Shown: positions 1 to 40,734 of the stretch, piece by piece
Numbering within the stretch: position 1 is the first letter of the stretch
How the letters are laid out: every line of letters starts with the position of its first letter
Origin: a virus
Reading direction: 5' to 3' (one strand)
DNA length: 40,734 nucleotides
Virus record (IMG/VR): IMGVR_UViG_3300030098_003183
Location: 1 to 40,734 of that record
Program-made: the position numbers and the translations under genes
The notes under the pieces: generated by a model
What the model saw: the letters and a program-made list of their open reading frames with translations, nothing else
What the model was told of the DNA's origin: nothing
Database searches by the model: none

Positions 1-1451
1 CTAGATAATTTTATCATTTTAGGTATAGCAGAGTTATTTGCTATCAAAGGATTTCTACCCTGTGAATCTTCAGGGGATATAACAATACCTGTTTCTGTAT
101 GTTTATAACTTCTGTTACCTACATGCTCCCATCCACTATTAAGATAGTCTTGTATAATCTTCCTTGGTCTATTTAATAATTCATTGAAGTACTCGTCAGA
201 CTTCCACCATGGGTCTGTTATACCAAACCCCCTTTTTTTAACCATACCTGGAGTTCTTCCTTTGCTAACCATCAACTCTTCAGACTCTAATTTGTCTCTT
301 AAATGCTTTAATTCTTGCTCATTGTATAAGTCAGAAACATCTTCAATATTAAAATTAGAATAAGTGTTATCAATTTCAGAAAGTTTAGATTGCTGATCTC
401 TCCTTGTCATTCCTAATAGACTCATCATAGGAGCATCTCCTGACACCCAACCATCATCAGCTATATCAGGTTGGTTTTCTTGAGTTTTTCTCTCTATTGT
501 CTCCATATTTCCTTCAGGAAGTTCTGGAGGTTGTGAGTTGGTTATAGGCTTTCCAAGTTCTTTTTTAAATTGAACGTGGACATGTTCCTTGCTAGTTCCC
601 TCTGATTCTAATATAACTCCAATTCCACCATCAGCACTTTCTGTCCATTTCTCAGCCCAAGCCTTTCCTTGTTCAGTTGTATTGACCCAGTTTAAAAAAA
701 CTTTTGCTGAATCACCTGTAAGATCTAAAGCCATTCCATGTAAATGGTAAGAATGGTTATGTCCCCCAACACTTTTATTTAGCTCTTCATCTCTGAAGGC
801 ACTCTCAACATTAAGTAGTGGTTGCTCTGGCCAAACATCTCTCATTTCAGATAAAGCTTGATTAACAACAGGGTTCACTGCATTATGAGTTAATCCATCA
901 GTTGTGGAGATTTTATTTTCTTGAGTGAATATAGGAACTAGACTTTCTTTAGATACAGCTCTAGTGGGGTCTGACTTTAATAATTCTTGATCTACCTGTT
1001 CGTTTAAACTTAAATTAGGAGTGTTATTTTCTTCTTCCTTTCTTTTTTTGAATGAATTTACACTATCTATTAAAGTCTGTGCAGTGACTTCATCATTTTG
1101 AATATCTATATTGTTATCACCATTAGCAATACCTTCAATAAATTCTTCGTTGTTTATAGATTCTAAAACAGATTCTTTAGATGAGTTTTCTCCATTTATG
1201 GTGTATACTGGTGTGTTTTGCTCAACCTCTGAAGAGTCCAAACCAGTATCGTCCACATCTGATGTACCACTTTCCACATCCAATAAATCTTCTTCGCTTT
1301 GGTCTTTTTTTTTTAAGACATTCTGATACTCAGGATATTTGGAAAGAACTTTATCAACCAACTCTTGGTCATCCATCGTTTGATACTGTGGATATTTTTC
1401 TTTTAGCCTTTTGGCTAATTCTTCTATTGTTATTTTATCGTCTTGAGTCAT
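1..1451 (-). CDS. Virion protein with embedded M15-type peptidase domain (3' end cut by window)
   Basis: The frame is open for 483 codons from the ATG at 1451 and runs off the left edge, so the C-terminus is missing. The N-terminus carries two copies of a short KYP-x-Y-Q motif (residues 19-47), followed by an acidic linker. Residues about 205-295 look like an M15 (VanY/D,D-peptidase-like) zinc peptidase: SAFRD (217-221), then S-Y-H-L-H-G-M-A-L-D (234-243), then E-H-V-H-V (289-293). Family knowledge gives H236, D243 and H292 as likely zinc ligands. It would cut peptidoglycan cross-links, probably as a virion-borne lysin during genome entry, because it lies at the end of the tail/ejection genes and not in a lysis cassette. 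Its start overlaps the stop of the 618-residue gene (TAATG). The domain call is good; the virion location is inferred. Confidence 0.75.
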   Translation of the reverse strand, partial: MTQDDKITIEELAKRLKEKYPQYQTMDDQELVDKVLSKYPEYQNVLKKKDQSEEDLLDVESGTSDVDDTGLDSSEVEQNTPVYTINGENSSKESVLESINNEEFIEGIANGDNNIDIQNDEVTAQTLIDSVNSFKKRKEEENNTPNLSLNEQVDQELLKSDPTRAVSKESLVPIFTQENKISTTDGLTHNAVNPVVNQALSEMRDVWPEQPLLNVESAFRDEELNKSVGGHNHSYHLHGMALDLTGDSAKVFLNWVNTTEQGKAWAEKWTESADGGIGVILESEGTSKEHVHVQFKKELGKPITNSQPPELPEGNMETIERKTQENQPDIADDGWVSGDAPMMSLLGMTRRDQQSKLSEIDNTYSNFNIEDVSDLYNEQELKHLRDKLESEELMVSKGRTPGMVKKRGFGITDPWWKSDEYFNELLNRPRKIIQDYLNSGWEHVGNRSYKHTETGIVISPEDSQGRNPLIANNSAIPKMIKLS

Positions 1452-3307
1452 TATAATATACCTAATGGATCTTGATTATTGTTTTGTTGGTTTTGATTAT
1501 TTTTTTGATCTCCCTTTAACTCTCCCTCTAATTCAGCCTTCCAAGCCTCTTGTTTTGCTGCAGCTTGTTTTGCTATTTGGTCATAAAGTATTCTATTACT
1601 TGATGCCTTGTCTGGATCAGTTGAACTTCTAACATCTTTGATTCTGTTTTCATGAAAACCAGCATCTATTATAGCTGGAACCAGAAGTCCATCATCAGTA
1701 TCTGTAAAATCTATTCCAAGATTTCCTAACTTTCCTGATTCGTTTCTAGTAAAAACAATATCACCATAAAGAGCAACCTTATATTGTATATTTTTTTTCT
1801 CTTCAAGTGTTAGGTTAGTTAAGTCTTTCTGAGATATAGCCCTACCCCTTCCAGTATCTGGATCAACGTAAAATGGAGCAATACCAATAGTTCCAGTACG
1901 AAACTCTCTTGGCTTCTCATAAGCGTCAAGAGCAGTAGTGCTATTAACTGTTTGAAAATTATTATCACCACTTATAATAGTTGTGTTGTTGGGATTAATT
2001 GTGTGATTAAATGATATGTAATTCTGACCAGAACCACCAGTAGCCAAACCCTTCCCTTGAAAAGGATAATTTACTGGTTCTGAATCCTCTCTTTTTGGAA
2101 CCTGTATAACATTTCCCTCAATGTCATATTCAACAGTATTTTTATATACCACACCAGGAATATTTAAATTATAAAGCTCCATTTGATCTTGAGTATCTTG
2201 TTTTTTCTGGGAAGTCTCAAGTGTGCCAATACCAAGCTCATAAGCCTTATTAATAATATCTATTTTTGTTACTGGACTAAGATCCCCTTTAGCCTGTTTG
2301 TCTGCTTTTACTAATTTTGACAAATAAGAGGAGTGACCCATAGTTGTACCTTCTCCTGATTCATCATCCCATTCTCCACCTCCTCCAAATATGTAAGCCT
2401 CTAAAGCTTGCTTAGACATATCCTCTAGATATTCTCCTGTAAGTTTGTTAGTTTTAAGAAGTTTTGCATAATCAACATTTGTGTCTTGAAAATTACTATT
2501 GTTAGCATTTTTAATAGCATTATTAAAACCAAGATCTGTTAACCAATCTCCAAAGTTTTTAAAAGAAATATCAAAATCTGTATCTTGACCTGTATTCATA
2601 TCTTCCATAACAAATACTGGATTACCATTTTCATCCTTTCTAGCTTTGGAGACATCATCAGTTTCTTCGTTGTTTTCGTCATAGTAAACATGCTTAGGGG
2701 TTACTCCATCCTCTTTAAAGATAGCTTCTCCACTCTCATCTGTTGCAATTTTTTTTGTTTGCTTTCTATTTCTAGTTTCAACCATCAATTTACCATCAGG
2801 ACCAAAAGTGAAATTATAATTTTCACCATTCATCCCTTGCTCCCAAACATTTTTCATGTCCATTAAAGTTTGTGAGTTCTCTGCGTTCCAATAATTATCT
2901 CTATCTGTAGACATCAAATTAGCTAAATTATCATATCTACTTTTTAAGTCGTTACCATATTGATTGAATATCTGTGCTGCTGCCTGCATATTATACAATG
3001 TTTTGTGGGCTTGTTTACAATTAGGTCCACAATCTTCTGAGTAAGGATCCATTCTAAGTAAATCAGAATTAGCCATAGCAAAGTTATAAGCTTGCTCATT
3101 CAAATCTTGCTGTACAGCAAACATGTTTTCATTCTTAGTTCCAAACTCAGCTAACTCAAAGTTATATGGTTTTGGTTTACGTGCCTCTTTAGCCTGTTCA
3201 GACTTCATCTCAAGAGCTTTTTTCTTGAGCATTATGTCAGACCAACCCTGAGCTTCAGCTACAAGATCTCTCCTTCCTACTATTTCTGATACATTAGCTA
3301 TTGACAT
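1451..3307 (-). CDS. Probable internal virion (cargo/ejection) protein, 618 aa
   Basis: I do not recognise a named domain. The protein is hydrophilic, with a helical N-terminal part (residues about 1-160) and a more beta-like middle rich in Asn, Asp and Gly. The C-terminal tail is charged and Gln/Asn-rich (about 575-618). There is no signal peptide or membrane segment. It sits between the S74-like protein and the M15 peptidase protein, downstream of the giant muzzle gene. Crass-like phages keep cargo or ejected proteins in that position, so this role is inferred from synteny only. Translation is probably coupled to the next gene through the TAATG overlap at 1449-1453. The upstream gene ends 6 bases before its start. 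Confidence 0.6.
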   Translation of the reverse strand: MSIANVSEIVGRRDLVAEAQGWSDIMLKKKALEMKSEQAKEARKPKPYNFELAEFGTKNENMFAVQQDLNEQAYNFAMANSDLLRMDPYSEDCGPNCKQAHKTLYNMQAAAQIFNQYGNDLKSRYDNLANLMSTDRDNYWNAENSQTLMDMKNVWEQGMNGENYNFTFGPDGKLMVETRNRKQTKKIATDESGEAIFKEDGVTPKHVYYDENNEETDDVSKARKDENGNPVFVMEDMNTGQDTDFDISFKNFGDWLTDLGFNNAIKNANNSNFQDTNVDYAKLLKTNKLTGEYLEDMSKQALEAYIFGGGGEWDDESGEGTTMGHSSYLSKLVKADKQAKGDLSPVTKIDIINKAYELGIGTLETSQKKQDTQDQMELYNLNIPGVVYKNTVEYDIEGNVIQVPKREDSEPVNYPFQGKGLATGGSGQNYISFNHTINPNNTTIISGDNNFQTVNSTTALDAYEKPREFRTGTIGIAPFYVDPDTGRGRAISQKDLTNLTLEEKKNIQYKVALYGDIVFTRNESGKLGNLGIDFTDTDDGLLVPAIIDAGFHENRIKDVRSSTDPDKASSNRILYDQIAKQAAAKQEAWKAELEGELKGDQKNNQNQQNNNQDPLGIL

Positions 3308-3313
3308 ATGTTA

Positions 3314-4573
3314 TTATTTAAATAGAGAACTTCTCCCTAGGCTTCTAAATTTGAATTTTTGTTTCCCTGATGGCACTCTAGGTTTATGGACAGCACCATG
3401 TTTAGCCATAGTCTTTCCAAACTCTGCTTTTGATTCATCGTTATCCTCTGCTTCCTTGTCCCACTTAGTTAAAAGTTTATCCATTAATTTAACTAAAGCT
3501 TTACCATCCTTTTCTTCAATCATCTTTCTCATTTGCTTAACATTCTTTGGTGGAACTATAGCTTCACCACCTGTCATTTCCCCTATCTTTTCTGGCTTAC
3601 CCTCTTCTCCATTTTTTTGAACAAGGTCTATTGGGTTCTTTTCATGAGAGAATTTTCCTGGTGTAACCTCAGCTTCACCAGCTTCCATCATGTCTTTTGG
3701 TGTACCACCTTTTTTATATTTTCTTTTCATTTTATCTTTAAGTTTTCCACCACTAATCTTTCCAAACTTAACGTCTAACTTTCCATAATTAACACCTAAA
3801 GTGTTCTTGCCTATTTTTTTAACAGCCCCCTCATGCTTTGTTCCCACAAGGTCTTGTGCTATAACACCCTTGTATCTACCAGGACCCTTTGGAGCATCTT
3901 TTTTATCTTTGTATTCAAACTCACTTACAGGAACTCCATCTTTTGTTTTCCCAACTTTCTTAATGTTCTTTTTTTCTTTTTTATCTGACAAAGCACTTGC
4001 TGCCATACCAATACCTGCATCAATAGCACCATATTGTTGTTGTTGATAAGAAGCTAAATTTGATTGAGCTGCCTGAACATCTTCTCTAGCATAGTCAGCC
4101 ATCTGTGCCTGTCTAGCTAAGTCTGATTGCTCTCTAGCTTCTTGAGTTTGTCTAAGTCTACCTCTCTCAGCAACACCAGCCTCTAAACCTTTTCTTTGAG
4201 CAGCAGCTTGTTCAGAAGCTAAAGCAGCCTCTTGAGCTTGACCTGCTCTAGCAGCAGCAAAAGGATCCACCCTTGAACCACCTCTAGTAGCAGCAGCCAT
4301 TGCACCTGCTCTACTTCTCTCTGCAGCTTCTTGCCTTCTTTGTATTTCTGTACCACCAAGACCTTCTTTCATTTTAGCGATCTCTGGAGACATTGTTAAC
4401 TTTTGTCTATTTTGTCTTAATTCTTCTTCTTTAGCTAACTGTGCTGCTCTATCAGCTTCAGCTTTAGCTATATCCTCTTTTGACTTTTTTGCACCTTTTA
4501 TACCAGAAATTAGACCACCAATAAAATACTTAGCAGCATGTAATCCTTTTAATTTTTTCTTCTTTTTGGCCAT
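3314..4573 (-). CDS. Ala/Gln-rich ejection-like protein with internal S74-like chaperone domain, 419 aa
   Basis: Four parts are visible. Residues 1-35 are Lys-rich with a short hydrophobic stretch (KYFIGGLISG). Residues 35-195 form an Ala/Gln/Arg-rich helix like those of podovirus injected proteins. Residues about 196-272 resemble the S74 intramolecular chaperone of endosialidases: S196-D-K-K-E-K-K-N-I, then FEYK, YKGVIAQDL and VNYGKLDVKFG. Residues 285-419 begin with KYKKGG and continue with KNPIDLVQ and MTGGEAIVPP. S74 domains normally sit at the C-terminus of trimeric spikes and cleave themselves before the serine; an internal copy on a helical protein is unusual. A TATATTTG box at 4581-4588 lies only 7 bases before the ATG, so this gene may start a transcript with little or no leader. 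The S74 resemblance is fairly clear; the ejection role is inferred. Confidence 0.65.
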   Translation of the reverse strand: MAKKKKKLKGLHAAKYFIGGLISGIKGAKKSKEDIAKAEADRAAQLAKEEELRQNRQKLTMSPEIAKMKEGLGGTEIQRRQEAAERSRAGAMAAATRGGSRVDPFAAARAGQAQEAALASEQAAAQRKGLEAGVAERGRLRQTQEAREQSDLARQAQMADYAREDVQAAQSNLASYQQQQYGAIDAGIGMAASALSDKKEKKNIKKVGKTKDGVPVSEFEYKDKKDAPKGPGRYKGVIAQDLVGTKHEGAVKKIGKNTLGVNYGKLDVKFGKISGGKLKDKMKRKYKKGGTPKDMMEAGEAEVTPGKFSHEKNPIDLVQKNGEEGKPEKIGEMTGGEAIVPPKNVKQMRKMIEEKDGKALVKLMDKLLTKWDKEAEDNDESKAEFGKTMAKHGAVHKPRVPSGKQKFKFRSLGRSSLFK

Positions 4574-4580
4574 GATTTTA

Positions 4581-4614
4581 CAAATATAATAATTATTATG
4601 TTATTTATTACTAA
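4581..4614 (-). promoter_or_regulatory. Candidate promoter for the 419-aa gene
   Basis: On the minus strand a TATATTTG box (4581-4588) matches the Bacteroidetes -7 consensus TAnnTTTG. Twenty bases upstream is TTAGTA (4609-4614), the same hexamer found 19 bases upstream of the box before the scaffold gene. There is no TTG or TTTG -33 element. The box ends 7 bases before the ATG, which would place the transcription start at or next to the start codon. Confidence 0.45.
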
Positions 4615-7600
4615 GTTCGCTGTTAATTACATTTGCATTTGCAGCGTAAATATGAATTTTATCTTTTGTTCTTTTTGTTAATGTTGTATCCATATAGTGT
4701 CCCTTTAGCCTATCACCTTCAATTGTAGCATTTTTCTTTATATATCCAAATACAGTCATGGTACTTGGAGTGACACTTAAAGTGAATTGGTTAGCATTAT
4801 CTATAGATATTATAGTACCAAGAGATGTTTCTACTCCATTATTTGAATAATATACAGTATCTCCAACAACAGCTCCACAAGTCTGTATTACATTGCTCCC
4901 CACAGGTAAAATTGTAACTTGTGGACCTAAAGATATTAGTTGTAAATTTCCTAAACCTATATATTCTCCACCAGAACTATTAGTTGTTCCATATGGTATG
5001 TGAGATCCTAAAATCTGTTCTCTGTCTACCCAAACGCCTGCAGTGACTTTACTGGCATCATCATTATTATAAGACAGTCTGTGAGGTATAGATGTAGAAT
5101 TTATATTTGTTTCAAAATCTGTTTTAAAAGCTGTGTTTTCACCTGTTATAACAAAAACCTCACTAAGAGAATCTCCTGAAGACGTGCTACTAGCAGTTAT
5201 GAATGCGTTAACCTCTGCAACACTTGTAACAATAGTGTCTGCATCAGTTATAGCAGTAATAACCCCTAAAGTTCTTAATGTATCATTGTCGTAATACCAT
5301 AAAGAATCTCCAATCTCTATGTCATTTTCATTAAAATTAACATTAGAACCTTCTATATTTGCACTGTCTGTGGTAGCTACAACAGTAGGTGCAGCATTAT
5401 TTGCACTTGATGTTATAAGTGGTATTACATATGGCCTACCTGGTCCCTCTAAAGCTATGTTATTAAATGTTTTAACAGTAGACACATCAGAGTTAAATGG
5501 AAAAGAAACCTTTACTTCATCAGGATATGATCTACCATGAAACATACAGTAGTTATCTGAATCAGAGTCATGCTTGTATAACTCTCCATTAGCAAAACTT
5601 ATAAAAACTCTATTTAAGGAAGCATAATGTTCAGGGTAGAAAGTGTAAAAACTAGACCACCTATTAGATTTCTCATTAAAAGCCACTGTTTCAGCTTGAG
5701 TGGTAACAACTTTAGCTAATAATCCATTTACTATAAAGTCTTGCTGGTCTGAGGTTAGAGTGTTCCAAACTTGTGGTATAGAAATAAAAGAGTTCCATAT
5801 GTCAGTTACTGACTGCCAAGCTTGGCTATTACCATCAAAAAAAGGGGTAAAAAAGTTATTTGTAGAACTAGCAGCAGAGCTGTATACTGCTGGAAATGTT
5901 ACAATATACTCCCCATGTCTTGGGTCGTAACCACCATATATAAATAACCCACCATCTAAAGCTAGATCATAATTAGATTCTATTATTTCTTGGTACAAAT
6001 CCATCTTGTCTCTAAAATAATCAGTCATCTTATAGTCAGATATTACTGTTATTCCATCGCCACCCAACCTTAGAACAGCACCTTTTTTTATATCAATAAA
6101 ATATATTGACTTAGAATGTACAGCAACAGCTTCAGGATTAGTACACACACCATAATCTCCAGAGAATGGAGTAGCTTCTTCAGGCAAGACATTATTAGAT
6201 AAAGATATACCTTGATCTCCAGATGGAGAGGTTATTATACTTTTATTTATCATTACCTGAGATATTTTTTTCTCCTGCATTAAAACAAGATTAGTATCTC
6301 TAGATACAAGTTTTTGTATAGAACCTAAAGACATGTCGTAATCTTGATATGGTCTTTGGCTAAAATTAAATGAATGAAGACCATTATATTGAGTGTCTGG
6401 CTGATAAACATCAGAATAAGTTATTGTAGCTTTTCTTCTTTGCTCTTTAGCATATCCACTATATATATGTGGTCTGGCTATGTTGTTGTGATTAGTTTGA
6501 AGGAAATCATTTAAAAAATAACTCTCTACCCAAACCTTAGGTAATACAACAACTCCACCACTACCAACATATTTAACTTCTCTTGGTTTGTACCAAATAT
6601 CACCTCTTCTAAAAACTCCTGCTGCTGGTATTGTTAGTGATGTATCTTCTCCTAAGTATGTTGCAAATTCTTCAGGCTCCTGGTTCAATGTTTGACCAAG
6701 GTGCAATCTTCCATCAGTTAAAGCACCTTGAACAGAAAATCTTTCTCCAAACTCATAATAAACACTTTGCTCTTCAGACGTGTTTTTCTTTGGTCTATAA
6801 ATTTCAACAGTGACTTTATGCCATCCACTTATATATCCATTTGTATTTGCATTATCAGTGTTATCTGCGTCAGCAACACCATATCCTGGTATGCCAGGAT
6901 CATCTATTATTACAAACTTTCCTGGTTTAGTTGATTGAGGATCCTCCCCATCACCACCAACAGGAGATTCAGTAACAACCTGAGTTTCTTCCATATCACC
7001 ACCTCCTAACTCAAACCTATCAGGGAAGTTAGCTACATCACTGACTTTTAAGTCATAATGTTTATCAAACACAGTTCCATTTCCATCAGCTATAAGCCTT
7101 AACCTGTCTCCCTCTGCAAAACTCCACTCACCTACAAGAGACCTGTTTCTTTGACTATAACTCCAATCTCTACCATCCATAGTGTCTAGAGATATATATA
7201 TTTTAGTATCTACCTGACCTTCAGCTATAGAGACTCCTGCCTTAGATGCTTTATTTATCCACGCTGTAGAAACTCTGAATTGCATGAATTTACCAATAGA
7301 AGTATTTCTAGCATACACCCATTGATAGTGAGTGGCGTATAGAGGTGGTCTACTGAATATTTTCCAATGTATATCTGCTGGACCAAGTTTTTGACTATTT
7401 GTTAATGATTGATTTGTTAAACCACTTGGGTTATTTGTAGATACATTATTTGTAAAAGAAGAAAAATCTGCACCTTGTTGAAATTTTCTTTCAGTGGGAA
7501 ACCCTACATACACAGAGGAGTTTCTGTCATAAAGAGTATCTCTTAAGTCTTCATTGTTTAGCATAACACTAGAACTTCTCCCCTTATAGTCATAATAAAC

Positions 7601-10585
7601 TAAACCAAATCTATGCCATGCACCAGACTTAAATGCTGATGTACTATCTATATCCATCATTGTTTGAGTTATAGGCATATTCAAGCCTGTAACCTCTGAC
7701 CAGGCAGTGCTAGTTCCTGACTGAATAGGGCCAAATGAAGAACCTTCGTCACCATCATCTTCGTTACCTGGGTATCCTGCATTAATTAAAGCCATATTAC
7801 TAGTACTAGATCCTGCTTTGTTATATGGCCCAAAGTTGACAACATTAGTTACAGCATTAGCACCAGTGTCATTCCATCCACCATTATTATCAGAACACCC
7901 TCTTTGTGTATTATTTTCTCCACCACTACCATCAAAAGATTGCCACCCTGAGGCAGCACCTAATCCATCAGTACAGCCACCACATTCTAAGGAACTCACA
8001 TAGGTTCCACCATTTATTAATACCCATCCATGCAGGTTGCTAACTGCTGTTCCATCTGGAAGTCTATGAGAGTCATCATAAACAACTTTATCATCTATAA
8101 AGCAAAGACTATTTGTATTTATATCATTTAAGTTTTGGCCATATGGTCCAAAGACAAGGCATAAACCATTTTGAGAACCAAAACTAGTGTCAAACTTTCC
8201 AATACCTCTAAGCCTCATGGGGGCTGCTCCCTGTACTGCATTAAAACTGTAGCTAGCTGTAGCTCCAGCAAAAGTACCAGTGGCTGGAGTCATCCAATGA
8301 GTATATTGCTTTCCACCATTTATAGGGTTATCTAGATATGCATGATTAGGGTTATAAAACTCACTATCTGGATTATTAGAACCTCTAAGGTCTGGTATAC
8401 CACCACCATCATCTGACTGTTCCCAGTTTGCCATTGCTTTAATATCTGCTATAAATTCGTCTATCATAGTGCCAAGACCTCCACCACCAGCTTGTTTTTT
8501 TATGTCTATCATATAACCAAAAAAATCATATTTTAAATGGTCAGAGATATTACTTCCAGTAGCATCACCAAAAGGATATTTTACTCCATTACCATTAAAA
8601 ACATTAAAAGCACCATACTTAATCCTTGACTCAAGCTTCAAATGAAAAACTTGACCAGACTCAACAATTGTAGGAAAGTAAACTCTAACTGTTATTCTGG
8701 CTAAGTTAGCATCCCACCCAAAAGCCTTACCACCTTCCCATCCATCTAAAGTAGAATAATCTGGATAACTATATTCTTGTCCTTCGTATTGGGTCATGTA
8801 CTCTAACCCAGACATAAAATTACCCCATTGATCTGATGTTGTACCATGAATACCTCCACTTGAAAAATCAGCCCCATCTCCAACCAATTCATCAGTAGCA
8901 CCTTCTCCTGTAAATCCACTTATAGAACCCCATGGATTAGGAGTTTCAGCAGTTGCTAATGCGTCTACAACAAATTGTTGGTTATTCGAGTTTTCACCAT
9001 AAACAGGAGATAAATGATAGTGTACATTTACTTGGTCAAACCCATCAATATAATTACCATATACAATTCTATTTTCACCTATAATCTCTTGAGCCTTTGC
9101 CCTAAGAGGTACTTGGTCAAAAGATTTATCAAAAGCAACTGGGTCTACCTGAGCATAAACACCATCGTTTCTAAAGTTTATAAAACCTGAATTTACAGGA
9201 CTTGATCCCACCACAGATGTTTGACCACCAGTATCCTCCTCATTTACAAAATCTGAAACTCCTATAACCTGTCCACTAGTGTCTAAATCTGTTATAAATG
9301 GTATATTTCTAGTTGGAGTATTACTCCATCCATAATATGTTTGAGGAAGTGGGTTGTAGTCTCCTGTAGCTGATGTAAAGCTACTATCATAATAATAATT
9401 ATCAACAGTTGCTATTAAATAATATTCTCCCTTATTTCCTTCATCTGGAGATGTTTCTATGTAAGAACATTTTCTAGCAACTATCTCAATGCTTCTTACG
9501 TTAGCAGGTCCATTTGGATAATAAACTCTTACCTCGTTGTAAGCATTTTGTTTTGACTCATCAACTTTATTTGTTGCGTATTGAGGAGCAGGAAGGACAT
9601 AACTCCAATCAGAATAAGCACTAACCTCATTGTCTTTATATATAAATCTGCAAGCAAATTGCCACATGTGACCATACAAATTGTTTTTCTTATAAGCAAA
9701 GTCCATCTCTGCTGTAGCATCTAAAGACTCCATTCCAACATTTGCATATGATATTGCACCTGGGTTTACTGTTTCACTTGCCACAGTTTCTGTCTCATTG
9801 TCATTATCTGGATCTGGTGGCCCTTGCATCTCAAGACCTCCAGAACCCAACTGTACTGCAGTAGATGTTATATTTTTAATAGGTGTTTGATACAGGTATA
9901 TAGGAGCAATAGGTCTTGGTTTACAGACATCTAAATAAAGATGTTTACCTGTAGTTGTTCCACCAGTTGCATTAGCATAACCTGGATCCATATAAGACAA
10001 ATAAAATTCAAATGGATAAACTGAATCTATGTCATAGTCTGATGGATTTGAACCAAAACTACCATTATTGTAATATCTAGCCCAACCAGTCTTAGCTCTT
10101 TCTACGTTTATATATTTTGGCTCATTATGATAAGTTCTACGTATGGTCGTGTATTGATTGTCACAAGTCCAATATAATAAATCATCAATTTTATTTATTC
10201 CTGTTATGATAGTATTTTTATCAAAGTGTAAAGCGTTATTATCCACATTACCACTATCTCTATATACAGTTGTTATTAAATCTGTATTTATGTTATATTC
10301 TAATATTAAATGAAAAAAATTTCTATGCCACACAAAATAATATAAACAGTTTGTTGGAGAATCTTCATAGCAACCAACAACTTTGTAATCTCCTGCAACT
10401 GAATCTGCTATCCTTTGCGAGTAGGTTTCTTTTTTCATTCCTCTCACATTTTCAAGAAGCATTGTGTTTCTATCCTCAGAGGATAAAACCCTTATGTTTT
10501 GAGCATAATAATAATCTCCATTGGGTAAAACCCTGGAATCATCATCTCTGTTAAGTCCACCTTGAAAATTTCTTTTATCCTGCAT
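4601..10585 (-). CDS. Giant tail muzzle/stabilisation-type protein, 1994 aa
   Basis: This is the largest gene in the window. Its N-terminus (NFQGGLNRDDDS, then LPNGDYYYAQNIRV, then ENVRGM, residues about 5-49) matches the pattern that opens podovirus tail-stabilisation or muzzle proteins: a GG-N-D segment, LPNG-Y, then A-N-I. The rest is long and beta-rich, full of Gly, Asn, Asp and Tyr, with no membrane segment or catalytic motif I can identify. Its place directly after the neck proteins and before the ejection-type proteins fits the tail tip that plugs the portal channel. The length is generous for this role but not out of range for crass-like phages. The structural assignment is fairly secure; the exact name rests on synteny and the N-terminal motif. 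Confidence 0.7.
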   Translation of the reverse strand: MQDKRNFQGGLNRDDDSRVLPNGDYYYAQNIRVLSSEDRNTMLLENVRGMKKETYSQRIADSVAGDYKVVGCYEDSPTNCLYYFVWHRNFFHLILEYNINTDLITTVYRDSGNVDNNALHFDKNTIITGINKIDDLLYWTCDNQYTTIRRTYHNEPKYINVERAKTGWARYYNNGSFGSNPSDYDIDSVYPFEFYLSYMDPGYANATGGTTTGKHLYLDVCKPRPIAPIYLYQTPIKNITSTAVQLGSGGLEMQGPPDPDNDNETETVASETVNPGAISYANVGMESLDATAEMDFAYKKNNLYGHMWQFACRFIYKDNEVSAYSDWSYVLPAPQYATNKVDESKQNAYNEVRVYYPNGPANVRSIEIVARKCSYIETSPDEGNKGEYYLIATVDNYYYDSSFTSATGDYNPLPQTYYGWSNTPTRNIPFITDLDTSGQVIGVSDFVNEEDTGGQTSVVGSSPVNSGFINFRNDGVYAQVDPVAFDKSFDQVPLRAKAQEIIGENRIVYGNYIDGFDQVNVHYHLSPVYGENSNNQQFVVDALATAETPNPWGSISGFTGEGATDELVGDGADFSSGGIHGTTSDQWGNFMSGLEYMTQYEGQEYSYPDYSTLDGWEGGKAFGWDANLARITVRVYFPTIVESGQVFHLKLESRIKYGAFNVFNGNGVKYPFGDATGSNISDHLKYDFFGYMIDIKKQAGGGGLGTMIDEFIADIKAMANWEQSDDGGGIPDLRGSNNPDSEFYNPNHAYLDNPINGGKQYTHWMTPATGTFAGATASYSFNAVQGAAPMRLRGIGKFDTSFGSQNGLCLVFGPYGQNLNDINTNSLCFIDDKVVYDDSHRLPDGTAVSNLHGWVLINGGTYVSSLECGGCTDGLGAASGWQSFDGSGGENNTQRGCSDNNGGWNDTGANAVTNVVNFGPYNKAGSSTSNMALINAGYPGNEDDGDEGSSFGPIQSGTSTAWSEVTGLNMPITQTMMDIDSTSAFKSGAWHRFGLVYYDYKGRSSSVMLNNEDLRDTLYDRNSSVYVGFPTERKFQQGADFSSFTNNVSTNNPSGLTNQSLTNSQKLGPADIHWKIFSRPPLYATHYQWVYARNTSIGKFMQFRVSTAWINKASKAGVSIAEGQVDTKIYISLDTMDGRDWSYSQRNRSLVGEWSFAEGDRLRLIADGNGTVFDKHYDLKVSDVANFPDRFELGGGDMEETQVVTESPVGGDGEDPQSTKPGKFVIIDDPGIPGYGVADADNTDNANTNGYISGWHKVTVEIYRPKKNTSEEQSVYYEFGERFSVQGALTDGRLHLGQTLNQEPEEFATYLGEDTSLTIPAAGVFRRGDIWYKPREVKYVGSGGVVVLPKVWVESYFLNDFLQTNHNNIARPHIYSGYAKEQRRKATITYSDVYQPDTQYNGLHSFNFSQRPYQDYDMSLGSIQKLVSRDTNLVLMQEKKISQVMINKSIITSPSGDQGISLSNNVLPEEATPFSGDYGVCTNPEAVAVHSKSIYFIDIKKGAVLRLGGDGITVISDYKMTDYFRDKMDLYQEIIESNYDLALDGGLFIYGGYDPRHGEYIVTFPAVYSSAASSTNNFFTPFFDGNSQAWQSVTDIWNSFISIPQVWNTLTSDQQDFIVNGLLAKVVTTQAETVAFNEKSNRWSSFYTFYPEHYASLNRVFISFANGELYKHDSDSDNYCMFHGRSYPDEVKVSFPFNSDVSTVKTFNNIALEGPGRPYVIPLITSSANNAAPTVVATTDSANIEGSNVNFNENDIEIGDSLWYYDNDTLRTLGVITAITDADTIVTSVAEVNAFITASSTSSGDSLSEVFVITGENTAFKTDFETNINSTSIPHRLSYNNDDASKVTAGVWVDREQILGSHIPYGTTNSSGGEYIGLGNLQLISLGPQVTILPVGSNVIQTCGAVVGDTVYYSNNGVETSLGTIISIDNANQFTLSVTPSTMTVFGYIKKNATIEGDRLKGHYMDTTLTKRTKDKIHIYAANANVINSELSNK

Positions 10586-10589
10586 TTAT

Positions 10590-11303
10590 CTAAATTTTTG
10601 GAGCTTGTTTAAACGATTTCCTTATAGTCTGTAAAGCTTCTTGTTTTGTAAAACTTAACATTCTAGCTCTCGCAAGTCTCTTTTCATTATAATACTCTTT
10701 CTTTGCAGCTTCTTTTTCTGCTGGAGGAAAATTCCTCTTTCTCTGCATAGACTTCCAATATATGTAAGACTTCATTGCGTCAACCATAAACTCATGAACA
10801 ACAACATGTCCCTCTTTTGGGTGTCTAAGAGAATTAGATATATATTCTAAAATAATCTTTTTTGCTGACAAGTCAGAACTAAAATGTATTGTAGAGTTTT
10901 CTAAATCAACTCTATAATATCCATTGGCATTATTTCCACCACCAACACCATATTCTTGAGTATATTCAAAATAAGTTGGGTTTAATTCATCATCATTCAC
11001 TTGAGTGGAATTAGCAGCAGTAGATATAAGTGATTTTTGATTTCTTAAACCTAAAGGATGTATATCTCCATCATTACCATAAACCCCTATCTTTGTATAT
11101 TTAACGTAATCACCAGGAAGTGTAGCAGTTAATGTGTTAGCGTCAACTATAAGTTCTACAGTTCTTATTCCACCACTAATATCAAAGTTAAATTCTTTTA
11201 AACCATTTAATCCAAGTTTAAAATATCTGAGAAATTCATTCTCACTTGTTTTACCTTCTTCTACAAGAATATCATTTATTATTTCTTCTAACTTTATATA
11301 CAT
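10590..11303 (-). CDS. Neck/ring (tail tubular-like) protein, 237 aa
   Basis: A helical N-terminus (LEEIINDILVEEG, FLRYFKLGLNGLKEF) is followed by a beta segment (TLTATLPGDYVKYTKIGVY) and a basic C-terminal helix (KEAAKKEYYNEKRLARARM). This helical-then-beta plan, with an LPxDYVK segment, recalls the P22 gp4/T7 gp11-type head-tail connector that crass-like phages use as ring proteins. It sits between another neck protein and the muzzle, as expected for a connector at the portal end. Start and stop overlap the upstream gene as TAATG at 11301-11305, so translation is probably coupled. The role is inferred from position and fold pattern. Confidence 0.55.
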   Translation of the reverse strand: MYIKLEEIINDILVEEGKTSENEFLRYFKLGLNGLKEFNFDISGGIRTVELIVDANTLTATLPGDYVKYTKIGVYGNDGDIHPLGLRNQKSLISTAANSTQVNDDELNPTYFEYTQEYGVGGGNNANGYYRVDLENSTIHFSSDLSAKKIILEYISNSLRHPKEGHVVVHEFMVDAMKSYIYWKSMQRKRNFPPAEKEAAKKEYYNEKRLARARMLSFTKQEALQTIRKSFKQAPKI

Positions 11304-12907
11304 TATACTATATCTACATTATCATTAGTTAAATCTTCTTTTGCTGCCCTCATGGTTGTAAACGTAGAAACCAGAGATGCTATCACATCTTTAATTGCGT
11401 CTGATGGCATTGGAAATTCATCGTTAAATCCTAGAGAACTTGACTTTGACAGCATCCATACTAATATGTAAGACTCTGCATTACTTATTTCACCAAACCC
11501 TAAATCAAAATTTAAAGCCTCATTATATAGGTATATTCTACCCTCTTGTCTATACCAGTATTTTCTACCACTTAAATTTATAGCACTATCATACATTTTT
11601 GAGTATATACCAGGATTAGGCATCCTAGAGTAGCAAGTCATATCATTACCTTTAGCTAATTCAGCAAGTTCTTTACTGCCAGCTACTTGAGAATAAGAAG
11701 CTAAAGTTGTGCCAACAGTACCAATAGTTGGAACCACAACATTAGAGAATCCACCAAGTGGGTAAGATTCTTTAAATATCAGTTCACTACTTGCTCCCTC
11801 TGGGCCATTAAAATCAACCTCGACTCCATATTGTTTTAAAATTGCACCAAACCTATTGATAAACATTCTTCTAACTTCTGCAGAACCTATACCACTATAT
11901 GCATCTGATTCCATTTCTTCTGCATCTATTGTTAATGCACAGTTTAAATAACAAGAACCTTTGGCTTTAACACCCAAAGAGTCTGCCTCCATATCAAATA
12001 ATCTTTTATTTTTAGGATACCATATCTGGACGATTAATCCTGATGTGGGGTATGTGTCTTGGTCACCTGCAGTCCACGAAGAATTAAGTGTTGGGTTTGC
12101 TGTATCTGTAGTTATAATAGATTCATTTGTTAAAACTGATTTTATATCAAAATTATCAGCGTTTGTTGCACCAAAACTACTAGCAAGATCACTACTTATA
12201 AATCTAAAATTTTCTCTAAAACTATCATTTACGCCTTCATTATGTTGAAAGTAGTGAAAATATAAACGATTTCCTTCTAAAAATTTAGTAAAAGCTTCGT
12301 TTTTCATTAAACTAAAATGAAGGAAAGCTGGCTTAATACTTCTTTCAGTAACTGGCCTAGCATTATTATAAGAGTCTGATGGCTCTTCATAATTAAATGT
12401 AAACTGATAACTCTTAAGTGTTGATGCATCAGGGCCATGCTCAAACGATAAAACAAACTTATTTCCTATATCATGAGTCCCTGTTTTAAGGGTAAAGTCA
12501 AAACCATTATCACTATAAGCACCATTATCCTGAGTGTAAGCTGGTGCTATAACAGTAAAAGCGTCAACATGATCTTTATACGCTGGACTAGTCATTCTAC
12601 AAACTCTGTATATGCTTCCATCGTTTGGTAAATTTACTGGCATTTGAGGAAGTTTTGCATATGGTCTTGGAGAACTTCCAAAAGTTTCATCTCCTGATAA
12701 CAATAATTTATGATAACTTAAAAATTCACTTGGAATTTCATGTTCTCCTATAGCAGCGTTTTCCATTACAGTTTTTCTAACTAAAGCATCTCTCTCATGT
12801 TCTAAGAGGGTTCCAACTTCTTGCATTGTAGCCTTAGAGTCATCGCTTATATCTCCACCATTTACTAATTTAAGAACCTGTTCTACTATTTGTCCTTTTG
12901 TTGCCAT
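11303..12907 (-). CDS. Putative neck/tail structural protein, 534 aa
   Basis: I do not recognise a named family. The N-terminus is helical (GQIVEQVLKLVNGGDISDDS, then LLEHERDALVRKTVMENAA), much like the openings of the neighbouring neck proteins, and the remainder is a mix of beta-rich and aromatic segments. There is no signal peptide or membrane segment. It lies in a tight cluster with the 220- and 237-residue proteins, linked by TAATG overlaps at both ends, and upstream of the muzzle gene. In crass-like phages this interval encodes the ring proteins that join portal to tail, so a neck role is the most likely reading. Confidence 0.55.
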   Translation of the reverse strand: MATKGQIVEQVLKLVNGGDISDDSKATMQEVGTLLEHERDALVRKTVMENAAIGEHEIPSEFLSYHKLLLSGDETFGSSPRPYAKLPQMPVNLPNDGSIYRVCRMTSPAYKDHVDAFTVIAPAYTQDNGAYSDNGFDFTLKTGTHDIGNKFVLSFEHGPDASTLKSYQFTFNYEEPSDSYNNARPVTERSIKPAFLHFSLMKNEAFTKFLEGNRLYFHYFQHNEGVNDSFRENFRFISSDLASSFGATNADNFDIKSVLTNESIITTDTANPTLNSSWTAGDQDTYPTSGLIVQIWYPKNKRLFDMEADSLGVKAKGSCYLNCALTIDAEEMESDAYSGIGSAEVRRMFINRFGAILKQYGVEVDFNGPEGASSELIFKESYPLGGFSNVVVPTIGTVGTTLASYSQVAGSKELAELAKGNDMTCYSRMPNPGIYSKMYDSAINLSGRKYWYRQEGRIYLYNEALNFDLGFGEISNAESYILVWMLSKSSSLGFNDEFPMPSDAIKDVIASLVSTFTTMRAAKEDLTNDNVDIV

Positions 12908-13569
12908 TATTTACCTTGTTCTACTACTGTTGTTGTACCATATTCTACTATATTAGCTTCTCTAAGAGTTACACCAATGTATGCTAATATTCTGTGAGCA
13001 ATTTCTTTATGTGTGCCTTCTGTTAAAGTTAACTGAACTGCACTAGATGGGTTATAAACCTCTATATTGTTTATTACATTAAATGCCCAATTTGGAGCTG
13101 TTGGAGTTTGTATATATCTTAAAATAACATTTCCATTATTAATTGGACCACTATCAGTAATATAAATTCTAAAACCTGTTGAAGTTATTACACCTACTGG
13201 AAAATCTTCAGTTGGTGGATTTAATTGACTTTTTACCCTTCTAGTTATTGAACTAGAGTTTACCATATCAACCTCAACACCATTATATGTTAAGCTTAAA
13301 AAATTTAAGTAATCTGCTGGAAATGTAAAAACTTCACTAGTAACTGTTAAAGTAGCTTCAGTTATTACTCCATACAATTCGTCTTGCAATTGAGAATTAT
13401 CTTTATATCCATTAACAACACCATCTTGAGAAATACTACCAACTCTATCTTTAATAAGATCCAACTGTGCTCTAGTGGCTAATAAATTAAATTCAGATGG
13501 TTTTATCCAACCCCTGTTCTCTTTATTGGCCATTAGCTTTACAAATTTATATACTTCATCTATTGTCAT
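12907..13569 (-). CDS. Putative neck/ring protein, 220 aa
   Basis: I place the start at 13569 (MTIDEVYKFVK) and not at the upstream ATG at 13587, because a TATATTTG promoter box lies between the two (13576-13583), making the longer start unlikely to be transcribed. The N-terminus is a helix (VYKFVKLMANKENRG) followed by F-N-L-L-A-T-R-A-Q-L-D-L, then a beta-rich middle with FPADYLNFLSLTYN (LPxDY-like, as in the 237-residue neck protein) and a C-terminal helix (HKEIAHRILAYIGVTLREA). It opens the neck/tail transcription unit after the terminator at 13584-13618 and ends in a TAATG overlap. A ring-protein role is inferred from order and the shared segment. Confidence 0.55.
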   Translation of the reverse strand: MTIDEVYKFVKLMANKENRGWIKPSEFNLLATRAQLDLIKDRVGSISQDGVVNGYKDNSQLQDELYGVITEATLTVTSEVFTFPADYLNFLSLTYNGVEVDMVNSSSITRRVKSQLNPPTEDFPVGVITSTGFRIYITDSGPINNGNVILRYIQTPTAPNWAFNVINNIEVYNPSSAVQLTLTEGTHKEIAHRILAYIGVTLREANIVEYGTTTVVEQGK

Positions 13570-13575
13570 AATATA

Positions 13576-13605
13576 CAAATATAACAAAAAAAAGAGGGTT
13601 ACAAA
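13576..13605 (-). promoter_or_regulatory. Promoter of the neck/tail unit, nested in a terminator
   Basis: On the minus strand TTTG (13602-13605) is followed after exactly 18 bases by TATATTTG (13576-13583), a full Bacteroidetes-type promoter. The -33 TTTG lies in the loop of the terminator hairpin and the spacer covers its 3' arm and T-tract. The -7 box ends 7 bases before the ATG at 13569, so the mRNA would be nearly leaderless. Confidence 0.6.
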
Positions 13606-13618
13606 AGCAACCCCCTCT
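13584..13618 (-). terminator. Rho-independent terminator after the 306-aa gene
   Basis: On the minus strand AGAGGG (13613-13618) pairs with CCCTCT (13593-13598), followed inside by a two-base GG bulge and a short TT/AA extension. The 3' arm runs straight into eight T residues (13586-13593). It lies 24 bases past the stop of the 306-residue gene and closes the capsid transcript. Confidence 0.75.
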
Positions 13619-13641
13619 AAAAAACAGATATAGAATTTTTA

Positions 13642-14562
13642 TTAGCTGTTAAATTTAGCTATTTGTTTTTTCATTTCTTCTAAGACTAACTCACCATCTC
13701 CATCTAAACAGAAGTCTGCAAAGTGGTTAACTCCATTAACTCCAACAGGTATATGTGTTATCAATACTCTTTCGTTACCTCTTTTCCAAGATACTCTATT
13801 TACTTGAATATCTATAATTCCATACTCTCTAGCGTTAACAATAACCTCTTTTATAGCTGTCTTAGGATCATCTAATCCTGCAATAAAAGAATTAGGATCT
13901 TTCTTAGCCAACATCTTCATGTCATATCTAATTTCTTCTGTTGACTTATCAACATTAACTCCTAAAACCTTAGCGTAACCAACTAGCTTTCCAAAAGGCA
14001 TTTTAAGTGCTAACTGCATAGCATCTATCTCTTTCATCTCTCTGTCTATAATCTTCTTAGCATCTGAGGATTTATCTACCAATTGAAAAGATGGTGCACT
14101 ATTTTTCATTCTATTAGGATTGTTTTTGTTAGCATTACAAACATCTAAATAGTTTTTCAAAGTTGGGTTCTGATTACTAACAGTAATAAAGCCTTCACTA
14201 AATGTTATAGGTGCTCTAACCTTAGAGTCTTTCTTTTGTTCATCTTCATAGATAGAAGCTTCTCCAGGTATATATCTTATTTTTCTATTAACCTGTTTTA
14301 TAGGATCGTAAATAACGTCTTCTGCTCTAATCATATATACAACAGGGTATTTCCATCTTCCTGACCTATCTTTCTTTCTACCTTTAATTAATTGGTATAT
14401 AGATGGTTTTTCAGATGTTTTATTAAAAGGATTGTTAGCAAAAGGATTGTTTGATTTTTTTGGCATTGGAGGAACTTTAAAGTCTACCTCTGCCTCAACT
14501 GGTTCTAATACTCCTGTATTAACTTCAGTTTTCTTTTTTGGGAATGTTTTTTTCTTATTCAT
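13642..14562 (-). CDS. Virion-region protein of unknown function, 306 aa
   Basis: The N-terminus is Lys/Pro-rich and disordered-looking, with NPFANNPFN. A folded part starts near residue 55 (YQLIKGRKKDRSG) and includes VVYMIRAEDVIYDP, NRKIRYIPGEASIYEDEQ and a paired-helix C-terminal half. I recall similar openings in structural-region proteins of other large phages, but I cannot name the family. It lies between the small capsid-associated protein and the neck genes, followed by a strong terminator, so it is the last gene of the capsid transcription unit. A head-completion or head-neck role is possible but not shown. Confidence 0.55.
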   Translation of the reverse strand: MNKKKTFPKKKTEVNTGVLEPVEAEVDFKVPPMPKKSNNPFANNPFNKTSEKPSIYQLIKGRKKDRSGRWKYPVVYMIRAEDVIYDPIKQVNRKIRYIPGEASIYEDEQKKDSKVRAPITFSEGFITVSNQNPTLKNYLDVCNANKNNPNRMKNSAPSFQLVDKSSDAKKIIDREMKEIDAMQLALKMPFGKLVGYAKVLGVNVDKSTEEIRYDMKMLAKKDPNSFIAGLDDPKTAIKEVIVNAREYGIIDIQVNRVSWKRGNERVLITHIPVGVNGVNHFADFCLDGDGELVLEEMKKQIAKFNS

Positions 14563-14602
14563 TATATTAAATATTAAATTAAAATTAAAATTAAATACCC
14601 TT

Positions 14603-14693
14603 GGAAAGGGAGTAACAGGGCTTTTACATGCATGGCTACCCCACTTTCCTTAGATATGTTCTTTATACTGCCTGTGTATCATTTCAAGACAGT
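14603..14693 (-). other. Two-hairpin intergenic element downstream of the capsid genes
   Basis: The 137-base gap between the 119-residue gene and the 306-residue gene holds two stem-loops. The longer pairs 14603-14616 with 14635-14649: 14 pairs with a single bulge at 14643, two of them G-U, and an 18-base loop. The shorter pairs 14667-14673 with 14687-14693: seven pairs, one G-U, and a 13-base loop. On the minus strand the longer hairpin is followed by an AU-rich but not uninterrupted U stretch, so it is not a textbook terminator. It could attenuate transcription after the capsid genes or protect the 3' end of the capsid mRNA. Confidence 0.5.
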
Positions 14694-14699
14694 TCGCAA

Positions 14700-15059
14700 T
14701 TATGATGCATCAACTACTGCAATAGATGCACAAGCTGTAATGTGCGTACTGCAAAATACTGAATTTTCACTGTCTGCAATATTGATAAAGCCATAGTTAC
14801 CACCACTTGCTCTATTAATAGCTTCAACAATGTCTTGAATAGCTTCCTTGTGCTTACCACTAGTAACAGTAAGTACAGCGTGAGCTGCATCTATACCTGA
14901 GTCAGCGTCATTTTCTTGACTAGACTCAAAGTAAATTCTCAACGAAGTCGCTGATATATACTCCATGTGAGACATTTGGTCAGCAGGAAAACAAACTACC
15001 TGTTCAGTAGCTGCTGTTCCATCAGGAGCAGCACTTGCGAAATATAACATATTTTTCAT
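14700..15059 (-). CDS. Small capsid-associated (auxiliary/decoration-like) protein, 119 aa
   Basis: This small Ala/Ser-rich protein immediately follows the major capsid gene with a 27-base gap. It has a beta segment (SLRIYFESS), another (AVLTVTSGKHKE), a helix (AIQDIVEAIN) and a beta C-terminus (VFCSTHITACASIAV). The 101-residue product at 38697-39002 shares the same order: I-Y-F, L-T-V, K/H, then I-x-D-I-x-E-I-x-N, then H-x-x, and a similar length, so the two are probably distant paralogues. A capsid-surface or auxiliary role is inferred from the position next to the major capsid gene. Two hairpins lie in its 3' flank. Confidence 0.6.
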   Translation of the reverse strand: MKNMLYFASAAPDGTAATEQVVCFPADQMSHMEYISATSLRIYFESSQENDADSGIDAAHAVLTVTSGKHKEAIQDIVEAINRASGGNYGFINIADSENSVFCSTHITACASIAVVDAS

Positions 15060-15086
15060 CTTATATAAAGTTTAAAAGGTTAATAA

Positions 15087-16517
15087 TTAAGATTTCTTGA
15101 TTAACATAAATCTGTTAGGAGCAAATCCTTCAAAACCTCTCTCAGTTCTATAGTGAGACTTCAAGTTATCTTCAGAATTAGTCTTATTCTTAAGAACAGC
15201 AGAACCTGTTAACCAGTGTTCCATCTCTCTTGAATAACCATTTGCAGCTTTATATCTGATTCTAAGTGATGGTATCTTTGAACCACTCTTAGCATCACGC
15301 TGAGTATCCATAGGAATACACATACCATAGCCAGGATAATTAAATCCAGAAGCTCCTACTAACTTAGGGTGATTAAATAAATCATAAGTTTTCTTATGAA
15401 ATGTATATCCACCTCTAGAGAATGAGTTGAAGCCTAAGTTTAACGCCATATTTTTATTGTTGTTAAACGTACCATAGTTAGCACCTCCAGCAGCATACGC
15501 ACCTTGAGCAGCTAATAAGTCATCAATATCTAAAGATAAATCAATACCAGCGTAAAGAGCCATCTCTTTAGCACCTCGATATTTATCTAAAGACTTAACG
15601 ATAGCATCAAAGTCTGCCATAGTTATTGCAGAAGAACCCAAGTCCATAGACTGACCTCGACTTTCAATAAAATCTAACAAACCTTCAGTACCTTTTTGAG
15701 TCATATTAGTTTGACCTGATACAACTTGCTTTCCTAAGATTAATTGTAATTCGCAATAATCTAAGAATCGCTTATAAGTATCAGCTTCACCCTTTAAGTA
15801 CCATAAGTAACCAGAACCCATCTTTTCGTTATCTACTTTAAAGTAAATTACGTTAGTAGCTTCAGTACCTGATACCTCAAATGATTCCTTGATAATCATA
15901 ACATTATTTTCATAAGTATGTATTCTTGGAAGCATTGATGCAGGCTGGTCAGTATTCTCTGCGTAAGTATTACCAATAATAGTAACATACTCACCAGATG
16001 AAGTATCATAACCAGAACCAGACCAAGTTGATCCCTGAGTGTTGTAAACAGCGATTGTTGGTGCTGATGCATGTTGAGTTAAAGTGTGAACATATAAAAT
16101 ATCACCCTGATTAGTTAGTAATAAATCACCAACTCTTACAGGCATATCTTCATTTGTTCCTGAAATACTTGCGTCAGTATTTAAAACATCCACGTTATCC
16201 TCAGCTATAAAAGTTAAGTTCAAAGAACCAATCCCTGATGGGTTAGCACTACCAAAAGTAACTTTTACAGTATTGTGAATAAACGCTTCTTCATAATGTT
16301 GAAATGTTGATTGTGTTGCTTCTTTTTTAGCACCAACCAACTCTAAAAGACCAGTAATACCTTGATTACCATATCTTTTAACAAAGTTCTCATCTACGTC
16401 TCGCTTATGCATAGCTAAAGCAGCAGTAGTTAGAGCACTTACGTAATTGTCCTGAGTAGCCAACTTAACACTAGTTGGGTTAAGCACCATCCCAGAACCT
16501 AAACTTACACTTGCCAT
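15087..16517 (-). CDS. Major capsid protein, 476 aa
   Basis: Order (portal, acidic scaffold, this gene, small capsid protein) and size, close to the roughly 490 residues usual for crass-like capsid proteins, identify this as the HK97-fold shell protein. The N-terminus starts MASVSLGSGMVLNPTSVK and is followed by a helical arm (NYVSALTTAALAMHKRDVDE) and a long beta-rich segment. The spine-like helix may be KGEADTYKRFLDYCELQLIL, and the end is FEGFAPNRFMLIKKS. Fold residues cannot be checked by eye, but no other gene here is a candidate. Its codons look more C-containing than those of its neighbours (many ending in -AC and -TC), as in highly expressed genes. Confidence 0.8.
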   Translation of the reverse strand: MASVSLGSGMVLNPTSVKLATQDNYVSALTTAALAMHKRDVDENFVKRYGNQGITGLLELVGAKKEATQSTFQHYEEAFIHNTVKVTFGSANPSGIGSLNLTFIAEDNVDVLNTDASISGTNEDMPVRVGDLLLTNQGDILYVHTLTQHASAPTIAVYNTQGSTWSGSGYDTSSGEYVTIIGNTYAENTDQPASMLPRIHTYENNVMIIKESFEVSGTEATNVIYFKVDNEKMGSGYLWYLKGEADTYKRFLDYCELQLILGKQVVSGQTNMTQKGTEGLLDFIESRGQSMDLGSSAITMADFDAIVKSLDKYRGAKEMALYAGIDLSLDIDDLLAAQGAYAAGGANYGTFNNNKNMALNLGFNSFSRGGYTFHKKTYDLFNHPKLVGASGFNYPGYGMCIPMDTQRDAKSGSKIPSLRIRYKAANGYSREMEHWLTGSAVLKNKTNSEDNLKSHYRTERGFEGFAPNRFMLIKKS

Positions 16518-16561
16518 AATTTATAATTTTTATTTTTTAATAATTTATTTTAATACATGTT

Positions 16562-17743
16562 TTAATCCCATAGAGTAGAATCGCCAAAAATTTGTTTGCC
16601 TATCTGGTCTCCAATAGAATTACCCTCTTTGTTATCAGTAACCTTAGCAGGTTCAAAAGATGGATTTTTAATATCTCTAAGAACTTGTTCAGACCCTTTA
16701 GATCTGTATTGACTTGCGACACTTTTGATTATTTTGCCTTGCAGCTTCATAGCCATAATATCTAAAGCCAAAGATTCTTTGTCTATATTACCATCCTCAT
16801 CCATGTAAGGATCGAAAAAGTCATCTAAATTAGATATTGCTTCTCCAACAACCTGTTTATCTTCTTCTGTTAGTTGGTAGTTAAATGATTCGCCACTTTC
16901 ATTTATTTCAAATGTTAATGAATCAATATCATCTAACTCCTTATCCATATCATTGTAAAATGTTTCTCTAGCCTGATCTTGTTCTTGTTGTATTTGTTGA
17001 AACTCTTCTTCAGAGTACCCATCTTCATTTTTTTCTGGAGACCAGTATTCTTGTTGAAGTTCTTTCAACTCCTGCCTAGCTTTAGAAACATCCCTTTTTA
17101 AATGAACTTTTCCTAATTCAGTTTCTTCAGAGTTGTATTTATTCTCATCAAGCTTATACGTGCTGTCGAAAAAAAGATCTATTTCCTTCTGGGTTAGTTC
17201 TGGGTTTTCAAGAGATAAATACTCTTTTATTATATTAGAATCAGACATTTCGTCATAATTCTGTGTTTGTGTTTTAAAAAAGTCCTGTGGACTTCTCCCA
17301 GTCTCAGAAACAAATCTGTTAAGTTCTTCTACTTGTTCATTAGCAAAACCAACATTATTTTTTTCTGCCTCTAAATCGTCTAACAATTCATCTAAATTAT
17401 CATAATCTGTGCCATACGTTTCGTTTAGCGTAGATAATGTTTTATCATATGAATCGTCTTCATATTCTTGGCTTTCAGCTTCTTGATCGCCTTGTTCTTC
17501 ATGAGAATCTGATTTCAAAGAGCTTTCTATAATCTCCTGTGGACTTTCCTCTTCTTGAGTCATTTCCATAGGAGTCTCTTGTTCTTGTTCCACCTCTTGT
17601 TCTGGTGTTGTTAAATCAACAACATTGTTTTCCAAATTTGCATCTGCACTATTTTCAGTTGGTGCAGAGTTAGGGGAAACTTCTATTTCTGTGCCAGTTA
17701 ATTCGCCAAATGCACTAGCTACATCTAAATTTTCTTCAGCCAT
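16562..17743 (-). CDS. Acidic scaffolding-like protein, 393 aa
   Basis: The protein is strongly acidic and Gln-rich, with runs such as EQEVEQEQE and EQGDQEAESQEYEDDSYD in the first 110 residues, then a helical, charged middle (VSKARQELKELQQEYWSPE) and a compact C-terminus (IGKQIFGDSTLWD). There is no enzyme motif. Long acidic helical proteins placed between portal and major capsid gene are usually scaffolds that guide procapsid assembly and then leave. I see no embedded protease. A candidate promoter box lies 33 bases upstream of the start, so scaffold and capsid genes may have their own transcript. Confidence 0.65.
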   Translation of the reverse strand: MAEENLDVASAFGELTGTEIEVSPNSAPTENSADANLENNVVDLTTPEQEVEQEQETPMEMTQEEESPQEIIESSLKSDSHEEQGDQEAESQEYEDDSYDKTLSTLNETYGTDYDNLDELLDDLEAEKNNVGFANEQVEELNRFVSETGRSPQDFFKTQTQNYDEMSDSNIIKEYLSLENPELTQKEIDLFFDSTYKLDENKYNSEETELGKVHLKRDVSKARQELKELQQEYWSPEKNEDGYSEEEFQQIQQEQDQARETFYNDMDKELDDIDSLTFEINESGESFNYQLTEEDKQVVGEAISNLDDFFDPYMDEDGNIDKESLALDIMAMKLQGKIIKSVASQYRSKGSEQVLRDIKNPSFEPAKVTDNKEGNSIGDQIGKQIFGDSTLWD

Positions 17744-17775
17744 ATTATATTAAATTAAATTGTTATTACTTTTTG

Positions 17776-17808
17776 CAAATATATTATATTTTATTAACAA
17801 TCTACTAA
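17776..17808 (-). promoter_or_regulatory. Candidate promoter for scaffold and capsid genes
   Basis: On the minus strand TATATTTG (17776-17783) fits the Bacteroidetes -7 box. Nineteen bases upstream is TTAGTA (17803-17808), abutting the portal stop codon. The consensus TTG is absent at that spacing, but the same TTAGTA hexamer precedes the box at 4581. The leader to the ATG at 17743 would be roughly 25-30 bases. Confidence 0.5.
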
Positions 17809-20277
17809 TTATTTAAAAATATTTGGTAGGGGATTGTTAACATTTTCTTGTATTTGTGGTGGTAAGTCTTGAATAGGATCCACTGCTGTAAGTGGCAATG
17901 CTCTATCTCTTTTTTGTTCAACTATCCTAGATTGATTATAGGCAGCTCTATCTTGAGACTCTAACTTAACCTTTCCTGAAACATCAGCAACTTCTTTTTT
18001 ACCAGAATTATTAAGAGCAATTTCTTTCATTCTTCTTTGGTGTTGCATATCATCTAATTGATTCTTTAACTTATACTCTGCTTCAAGCCTCATAAGTTCT
18101 GCTTGAGATTCAGACTCTATTTTAGCTTGTTCTATTTGAGCCATAAGTTGAGTTTCTTGCATTTTTAATTGAGACTGTTGCTCTGTAGTTTGCCTCTGTA
18201 TTTCAGCGTTCATTTTTTGAGCTTCTTTAGACTTTCTCTCTTCTTCTTCCTGATACTTTTTTCTTCTAAACATTAAAACTTGATTAGCAAGTTTTACATT
18301 TTTGATTCTTCTAATTGTTATAACATCTTCAAGTCTTATTTCTTTTTGTGCCAAAGACATTTGTAAATTAGCTTCAAGCTGGCTTTTTTCTTCTTCATTT
18401 GGAGCAACATCAAGAGTTATACCAAATTCATGTAGAGATATATCTTTATTAATGCCAAACATAGACATTGTTGATTTTCCTAATGCACTTGTGTAAGATT
18501 TTAATTTCTTTTTATTAGATATAACATCCTGAAGTCTCATACATATACATTCTGCAACCCTCTTGGTTATACTTAAATATCCATCGTTTATATTTCTAGT
18601 AGCATTATTAGAAGCCATTAACTGTAGTTTCTGAACACCAACCAAAGCTTCACTTGGAGGTTTAGCTCCCTCTCTAGCTTCATTTACACCAGTGACATCT
18701 CTAATCATTTGAAGATTATGTGCATATATAGATATAAGCTTTTGCATGTCACCACCTATTCCATTTTCTAACTCCTGTATTGGAACAGCACCTGTTGGCT
18801 CTCCAGTATCAGAAATTGTTCTATAATATATATTACCTGTTTGGTCATATATTTCCTGTAACTCTAAAGGAGTAAATGTTCCACCATCACCTTTTGATAC
18901 ATTTTCTAATGCACCTAATTCAAATGCAGCACCTTTTGGCCTTGCTTTAGCTATCACTTGTTGGAGCTTTAGGTGTGCAAGCTGAATCTGGTCTGCAAAT
19001 GGAATCATTCTCTCAACCATAGACTTGTTAACCATCTTGTGTGTTCCAGGTGCATATACAACATATGATAATTTAGTCTCTGTTAAATTAGACTTGTTTC
19101 TCATCATATTTTTAGCTAAACCATAATTTATACAGTAATCTGTACCAACTATCCATTTACCTGAATAAACAACTTTAACAGATGTTTTTATAAGCTCTCT
19201 CTCAAACTTAGATTTCTTTGGCTTTTTGTATTTACCTTTTTTCTTTGTTACAGTGTAGCCACCATATGCGTTTTTCTTTTTTTCATACTTAAGCTCATTA
19301 ACAGATAAAAACTCTGCATCCATTATGGTTACCCTATACTTGTCATATTCAAACTCATCTTGATACTCATTCATATATGACTCATAATTTGGGCTTATAT
19401 CTTTATTATGATTTTTACCTGCGTACTCTTTAGCTATTTTTTCATAATCAGCTTCAGTTAATTGATCTCCAGCTATTCTTTTTAATTCACCTATTGTTAT
19501 AGTATAAACTTCTCCAGCATGTTGTATATCACTGTAATCCTCATTGTTAGTATATGATGTAACTAAATTAGCAGGATCTACGTATTTAATTTTGACACCT
19601 GTGTTTGGATCAATAGATGTCTTTGTAGCACCAATACCACAAACTATAAGGTCTCTTATAACTGCTTTTTTTACAGAATCATAATTATTAACATTCATAA
19701 CAAACTTCACACCATTTTCTACAGCTATCTCTGTTGACTGTTTATAATTAAGAGCCATGTGTATATCTAACTCTTCCTGAGTTTTTGGAACATATCCCTT
19801 TTGATCTAAGTTATAACCAGTAGCTCTGCTAAATTCTTTCATGGCTGGATGTACAAGCATCTTAGAGAATAACATTTTTTTATCTCTTTCTCTAAGTGTT
19901 TCAGATATAGGGTCTATAGCACTTGCTATAACTTCGTATTCTTGATTAGCTAAATCATTAACTATCAAATCTAAAAATTTTGGTATTATATTAACTGGAG
20001 TCCAATCAAGATTTAAATAAGATGTATCACCTTGAACGTCTAAAAGATCTTTATATTTAGATACATTTTGAGAGCCTTGAGCATAACTTCTTGATTTAAC
20101 ATATCTAGACCTCCTGCTGTCAACTTTCATATCAGCATTATCTTTCCAGTCGTGATACATTTTTTTAAAGTAAGCTAAACCATATTCTATTTTTTCTTTT
20201 TCTTCTGGAGAAACAAATGGACTTGGGTATCCACCAACCTTTTTTATTTTTTCAAACGCATTTTCTATAAATTCCAT
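17809..20277 (-). CDS. Portal protein, 822 aa
   Basis: The portal forms the dodecameric DNA channel at one capsid vertex. Residues about 30-115 carry a pattern I associate with crass-like portals: YFKKMYHDWKDN, RSRYVKSRSYAQG, DTSYLNLDWTPVNIIPKFLD and VNDLANQEYEV. The C-terminal 170 residues form a long Gln/Glu/Lys coiled coil (about 650-770), matching the helical barrel of podovirus portals, with a Pro-rich end. Length suits the crass-like family (about 800). The gene directly follows the terminase gene (stop and start abut at 20277/20278) and precedes the scaffold. There is no membrane segment. The assignment is well supported by motifs and order. Confidence 0.85.
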   Translation of the reverse strand: MEFIENAFEKIKKVGGYPSPFVSPEEKEKIEYGLAYFKKMYHDWKDNADMKVDSRRSRYVKSRSYAQGSQNVSKYKDLLDVQGDTSYLNLDWTPVNIIPKFLDLIVNDLANQEYEVIASAIDPISETLRERDKKMLFSKMLVHPAMKEFSRATGYNLDQKGYVPKTQEELDIHMALNYKQSTEIAVENGVKFVMNVNNYDSVKKAVIRDLIVCGIGATKTSIDPNTGVKIKYVDPANLVTSYTNNEDYSDIQHAGEVYTITIGELKRIAGDQLTEADYEKIAKEYAGKNHNKDISPNYESYMNEYQDEFEYDKYRVTIMDAEFLSVNELKYEKKKNAYGGYTVTKKKGKYKKPKKSKFERELIKTSVKVVYSGKWIVGTDYCINYGLAKNMMRNKSNLTETKLSYVVYAPGTHKMVNKSMVERMIPFADQIQLAHLKLQQVIAKARPKGAAFELGALENVSKGDGGTFTPLELQEIYDQTGNIYYRTISDTGEPTGAVPIQELENGIGGDMQKLISIYAHNLQMIRDVTGVNEAREGAKPPSEALVGVQKLQLMASNNATRNINDGYLSITKRVAECICMRLQDVISNKKKLKSYTSALGKSTMSMFGINKDISLHEFGITLDVAPNEEEKSQLEANLQMSLAQKEIRLEDVITIRRIKNVKLANQVLMFRRKKYQEEEERKSKEAQKMNAEIQRQTTEQQSQLKMQETQLMAQIEQAKIESESQAELMRLEAEYKLKNQLDDMQHQRRMKEIALNNSGKKEVADVSGKVKLESQDRAAYNQSRIVEQKRDRALPLTAVDPIQDLPPQIQENVNNPLPNIFK

Positions 20278-22347
20278 TTATCGTATTTTTTGAGATAAGA
20301 CCCCCTTATTATTATAAGTTTTTACAAATTTAACAAATTTTGGCGATTCTTCCTTAATTGAGACGAATTTTTGTGATGCCAATAATGCTAAACTAGAACT
20401 AATTGTTGCATCAAACTTAGTTCTGTTACCTATATCAAATCTACTCCAATCATCTAAAAGCCTATTAAAATAACATTTACCCATTTCTTCAGTCCCTGGT
20501 TTTATGCCTACGTGGTCATAAATATAAGTAGCTACAGCCTCAGCTTGGGCGTTGATAACAGCTATACCAGAACCAGGAATACCTTTTGTTTTTTGTTTTT
20601 TACTAAAGTCTGTGTGAGTGGATTCAGGTCTGTCCATTAAGTATTCATAATAACCTCTTCTTTCAAAGTATTTTATTATACCTATTTTATTATTTTCAAC
20701 AAGTATTGGGCAACCATAAAAAACACATTGTTTAATCATGTCTTCATAAAATATATCTGCTTTTGGTGGCCTATTTATATATTCGCAAACAAACTGTTCA
20801 CATGGAGAATCTTCATCCATGGTAAACTTATGATATATATGACATGATGCATTGGACCTTCTTCCATCTGTTGTTGTATCATGGTCATATGGGTCACATC
20901 CAGCAACTAAGAATTGAGAATTTCCTGGTGTTTTTTTTGTGTACTTTAATTGTATAGAATTTTGCCTACTTTTATCAGGAAACCAGCACACTTCCCACTT
21001 ACCTTTGCTATTTGGTATCCATATAACTTCACTGTCTTGAATACCATTTTTCCATATAAAATCACCCCTAGTTGTTAAGTTTTCAACAACTTCATTGTAG
21101 TCCATTTGTTGATATATTTTCTCTACATCAAATACACTAGACATGGAATCATTTCTAAAAGCTTCTTCAGATGTAAAGGGAAACTGTCTTTTAAACTCTG
21201 ATAATTCAGCAGTATTATTTTTTAAACCATCTCTTCTGTTCTTTATATAATCTTTTGCTCCAATTTCTATATTAACATCATCCATTCCCATGATTGGTTT
21301 TTTGGGTGTGTCAACAATAGAAAACCCATACTCGTCAATAAAACCTTCTAGGTTTTCATAAGATGGTATAAATAAAGAATATAAACCTGACTTAGTCCTT
21401 CTGTTTAAATCTTTGTCTGTTACATCAGAGTCGTAATATAAGTTTTTGTACTCTAAACCACCATCTTCTAATTTATTGGCAGTAGAACCCATCATGCATT
21501 TACCTACAATTTTTCTACCAAGAAGCAAACATGTTTGTGTAACAGACCAGTTTTTAGCAATTGATGTTGAACCAGTCCACTTTCCTGCCTCATCATGAAC
21601 AAGTAATTTAAGTTTCATACCATCGTAACTATTGTCTGCTGTGTTTCTCCAATCTATAACACTATTAAGAGCTTCTGATTGTTGTATATGTTTATTTTTT
21701 TTTGTTATCTTTTTAGCTGGCTCTCTAAAGGCTAGCTCTACTCTTGGATTACTTGATCCATCCTGTATTGGTTGAAAGAAGAATGGGTACCTTCTATATA
21801 TTCTAACAACTTTATCTGTAAACATAGTCTTAGCATCAGAACCTGTCTTAGATAATAAACCAAAATTAGATTCATATGTTTGAGTAGCTTGATTAACCAT
21901 TTCAGCACTAGCCATATAAGAGAAGCCAGAACGCCTGTTCTTTAAGAAACACATGCCCATACAATTGGGATCTATTTTACAGGCTTGCCAAAATAAAAAA
22001 AACTTTCTATTAGCATCTCTATAGTCAGGGTAGCCAACGTCTATATTTGACCATTGTATAAACATATAATGACTACCTGTAATGTAGGTTGGCTGACCAT
22101 TGTTCATAAACCAAATACCATCCCTTCTTCTTTTGAACTCTTGTTCTATATACTCATAGTAATCTGCTGCATTTTCTCTTGTGAGACCCTTAGGCATTTC
22201 TTCTCTAACCCACCTTTGATCTTTCTTAGGCTTATCAGAATATAGAATCAACGACTTAGATGGTTGTTTAGGCAACTGTATCTTTAATCCTTGAATATCA
22301 ATTACCTTACCTTTACTTAGTGGATTTAATATTACTGGAGCAGACAT
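20278..22347 (-). CDS. terL: Terminase large subunit, 689 aa
   Basis: This is the ATP-driven DNA packaging motor and headful nuclease. The ATPase half has TYITGSHYMFIQW and FFLFWQACK (about 87-123), an atypical Walker A region K-N-R-R-S-G-F-S (136-143) and Walker B L-L-V-H-D-E (248-253, D252/E253). The nuclease half (RNase H fold) shows A-G-C-D-P-Y-D-H (482-489), E551 and F-D-A-T-I-S with D646, plausible metal ligands. The Walker A lacks the canonical G-K-T/S, which is common in this phage lineage. It lies directly upstream of the portal, the usual packaging order. All motifs of both domains appear intact. Confidence 0.9.
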   Translation of the reverse strand: MSAPVILNPLSKGKVIDIQGLKIQLPKQPSKSLILYSDKPKKDQRWVREEMPKGLTRENAADYYEYIEQEFKRRRDGIWFMNNGQPTYITGSHYMFIQWSNIDVGYPDYRDANRKFFLFWQACKIDPNCMGMCFLKNRRSGFSYMASAEMVNQATQTYESNFGLLSKTGSDAKTMFTDKVVRIYRRYPFFFQPIQDGSSNPRVELAFREPAKKITKKNKHIQQSEALNSVIDWRNTADNSYDGMKLKLLVHDEAGKWTGSTSIAKNWSVTQTCLLLGRKIVGKCMMGSTANKLEDGGLEYKNLYYDSDVTDKDLNRRTKSGLYSLFIPSYENLEGFIDEYGFSIVDTPKKPIMGMDDVNIEIGAKDYIKNRRDGLKNNTAELSEFKRQFPFTSEEAFRNDSMSSVFDVEKIYQQMDYNEVVENLTTRGDFIWKNGIQDSEVIWIPNSKGKWEVCWFPDKSRQNSIQLKYTKKTPGNSQFLVAGCDPYDHDTTTDGRRSNASCHIYHKFTMDEDSPCEQFVCEYINRPPKADIFYEDMIKQCVFYGCPILVENNKIGIIKYFERRGYYEYLMDRPESTHTDFSKKQKTKGIPGSGIAVINAQAEAVATYIYDHVGIKPGTEEMGKCYFNRLLDDWSRFDIGNRTKFDATISSSLALLASQKFVSIKEESPKFVKFVKTYNNKGVLSQKIR

Positions 22348-22350
22348 ATA

Positions 22351-22635
22351 TTATCTCTTTGCAAATTTCTCTGCTAGCCCCTTTTCAAAATCTTTTTCTT
22401 CTTTAAACTCTCCTTCTGTTATTTGTGTCTCTAGCTTTGATATTCCTATAAGTATTTCTTGAGCATCTATAAAACACTCTTTTTTAGCTTTAATAGCGTT
22501 TCTTCTTTTTTCATCAGACAAGTCAGGATCTAATGGTGTTTTTATATCATTTATAAGTATAGCAACAGCCTCCTTAGAAGAATCTATAAGGTCTTGCAGA
22601 GTTCTTTGAACATAAGATTTATTACTTTCCTTCAT
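22351..22635 (-). CDS. Small helical protein next to terL; possible small terminase
   Basis: This 94-residue, all-helical, charged protein begins MKESNKSYVQRTLQDLIDSS and ends EKGLAEKFAKR. It lies directly upstream of the large terminase and overlaps the end of the co-chaperonin gene by 14 bases. Small size, helical composition and position fit a small terminase subunit that recognises the packaging site, but no helix-turn-helix is evident. Treat this as a positional guess. Confidence 0.45.
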   Translation of the reverse strand: MKESNKSYVQRTLQDLIDSSKEAVAILINDIKTPLDPDLSDEKRRNAIKAKKECFIDAQEILIGISKLETQITEGEFKEEKDFEKGLAEKFAKR

Positions 22636-23272
22636 TATTGTATAATGCTAATATGTCTTCATTTCTCATTCTAAGAAGTGTTTTGCCTTCTATTTTCATG
22701 TCGTATTCTGAGTTTTCTGAAAAGATAACTTCATCACCTATATTAACCCCTTGGTCTTTTAACCAATCATTCATGTAGACTATATTTCCATGCAGGGTTA
22801 TGTCTTCAACTTCAGGCTTTATAAATATTCCAGATTTAGTTTTTATACTATCTTCATCTTCTGTTTTTTGTTTTACAAAATTCCAATGATGAAGCATTTT
22901 CAACTCCCCATCTCTAACCCTAGCATATATTTGTTGCCAGTGAACTTTATATACATTTTCATCATCAACCCATTCTACAAGATTTTGACTCTTATGTTGT
23001 TGACCAGACTCATCCTCAAACTTTTTATCTATAGTAACGCCTGACTTAGCTGCAGTTACAAGATGGTGAAAATATATTTTGTCACCTTTTTCAACATCAA
23101 AATCTAACCCCTCTGGTAACCACCCTGGTTTTTCGTAAACAATACCATATTGTCTAGCAAATTTATATGGGTCAAATTTAATATCTAACATTATTTCTCT
23201 ACCATTAAACTCAATGGTATCATCATAAGGTTTCTCTACTTGAACTAAAAAATAATTTTTTGGTATTCTCAT
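22622..23272 (-). CDS. GroES-like co-chaperonin with two GroES folds, 216 aa
   Basis: Co-chaperonins cap GroEL and close the folding chamber; phages such as T4 (gp31) and RB49 carry their own to fold the capsid protein. The C-terminal half reads like GroES: SGIFIKPE (147-154), HGNIVYMN (161-168), NIGDEVIFSENSEYDMKIEG and LLRMRNEDILALYN, with the G-D-x-V-x-F core. The first half repeats the plan more loosely: NYFLVQVE (7-13), RQYGIVYEKP, VEKGDKIYFHH (60-70) and VHWQQIYARVRDG. At 216 residues it is about twice the normal GroES length, so two GroES units in one chain are likely. It lies in the packaging/capsid gene run, which suits a capsid-folding role. The reading is good but should be tested by profile search. 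Confidence 0.65.
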   Translation of the reverse strand: MRIPKNYFLVQVEKPYDDTIEFNGREIMLDIKFDPYKFARQYGIVYEKPGWLPEGLDFDVEKGDKIYFHHLVTAAKSGVTIDKKFEDESGQQHKSQNLVEWVDDENVYKVHWQQIYARVRDGELKMLHHWNFVKQKTEDEDSIKTKSGIFIKPEVEDITLHGNIVYMNDWLKDQGVNIGDEVIFSENSEYDMKIEGKTLLRMRNEDILALYNNEGK

Positions 23273-23273
23273 A

Positions 23274-23537
23274 TTAATTAACTTGATATTCTTCTTTATA
23301 GTCTAAATTGTATTCTACACCTGTTATTTTAAAAAAAGACTTCCATATTTCAGAGTCTTCCTCGTCTTCCATTTTTATATATATATTAAACTTTAACATG
23401 TTGTATTTGTAGAAATACATATCATCCTGTACTATAGCTGTTATCTTGGCCTTGCCTCTCATTATAGGTTGACCAACTACATAGGTTATTCCATCCTTTA
23501 TATCACCTACTGTTATTTTTCTTATAATTCCCTCCAT
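23274..23537 (-). CDS. Unknown small protein, 87 aa
   Basis: A compact mixed alpha/beta protein beginning MEGIIRKITVGDIKDGITYVV, with a beta-rich centre (KAKITAIVQDDMYFYKYNM) and an acidic end. I do not recognise it. Its start overlaps the stop of the upstream 102-residue gene as TAATG, and the co-chaperonin gene starts 2 bases after its stop, so it belongs to the same unit and is probably translated by coupling. Confidence 0.55.
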   Translation of the reverse strand: MEGIIRKITVGDIKDGITYVVGQPIMRGKAKITAIVQDDMYFYKYNMLKFNIYIKMEDEEDSEIWKSFFKITGVEYNLDYKEEYQVN

Positions 23538-23845
23538 TACGCTTCAAATTTTTTATTCTTATTAAATAAATTAAACATATGCAATTTTGCTGCAACTTCT
23601 CTTTCTTCTTGCATTTTTTCTATTTCAATATCATCGTGTGGAGACTCAAACAATTTACTTTCTATTATAACCATTAATGTTTCTGACGCTAAATCATCTT
23701 TTATATTATGAACAACATCTCCATTTAAATCATTTAATGACTTACCCATCTCTATATAAGAAAAGGCAAATCTTACACCATGGTCATTCTTTAAAGAATC
23801 TAATTCTTTTAATATTTTTTTAATCCTCTTGTTCAATGTCATCAT
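23537..23845 (-). CDS. Unknown small helical protein, 102 aa
   Basis: A charged, mainly helical protein beginning MMTLNKRIKKILKELDS; either of the first two ATGs may be the start. It overlaps the end of the DUF1599-like gene by 26 bases and joins the 87-residue gene by TAATG. No domain, signal or membrane segment is recognised. Confidence 0.5.
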   Translation of the reverse strand: MMTLNKRIKKILKELDSLKNDHGVRFAFSYIEMGKSLNDLNGDVVHNIKDDLASETLMVIIESKLFESPHDDIEIEKMQEEREVAAKLHMFNLFNKNKKFEA

Positions 23846-24215
23846 AAATTTGGTAATGAACTTTTAACTGTTCTTGATCTTGTATAGGTTTTCCATTTAT
23901 ATTAACATACCCACCATTATCTATTACTTGTTTATCGTTTTCATACTCATCATTCTTTTCTTTATGCATGGCCACCTTTAAAAGTATAAGGTATCCTATT
24001 AAATCTGAAACAGTATCTTCTGTTTTATCGTTAATACCCTTGTTTTGTATACGCATTAATTTATCATCTATACGTGCACATAATGATTCTATTGGTGATC
24101 CTTTTGAAAATACGTTTGATGGGTTAGTGGCACTGTCTCCATATGCCCTGTTTTTTTCGATTAGAAGGTCTTTCATTTCATCAGTGACCTTAACTATTAA
24201 GTCTTCTGTTGTCAT
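23820..24215 (-). CDS. DUF1599/nucleotide-modification-associated-like protein, 131 aa
   Basis: The sequence L-I-E-K-N-R-A-Y-G-D-S-A (18-29), then VFSKGSPIESLCARIDDKLMRI and EDTVSDLIGYLILLKVAM (about 67-84) follows the DUF1599 (Nmad1-like) pattern: KN-x-x-YGDS, R-x-D-K-x-x-R and E-D-x-x-D-L-x-x-Y. The family is all-helical and related in pattern to MazG-type nucleotide pyrophosphohydrolases; phage members are thought to act on nucleotides during DNA modification, although no reaction can be read from this sequence. It is the first gene after the terminator at 24246-24271 and opens the packaging unit. Confidence 0.6.
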   Translation of the reverse strand: MTTEDLIVKVTDEMKDLLIEKNRAYGDSATNPSNVFSKGSPIESLCARIDDKLMRIQNKGINDKTEDTVSDLIGYLILLKVAMHKEKNDEYENDKQVIDNGGYVNINGKPIQDQEQLKVHYQIYDDIEQED

Positions 24216-24236
24216 ATGTATTAAATTAAATTTCTA

Positions 24237-24263
24237 TAAATATACAAAAAAAAAGGCTACAAA
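24237..24263 (-). promoter_or_regulatory. Weak promoter candidate overlapping a terminator
   Basis: On the minus strand TATATTTA (24237-24244) is one base off the TAnnTTTG box. A TTTG (24260-24263) in the terminator loop lies 15 bases upstream, shorter than the usual 18-19. The arrangement copies that at 13576-13605. The leader to the ATG at 24215 would be about 15-20 bases. Confidence 0.35.
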
Positions 24264-24271
24264 AAGTAGCC
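24246..24271 (-). terminator. Rho-independent terminator after the fibre genes
   Basis: On the minus strand a perfect six-pair stem GGCTAC/GTAGCC (24255-24260 with 24266-24271) closes a five-base loop and is followed by nine T residues (24246-24254). It lies 25 bases past the stop of the 145-residue gene. Confidence 0.8.
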
Positions 24272-24295
24272 CTAATTTAAAAGTTATGAACAGAG

Positions 24296-24733
24296 TTATA
24301 TACTGGCAACAAAAAGTTCTAAATCTATACTACCTGAAACAGAGTCTGCTGTTATGCTAGACAACCCCTCTAAGGTTTGACCACTTATATCAGCATAATC
24401 GTCAACACCAGTTGTTGCTGGAGTGGACATTATATAGCTAGCACCAGGATCTACCCTTACAGTAAAGTCAGTTGAGTTATCTCCCTCTACATTTAACATC
24501 ACAGCCTGATCTCCATCTAAATTTGTTATCCTTAAGTATCTAACAGAAGTTCTAGATATAGTTCCACTTCCCCAGTTTGTTCCAAAACCAATTAAAGCTG
24601 TTTCTGTAGTTGATACAGTGACAACTCTAGAAAAAATTTCATTTATACCTGTAAAAGACAGTGTTTTAATTCCACCATATTTGTTTCCATGAAGTGATAT
24701 ATCCTCTTTTATTGTTGTTGTTAATGTTGCCAT
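24296..24733 (-). CDS. Beta-rich virion protein (fibre or decoration), 145 aa
   Basis: The protein is rich in Thr, Ser, Gly and Val with alternating beta strands (VVTVSTTETALIGFGTNW, VRYLRITNLDGDQAVMLNV, LELFVASI) and no charged helices. It starts MATL like the preceding 685-residue fibre, 9 bases downstream of that gene. A jelly-roll-like virion surface or fibre-accessory protein is likely. No specific family is recognised. Confidence 0.55.
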   Translation of the reverse strand: MATLTTTIKEDISLHGNKYGGIKTLSFTGINEIFSRVVTVSTTETALIGFGTNWGSGTISRTSVRYLRITNLDGDQAVMLNVEGDNSTDFTVRVDPGASYIMSTPATTGVDDYADISGQTLEGLSSITADSVSGSIDLELFVASI

Positions 24734-24742
24734 AATACTAAT

Positions 24743-26800
24743 CTATACTAAATTTCTATTTATTTTTTGATAATGAACTGTTAGGTATCTAGCTGCACTA
24801 GTTCTTGTTGTTACACCTATTTGTGGTACAAAATGTCTACCAGTATGTAATGCTGAACCTGAGGTTGTTGTTGTTGCTGCTACCCTACCATAGATATAAA
24901 TATCAGAATCATCAGGAAAAGACTTTGTTGCTGCTGCAGTTATAGTTATGCTTGTTGCAGAAGTTACAGCAGTTACTGTTCCCCAAGCAACACCTGTACT
25001 GTTTGTTATAATATCACCCACAACAATCTGAGTTGTAGCATCTGTTCCAGATACAGTCACAACTGAAGATGAACCACTAGATAAAGAGACTGCTCCATTT
25101 ACATTAACGCCAGTATCACCAACACCTGATATAGTGGTTAAGCCATATTGAACACCATTTACATAAGCCTTAACTGTTCTGTCAGATGCTATTTCAATTT
25201 TAAATTTATAAGTATTGCCTTCAGTTACTAACACTCCTAAATTAGTGACATAGTCAGTTCCATTAACATTATAAACAAAATGCCATGTAGTTGTTGTGCT
25301 TTGGTATCGCAACATGTCAGTTGCAGCAGAATTATCTGAATCGTAATAAAAATAAGCAGCATCCACAAACTGTGAATGATTATGTTCTGCATCTAAATAA
25401 GATGAATCATGACCATCCATAGCAGCATCACCACCTAAACCTGCTACATACCTTACAGTATTTTTAGCAGTTGCTGCAGTGCCATGTAGAGTTACAGCAC
25501 ATTCCCAAACAACTTCGTCATCTGTACCCCACCCTATATTATACCAAGCTGATTGATTGGAGTCAGTATGTGGCATTATAAACATCTCATCATTATCTGT
25601 AGTGTCAGTTGTTAATAATATACCAGTTCTTTGTGAATCAAAAGTACATAGAGCAGATGTATTACCATCACCTTGTATTTCAAAATTTCTATTAGCAATT
25701 ACCCTAGTTGCCTCAGATGTGTTTGCTAAATCAGCATTTATACCTGGTTTTTGATAGAAGTATTCTTCTAGCTTATATTTATCTGATGGAGAAATTACAT
25801 TTGCTGCAGTTACACTACCTGTGCATGTTATGTCACCAGTAACATATAATGCAGACGATGGAGAAGTGCTATTAATTCCAACATAACCATTACTAGTTAT
25901 TCTCATTCTTTCTGCTGGATCTGAACCATTTTCAGTAGTGCTAAAAGACAAATAAGCATCTCTAGTTGAAGCATCAGATGTCCAATCTAATTCAGTACCT
26001 GCAGATATTCTAGCTGCTGTTTCTACTGCAGGAGTAGAAGCATCGTAATAATACTGATTAAACAAGATGCTACCTGTTGTTCCATCCATGTCAGCAGCGT
26101 TAGTTTTGTTTGTTATTGCTAATATGTCTGTATTTGTTTTAGCAGTTCCTGTTTCTCTTATTTCCAAAGTATTACTTGGGTCTGTTACATTCTCTCCTAA
26201 ACCTATTCTTTTATTTGAACCATTAACAGAAAATAGAGTTTCAGAATTTGCATGTATATCAAACGCTTGAGCAAGATTTCTTGATTCAAATTTAAACTTT
26301 TTATCAGCATCTCCAAAATGTATAAAACCAGTAGAAACAGTATCCTGACCTATACCTATTGCACCTGATCCTGCTGATGCACCATTCATTATAATTACAG
26401 CACCTGAGTTAGAGTTTGCTGCAGGATTACTAGATATGTAGTTCTCATTTGCCTGAATAGCAGTGCTAGATGTACCACCACCCACTGTAGCAACTGGATT
26501 ACAGTCTCCTATACAAAAAGCATATTGACTTCCTTTACCAACTAAAAACGATGCATTGCCATTGTCTACAGTAATGGCTTGACTTGATCCTGCGTTTATT
26601 TGTAATTTACCAACAGCAGGAGTTACACCTATACCAAGGGTGGTTGCAACCTTTACCTTATTTGTAGCTATAGATAAATCACTATCATTCCCAGCTCCAT
26701 CTTCAACAGCAGTTAGTGTTGCTGAAAGAGTAGAGTCACTAGCAGTTTTTAATAAACTAGTATATCTATTAGCTATTGTTTGTCCACTTAATGTTGCCAT
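24743..26800 (-). CDS. Tail-fibre-like protein with LamG-like C-terminus, 685 aa
   Basis: A Ser/Thr/Gly/Ala-rich fibre composition with phage-fibre hallmarks: NTLEIRETGTA, YVGINSTSPSSALYVTGDIT (about 305-325) and an ISPSDKYKLEE linker near 340. The last 330 residues have the look of a concanavalin/LamG beta sandwich with YKFKIEIASDRTVKAYVNG, a motif typical of carbohydrate-binding domains. It probably forms a trimeric receptor-binding or head fibre. It is encoded on the opposite strand from the 533-residue fibre, which shares its style. Function is inferred from composition and motifs. Confidence 0.6.
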   Translation of the reverse strand: MATLSGQTIANRYTSLLKTASDSTLSATLTAVEDGAGNDSDLSIATNKVKVATTLGIGVTPAVGKLQINAGSSQAITVDNGNASFLVGKGSQYAFCIGDCNPVATVGGGTSSTAIQANENYISSNPAANSNSGAVIIMNGASAGSGAIGIGQDTVSTGFIHFGDADKKFKFESRNLAQAFDIHANSETLFSVNGSNKRIGLGENVTDPSNTLEIRETGTAKTNTDILAITNKTNAADMDGTTGSILFNQYYYDASTPAVETAARISAGTELDWTSDASTRDAYLSFSTTENGSDPAERMRITSNGYVGINSTSPSSALYVTGDITCTGSVTAANVISPSDKYKLEEYFYQKPGINADLANTSEATRVIANRNFEIQGDGNTSALCTFDSQRTGILLTTDTTDNDEMFIMPHTDSNQSAWYNIGWGTDDEVVWECAVTLHGTAATAKNTVRYVAGLGGDAAMDGHDSSYLDAEHNHSQFVDAAYFYYDSDNSAATDMLRYQSTTTTWHFVYNVNGTDYVTNLGVLVTEGNTYKFKIEIASDRTVKAYVNGVQYGLTTISGVGDTGVNVNGAVSLSSGSSSVVTVSGTDATTQIVVGDIITNSTGVAWGTVTAVTSATSITITAAATKSFPDDSDIYIYGRVAATTTTSGSALHTGRHFVPQIGVTTRTSAARYLTVHYQKINRNLV

Positions 26801-26803
26801 ATT

Positions 26804-26977
26804 CTAAATCTCTACTCCAAAGTTTAATACCATTAATCTAAACTTTGCACAACTTGTTTTATCACAAGAACTGCAAAGACAATATTTTAACTCAAATATA
26901 GTTATAGTGCCAAGCCTTACAGACACACCATATTTTTCTTTTTTATTTCCAGCTTTCCAAGAGTTAATCCAATTCAT
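26804..26977 (-). CDS. Small Cys-rich protein, 57 aa
   Basis: An ATG at 26977 opens 57 codons ending in TAG at 26804-26806, filling the gap between the thioredoxin-fold gene (stop at 26980) and the 685-residue fibre (start at 26800). Residues about 32-43 read Y-C-L-C-S-S-C-D-K-T-S-C, four cysteines spaced like a metal-binding knuckle. The N-terminus is basic and aromatic (MNWINSWKAGNKKEKYG). The tight fit between neighbours supports a real gene; function is unknown. Confidence 0.55.
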   Translation of the reverse strand: MNWINSWKAGNKKEKYGVSVRLGTITIFELKYCLCSSCDKTSCAKFRLMVLNFGVEI

Positions 26978-26979
26978 AA

Positions 26980-27372
26980 TTAATTAAATTTTGCTAACAT
27001 TATATTATCTATACTTGCTTGTACTTCTTTTTTATCTGCCTCTAATTCAAACATTATATTTGCTTTAAACCTATCTTTCTCCTCCCCACTTTCAAATATA
27101 ATAACAGTTGGTATAGAGGTAACCCCATACTCTTCCTGTATGCCAGGATATTTAGCTATATCAACCCTATACTTCTCGCAATCATCAAGTTCTATAAATT
27201 CAGAAAACTCATTTGTTTTATTCCACTCAACCCAAAATTCAACAGCAACTATATCTTTTGCTATTTTGTTTTTAAAGTTGTCTGAAGTTAAAAATTCTTG
27301 AGATTTAGCCTTCATGCCAAAAAGTATGATAACAATAAAAAGTATTAATAATTTTAAGTCTAAGTATTTCAT
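26980..27372 (-). CDS. Exported thioredoxin-fold protein lacking the CxxC motif, 130 aa
   Basis: Residues 1-24 form a signal peptide (hydrophobic LLILFIVIILFGM, cleavage near AKSQ). The rest has the thioredoxin order: VAVEFWVEW (42-50), DCEKYRVDIAKYPGIQEEYGV and T-S-I-P-T-V-I-I-F (85-93) with the conserved cis-proline P88. Where thioredoxins have W-C-x-x-C, this protein has W-N-K-T-N (50-54), and the only cysteine is C65, so it cannot be an oxidoreductase of the usual kind. It would act in the periplasm, perhaps as a binding or folding partner. It sits with the 99-residue membrane protein, which hints at an envelope function. Confidence 0.65.
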   Translation of the reverse strand: MKYLDLKLLILFIVIILFGMKAKSQEFLTSDNFKNKIAKDIVAVEFWVEWNKTNEFSEFIELDDCEKYRVDIAKYPGIQEEYGVTSIPTVIIFESGEEKDRFKANIMFELEADKKEVQASIDNIMLAKFN

Positions 27373-27373
27373 A

Positions 27374-27655
27374 TTATTTCATATTATCGATCTTATTCCT
27401 AAGGTATTTCATGTCCTCTTTTATTTCTTTAACGTCCTCCTCTGTTTTTAAAATTGAAGCTCTTATATATTCATCTTTCATTTTAAACTCCATTTTAGTT
27501 ACCTCAGGTTTAGTTGGTTCTGGTAATAATTTAGCTTCTTCAATATCAGCCTGTAAAGTAAACCACATACCAACTAGGGTAGCTATTAACACAGATATAC
27601 CACCTAAAGTCTTAAGACTTACTTGAAACTTAGAATCCTCTGATAGTTCTTTCAT
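27374..27655 (-). CDS. Membrane-anchored coiled-coil protein, 93 aa
   Basis: I choose the ATG at 27655 (MKELSEDSKF), which follows an A-rich stretch and the upstream stop by 4 bases; an in-frame ATG at 27673 would add six residues. One transmembrane helix lies at about residues 16-36 (GGISVLIATLVGMWFTL), followed by a Pro-rich linker (LLPEPTKPE) and a charged coiled coil to the end. This topology would put the coiled coil in the periplasm or cytoplasm depending on orientation. It resembles spanin- or holin-like accessory proteins in size and shape, but no specific motif is present. Confidence 0.55.
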   Translation of the reverse strand: MKELSEDSKFQVSLKTLGGISVLIATLVGMWFTLQADIEEAKLLPEPTKPEVTKMEFKMKDEYIRASILKTEEDVKEIKEDMKYLRNKIDNMK

Positions 27656-27659
27656 TTTT

Positions 27660-28796
27660 TTATTTTTTAACAAATTTTCTATGTCCTTTATTTAACTGCA
27701 TTTGAGCTATTCTTTTAGCCTCATTGTATCTTGTTTTAAATATTGGATTATTTATATCCTTTGATATTGAAATCTGGAATTGGCTCTGATACACTGCTTC
27801 AATTGCTTTTTTTAGTTCATCATCTGAATATTTTTTAGACTTTTTATTCATTCCCCCATCTTTCATATAACCCATTTTATTTCTAACTTTTTTAGGTAGT
27901 TTTTTTAAACCTTTACTTCCTTCTGGAACAGGTTTAAGAGAACCACCATGCTTATACTTAGTGACTCCACCATGCTTCATTTTACCCATAGCTGCTCCTG
28001 CACCACCACCTGCAGCTCCACCTGCCATCTTAGCGATCATACCCATCATAGCTTTTCTCTTTTTTAGTTTAACTTTACCACCCTTTTTCATTCTCATTGA
28101 TTGAGGAGAATATTCTTCATCTTTTCTTTGAGTTTGAGGAATGTATTCTCTTCTTTCTTCTTTTTCTGGAGCTTTAGTTGGTTCAACTTTTGGTCTTCCT
28201 TCTTCTGGAAGTTTTGTTGGTGGTTTGGCTAAATCCTCTATTGTTGTAACCTTAACTGGCTTTATAGACAATGGAGTTTGCTTTCTTTCATTTTTAGCAT
28301 CTTTTACTTCTTCTTTTACTTCTTCTTTTACTTCTTCTTTTACTTCTTCTTTTTTATCTTCTACAGGATTCCCCTCAGAATCAACTTTAATTTTTCCTTC
28401 CTTTATTGGTCCAACTTCAACTGTGCCTTTAATGCTATCTTTAACCCTTTGCTCGTATTCTTGACCCAATGTAGGAGTAAGTTGTTCGTGTAATTTAGTG
28501 CCTTCTGGTATATAAAATATTCTGTTTCTATATCTAATGGCTTTTTTACCATTATGTGTTACAAGTTCAACCCCTTTATTAGGCTTGCCCACTCTTCCAA
28601 TTATATCACCAACATTCCACTTATTACCATCACTTGAGGAAAGCATCTTGTCTCTTGCCATTTTTCCTTCTCCCTCTATGCCTTCAAAAAGATATGGCAT
28701 AGAATGTAGAGCTTTTATATCTGAAGCTGTTAACATATAACCACCATTATTATATTTTGGGGTTCCACCTTTTTCGTATTTTTTTAAAATTTTCAT
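27660..28796 (-). CDS. Lys-rich multi-motif K/Y-x-x-G-G protein, 378 aa
   Basis: The protein starts MKILKKYEKGGTPKYNNGG, nearly matching the N-terminus of the upstream 308-residue protein. K/M/Y-x-x-G-G motifs occur six times: KYEKGG, KYNNGG, MKKGG, MKHGG, KYKHGG and MKDGG. A KEEV tandem repeat of about four units spans the middle, followed by a Pro-rich spacer, a small Ala/Gly hydrophobic patch (MIAKMAGGAAGGGAGAAMG) and a helical C-terminus. It is strongly basic outside the repeat. I know of no named domain. Gene clustering with other basic GG-motif proteins suggests internal virion proteins or DNA-binding cargo; this is inference. Confidence 0.5.
   Translation of the reverse strand: MKILKKYEKGGTPKYNNGGYMLTASDIKALHSMPYLFEGIEGEGKMARDKMLSSSDGNKWNVGDIIGRVGKPNKGVELVTHNGKKAIRYRNRIFYIPEGTKLHEQLTPTLGQEYEQRVKDSIKGTVEVGPIKEGKIKVDSEGNPVEDKKEEVKEEVKEEVKEEVKDAKNERKQTPLSIKPVKVTTIEDLAKPPTKLPEEGRPKVEPTKAPEKEERREYIPQTQRKDEEYSPQSMRMKKGGKVKLKKRKAMMGMIAKMAGGAAGGGAGAAMGKMKHGGVTKYKHGGSLKPVPEGSKGLKKLPKKVRNKMGYMKDGGMNKKSKKYSDDELKKAIEAVYQSQFQISISKDINNPIFKTRYNEAKRIAQMQLNKGHRKFVKK
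28302..28353. repeat. 12-base tandem repeat inside the 378-aa gene
   Basis: A 12-base unit (plus-strand form ttttacttcttc) is repeated about four times and encodes the acidic K-E-E-V units of the 378-residue protein. The copies are nearly identical at DNA level, as in recent slippage expansion. It is a coding repeat, not a CRISPR array. Confidence 0.75.
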
Positions 28797-28807
28797 CTTA
28801 CTATTAT

Positions 28808-29734
28808 TTATTTTTTTTTGATTTTACTGTCCTCTTTTGATTTTATTTTTCCTGGTTGTATTCCTTTTCCTTTCTCATCTTTAGTTTCAGTGGTGTATGT
28901 TTTACCTCTCCACTTAAACTTTTTAGCACCTGCTCTTTTTGCAGAAGCAAAAGCCTCTCCAAATGTTAACTGATCTGGGTCAGCATCTCCAGCAGGTCCA
29001 TATGTTCCTAATTGTCCAGGTTTAAAATCTTGAACTTTTCCACCTTTCTTATATCTGGTAACCATTCCTCTTTCTTGTTCAAATTTACCTTTACCACTTC
29101 TTATTTTCCCACCTCTAGTTCCTCTATCTAAAACCTCTCCTGATTCAGATCTATAACTAGCTGGATTTGGATTATAAATTTTAAACTGGTCATAGTCTCT
29201 CAATCTTCCTGAACCTTGTTTAACTCTTAACCCAAGTTTGTCTCTAAGATTTTTATACCATCTCCTTGGAGATATTCTTCTTCCACCAGTATAAGTTAAA
29301 CCTCTTTCTTCTCTAGCCTCTTGTCTAGCTTTCTTTCTCATCGTTTTTCTAAACTGTCTTTGCTCTTTCCTATTAGCTCTCATCTGTTGTCTCTCCATTC
29401 TTCTTTCTTCTCTAGCCTGTTGTCTAGCATATCTTTTTCTATCTCTTTCTGACATTGAAGAAGCTTTTTTCTCCTCCATAGCTCTTCTTTTTTCTGCTTT
29501 TTTCTGTTCCTTAGCTTCTTGTTTTGCAATTTTTTTCTCATCCCAACTAGAAAGATATTGACCTCTTTCAGAGGGTTTTACTAAAACATTCTTCTTAGCG
29601 TTTTCATTAACATTAATTTTGTTATCGCCATTGCTTTTGCCATTTTTTTTATTATTAGAATCTGGTTTTTCTTTACCATTTTTTTCTTCTTTTTCTACAC
29701 CTCCACCATTGGAGTATTTTTTTAAAACTTTCAT
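28808..29734 (-). CDS. Highly basic coiled-coil protein with K/Y-x-x-G-G motifs, 308 aa
   Basis: The N-terminus (MKVLKKYSNGG) is nearly the same as that of the 378-residue neighbour. Residues about 60-150 form an extremely Lys/Arg/Glu-rich helix (EKKIAKQEAKEQKKAEKRR, then RQQAREERRMERQQMR). A second motif copy, RYKKGG, lies near residue 225-235, followed by a short folded piece (FGEAFASAKRAGAKKFKWRG, then KTYTTETKDEKG) of a kind I recall from other phage virion proteins. The charge pattern suggests nucleic-acid binding, possibly DNA condensation in the head. No catalytic motif is seen. Confidence 0.5.
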   Translation of the reverse strand: MKVLKKYSNGGGVEKEEKNGKEKPDSNNKKNGKSNGDNKINVNENAKKNVLVKPSERGQYLSSWDEKKIAKQEAKEQKKAEKRRAMEEKKASSMSERDRKRYARQQAREERRMERQQMRANRKEQRQFRKTMRKKARQEAREERGLTYTGGRRISPRRWYKNLRDKLGLRVKQGSGRLRDYDQFKIYNPNPASYRSESGEVLDRGTRGGKIRSGKGKFEQERGMVTRYKKGGKVQDFKPGQLGTYGPAGDADPDQLTFGEAFASAKRAGAKKFKWRGKTYTTETKDEKGKGIQPGKIKSKEDSKIKKK

Positions 29735-29736
29735 TT

Positions 29737-30855
29737 TTATCTTTTTTTTCTGTTAACTTTTGGCCTACCTATAGCTATTATAATGGCAACACCTTTCTTA
29801 TTAGCCTTAACTTTTCCACCATGTTTGTAACTTTTTCTTTTAGGTCTAACTATAGCACCTTTTTTAGCTGTAGCTTCTTCAGCCTTTTCTTTGATTTTAG
29901 CTAAAGGTCCATCTCCATCTCCTTTTAATTTGTCAGCAAGACCACCACCATCTCCTTTGAGTTTTTCTCCAAGACCACCACCATCACCTTTCTTTTCACC
30001 TATGTTTTTAGCTAATGCACCAAGGCCCTTTCCTTCGCCTTTTGGCTTTCCTAAAGCAAGAGCACTTCCACCTTTATCTCCACCACCTACGCTAGAAACT
30101 TTTCTTTCCTTTAAACTAATTGGAGTTTGATCTCTTTCAGATTTTCTATTCGCTTGAGCAGAAACACTTTGTTCTTTATATTTATCAAATTCATCTTTTG
30201 TTATTGGTTGTCCATCTTTAGCGTATGTCCTATTTCTTGCTATTCTTTGCTCTTTAGTTCCACCAACAACATTTCCTTGCTTATTTGTACGAGTCATATT
30301 TCCCTGTTCATCATAAGACCTTGTGGTACCTCTTTGTCTATCATGCTCTTCACTAACACCTCTTCTATCTTTACCATCATCACCTTCAGGCACATGGTCT
30401 GAACCTATACCAGTTTCTGGGTCAACCTGTGGATTAAAGTCTTCTATTTTGTTTCCCTCATTATCTCCCTCTTCCCATTCTTCTCTCCATTTTACTACAC
30501 AGTTTCCATCTGCATCTAAAACTTGACCTTCTGGACATGTTTTACCTTCTGGTGCAGCATATTCTGCTTCCTCAGAAGATCCTCTTCTTGATGCTAGAGC
30601 TGATCCCAGTGCAGCACCTGCTGCCATTCCACCAGCTCCTTCTCCACCACCTCCTGGCATATATGGAGTAACACTAGCTCCTGCTCTTTGAGATTCGTAA
30701 TATCTTACTCCACCACCTTCAGCGTAGCTAGGAACAGACATACCTGCTTTAGCGTCCTCATAAATTATTGGTAAATCGTTTTTCTTAGCATAAGCTTTTG
30801 CTTGTGCTATACCCTTCTTGGTATATGGGAATTTCTTTTTTCCTACTCTTGGCAT
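29737..30855 (-). CDS. Basic, Gly-rich K/Y-x-x-G-G protein, 372 aa
   Basis: The N-terminus (PRVGKKKFPYTKKGIAQAKAYAKK) resembles small basic phage proteins. SYAEGGGVRYYES and, near the C-terminus, SYKHGGKVK provide the shared GG motif. A C-P-E-G-Q-V-L-D-A-D-G-N-C loop lies at about residues 106-118. Residues about 285-325 contain roughly three imperfect units of K-L-K-G-D-G-G-G-L. The rest is charged and likely disordered. Like its neighbours it may be a virion-internal protein; the evidence is composition and clustering only. Confidence 0.5.
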   Translation of the reverse strand: MPRVGKKKFPYTKKGIAQAKAYAKKNDLPIIYEDAKAGMSVPSYAEGGGVRYYESQRAGASVTPYMPGGGGEGAGGMAAGAALGSALASRRGSSEEAEYAAPEGKTCPEGQVLDADGNCVVKWREEWEEGDNEGNKIEDFNPQVDPETGIGSDHVPEGDDGKDRRGVSEEHDRQRGTTRSYDEQGNMTRTNKQGNVVGGTKEQRIARNRTYAKDGQPITKDEFDKYKEQSVSAQANRKSERDQTPISLKERKVSSVGGGDKGGSALALGKPKGEGKGLGALAKNIGEKKGDGGGLGEKLKGDGGGLADKLKGDGDGPLAKIKEKAEEATAKKGAIVRPKRKSYKHGGKVKANKKGVAIIIAIGRPKVNRKKR

Positions 30856-30859
30856 TTTT

Positions 30860-31183
30860 TTATATTTTCGCTTCCTTTTGTTCTAGTATATTATAGAACC
30901 TAGTTATCATTATTTTACCCTTGTGAGAAATCATATATTTCCTAGCTCTGTGCCTGGCTCTCTCTTGGTAGATCGCAAGATAACCTTTTTTTAGCAAATC
31001 TGGCATATTTCTAGTCAAAAAAGTCATTGAGCACTTATATCCTTTAGATATGTCAGTGCCTGTGAAATACTTTAAATCATACACAAAGAACAAAAATTCT
31101 ACATCTGAAATCTTCAGATTATAGTTGTCTCTAAAGTAAAATAGAGTATCTCTATAATACTTTAAATAGTTTTTTTCCTTCAT
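30860..31183 (-). CDS. Winged helix-turn-helix protein, first gene of the leftward block, 107 aa
   Basis: The pattern SDVEFLFFVYDLKYFTGTDI, then TFLTRNMPDLLKKGYLAIYQ, then RARKYMISHKGKIMITRFY matches the winged helix of MarR-like regulators: a helix-rich start, a recognition helix ending in L-x-x-x-G-Y-L, a basic wing (RARHRARKY) and the S-x-K-G-K that begins the last helix. It would bind DNA. It is the promoter-proximal gene of the leftward block, next to the divergent promoter at 31199-31234, so it may regulate both blocks. Specific target and family are not determined. Confidence 0.65.
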   Translation of the reverse strand: MKEKNYLKYYRDTLFYFRDNYNLKISDVEFLFFVYDLKYFTGTDISKGYKCSMTFLTRNMPDLLKKGYLAIYQERARHRARKYMISHKGKIMITRFYNILEQKEAKI

Positions 31184-31198
31184 TTAATTAAAATATAA

Positions 31199-31230
31199 TT
31201 ACAAATATAGATAATTATTTCTTATATTTG
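31199..31230 (+). promoter_or_regulatory. Rightward promoter of the fibre/lysis block
   Basis: TATATTTG (31223-31230) is a full -7 box, with an imperfect -33 element TTACAA (31199-31204) 18 bases upstream. The leader to the ATG at 31267 would be about 30 bases. It shares bases with the leftward promoter. Confidence 0.55.
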
Positions 31231-31234
31231 ACAA
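31202..31234 (-). promoter_or_regulatory. Leftward promoter of the late block
   Basis: On the minus strand TTGTCA (31229-31234) is followed after 19 bases by TATATTTG (31202-31209), a good Bacteroidetes-type promoter. The ATG of the winged-helix gene is at 31183. Its -33 element overlaps the -7 box of the rightward promoter. Confidence 0.6.
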
Positions 31235-31266
31235 TAAATAAATGATAATCGTAAAATTATAATAAA

Positions 31267-31812
31267 ATGGCTAAAAGTAAATTCATAACCATAGAAGTCA
31301 ACCCAGTTTGTCATTCATCAGAAGTAGATGATGGAGATAATTTATTTTTATGGGCAGAAATACCAAATGCAACACCTAGAGGAAATGGAGGAACGTCTAT
31401 TTTAAGAAGTATTACTGCAATTGATTTTGATGATAATAATGCTGATATTGAGTTATATTTTGCTCAAACAAAAGACGCAGATGCTTCAGTCACTGGAGCA
31501 TTGGGAGCTGCCTCTACTATAGTCAATATGACTGATGCAGAAGTTAGAACTTTAAAACCATTAGGACAACAGGTGTTTCCAGATGTTTCTCATCATGAAT
31601 CTGGAGATTATGCTAATAGTAGGTTTTATATTATAAATAGACCTGGGGGTAGTACAACTATAAACATACCAATGTTTTCTTTTCCAACACAAGCTCAAAT
31701 TGATGCTGGAAATGCTGTTCCTGGTTCTATCTATGTTATGGGAGTTGCAACTGCAACTAAAACGTACTCAGTTAATGGATTAAAGTTTTATTTTACTTTT
31801 GAAATAGCATAA
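31267..31812 (+). CDS. Virion protein at the start of the rightward block, 181 aa
   Basis: A beta-rich protein beginning MAKSKFITIEVNPVCHSSEV, with GDNLFLWAEIPNATPRGN and a C-terminal strand (LKFYFTFEIA). It has no membrane segment or signal peptide. It is followed after 10 bases by the 533-residue fibre, and probably forms a fibre base or head decoration with it. No known family is recognised beyond its general virion-protein look. Confidence 0.55.
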   Translation: MAKSKFITIEVNPVCHSSEVDDGDNLFLWAEIPNATPRGNGGTSILRSITAIDFDDNNADIELYFAQTKDADASVTGALGAASTIVNMTDAEVRTLKPLGQQVFPDVSHHESGDYANSRFYIINRPGGSTTINIPMFSFPTQAQIDAGNAVPGSIYVMGVATATKTYSVNGLKFYFTFEIA

Positions 31813-31822
31813 TTTATTTTTC

Positions 31823-33424
31823 ATGGGTACGAAAACAATTACACCCAGAACTAATAATGATGGGCAGATAGGTTCATCTTCAAAATATTGGGATAAAGGA
31901 TTTTTCAATACACTTCATGTTAATGACCTTCACACAGCATCTTCATCAACTCTTTCTGCTAATGGAATATCTGTAACAGCAAATGCAGGAATTTTGTTTG
32001 AAGGTAGTAATGCTGATGAATTTGAGACAGTAGTTACTGCTGTAAACCCAACAGCAGATAGAGCAATTCTTTTACCAGATGCAAGTGGAGTAGTGTCTCT
32101 ATCTGATACAACTTATTCTGCTGGAACACTTTTGGATTTATCAACAACAACATTTAATGTAGATTTAACTGAGGCTGCTGCTGCTACTATCGCTGCTGGA
32201 GATAATATCATATTCTTAGATGGTGGTGCTTCAGGAACACACTCCAAAGGAAGCATTAATGATGTAGCAACCTTATTCGCAGGAACTGCAGCTTCTACAG
32301 GTTTATCTGCTAGTAGTGGAGTTTTATCTGTCACTGATCTACATCCAGTTGGTGTTGATGGTTCTTCTGGAGATATACTTGCTGATGGTGGTAATGGAAC
32401 AATAGTTAATCATGGCACAATATCTATAGATGGATCAGCAACCAATGGTCAAATGATAGCTATTGATGCTAGTGCTGTATCAACTGGTAATGCTATAAAA
32501 ATTACAGACTCAACATACGAGAGAGCTTCTGGACACATTGAACTAAATATAACAGATACTGCGACATCAACTACTAATAGGGGTGGTAATGGTATAATGA
32601 AGGTTCAGTATATTAGACCAAATACTAGCCCAGTAGCTGCTGGTCAATCACTAACTTCTATTGGTACTGAAATTAGAATGGATGATAATGCAACAAATGT
32701 TGGTACATCAGAAATAATAGGATTAGACGTGCATTGTGACTTTGCTAATACTAGTGGAACAACCACAGCAGTTGGTGTTCTCACTAGAGTTGGTGGATCA
32801 GATAATAATTATGATATTAAAATGATAAACGATGCTGATGATTCTGAATTTGCAGCAATATATGTTTATGATGGTGGTGCATTAGGTATATCTACAGCAT
32901 CAGATGACAGCACTGGAAATATAGATATTATTGCAGATGGAAACATTACCTTAACTTCAGGTAATGACCATCATAATTACACGTCTATAAAAAGGCGTAA
33001 AATGTCAGTAACAAGTAGCACTGACCACGACCATGATGGAGATGTTGTTTACTTTGGGGCTGCAGATGGAAGTGTTAGCCAGGGGGATATATGTTATTTA
33101 GGAAAAGATGGAAGTAATAACGCAACCTGGTTTAGAGCTCAAGCAAATGCTGAAAGTACATCAACTAGTTTACTTGCAATATGTTTAGGAACAGATCCTG
33201 CTACAGATGGAATGTTGTTAAGAGGTATGGTAACCTTAGACCACAACACTTCAGATAATAATTTTGGAGACCCAGTATATTTATCAGACACATCAGCAGG
33301 AGATGCAGATATGACTGCCCCTGCAGATAATAATGAAGTGGTAAGAGTAATAGGTTATAAGATGGGTAATGATGATGAAATATGGTTTTGCCCAGATAAT
33401 ACATGGGTAGTGGTAACAGCTTAA
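31823..33424 (+). CDS. Tail/head fibre protein, 533 aa
   Basis: The N-terminus (TITPRTNNDGQIGSSSKYWD, then FFNTLHVNDL) is the usual opening of fibre proteins that build a beta-prism shaft. The middle is Ala/Thr/Ser/Gly-rich. The last 140 residues (GDVVYFGAADGSVSQGDICY, LLAICLGTDPATDGMLLRG, GDPVYLSDTSAG, VVRVIGYKM, IWFCPDNTWV) form a compact beta domain that recurs at the end of marine phage fibres. It probably binds a receptor. It has the same style as the 685-residue fibre on the other strand. Confidence 0.65.
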   Translation: MGTKTITPRTNNDGQIGSSSKYWDKGFFNTLHVNDLHTASSSTLSANGISVTANAGILFEGSNADEFETVVTAVNPTADRAILLPDASGVVSLSDTTYSAGTLLDLSTTTFNVDLTEAAAATIAAGDNIIFLDGGASGTHSKGSINDVATLFAGTAASTGLSASSGVLSVTDLHPVGVDGSSGDILADGGNGTIVNHGTISIDGSATNGQMIAIDASAVSTGNAIKITDSTYERASGHIELNITDTATSTTNRGGNGIMKVQYIRPNTSPVAAGQSLTSIGTEIRMDDNATNVGTSEIIGLDVHCDFANTSGTTTAVGVLTRVGGSDNNYDIKMINDADDSEFAAIYVYDGGALGISTASDDSTGNIDIIADGNITLTSGNDHHNYTSIKRRKMSVTSSTDHDHDGDVVYFGAADGSVSQGDICYLGKDGSNNATWFRAQANAESTSTSLLAICLGTDPATDGMLLRGMVTLDHNTSDNNFGDPVYLSDTSAGDADMTAPADNNEVVRVIGYKMGNDDEIWFCPDNTWVVVTA

Positions 33425-33438
33425 ATTAAAAGGATGGT

Positions 33439-33990
33439 ATGGGATTACAAGAATGGATAGATGGAGCTTTTACAGAAACAAGCACTGATTACCAGATAGA
33501 TGGGAAAAATATATTATATAAAAACGAAGAAGAGTTTTTGGTTAAAGGAGTTGAACTTCTTTGTAATAAAGTAAACCCAAGTTCTGTATTAGAGTTTGGG
33601 TTTGGCAAGGGTTGGACAGCGACAGAGTTTCAAAGAAAGGGAGTTACAAGACACGTTATATTAGAACCTAATAAGGAGGTTTATCAAGCTGCGTTAAGTT
33701 GGAAAAACAGCTACAATACAAATATAGAAATACTTAACATATTTAGTTGGGATTATAACACTAGTGAAACATTTGATTTGGTATATGACGATAGAGAACC
33801 TGTGACATCTAATGATGATGATAATCATTTTAATAATATGAGCAATATATTACCATCAAATCAACTATACGCATTTAACGCATGTATAGCCACTGGTAAT
33901 AATTTTGGAGAGTCAATTGAGTATTCATTAAATGGTACAAAATATAGACAGTTTTTAACTAAAGGTTTTTATCCATATGCCAACAGTTAA
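33439..33990 (+). CDS. SAM-dependent methyltransferase-like protein, 183 aa
   Basis: A Rossmann-type pattern is visible: V-L-E-F-G-F-G-K-G (50-58, motif I), H-V-I-L-E-P-N (72-78, acidic end of strand 2) and DYNTSETFDLVYDDRE near 105-120. The arrangement resembles small-molecule or guanidinoacetate-type methyltransferases. At 183 residues it is short for a complete one. It is inserted among fibre genes and its 3' end overlaps the 195-residue adhesin by 14 bases. Substrate is unknown; modification of virion or host surface components is possible. Confidence 0.55.
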   Translation: MGLQEWIDGAFTETSTDYQIDGKNILYKNEEEFLVKGVELLCNKVNPSSVLEFGFGKGWTATEFQRKGVTRHVILEPNKEVYQAALSWKNSYNTNIEILNIFSWDYNTSETFDLVYDDREPVTSNDDDNHFNNMSNILPSNQLYAFNACIATGNNFGESIEYSLNGTKYRQFLTKGFYPYANS

Positions 33991-34564
33991 CTTAAACCCA
34001 AATGGAACATCAAGTAATAACTGGCCTACTTTATCTGGTAGTACAGCTCATGGTGCATTATCAGATAGTAGCACAACCACTTACATAAGAACACCAGATC
34101 AAAATGATGCCTGTGTTTTAACATTAGATGATTATTCTGATGGTGGAACTATAAATAGTATAAGGTTCGCTGTTAGTGGATATACGTTTCTTACAAGAGG
34201 TGGTGATACTGATATACGAGTTAGATTATCGCATTCTTCAGGCGTATATTATTCTGAAAACGTAACACTAAACTTCAATGGTTACGTAGCTCAAGATCAT
34301 TATGGTACAGCAAGGACAACATCAGATGGTTCATCAGCATGGACAGATAGCGATCTAGATGGGTTAATATTAGAAATAGATACAACACCAGAGGACCCAC
34401 CTGCTGTTAGTCAAGCTACAGTAGTTAAGGCATGGGTTGAAGTAACATACACAGCAGCACCATCAGGATTTGGCCATGAAGTTAATAATGTGGCATCAGC
34501 AAGTATAGCCAAAGTATCAGGTGTTGCAACAGCTAGTATTGCAAAAGTAATAGGTGTTGATTAA
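33977..34564 (+). CDS. Beta-rich adhesin/fibre tip, 195 aa
   Basis: The protein is a predicted beta sandwich with T-T-T-Y-I-R-T-P-D, CVLTLDDY and VSQATVVKAWVEVTYTA segments, the last typical of jelly-roll fibre tips. The end carries two copies of an ASIAKV-x-GV unit that I have seen in other phage structural proteins. It overlaps the methyltransferase-like gene and completes the fibre set. Function is inferred from style and context. Confidence 0.55.
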   Translation: MPTVNLNPNGTSSNNWPTLSGSTAHGALSDSSTTTYIRTPDQNDACVLTLDDYSDGGTINSIRFAVSGYTFLTRGGDTDIRVRLSHSSGVYYSENVTLNFNGYVAQDHYGTARTTSDGSSAWTDSDLDGLILEIDTTPEDPPAVSQATVVKAWVEVTYTAAPSGFGHEVNNVASASIAKVSGVATASIAKVIGVD

Positions 34565-34584
34565 TTAATTTAGTTAAAAATTCG

Positions 34585-34592
34585 TATATTTA
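34585..34592 (+). promoter_or_regulatory. Weak -7 box before the outer-membrane protein gene
   Basis: TATATTTA lies 18 bases before the ATG at 34611. A TTG sits 25 bases upstream (34557-34559 region), longer than usual spacing. The gap here is 46 bases, larger than at most junctions of this block, which supports some signal, but the match is imperfect. Confidence 0.3.
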
Positions 34593-34610
34593 CAGATAAA
34601 ATAAAAAGCA

Positions 34611-35639
34611 ATGAAAAAGATAATAATACTGTTTCTCTTAATCAATATTTGTGCACAAGCACAAATTCGAGATTTTTTTAAATACTCTACTATATACACG
34701 TCAATGACAATGAGTACTCCTTTCACAGAGGATGAGGATTATATGGCTGTAAATAGAGGTTATGAGAACGTAACTGAAATTAACCCCTATGACTACAATT
34801 TAACAATAGGTTTAAGAAAAATAGCAAGATTTGATTATGAGTACAAAGTTAAGACATGGTATTATGGGACTGAAAAAGCTGTTGCAGACAATGTTACTAT
34901 TGGTAATGCTGTTGGTTGGGAGTATCTATTTAATTATTCATTTATACGTAATCGTGGCGATAAATATACTGAGCAGAATTTCTGGCTTAGATACCTTGGA
35001 AATTGGTGCGTTACCAAAGTCCAATATAAAGACAACCAAAGAGTAGATTTAAGATACAATTCTTTTGATACTAGGTTTAGATTAGCTAAAGGTAATTGGG
35101 ACATAACCTTGGGTGGTGTTTTTAGAATACACGATCCATATGGAATAAACCCTATAGAAGACTTTTGGGTGCCAGGAGAACAATCTTTTGCTCAGTTAGC
35201 AGGTGAGTTTGGATATTCCACTGAGTTTGTTAATGGTAGATGGCATTGGTTTGATGGCGATGAATTGATAGCTACATCTAATGATGAGTTTTATAAACAT
35301 TACTTTGGTGATGCAGTAGCATCATTTAATGAAAGAGAATTGGATAAGCTTGGTATGCAGAAACAAATAAGTGCTGTCATTGGTTTATCTTACTATAGAT
35401 ACACAAATAGAATGTGGGCACATATGTGGTTTAATTGCATGCCTTTCCATTATGGTTTAGATGACTATTCTTTTGAGTATGGTATAGAAGAGTGGGATAA
35501 CATTGAGTGGGATGCAGGCATGGTTCTTGGCTCTAGATTAACTAAACATTTGGGATTATTTGTGGAGGGAACTCATATGAGATACTGGATGAAGCCAGTA
35601 TACGAAGTGAAGTTTGGTTTTAATTATTTAATATTTTAG
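34611..35639 (+). CDS. Exported, probable outer-membrane beta-barrel protein, 342 aa
   Basis: A clear signal peptide (MKKIIILFLLINICAQAQ, cleavage near AQA) is followed by many short aromatic strands: YNLTIGLRKIARFDYEYKVKT, FWLRYLGNWCVTKVQYK and so on. The chain ends VKFGFNYLIF, with a terminal phenylalanine as in the beta-signal recognised by the outer-membrane assembly machinery. There are no catalytic motifs. Phage-encoded outer-membrane proteins usually change the infected cell surface, for example blocking superinfection. The barrel reading is from pattern only; a secreted non-barrel protein remains possible. Confidence 0.55.
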   Translation: MKKIIILFLLINICAQAQIRDFFKYSTIYTSMTMSTPFTEDEDYMAVNRGYENVTEINPYDYNLTIGLRKIARFDYEYKVKTWYYGTEKAVADNVTIGNAVGWEYLFNYSFIRNRGDKYTEQNFWLRYLGNWCVTKVQYKDNQRVDLRYNSFDTRFRLAKGNWDITLGGVFRIHDPYGINPIEDFWVPGEQSFAQLAGEFGYSTEFVNGRWHWFDGDELIATSNDEFYKHYFGDAVASFNERELDKLGMQKQISAVIGLSYYRYTNRMWAHMWFNCMPFHYGLDDYSFEYGIEEWDNIEWDAGMVLGSRLTKHLGLFVEGTHMRYWMKPVYEVKFGFNYLIF

Positions 35640-35641
35640 TT

Positions 35642-36457
35642 ATGAGAAAGTATATTATTATTTTATTTGCGTTGTTAAGTTGGTGTTTAAAAAGTCAGGA
35701 ATATGACTTCCAACAATTGTGTTTAGATTGTGCTGCCTCAGGTGGTTTTTATTGTGGAGATGATCCATCTAACTGGACTCAGTATTCTCCTGATGGATGC
35801 GTAATACCATCATGGATTAATGACAATTATGTAGATTGTGTTGATGCTTCTGATGAAGATGGTGCTGTACCAACTTCCCCAGAGGAATGTGCCCCACCAG
35901 TAGTAGAATGCGACACTGTATATGTAGATGTGCCTGTAATAGAATATGTAACAGAGTATATAACAGAGTATATATATGAGACTGATACTGTTACTATCAT
36001 AGAAGAAGTGGAGGTTCCTTTTTACATATATGAAACTATAATACAATTAGACACTATAATAGAAACAGAGTATATAACTCAAATAGTTGTAGACACATTT
36101 GAAGTTGAGGTTTTAGTTCCTGAATATATATATGTAACTGACACATTATGGATGGAGGGAGCATTAGATACTTTATATGTAGACGTGATTGAAGAAGTAG
36201 AGGTTGTTGTATATGATACAATAATAGAGACAGAATATGTAGAAATATTTGTTGTTGACACTGTAATAGATTATATTGAAGTTATACAGACAGAATATAT
36301 TGATTGCGATACAGGTATGCCATGTAACTCTTCAATGGGGGAAATAATTGAAAAATCAAAGAACGATGGTGGTATGTATAACATTCTAGGTCAACCAATA
36401 CGAAGACCAGAAAGTATATACATACAAGATGGTAAGATAAAATATATAATGAATTAA
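35642..36457 (+). CDS. Exported LDL-A-like protein with acidic beta repeats and T9SS-like tail, 271 aa
   Basis: Residues 1-19 form a signal peptide. The next segment holds Cys 27, 30, 38, 53, 66, 83 and 90, including W-I-N-D-N-Y-V-D-C-V-D-A-S-D-E (58-72), which resembles the calcium-binding core of LDL-receptor class A modules, minus the cysteine before D61. Residues about 90-225 are an acidic low-complexity repeat of DTI/YVT/EYI-type strands. The last 27 residues (MYNILGQPIRRP, then SIYIQDGKIKYIMN) resemble the C-terminal motif of type IX secretion cargo. The protein may be surface-exposed. It lies after the outer-membrane protein and its stop overlaps the nuclease start (TAATG). Confidence 0.55.
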   Translation: MRKYIIILFALLSWCLKSQEYDFQQLCLDCAASGGFYCGDDPSNWTQYSPDGCVIPSWINDNYVDCVDASDEDGAVPTSPEECAPPVVECDTVYVDVPVIEYVTEYITEYIYETDTVTIIEEVEVPFYIYETIIQLDTIIETEYITQIVVDTFEVEVLVPEYIYVTDTLWMEGALDTLYVDVIEEVEVVVYDTIIETEYVEIFVVDTVIDYIEVIQTEYIDCDTGMPCNSSMGEIIEKSKNDGGMYNILGQPIRRPESIYIQDGKIKYIMN

Positions 36458-36873
36458 TGTATACTTATAAGGCTAAATTGGATAGGGTTGTTGATGGAGA
36501 CACTATAGATGTTCATATAGATCTAGGTTTCGATATAACAGTCCACAAAAGAGTTAGGTTAGCAGGTATAGACACACCTGAGAGTAGAACTAGAGATTTA
36601 GAAGAGAAGAAAAGGGGATTGGCTGCTAAGTATAGGTTAACTGAAATACTAGATCAGGGAAGTTTGGTTGTAGAGAGCAAAGAGGTGGGTAAGTATGGTA
36701 GAGTGTTAGGTGTTTTAATCATTCACCCTGATAACTTAGATTTACCAATCAATGTTAATGAAACTCTAGTTGAGGAGGGTCATGCAGTTGAATATAATGG
36801 TGGAAAAAAAATTAAGAAAAAAGAAAAAAAGGAATCTACTGATTTAAATGAAGATGTTCCTTTTGCAGATTAA
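36457..36873 (+). CDS. Thermonuclease (SNase-like), 138 aa
   Basis: Staphylococcal nuclease-type fold cleaving DNA and RNA with Ca2+. Conserved residues are in place: VVDGDTIDV (D13), R-V-R-L-A-G-I-D-T-P-E (R34, D39, T40, E42) and K-Y-G-R (R82), matching catalytic D21, R35, D40, T41, E43 and R87 of the S. aureus enzyme. The C-terminal 25 residues are Lys-rich then acidic, outside the fold. No signal peptide is present, so it would act in the cytoplasm or travel in the virion. It lies between an exported protein and the holin-like gene. Host DNA breakdown is a reasonable role. Confidence 0.85.
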   Translation: MYTYKAKLDRVVDGDTIDVHIDLGFDITVHKRVRLAGIDTPESRTRDLEEKKRGLAAKYRLTEILDQGSLVVESKEVGKYGRVLGVLIIHPDNLDLPINVNETLVEEGHAVEYNGGKKIKKKEKKESTDLNEDVPFAD

Positions 36874-36884
36874 AAATTATAATT

Positions 36885-37097
36885 ATGAATATATTTAAAG
36901 ATGATAATAATTGGAATGAAAAATCTATAATAGGATTTGTCGCATTTGCAATTATGGTATTGATAATGATAGCTGATCTACTTACTGGGTGGGTTGGTAA
37001 AGATTTAGTAATCAATGAATTTGTCTACGACAGTTTTGTATGGTGCGTGTTGGGTTGTTTTGGAATCAGTGGTGTAGAGAAATTTGCTAAAAAATAA
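36885..37097 (+). CDS. Holin-like small membrane protein, 70 aa
   Basis: Two hydrophobic helices (about 15-35: IIGFVAFAIMVLIMIADLLTG, split by charge from about 46-63: FVYDSFVWCVLGCFGISGV) and a basic C-terminus fit a small holin that permeabilises the inner membrane. Flavobacterial phages carry similar NWNEKS-starting proteins. No separate endolysin gene is seen nearby, so lysis enzymes may lie outside the window or in the M15 peptidase protein. Assignment is by topology and size. Confidence 0.55.
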   Translation: MNIFKDDNNWNEKSIIGFVAFAIMVLIMIADLLTGWVGKDLVINEFVYDSFVWCVLGCFGISGVEKFAKK

Positions 37098-37105
37098 ATA
37101 AATAA

Positions 37106-37768
37106 ATGGCAACAGAAGCTTGGACAAGAAAAGAAGGTAAAAGTGAATCAGGTGGTCTTAACAGGAAGGGTATAGCTTCCTATAGGAGAGCTAATCCTGG
37201 AAGCAAACTATCAATGGCTGTAACCACTAAACCCTCTAAATTAAAAAAGGGAAGTAAGTCTGCTAAAAGACGTAAATCATTTTGTGCTAGAATGAAAGGT
37301 ATGAAAAAAAGAAGAACTAGTGCAAAAACAGCTAATGATCCAAATTCAAGAATAAATAAGTCTTTAAGAAAATGGAACTGTGATGATGGATGTATGGTGA
37401 AAGCCAATAAGAAAAGTCCTGTTAGACAATATGAAAAAGGTGGCGTTAGTGCACCTAAGGGATTCCACTTCATGAAGAAAGGTAGTGGTAAATATAAATT
37501 AATGGAGCATGGTAATAAGCCATTCAAGAAGCATGAAGGAGCTAGTTTGAAGGCTACGTTCCCTATTCAGAAAAAACATAATCCTAAGCAAGACGCTAAG
37601 ATGGCTAAGAGGAAGTATGTTAGTGGTGGTACAACAAAAGATGCTTGTTATCATAAAGTTGTTTCAAGATATGGCCCTAAGACCTCTGCTTATAGAAGTG
37701 GTGCTATGGCTAAGTGTAGAAAAGTAGGAGCTGCTAACTGGGGCGAAGGAGGTAAAAAGAAAAAGTAA
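37106..37768 (+). CDS. Very basic DUF6321/DUF5872-like protein with K/Y-x-x-G-G motifs, 220 aa
   Basis: The N-terminal part (AWTRKEGKSESGGLNRKG, then SAKRRKSFCARMKGMKKRRT, then SLRKWNC) is a recurrent phage domain that I recall as DUF6321-like. The C-terminal part (ACYHKVVSRYGPKTSAYRSG, AMAKCRKVGAANWG) resembles DUF5872-like tails. Between them are QYEKGG and KYVSGG, and NWGEGG ends the protein. It is strongly Lys/Arg-rich, so DNA binding or virion packaging is likely. Its stop overlaps the next start as TAATG. Confidence 0.6.
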   Translation: MATEAWTRKEGKSESGGLNRKGIASYRRANPGSKLSMAVTTKPSKLKKGSKSAKRRKSFCARMKGMKKRRTSAKTANDPNSRINKSLRKWNCDDGCMVKANKKSPVRQYEKGGVSAPKGFHFMKKGSGKYKLMEHGNKPFKKHEGASLKATFPIQKKHNPKQDAKMAKRKYVSGGTTKDACYHKVVSRYGPKTSAYRSGAMAKCRKVGAANWGEGGKKKK

Positions 37769-38697
37769 TGGCTGTAAGGAAAACAAAAGCTGGACTTAGA
37801 TTAAAAAGGTGGTTCAAAGAGGATTGGAGAACGCCACGTGGTAAGAAAGACTACAAAGGTGGAGAGAACACTTTTAGACCAACAAAAAGAATAACTAAAG
37901 ATACCCCAGCAACTTGGTCAGAATTAAGTAAAGGGGAAAAAAGAAGAGCAAAAATGGAAAAAAATACTAAAGGAAGAGTTTCTAGATATAAGAAAAAGAA
38001 AGATTCAAAAAAATTTTTTTTAGGTGGATTAATGCAAACAATAGCCATGGGACCCCTAGCCCTTCTTGGTAAAAAGAAACAAGGAAAGTCAGGTGAAGCA
38101 GGAAAAGGTAAATTGGGTGTTGGGAAAGTATTAAAAATAAAAGTCATAGGAGAAGAAGGAGGAAAAGAAGGAGAGGGAATGTCTCAATTAGAACAGGATG
38201 AAGCAAGAGCTGCTAAAGAAGCTAATCAAGCAGAAGGTGGAGGTGGATCAACATCAGGAGAAGCTGTGATGAAAAAAGGTGGAGTAGTAAAAAAGAAAAG
38301 GAGATATGTTAAAGAAGACAAGGATGATGATAAGAAGAAACACGATATTGTTATTAAATACGACAAAGATGGTAATCGTGATATGACAGAAGTTTGGAAA
38401 AAAATAGCTAAAGAAGATAGGGATGCACAAATTGCTAGTCAAAAAAAATCTAAACCCCCACTAGATTTTAAAAATCAAGTGCCACCTAGAGAAACAGAAA
38501 GGAAATATGTAAGTGGTGGTACTCTACAAGATAAATACCTAAAGGGATCAGGTGCTGAGGACAGTAAAAAACACAAAAGAGACATGTTGGGAGTTCTTAA
38601 GTCTAAAGAGAAAAAGATGTATGTGAAGACAGGCAGAAAACCCCCTAAGAAAAACATATTCAAGAAGGGTGGAATGTCTAAAAGAAAATACTGCTAA
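37768..38697 (+). CDS. Basic phage protein with K/Y-x-x-G-G motifs, 309 aa
   Basis: The N-terminus (TKAGLRLKRWFKEDWRTPRG, then NTFRPTKRITKDTPATWSEL) is another recurrent phage domain that commonly accompanies the preceding one. A hydrophobic patch (KKFFLGGLMQTIAMGPLALLG, about 82-102) precedes a Gly/Lys/Glu stretch. Motifs MKKGGVVKKK, KYVSGGTLQDKY and FKKGGMSKRKY occur in the second half. KYVSGGT is shared exactly with the 220-residue neighbour. The protein probably belongs to the same virion or DNA-binding group; no catalytic motif is visible. Confidence 0.55.
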   Translation: MAVRKTKAGLRLKRWFKEDWRTPRGKKDYKGGENTFRPTKRITKDTPATWSELSKGEKRRAKMEKNTKGRVSRYKKKKDSKKFFLGGLMQTIAMGPLALLGKKKQGKSGEAGKGKLGVGKVLKIKVIGEEGGKEGEGMSQLEQDEARAAKEANQAEGGGGSTSGEAVMKKGGVVKKKRRYVKEDKDDDKKKHDIVIKYDKDGNRDMTEVWKKIAKEDRDAQIASQKKSKPPLDFKNQVPPRETERKYVSGGTLQDKYLKGSGAEDSKKHKRDMLGVLKSKEKKMYVKTGRKPPKKNIFKKGGMSKRKYC

Positions 38698-39002
38698 TGG
38701 GCACAATAAATTTTATAATTACAGCAAACAGAACAGAACATGTATTTAATAAAAGTATATTCAAGTACATGTATTCATCCTATACTTCAGGCACAACAGG
38801 ATCTATATTTATATATTTCGCTGCTGAAGGCAATATAGTCGACCCAGACCTGATTACGCTGACTGTAAATAAACACTATATAAGCACTATAATTAGGGAC
38901 ATATCTGAAATCTTAAACAAAGATGGTTTACACACCATAGAACATAGCAAGACTTCTGGGATCTACCAGTATGTTACTGCCATGACTTACACTGCTGGCT
39001 AG
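38697..39002 (+). CDS. Distant paralogue of the small capsid-associated protein, 101 aa
   Basis: The chain begins MGTINFIITANRTEHVF, then IFIYFAAEG, LITLTVNKHY, IIRDISEILNKDG, H-T-I-E-H and YVTAMTYTA. The order I-Y-F, L-T-V, K/H, I-x-D-I-x-E-I-x-N, and a T-x-x-x-A end follows the 119-residue protein at 14700-15059. Low identity means common fold, not close duplication. It ends the rightward block; a TAATG overlap links it to the preceding gene. Confidence 0.5.
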   Translation: MGTINFIITANRTEHVFNKSIFKYMYSSYTSGTTGSIFIYFAAEGNIVDPDLITLTVNKHYISTIIRDISEILNKDGLHTIEHSKTSGIYQYVTAMTYTAG

Positions 39003-39086
39003 AATAGCGAAACAACGTATACGCCAATCATTATTAGAACATAAATTATTTTAGAAACTTCTATTCTCATACTGCAATATAACACC

Positions 39087-39122
39087 AGCATGTTAATCTA
39101 ATGTTAAGCTAATATTTTTTTT
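39087..39122 (+). terminator. Weak terminator candidate after the rightward block
   Basis: AGC-ATG-TTAA can pair with TTAA-GCT (39087-39110) around a seven-base loop, leaving three unpaired bases, and is followed by eight T residues (39115-39122). The stem is short and AT-rich, so this is a weak call; a second T-run follows at 39131-39139. Confidence 0.35.
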
Positions 39123-39240
39123 GTGTTAAAATTTTTTTTTCAGAAATTTTTAGGGTGGGTATTATATACATATATGCTACGTGCAATTTTAATCCCCAAG
39201 TCAATATATTTACCCCCACCCCCAACTAACTACATACATT

Positions 39241-39266
39241 ATAGATATTATATATATAGTATCTAT
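39241..39266. repeat. 26-base near-perfect palindrome
   Basis: ATAGATA and TATCTAT arms flank a TA-rich centre; all positions pair with their mirror apart from one G-T pair (39248 with 39259). It may be a protein-binding or cruciform site. Confidence 0.5.
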
Positions 39267-39312
39267 TGTAACGTGAATGACATTACACACTATAACTATA
39301 TGTACTTATGAT

Positions 39313-39326
39313 TTTACTGCAGTAAA
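39313..39326. repeat. 14-base perfect palindrome (TTTACTGCAGTAAA)
   Basis: TTTACTG is followed directly by its exact reverse complement CAGTAAA. Such a perfect dyad upstream of a promoter region is typical of repressor or activator sites, though the early promoter lies about 440 bases away. Confidence 0.55.
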
Positions 39327-39339
39327 TTCTTCACACCAA

Positions 39340-39387
39340 AACTATTTTGGAATGATTGTTCCAACAACTATTTTGGAATGAGTGTTC
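39340..39387. repeat. Two 22-base direct repeats with an internal dyad
   Basis: Copies at 39340-39361 and 39366-39387 start AACTATTTTGGAATGA and differ at one position. The first contains TTGGAA, six bases, TTCCAA (39347-39364), a perfect dyad; the second copy's dyad is degraded. The copies repeat every 26 bases (about 2.5 helical turns), like tandem operator or iteron sites. Confidence 0.6.
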
Positions 39388-39761
39388 TGTGAGTAGTATA
39401 AAGAAGTGACATAACCCACGTACCAAATACACACATTATCTCCAAAACAATTTGAAGAATCATAAAACATTCTAATTGCCTCAAAATCTTACGTTTAAGA
39501 GCATATCTACCTTCTGTGGTACAATACTATTAAAAGTTTTTGTTTCTTCATTAGAATTAATTCCTCTCTGTTAATTTTATTTACATTTTATAATCAACTA
39601 ACAATTGTTAATAACTTTATTTATTGTCTATTGACTTTATCAATTTAATGTATTATTATATCGCACATCATACGCAATTCCAATAGTAGATTGTAACACC
39701 TATTTCTTATTTAGAATCATTATAAATTTCCTCAAGAGAATGTAAATAAATGTAAAAAAAC

Positions 39762-39793
39762 TTGACACGTATTGAATTTGTTTTGTATGTTTG
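39762..39793 (+). promoter_or_regulatory. Strong early promoter
   Basis: TTGACA (39762-39767), 18 bases, then TATGTTTG (39786-39793) is a close match to the Bacteroidetes sigma consensus (TTG, about 19 bases, TAnnTTTG), and the -33 also matches the general bacterial TTGACA. The transcript would begin near 39800 and run into the early genes, with the first ATG at 39835. Confidence 0.75.
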
Positions 39794-39834
39794 TATCAAA
39801 CGAAATAATTAAACATTAACTAAACCAACTAGCT

Positions 39835-40050
39835 ATGATAAAAGAAATAATTGTATCAGTTTTAATAGAAGGAGAAATGGGTACACATACTGCAAAATAT
39901 AAAGATATAACAATAGGGAATGATATTTTAAAGCACGATAAATGTGATGGATATAATGAATTATGGTACATATCTGCACAAGATTATCTAGCAACTCTAG
40001 GGCATACTAATGTTGAAACCTTCAAAGTAATTAAAGAAATAACTGAATAA
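39835..40050 (+). CDS. Unknown small early protein, 71 aa
   Basis: A beta-rich N-terminus (MIKEIIVSVLIEGEMG) is followed by HTAKYKDITIGNDI and a short helix (SAQDYLATLGH). It is soluble and mildly acidic. No family is recognised. It is the first gene behind the early promoter and the next gene starts 13 bases after its stop. Phage early proteins of this size often act against host functions, but nothing in the sequence shows that. Confidence 0.6.
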   Translation: MIKEIIVSVLIEGEMGTHTAKYKDITIGNDILKHDKCDGYNELWYISAQDYLATLGHTNVETFKVIKEITE

Positions 40051-40063
40051 AATTTAAAACATT

Positions 40064-40351
40064 ATGAGCAATAACTTAAAAGATATTTATAACAGATTAG
40101 TATTTAAACAAAAGGTATTAAAACTAATAGAATTGATGGAGCATAATATGACAGATATGTGGGTAGATAATTTAGAGTACACTGGCGAGTGTATATTATT
40201 AGAGGACTATAACTCTAAAGATATGAGGTTACCAGAAGATGAGATGTCACATGACAAAGACTCAGAAAGCAAATGCCAAGATAATTATCAGTTTACTGGT
40301 AGAGAGTTATATAGCTTAATACAAGAGTTAAAAAGTGAACTAAATGAGTAA
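40064..40351 (+). CDS. Unknown small early protein, 95 aa
   Basis: A helical, acidic protein (MSNNLKDIYNRLVFKQKVLK, then GRELYSLIQELKSELNE) with two cysteines. No family is recognised. Its last two codons and stop (40343-40351) are inside the 5' strand of hammerhead stem I, so ribosomes finishing this gene would melt that stem; this links translation to ribozyme folding. Confidence 0.6.
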   Translation: MSNNLKDIYNRLVFKQKVLKLIELMEHNMTDMWVDNLEYTGECILLEDYNSKDMRLPEDEMSHDKDSESKCQDNYQFTGRELYSLIQELKSELNE

Positions 40352-40475
40352 TACTGATGAGTCCTGATAGGACGAAACAAGAGGAGAAGATTCAATAGCA
40401 AAATCTCAATAATGCGCCCAAGGGAGAAATTCAATATAGCATAAAATCTCAATTGCATCTCCTCTGTCTATTACT
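40347..40475 (+). ncRNA. Type I hammerhead ribozyme
   Basis: All conserved parts are present in order. Stem I: AGTAATA (40347-40353) with TATTACT (40469-40475), seven perfect pairs. Core CTGATGA (40354-40360). Stem II: GTCC/GGAC (40361-40364 with 40370-40373), loop TGATA. Core GAA (40374-40376). Stem III: ACA-A-GAGGAGA (40377-40387) with TCTCCTC-TGT (40458-40467), ten pairs with one bulged A at 40380, including the required A-U at the base. The cleavage triplet GTC ends at 40468. Stem I is open, so the topology is type I, with a 70-base insert in place of a short loop III. Cleavage after 40468 would leave the ardC-like mRNA with a 27-base leader. The match is to the established hammerhead consensus; activity is not shown. 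Confidence 0.9.
40390..40453 (+). repeat. Imperfect direct repeat in the hammerhead loop III
   Basis: Units at 40390-40410 and 40429-40453 both start ATTCAATA, contain GCA and end AAATCTCAAT; the second has four extra bases in the middle. Each is preceded by a GAGAA-type stretch that can pair weakly with its TCTC, and so can compete with stem III. Confidence 0.6.
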
Positions 40476-40495
40476 AAAAAACTAAACTAATCATT

Positions 40496-40734
40496 ATGAA
40501 AAAAGACATTTATCAAATCATTACAGACCAAGTAATCAAAGGACTTGAAGAAGGGGGACATGAATGGTTTCAATCATGGGCAGGTAACACAGATACTATG
40601 ACAATAAGCCATACAACAGGCAAGATTTACAAGGGTATTAATCAGATGTTATTGAGTATGTCAATGTACTTAAATAACTACTCAAGCAGAGAATTTATCA
40701 CATTTAATCAAGCTAAAAATCTAGGTGGCAAAGT
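40496..40734 (+). CDS. ArdC-like antirestriction protein (5' part only; cut by window)
   Basis: The 79 codons visible read MKKDIYQIITDQVIKGLEEG, then H-E-W-F-Q-S-W, T-G-K-I-Y-K-G-I-N, then S-R-E-F-I-T-F-N-Q-A-K-N-L-G-G-K-V. This matches the N-terminal domain of ArdC-type proteins (DUF1738; ssDNA-binding N domain, usually followed by a metallopeptidase domain that lies outside this window). ArdC is known from plasmids as protecting incoming DNA against restriction. Its early position, directly behind the early promoter and ribozyme, suits protection of the entering genome. The C-terminal domain cannot be checked here. Confidence 0.75.
   Translation, partial: MKKDIYQIITDQVIKGLEEGGHEWFQSWAGNTDTMTISHTTGKIYKGINQMLLSMSMYLNNYSSREFITFNQAKNLGGK

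Follow-up and report, generated by a model that had tools for sequence, protein, structure and literature searches.

A type I hammerhead upstream of ardC in an Elemovirus-like podovirus, and related phage loci in which one ribozyme may cut many sites

Introduction

Hammerhead ribozymes have been described beside viral early genes and beside anti-restriction genes. Perreault et al., 2011 (PMC3088659) described hammerheads upstream of ardA and of an early gene of haloviruses; clustered prophage hammerheads surround ardA in Agrobacterium and Legionella, and the hammerheads flanking ardA cleave in vivo when cloned. The same paper places a mapped mRNA 5' end of HF1/HF2 at most 3 nt from the hammerhead cut. 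Self-cleavage is the mode of action described for most natural hammerheads (PMC6412130). For natural ribozymes that act in trans, RNase P RNA is usually cited (PMC5839562).

Here we analyze a stretch of 40,734 nucleotides (hereafter the window) from the IMG/VR record IMGVR_UViG_3300030098_003183, for which the original prediction proposed a type I hammerhead in the early mRNA of a crass-like phage, immediately before an ardC-like gene, as an arrangement not known to be described. The novelty may hold for one part of this proposal. Hammerheads before early genes and ardA are known from PMC3088659; a description of the pairing with ardC was not found in open-licence papers, nor was ardC seen in the portion of PMC3088659 considered here.

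Results and discussion

The phage and its early genes

The window terminase is 48% identical to that of MW202828, 38% identical to those of Flavobacterium elemo phages and ~23% identical to those of Crassvirales, and the portal protein is 36% identical to that of MW202828 and 31% to those of the elemo phages. After these phages, the terminase relatives are Maribacter and Cellulophaga podoviruses, and Tenacibaculum podoviruses also appear among the terminase and portal matches. A crAss-like phage is thus ruled out by terminase and portal, as Elemovirus- and Cellulophaga-type phages are much closer and Elemovirus is not placed in Crassvirales. The matches leave the 'crass-like' label unsupported and support that of an Elemovirus-like podovirus, probably of Bacteroidota. 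The virus record comprises 41281 bases and ends inside ardC, placing the early region beyond ardC outside the record. The genes and the promoter-like site around the element, all on the plus strand, are as follows.

39762..39793, plus strand: promoter-like site TTGAC ... TATGTTTG, upstream of ORF71
39835..40050, plus strand: ORF71, first small gene of the early unit
40064..40351, plus strand: ORF95, second small gene, with no Pfam family
40496..40732, plus strand: N-terminal part of the ardC-like gene, which runs on to the contig end at 41281 (PF08401, PF18818, phrog_7245)

The promoter-like site appears to resemble the Bacteroidota type, TAnnTTTG. The hammerhead does lie between a small gene and an ardC-like gene, as had been proposed: PF08401 matches within the window (3.8e-18) and the zincin-like PF18818 beyond it (3.8e-25), both above cut-off and found on two pieces with a masked stretch between them. 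The stop codon of ORF95 (40349-40351) falls within the 5' arm of stem I, and a search for relatives through this 95-aa ORF returned none.

The nearest relative found with ardC, G007 (IMGVR_UViG_3300043908_001585), encodes an ArdC that is 80% identical over the first 79 residues. There, ardC follows straight after a promoter-like region, without ORF71, ORF95 or a hammerhead, and the two sequences become homologous again within the stem I 3' arm, from window position 40470 onward. Compared with G007, the window thus carries ~670 nt more (ORF71, ORF95 and the hammerhead) between ardC and the promoter region. A type I hammerhead of a different sequence does occur in G007, preceding a different small gene at a later point of this operon. 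Since no hammerhead is present at ardC in G007/L215, L216 and L217, and L218 starts inside ardC, positional conservation cannot be used as an argument. Nor are hammerheads general in the window's clade, as 48 terminase-related records yielded three real ones (L203, L204 and L206). Two of these, L203 and L204, carry near-identical type I hammerheads with stem I AGGTTAA at the ends of different small genes, a resemblance that suggests movement of the ribozyme between genes.

The hammerhead and its predicted action

All the parts named in the original prediction are present, each where it had been placed, and together they make up a complete type I hammerhead at 40347-40475 as judged from its sequence, with cleavage expected after 40468.

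40347-40353, plus strand: stem I 5' arm, AGTAATA
40354-40360, plus strand: core box CTGATGA
40361-40373, plus strand: stem II, GTCC-TGATA-GGAC, four pairs and a 5-nt loop
40374-40376, plus strand: core box GAA
40377-40387, plus strand: stem III 5' arm, with A40380 bulged
40388-40457, plus strand: stem III loop of 70 nt, containing an imperfect direct repeat
40458-40467, plus strand: stem III 3' arm, followed by C17 at 40468; predicted cleavage 40468/40469
40469-40475, plus strand: stem I 3' arm, TATTACT, where the ardC leader begins

The helices comprise 7 pairs in stem I, 4 in stem II and 10 Watson-Crick pairs in stem III, stem I forms the open end, and the cleavage site is GUC. The core is that of a type I hammerhead, with CTGATGA, GAAA at 40374-40377 and TC at 40467-40468 supplying C3 U4 G5 A6 N7 G8 A9, G12 A13 A14 A15.1 and U16.1 H17. 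It is the single hammerhead of this kind in a window-wide scan. Loop II, TGATA, is found again within the AGTAATA family; no distal stem I element or clear stem I contact for this loop was seen in the window.

We consider it likely that the element is a cis-acting type I hammerhead that serves as an RNA processing site. A single early transcript would start upstream of ORF71 and span ORF71, ORF95, the hammerhead and ardC. The ribozyme could form once both arms of stem I have been made, with 20 nt still to go to the ardC start codon. Its cut at 40468/40469 would leave a two-gene RNA upstream, which ends in the structure of stems II and III and carries a 2',3'-cyclic phosphate, and an ardC RNA whose 5'-OH lies 27 nt from the start codon; these two products had been foreseen in the original prediction, which is supported in this respect. 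Such a cut would restore a short ardC leader, near that of G007, and may benefit the phage by giving ardC a separate stability or translation.

Several points speak against this reading: Rfam gives no match, the hammerhead is not kept at ardC in G007, L216 and L217, loop II shows no clear stem I contact, 4 of 18 consensus hammerheads were inactive in PMC3088659, and TCTC repeats in the long stem III loop could misfold the element. The loop holds an imperfect direct repeat at 40388-40453 (GATTCAATAGCAAAATCTCAAT / AATTCAATATAGCATAAAATCTCAAT), and its TCTC might capture the stem III 5' arm. A fold constrained to the hammerhead pairs reaches -23.8 kcal/mol, compared with -24.3 for the unconstrained minimum, in which the core is partly unpaired. 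Perhaps, then, the hammerhead is a switch in which GGAGA of the stem III 5' arm pairs with TCTC of the loop instead of the true 3' arm; a ligand, a protein or the pace of transcription would then decide on cleavage, and the output of ardC would be controlled. Two copies of TCTC are available for such an exchange, and 0.5 kcal/mol separates the two folds. However, the helix with the true 3' arm is longer than that with either decoy, and no relative keeps the loop, the long stem III inserts of other family members being unrelated. We regard the switch as unlikely and continue to favor a processing site.

Hammerheads near start codons and upstream of ardC

IMG/VR was scanned with CTGATGAGTCC-N3-10-GGACGAAA, and the hammerhead loci were taken among the matches listed. 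Hammerheads are common in phage contigs: among these matches, most fetched loci carry full type I or III hammerheads, often several per genome. An ATG-initiated ORF on the same strand begins 8-70 nt downstream of 97 of the 131 type I hammerheads among the matches listed (74%), compared with 33% for random positions, and the median distance to the ORF start is 26 nt, close to the 27 nt that separate the predicted cut from the ardC start codon in the window. Six phage contigs (L116, L113, L101, L090, L247 and L291) carry 4 to ~10 complete type I hammerheads between genes, and the copies of one genome tend to a common stem I sequence.

A profile search for ArdC located ardC in six independent loci, all of them originally chosen because they carry a hammerhead. 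In all six, ardC lies on the same strand and at most ~760 nt downstream of a hammerhead or hammerhead site; the joint probability of these placements, ~3e-8 under random placement within the locus, overstates the link because early genes cluster, but its direction is still clear. The predicted hammerhead is within ~65 nt of the ardC frame in L042 and L054, and an orphan cleavage site is found directly 5' of ardC in L092 and L219. The window element itself indicates that hammerheads beside anti-restriction genes are not restricted to ardA or to prophages. Predicted hammerheads recur just upstream of ardC across unrelated phages, and the recurrence makes the purpose of phage hammerheads testable on one gene.

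Detection of the element and the role of chance

One of the checks offered along with the original prediction, an Rfam search, did not bear it out: at the gathering score the window hammerhead has no match, and a relaxed search gives a partial RF00008 match of 18.3 bits. By contrast, 16 other type I hammerheads of phages were combined into a covariance model, which scores 32.1 bits at 40347 (E = 9.4e-7). The match is correct for the core side alone, the 3' half being placed on the wrong bases because the 70-nt stem III loop does not fit. The ill-fitting loop is probably the cause of the failure with Rfam too, whose gathering score is a detection threshold rather than a defining feature of a hammerhead. 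Since the sequences of the covariance model were chosen by descriptor and the enzyme finder demands stem II pairing, counting pairs in either set gives no independent support. An unbiased figure comes from the AGTAATA family, where 70 of the 72 pattern matches have at least 3 stem II pairs that the pattern did not demand. Stem II of the related hammerheads varies with compensatory changes.

It is also conceivable that the element is a chance or decayed motif without function, given that Rfam returns no match, that the position is not conserved and that 4 of 18 consensus hammerheads were inactive in PMC3088659. Yet a core with a stem I of at least 7 pairs and an equal total score arises at a rate of 0.033 per window in order-1 Markov versions, a rate computed before 7 further stem III pairs are counted. 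Together with the intact core, the typical distance to the start codon and the existence of a whole family of relatives in which stem II changes are compensated, this low rate makes a functionless motif very improbable, and a working processing site is the better account.

Arrays of half-sites in related phages

In the locus L219 (IMGVR_UViG_3300025652_000027, 2045-3970), the enzyme strand is followed by its own site and then by three orphan half-sites, each a hairpin followed by GTGTC|TATTACTAACT.

2511: first orphan half-site of L219
2970: second orphan half-site, directly before ardC
3958: third orphan half-site

The enzyme arms ACAC and AGTAATA fit all L219 sites, and the opposite strand has no GTGTC|TATTACTAACT site anywhere along the contig of 32 kb. 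In L092 (IMGVR_UViG_3300007640_000068, minus strand 2883-4890), one enzyme accompanies five sites of the form ACGTC|TTATATTAATCT, one of them before ardC, again with none on the other strand of its 40.8 kb. The arms of L092 are unrelated to those of L219, and its array is an independent instance of the design.

By sequence, the window hammerhead is a one-site form of the L219 family. Its enzyme strand equals that of L219 at 32 of 33 positions, and with one of the three L219 orphan sites lying directly before ardC it is tempting to ask if the window hammerhead is itself a multi-site enzyme that also cuts TGTC|TATTACT sites before later early genes, in trans or over a long distance. Against this, a single GTCTATTACT is found in the window rather than more than one half-site, a relaxed search that admits G-U pairs gives three matches, which is background level, and stem III is a long cis helix. 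Multi-site action by the window element is unlikely, and processing in cis at its own site remains our preferred reading.

A third family is formed by the AGCTATA-enzyme group, with 20 contigs (19 from IMG/VR and one in a Bdellovibrionota MAG) that hold 124 sites on one strand and 0 on the other.

L298, L073, L297, L307/L300, L308-L324 and L325: members of the group
Record ~51000-55360, minus strand: L298, in IMGVR_UViG_3300046170_000355

Exactly one enzyme strand is present in 16 of the 20 contigs, on the site strand and always upstream of the sites; in the other four, two of them short fragments and two of 25.7 and 43.8 kb that are maybe incomplete, none was found. The enzyme strand has an invariant CTCC-AAAGCTATA-CTGANGA and an invariant ACAC (...GAAACAC), with a variable and paired stem II, a pairing that the finder itself demands. 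There are 12 sites in L073 and, besides its own site, ten in L298. The half-sites precede successive genes in the layout hairpin-GTGTC|TATAGC-AATAGGAG-GCTAT..ATG, with the consensus (A/T)GTGTC|T[AG]T[AG]GC-AATA-GGAG-GC[CT]A[CT] and a start codon mostly 23-24 nt past the cut. As CTGANGA occurs within 160 nt upstream of 17 of the 124 sites, or about one per enzyme, the sites look like substrates and not like remnants.

The pairing between enzyme and sites points in the same direction. Opposite an enzyme U, A and G are the only letters found in the site arm, with pairing kept as G-U, a restriction that is partly by construction since the search pattern allowed only A/G at those positions. The downstream half of the leader hairpin changes along with the site arm (TATGGC/GCCAT in 45 cases, TGTAGC/GCTAC in 35, TATAGC/GCTAT in 19 and TGTAGC/GCTAT in 9), the last two letters of the downstream half having been left free in the analysis. 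In L298, the enzyme arm ACACT fits the orphan sites (AGTGT) better than its own site (TTGTC). Moreover, the enzyme CTCC can pair with GGAG of the leader, giving a distal stem I helix behind an internal loop, and RNAcofold returns this three-way junction for the L298 and L307 sites; its energies alone prove little, because shuffled sites overlap the observed ones in some families. A strong hairpin lies 5' of 93% of sites (median -16.3 kcal/mol, compared with -2.7 at random positions) and could shield the preceding mRNA at its 3' end. The cut leader could refold, TATAGC pairing with GCTAT and GGAG in the loop, and thereby drive product release. The enzyme would act in trans or in long-range cis, which sequence cannot separate; if the first site is cut in cis, later sites would have to be cut in trans. 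A search of the phage collection for the leader gave chance-level matches only, and neither hammerheads nor arrays were found in MW202828 or in the four sequenced phages closest to the L298 group, each of these four searched over its first 50 kb.

Taken together, the L219, L092 and AGCTATA families make it fairly probable that some phages process an early operon through a single hammerhead that cuts many half-sites, one per gene, in trans or over a long distance. This estimate applies to the related loci and not to the window hammerhead, and the case is built entirely from metagenomic data. A description of a natural multi-site hammerhead was not found in open-licence papers. If the proposal is true, these operons would be run in a new manner, by a small phage ribozyme cutting as many as a dozen sites and leaving each gene with a ready 5' hairpin that holds its ribosome binding site. 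The arrays matter more than the window element, which is ordinary in kind, in a usual position and beside ardC, and whose interest lies in the recurrent anti-restriction link and in its multi-site relatives.

Comparison with known systems

The window hammerhead shares its core, stem order and cleavage site with the Rfam families RF00163 and RF00008, from which it differs by its 70-nt stem III loop and a score below the gathering score. Like the ardA prophage hammerheads, it belongs to a polycistronic unit of phage type and immediately precedes an anti-restriction gene; unlike them, it accompanies ardC in an Elemovirus-like podovirus that is apparently lytic, and it is a single type I copy with a 70-nt loop. 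As with the HF1/HF2 hammerhead (HHphage) of PMC3088659, the virus is lytic and the ribozyme lies at a short distance from the start codon of the early gene that follows, whereas HHphage has core insertions near C3, needs high salt and sits at 13 nt, compared with a canonical core and 27 nt in the window. A discontinuous hammerhead, with halves split by a long insert, was reportedly found in mammalian 3' UTRs by Martick and colleagues in 2008. The separation of enzyme and substrate halves by a long insert is a trait that it shares with the window hammerhead, but the mammalian ribozyme has one site and belongs to eukaryotes, whereas in the phage arrays one enzyme would serve several sites.
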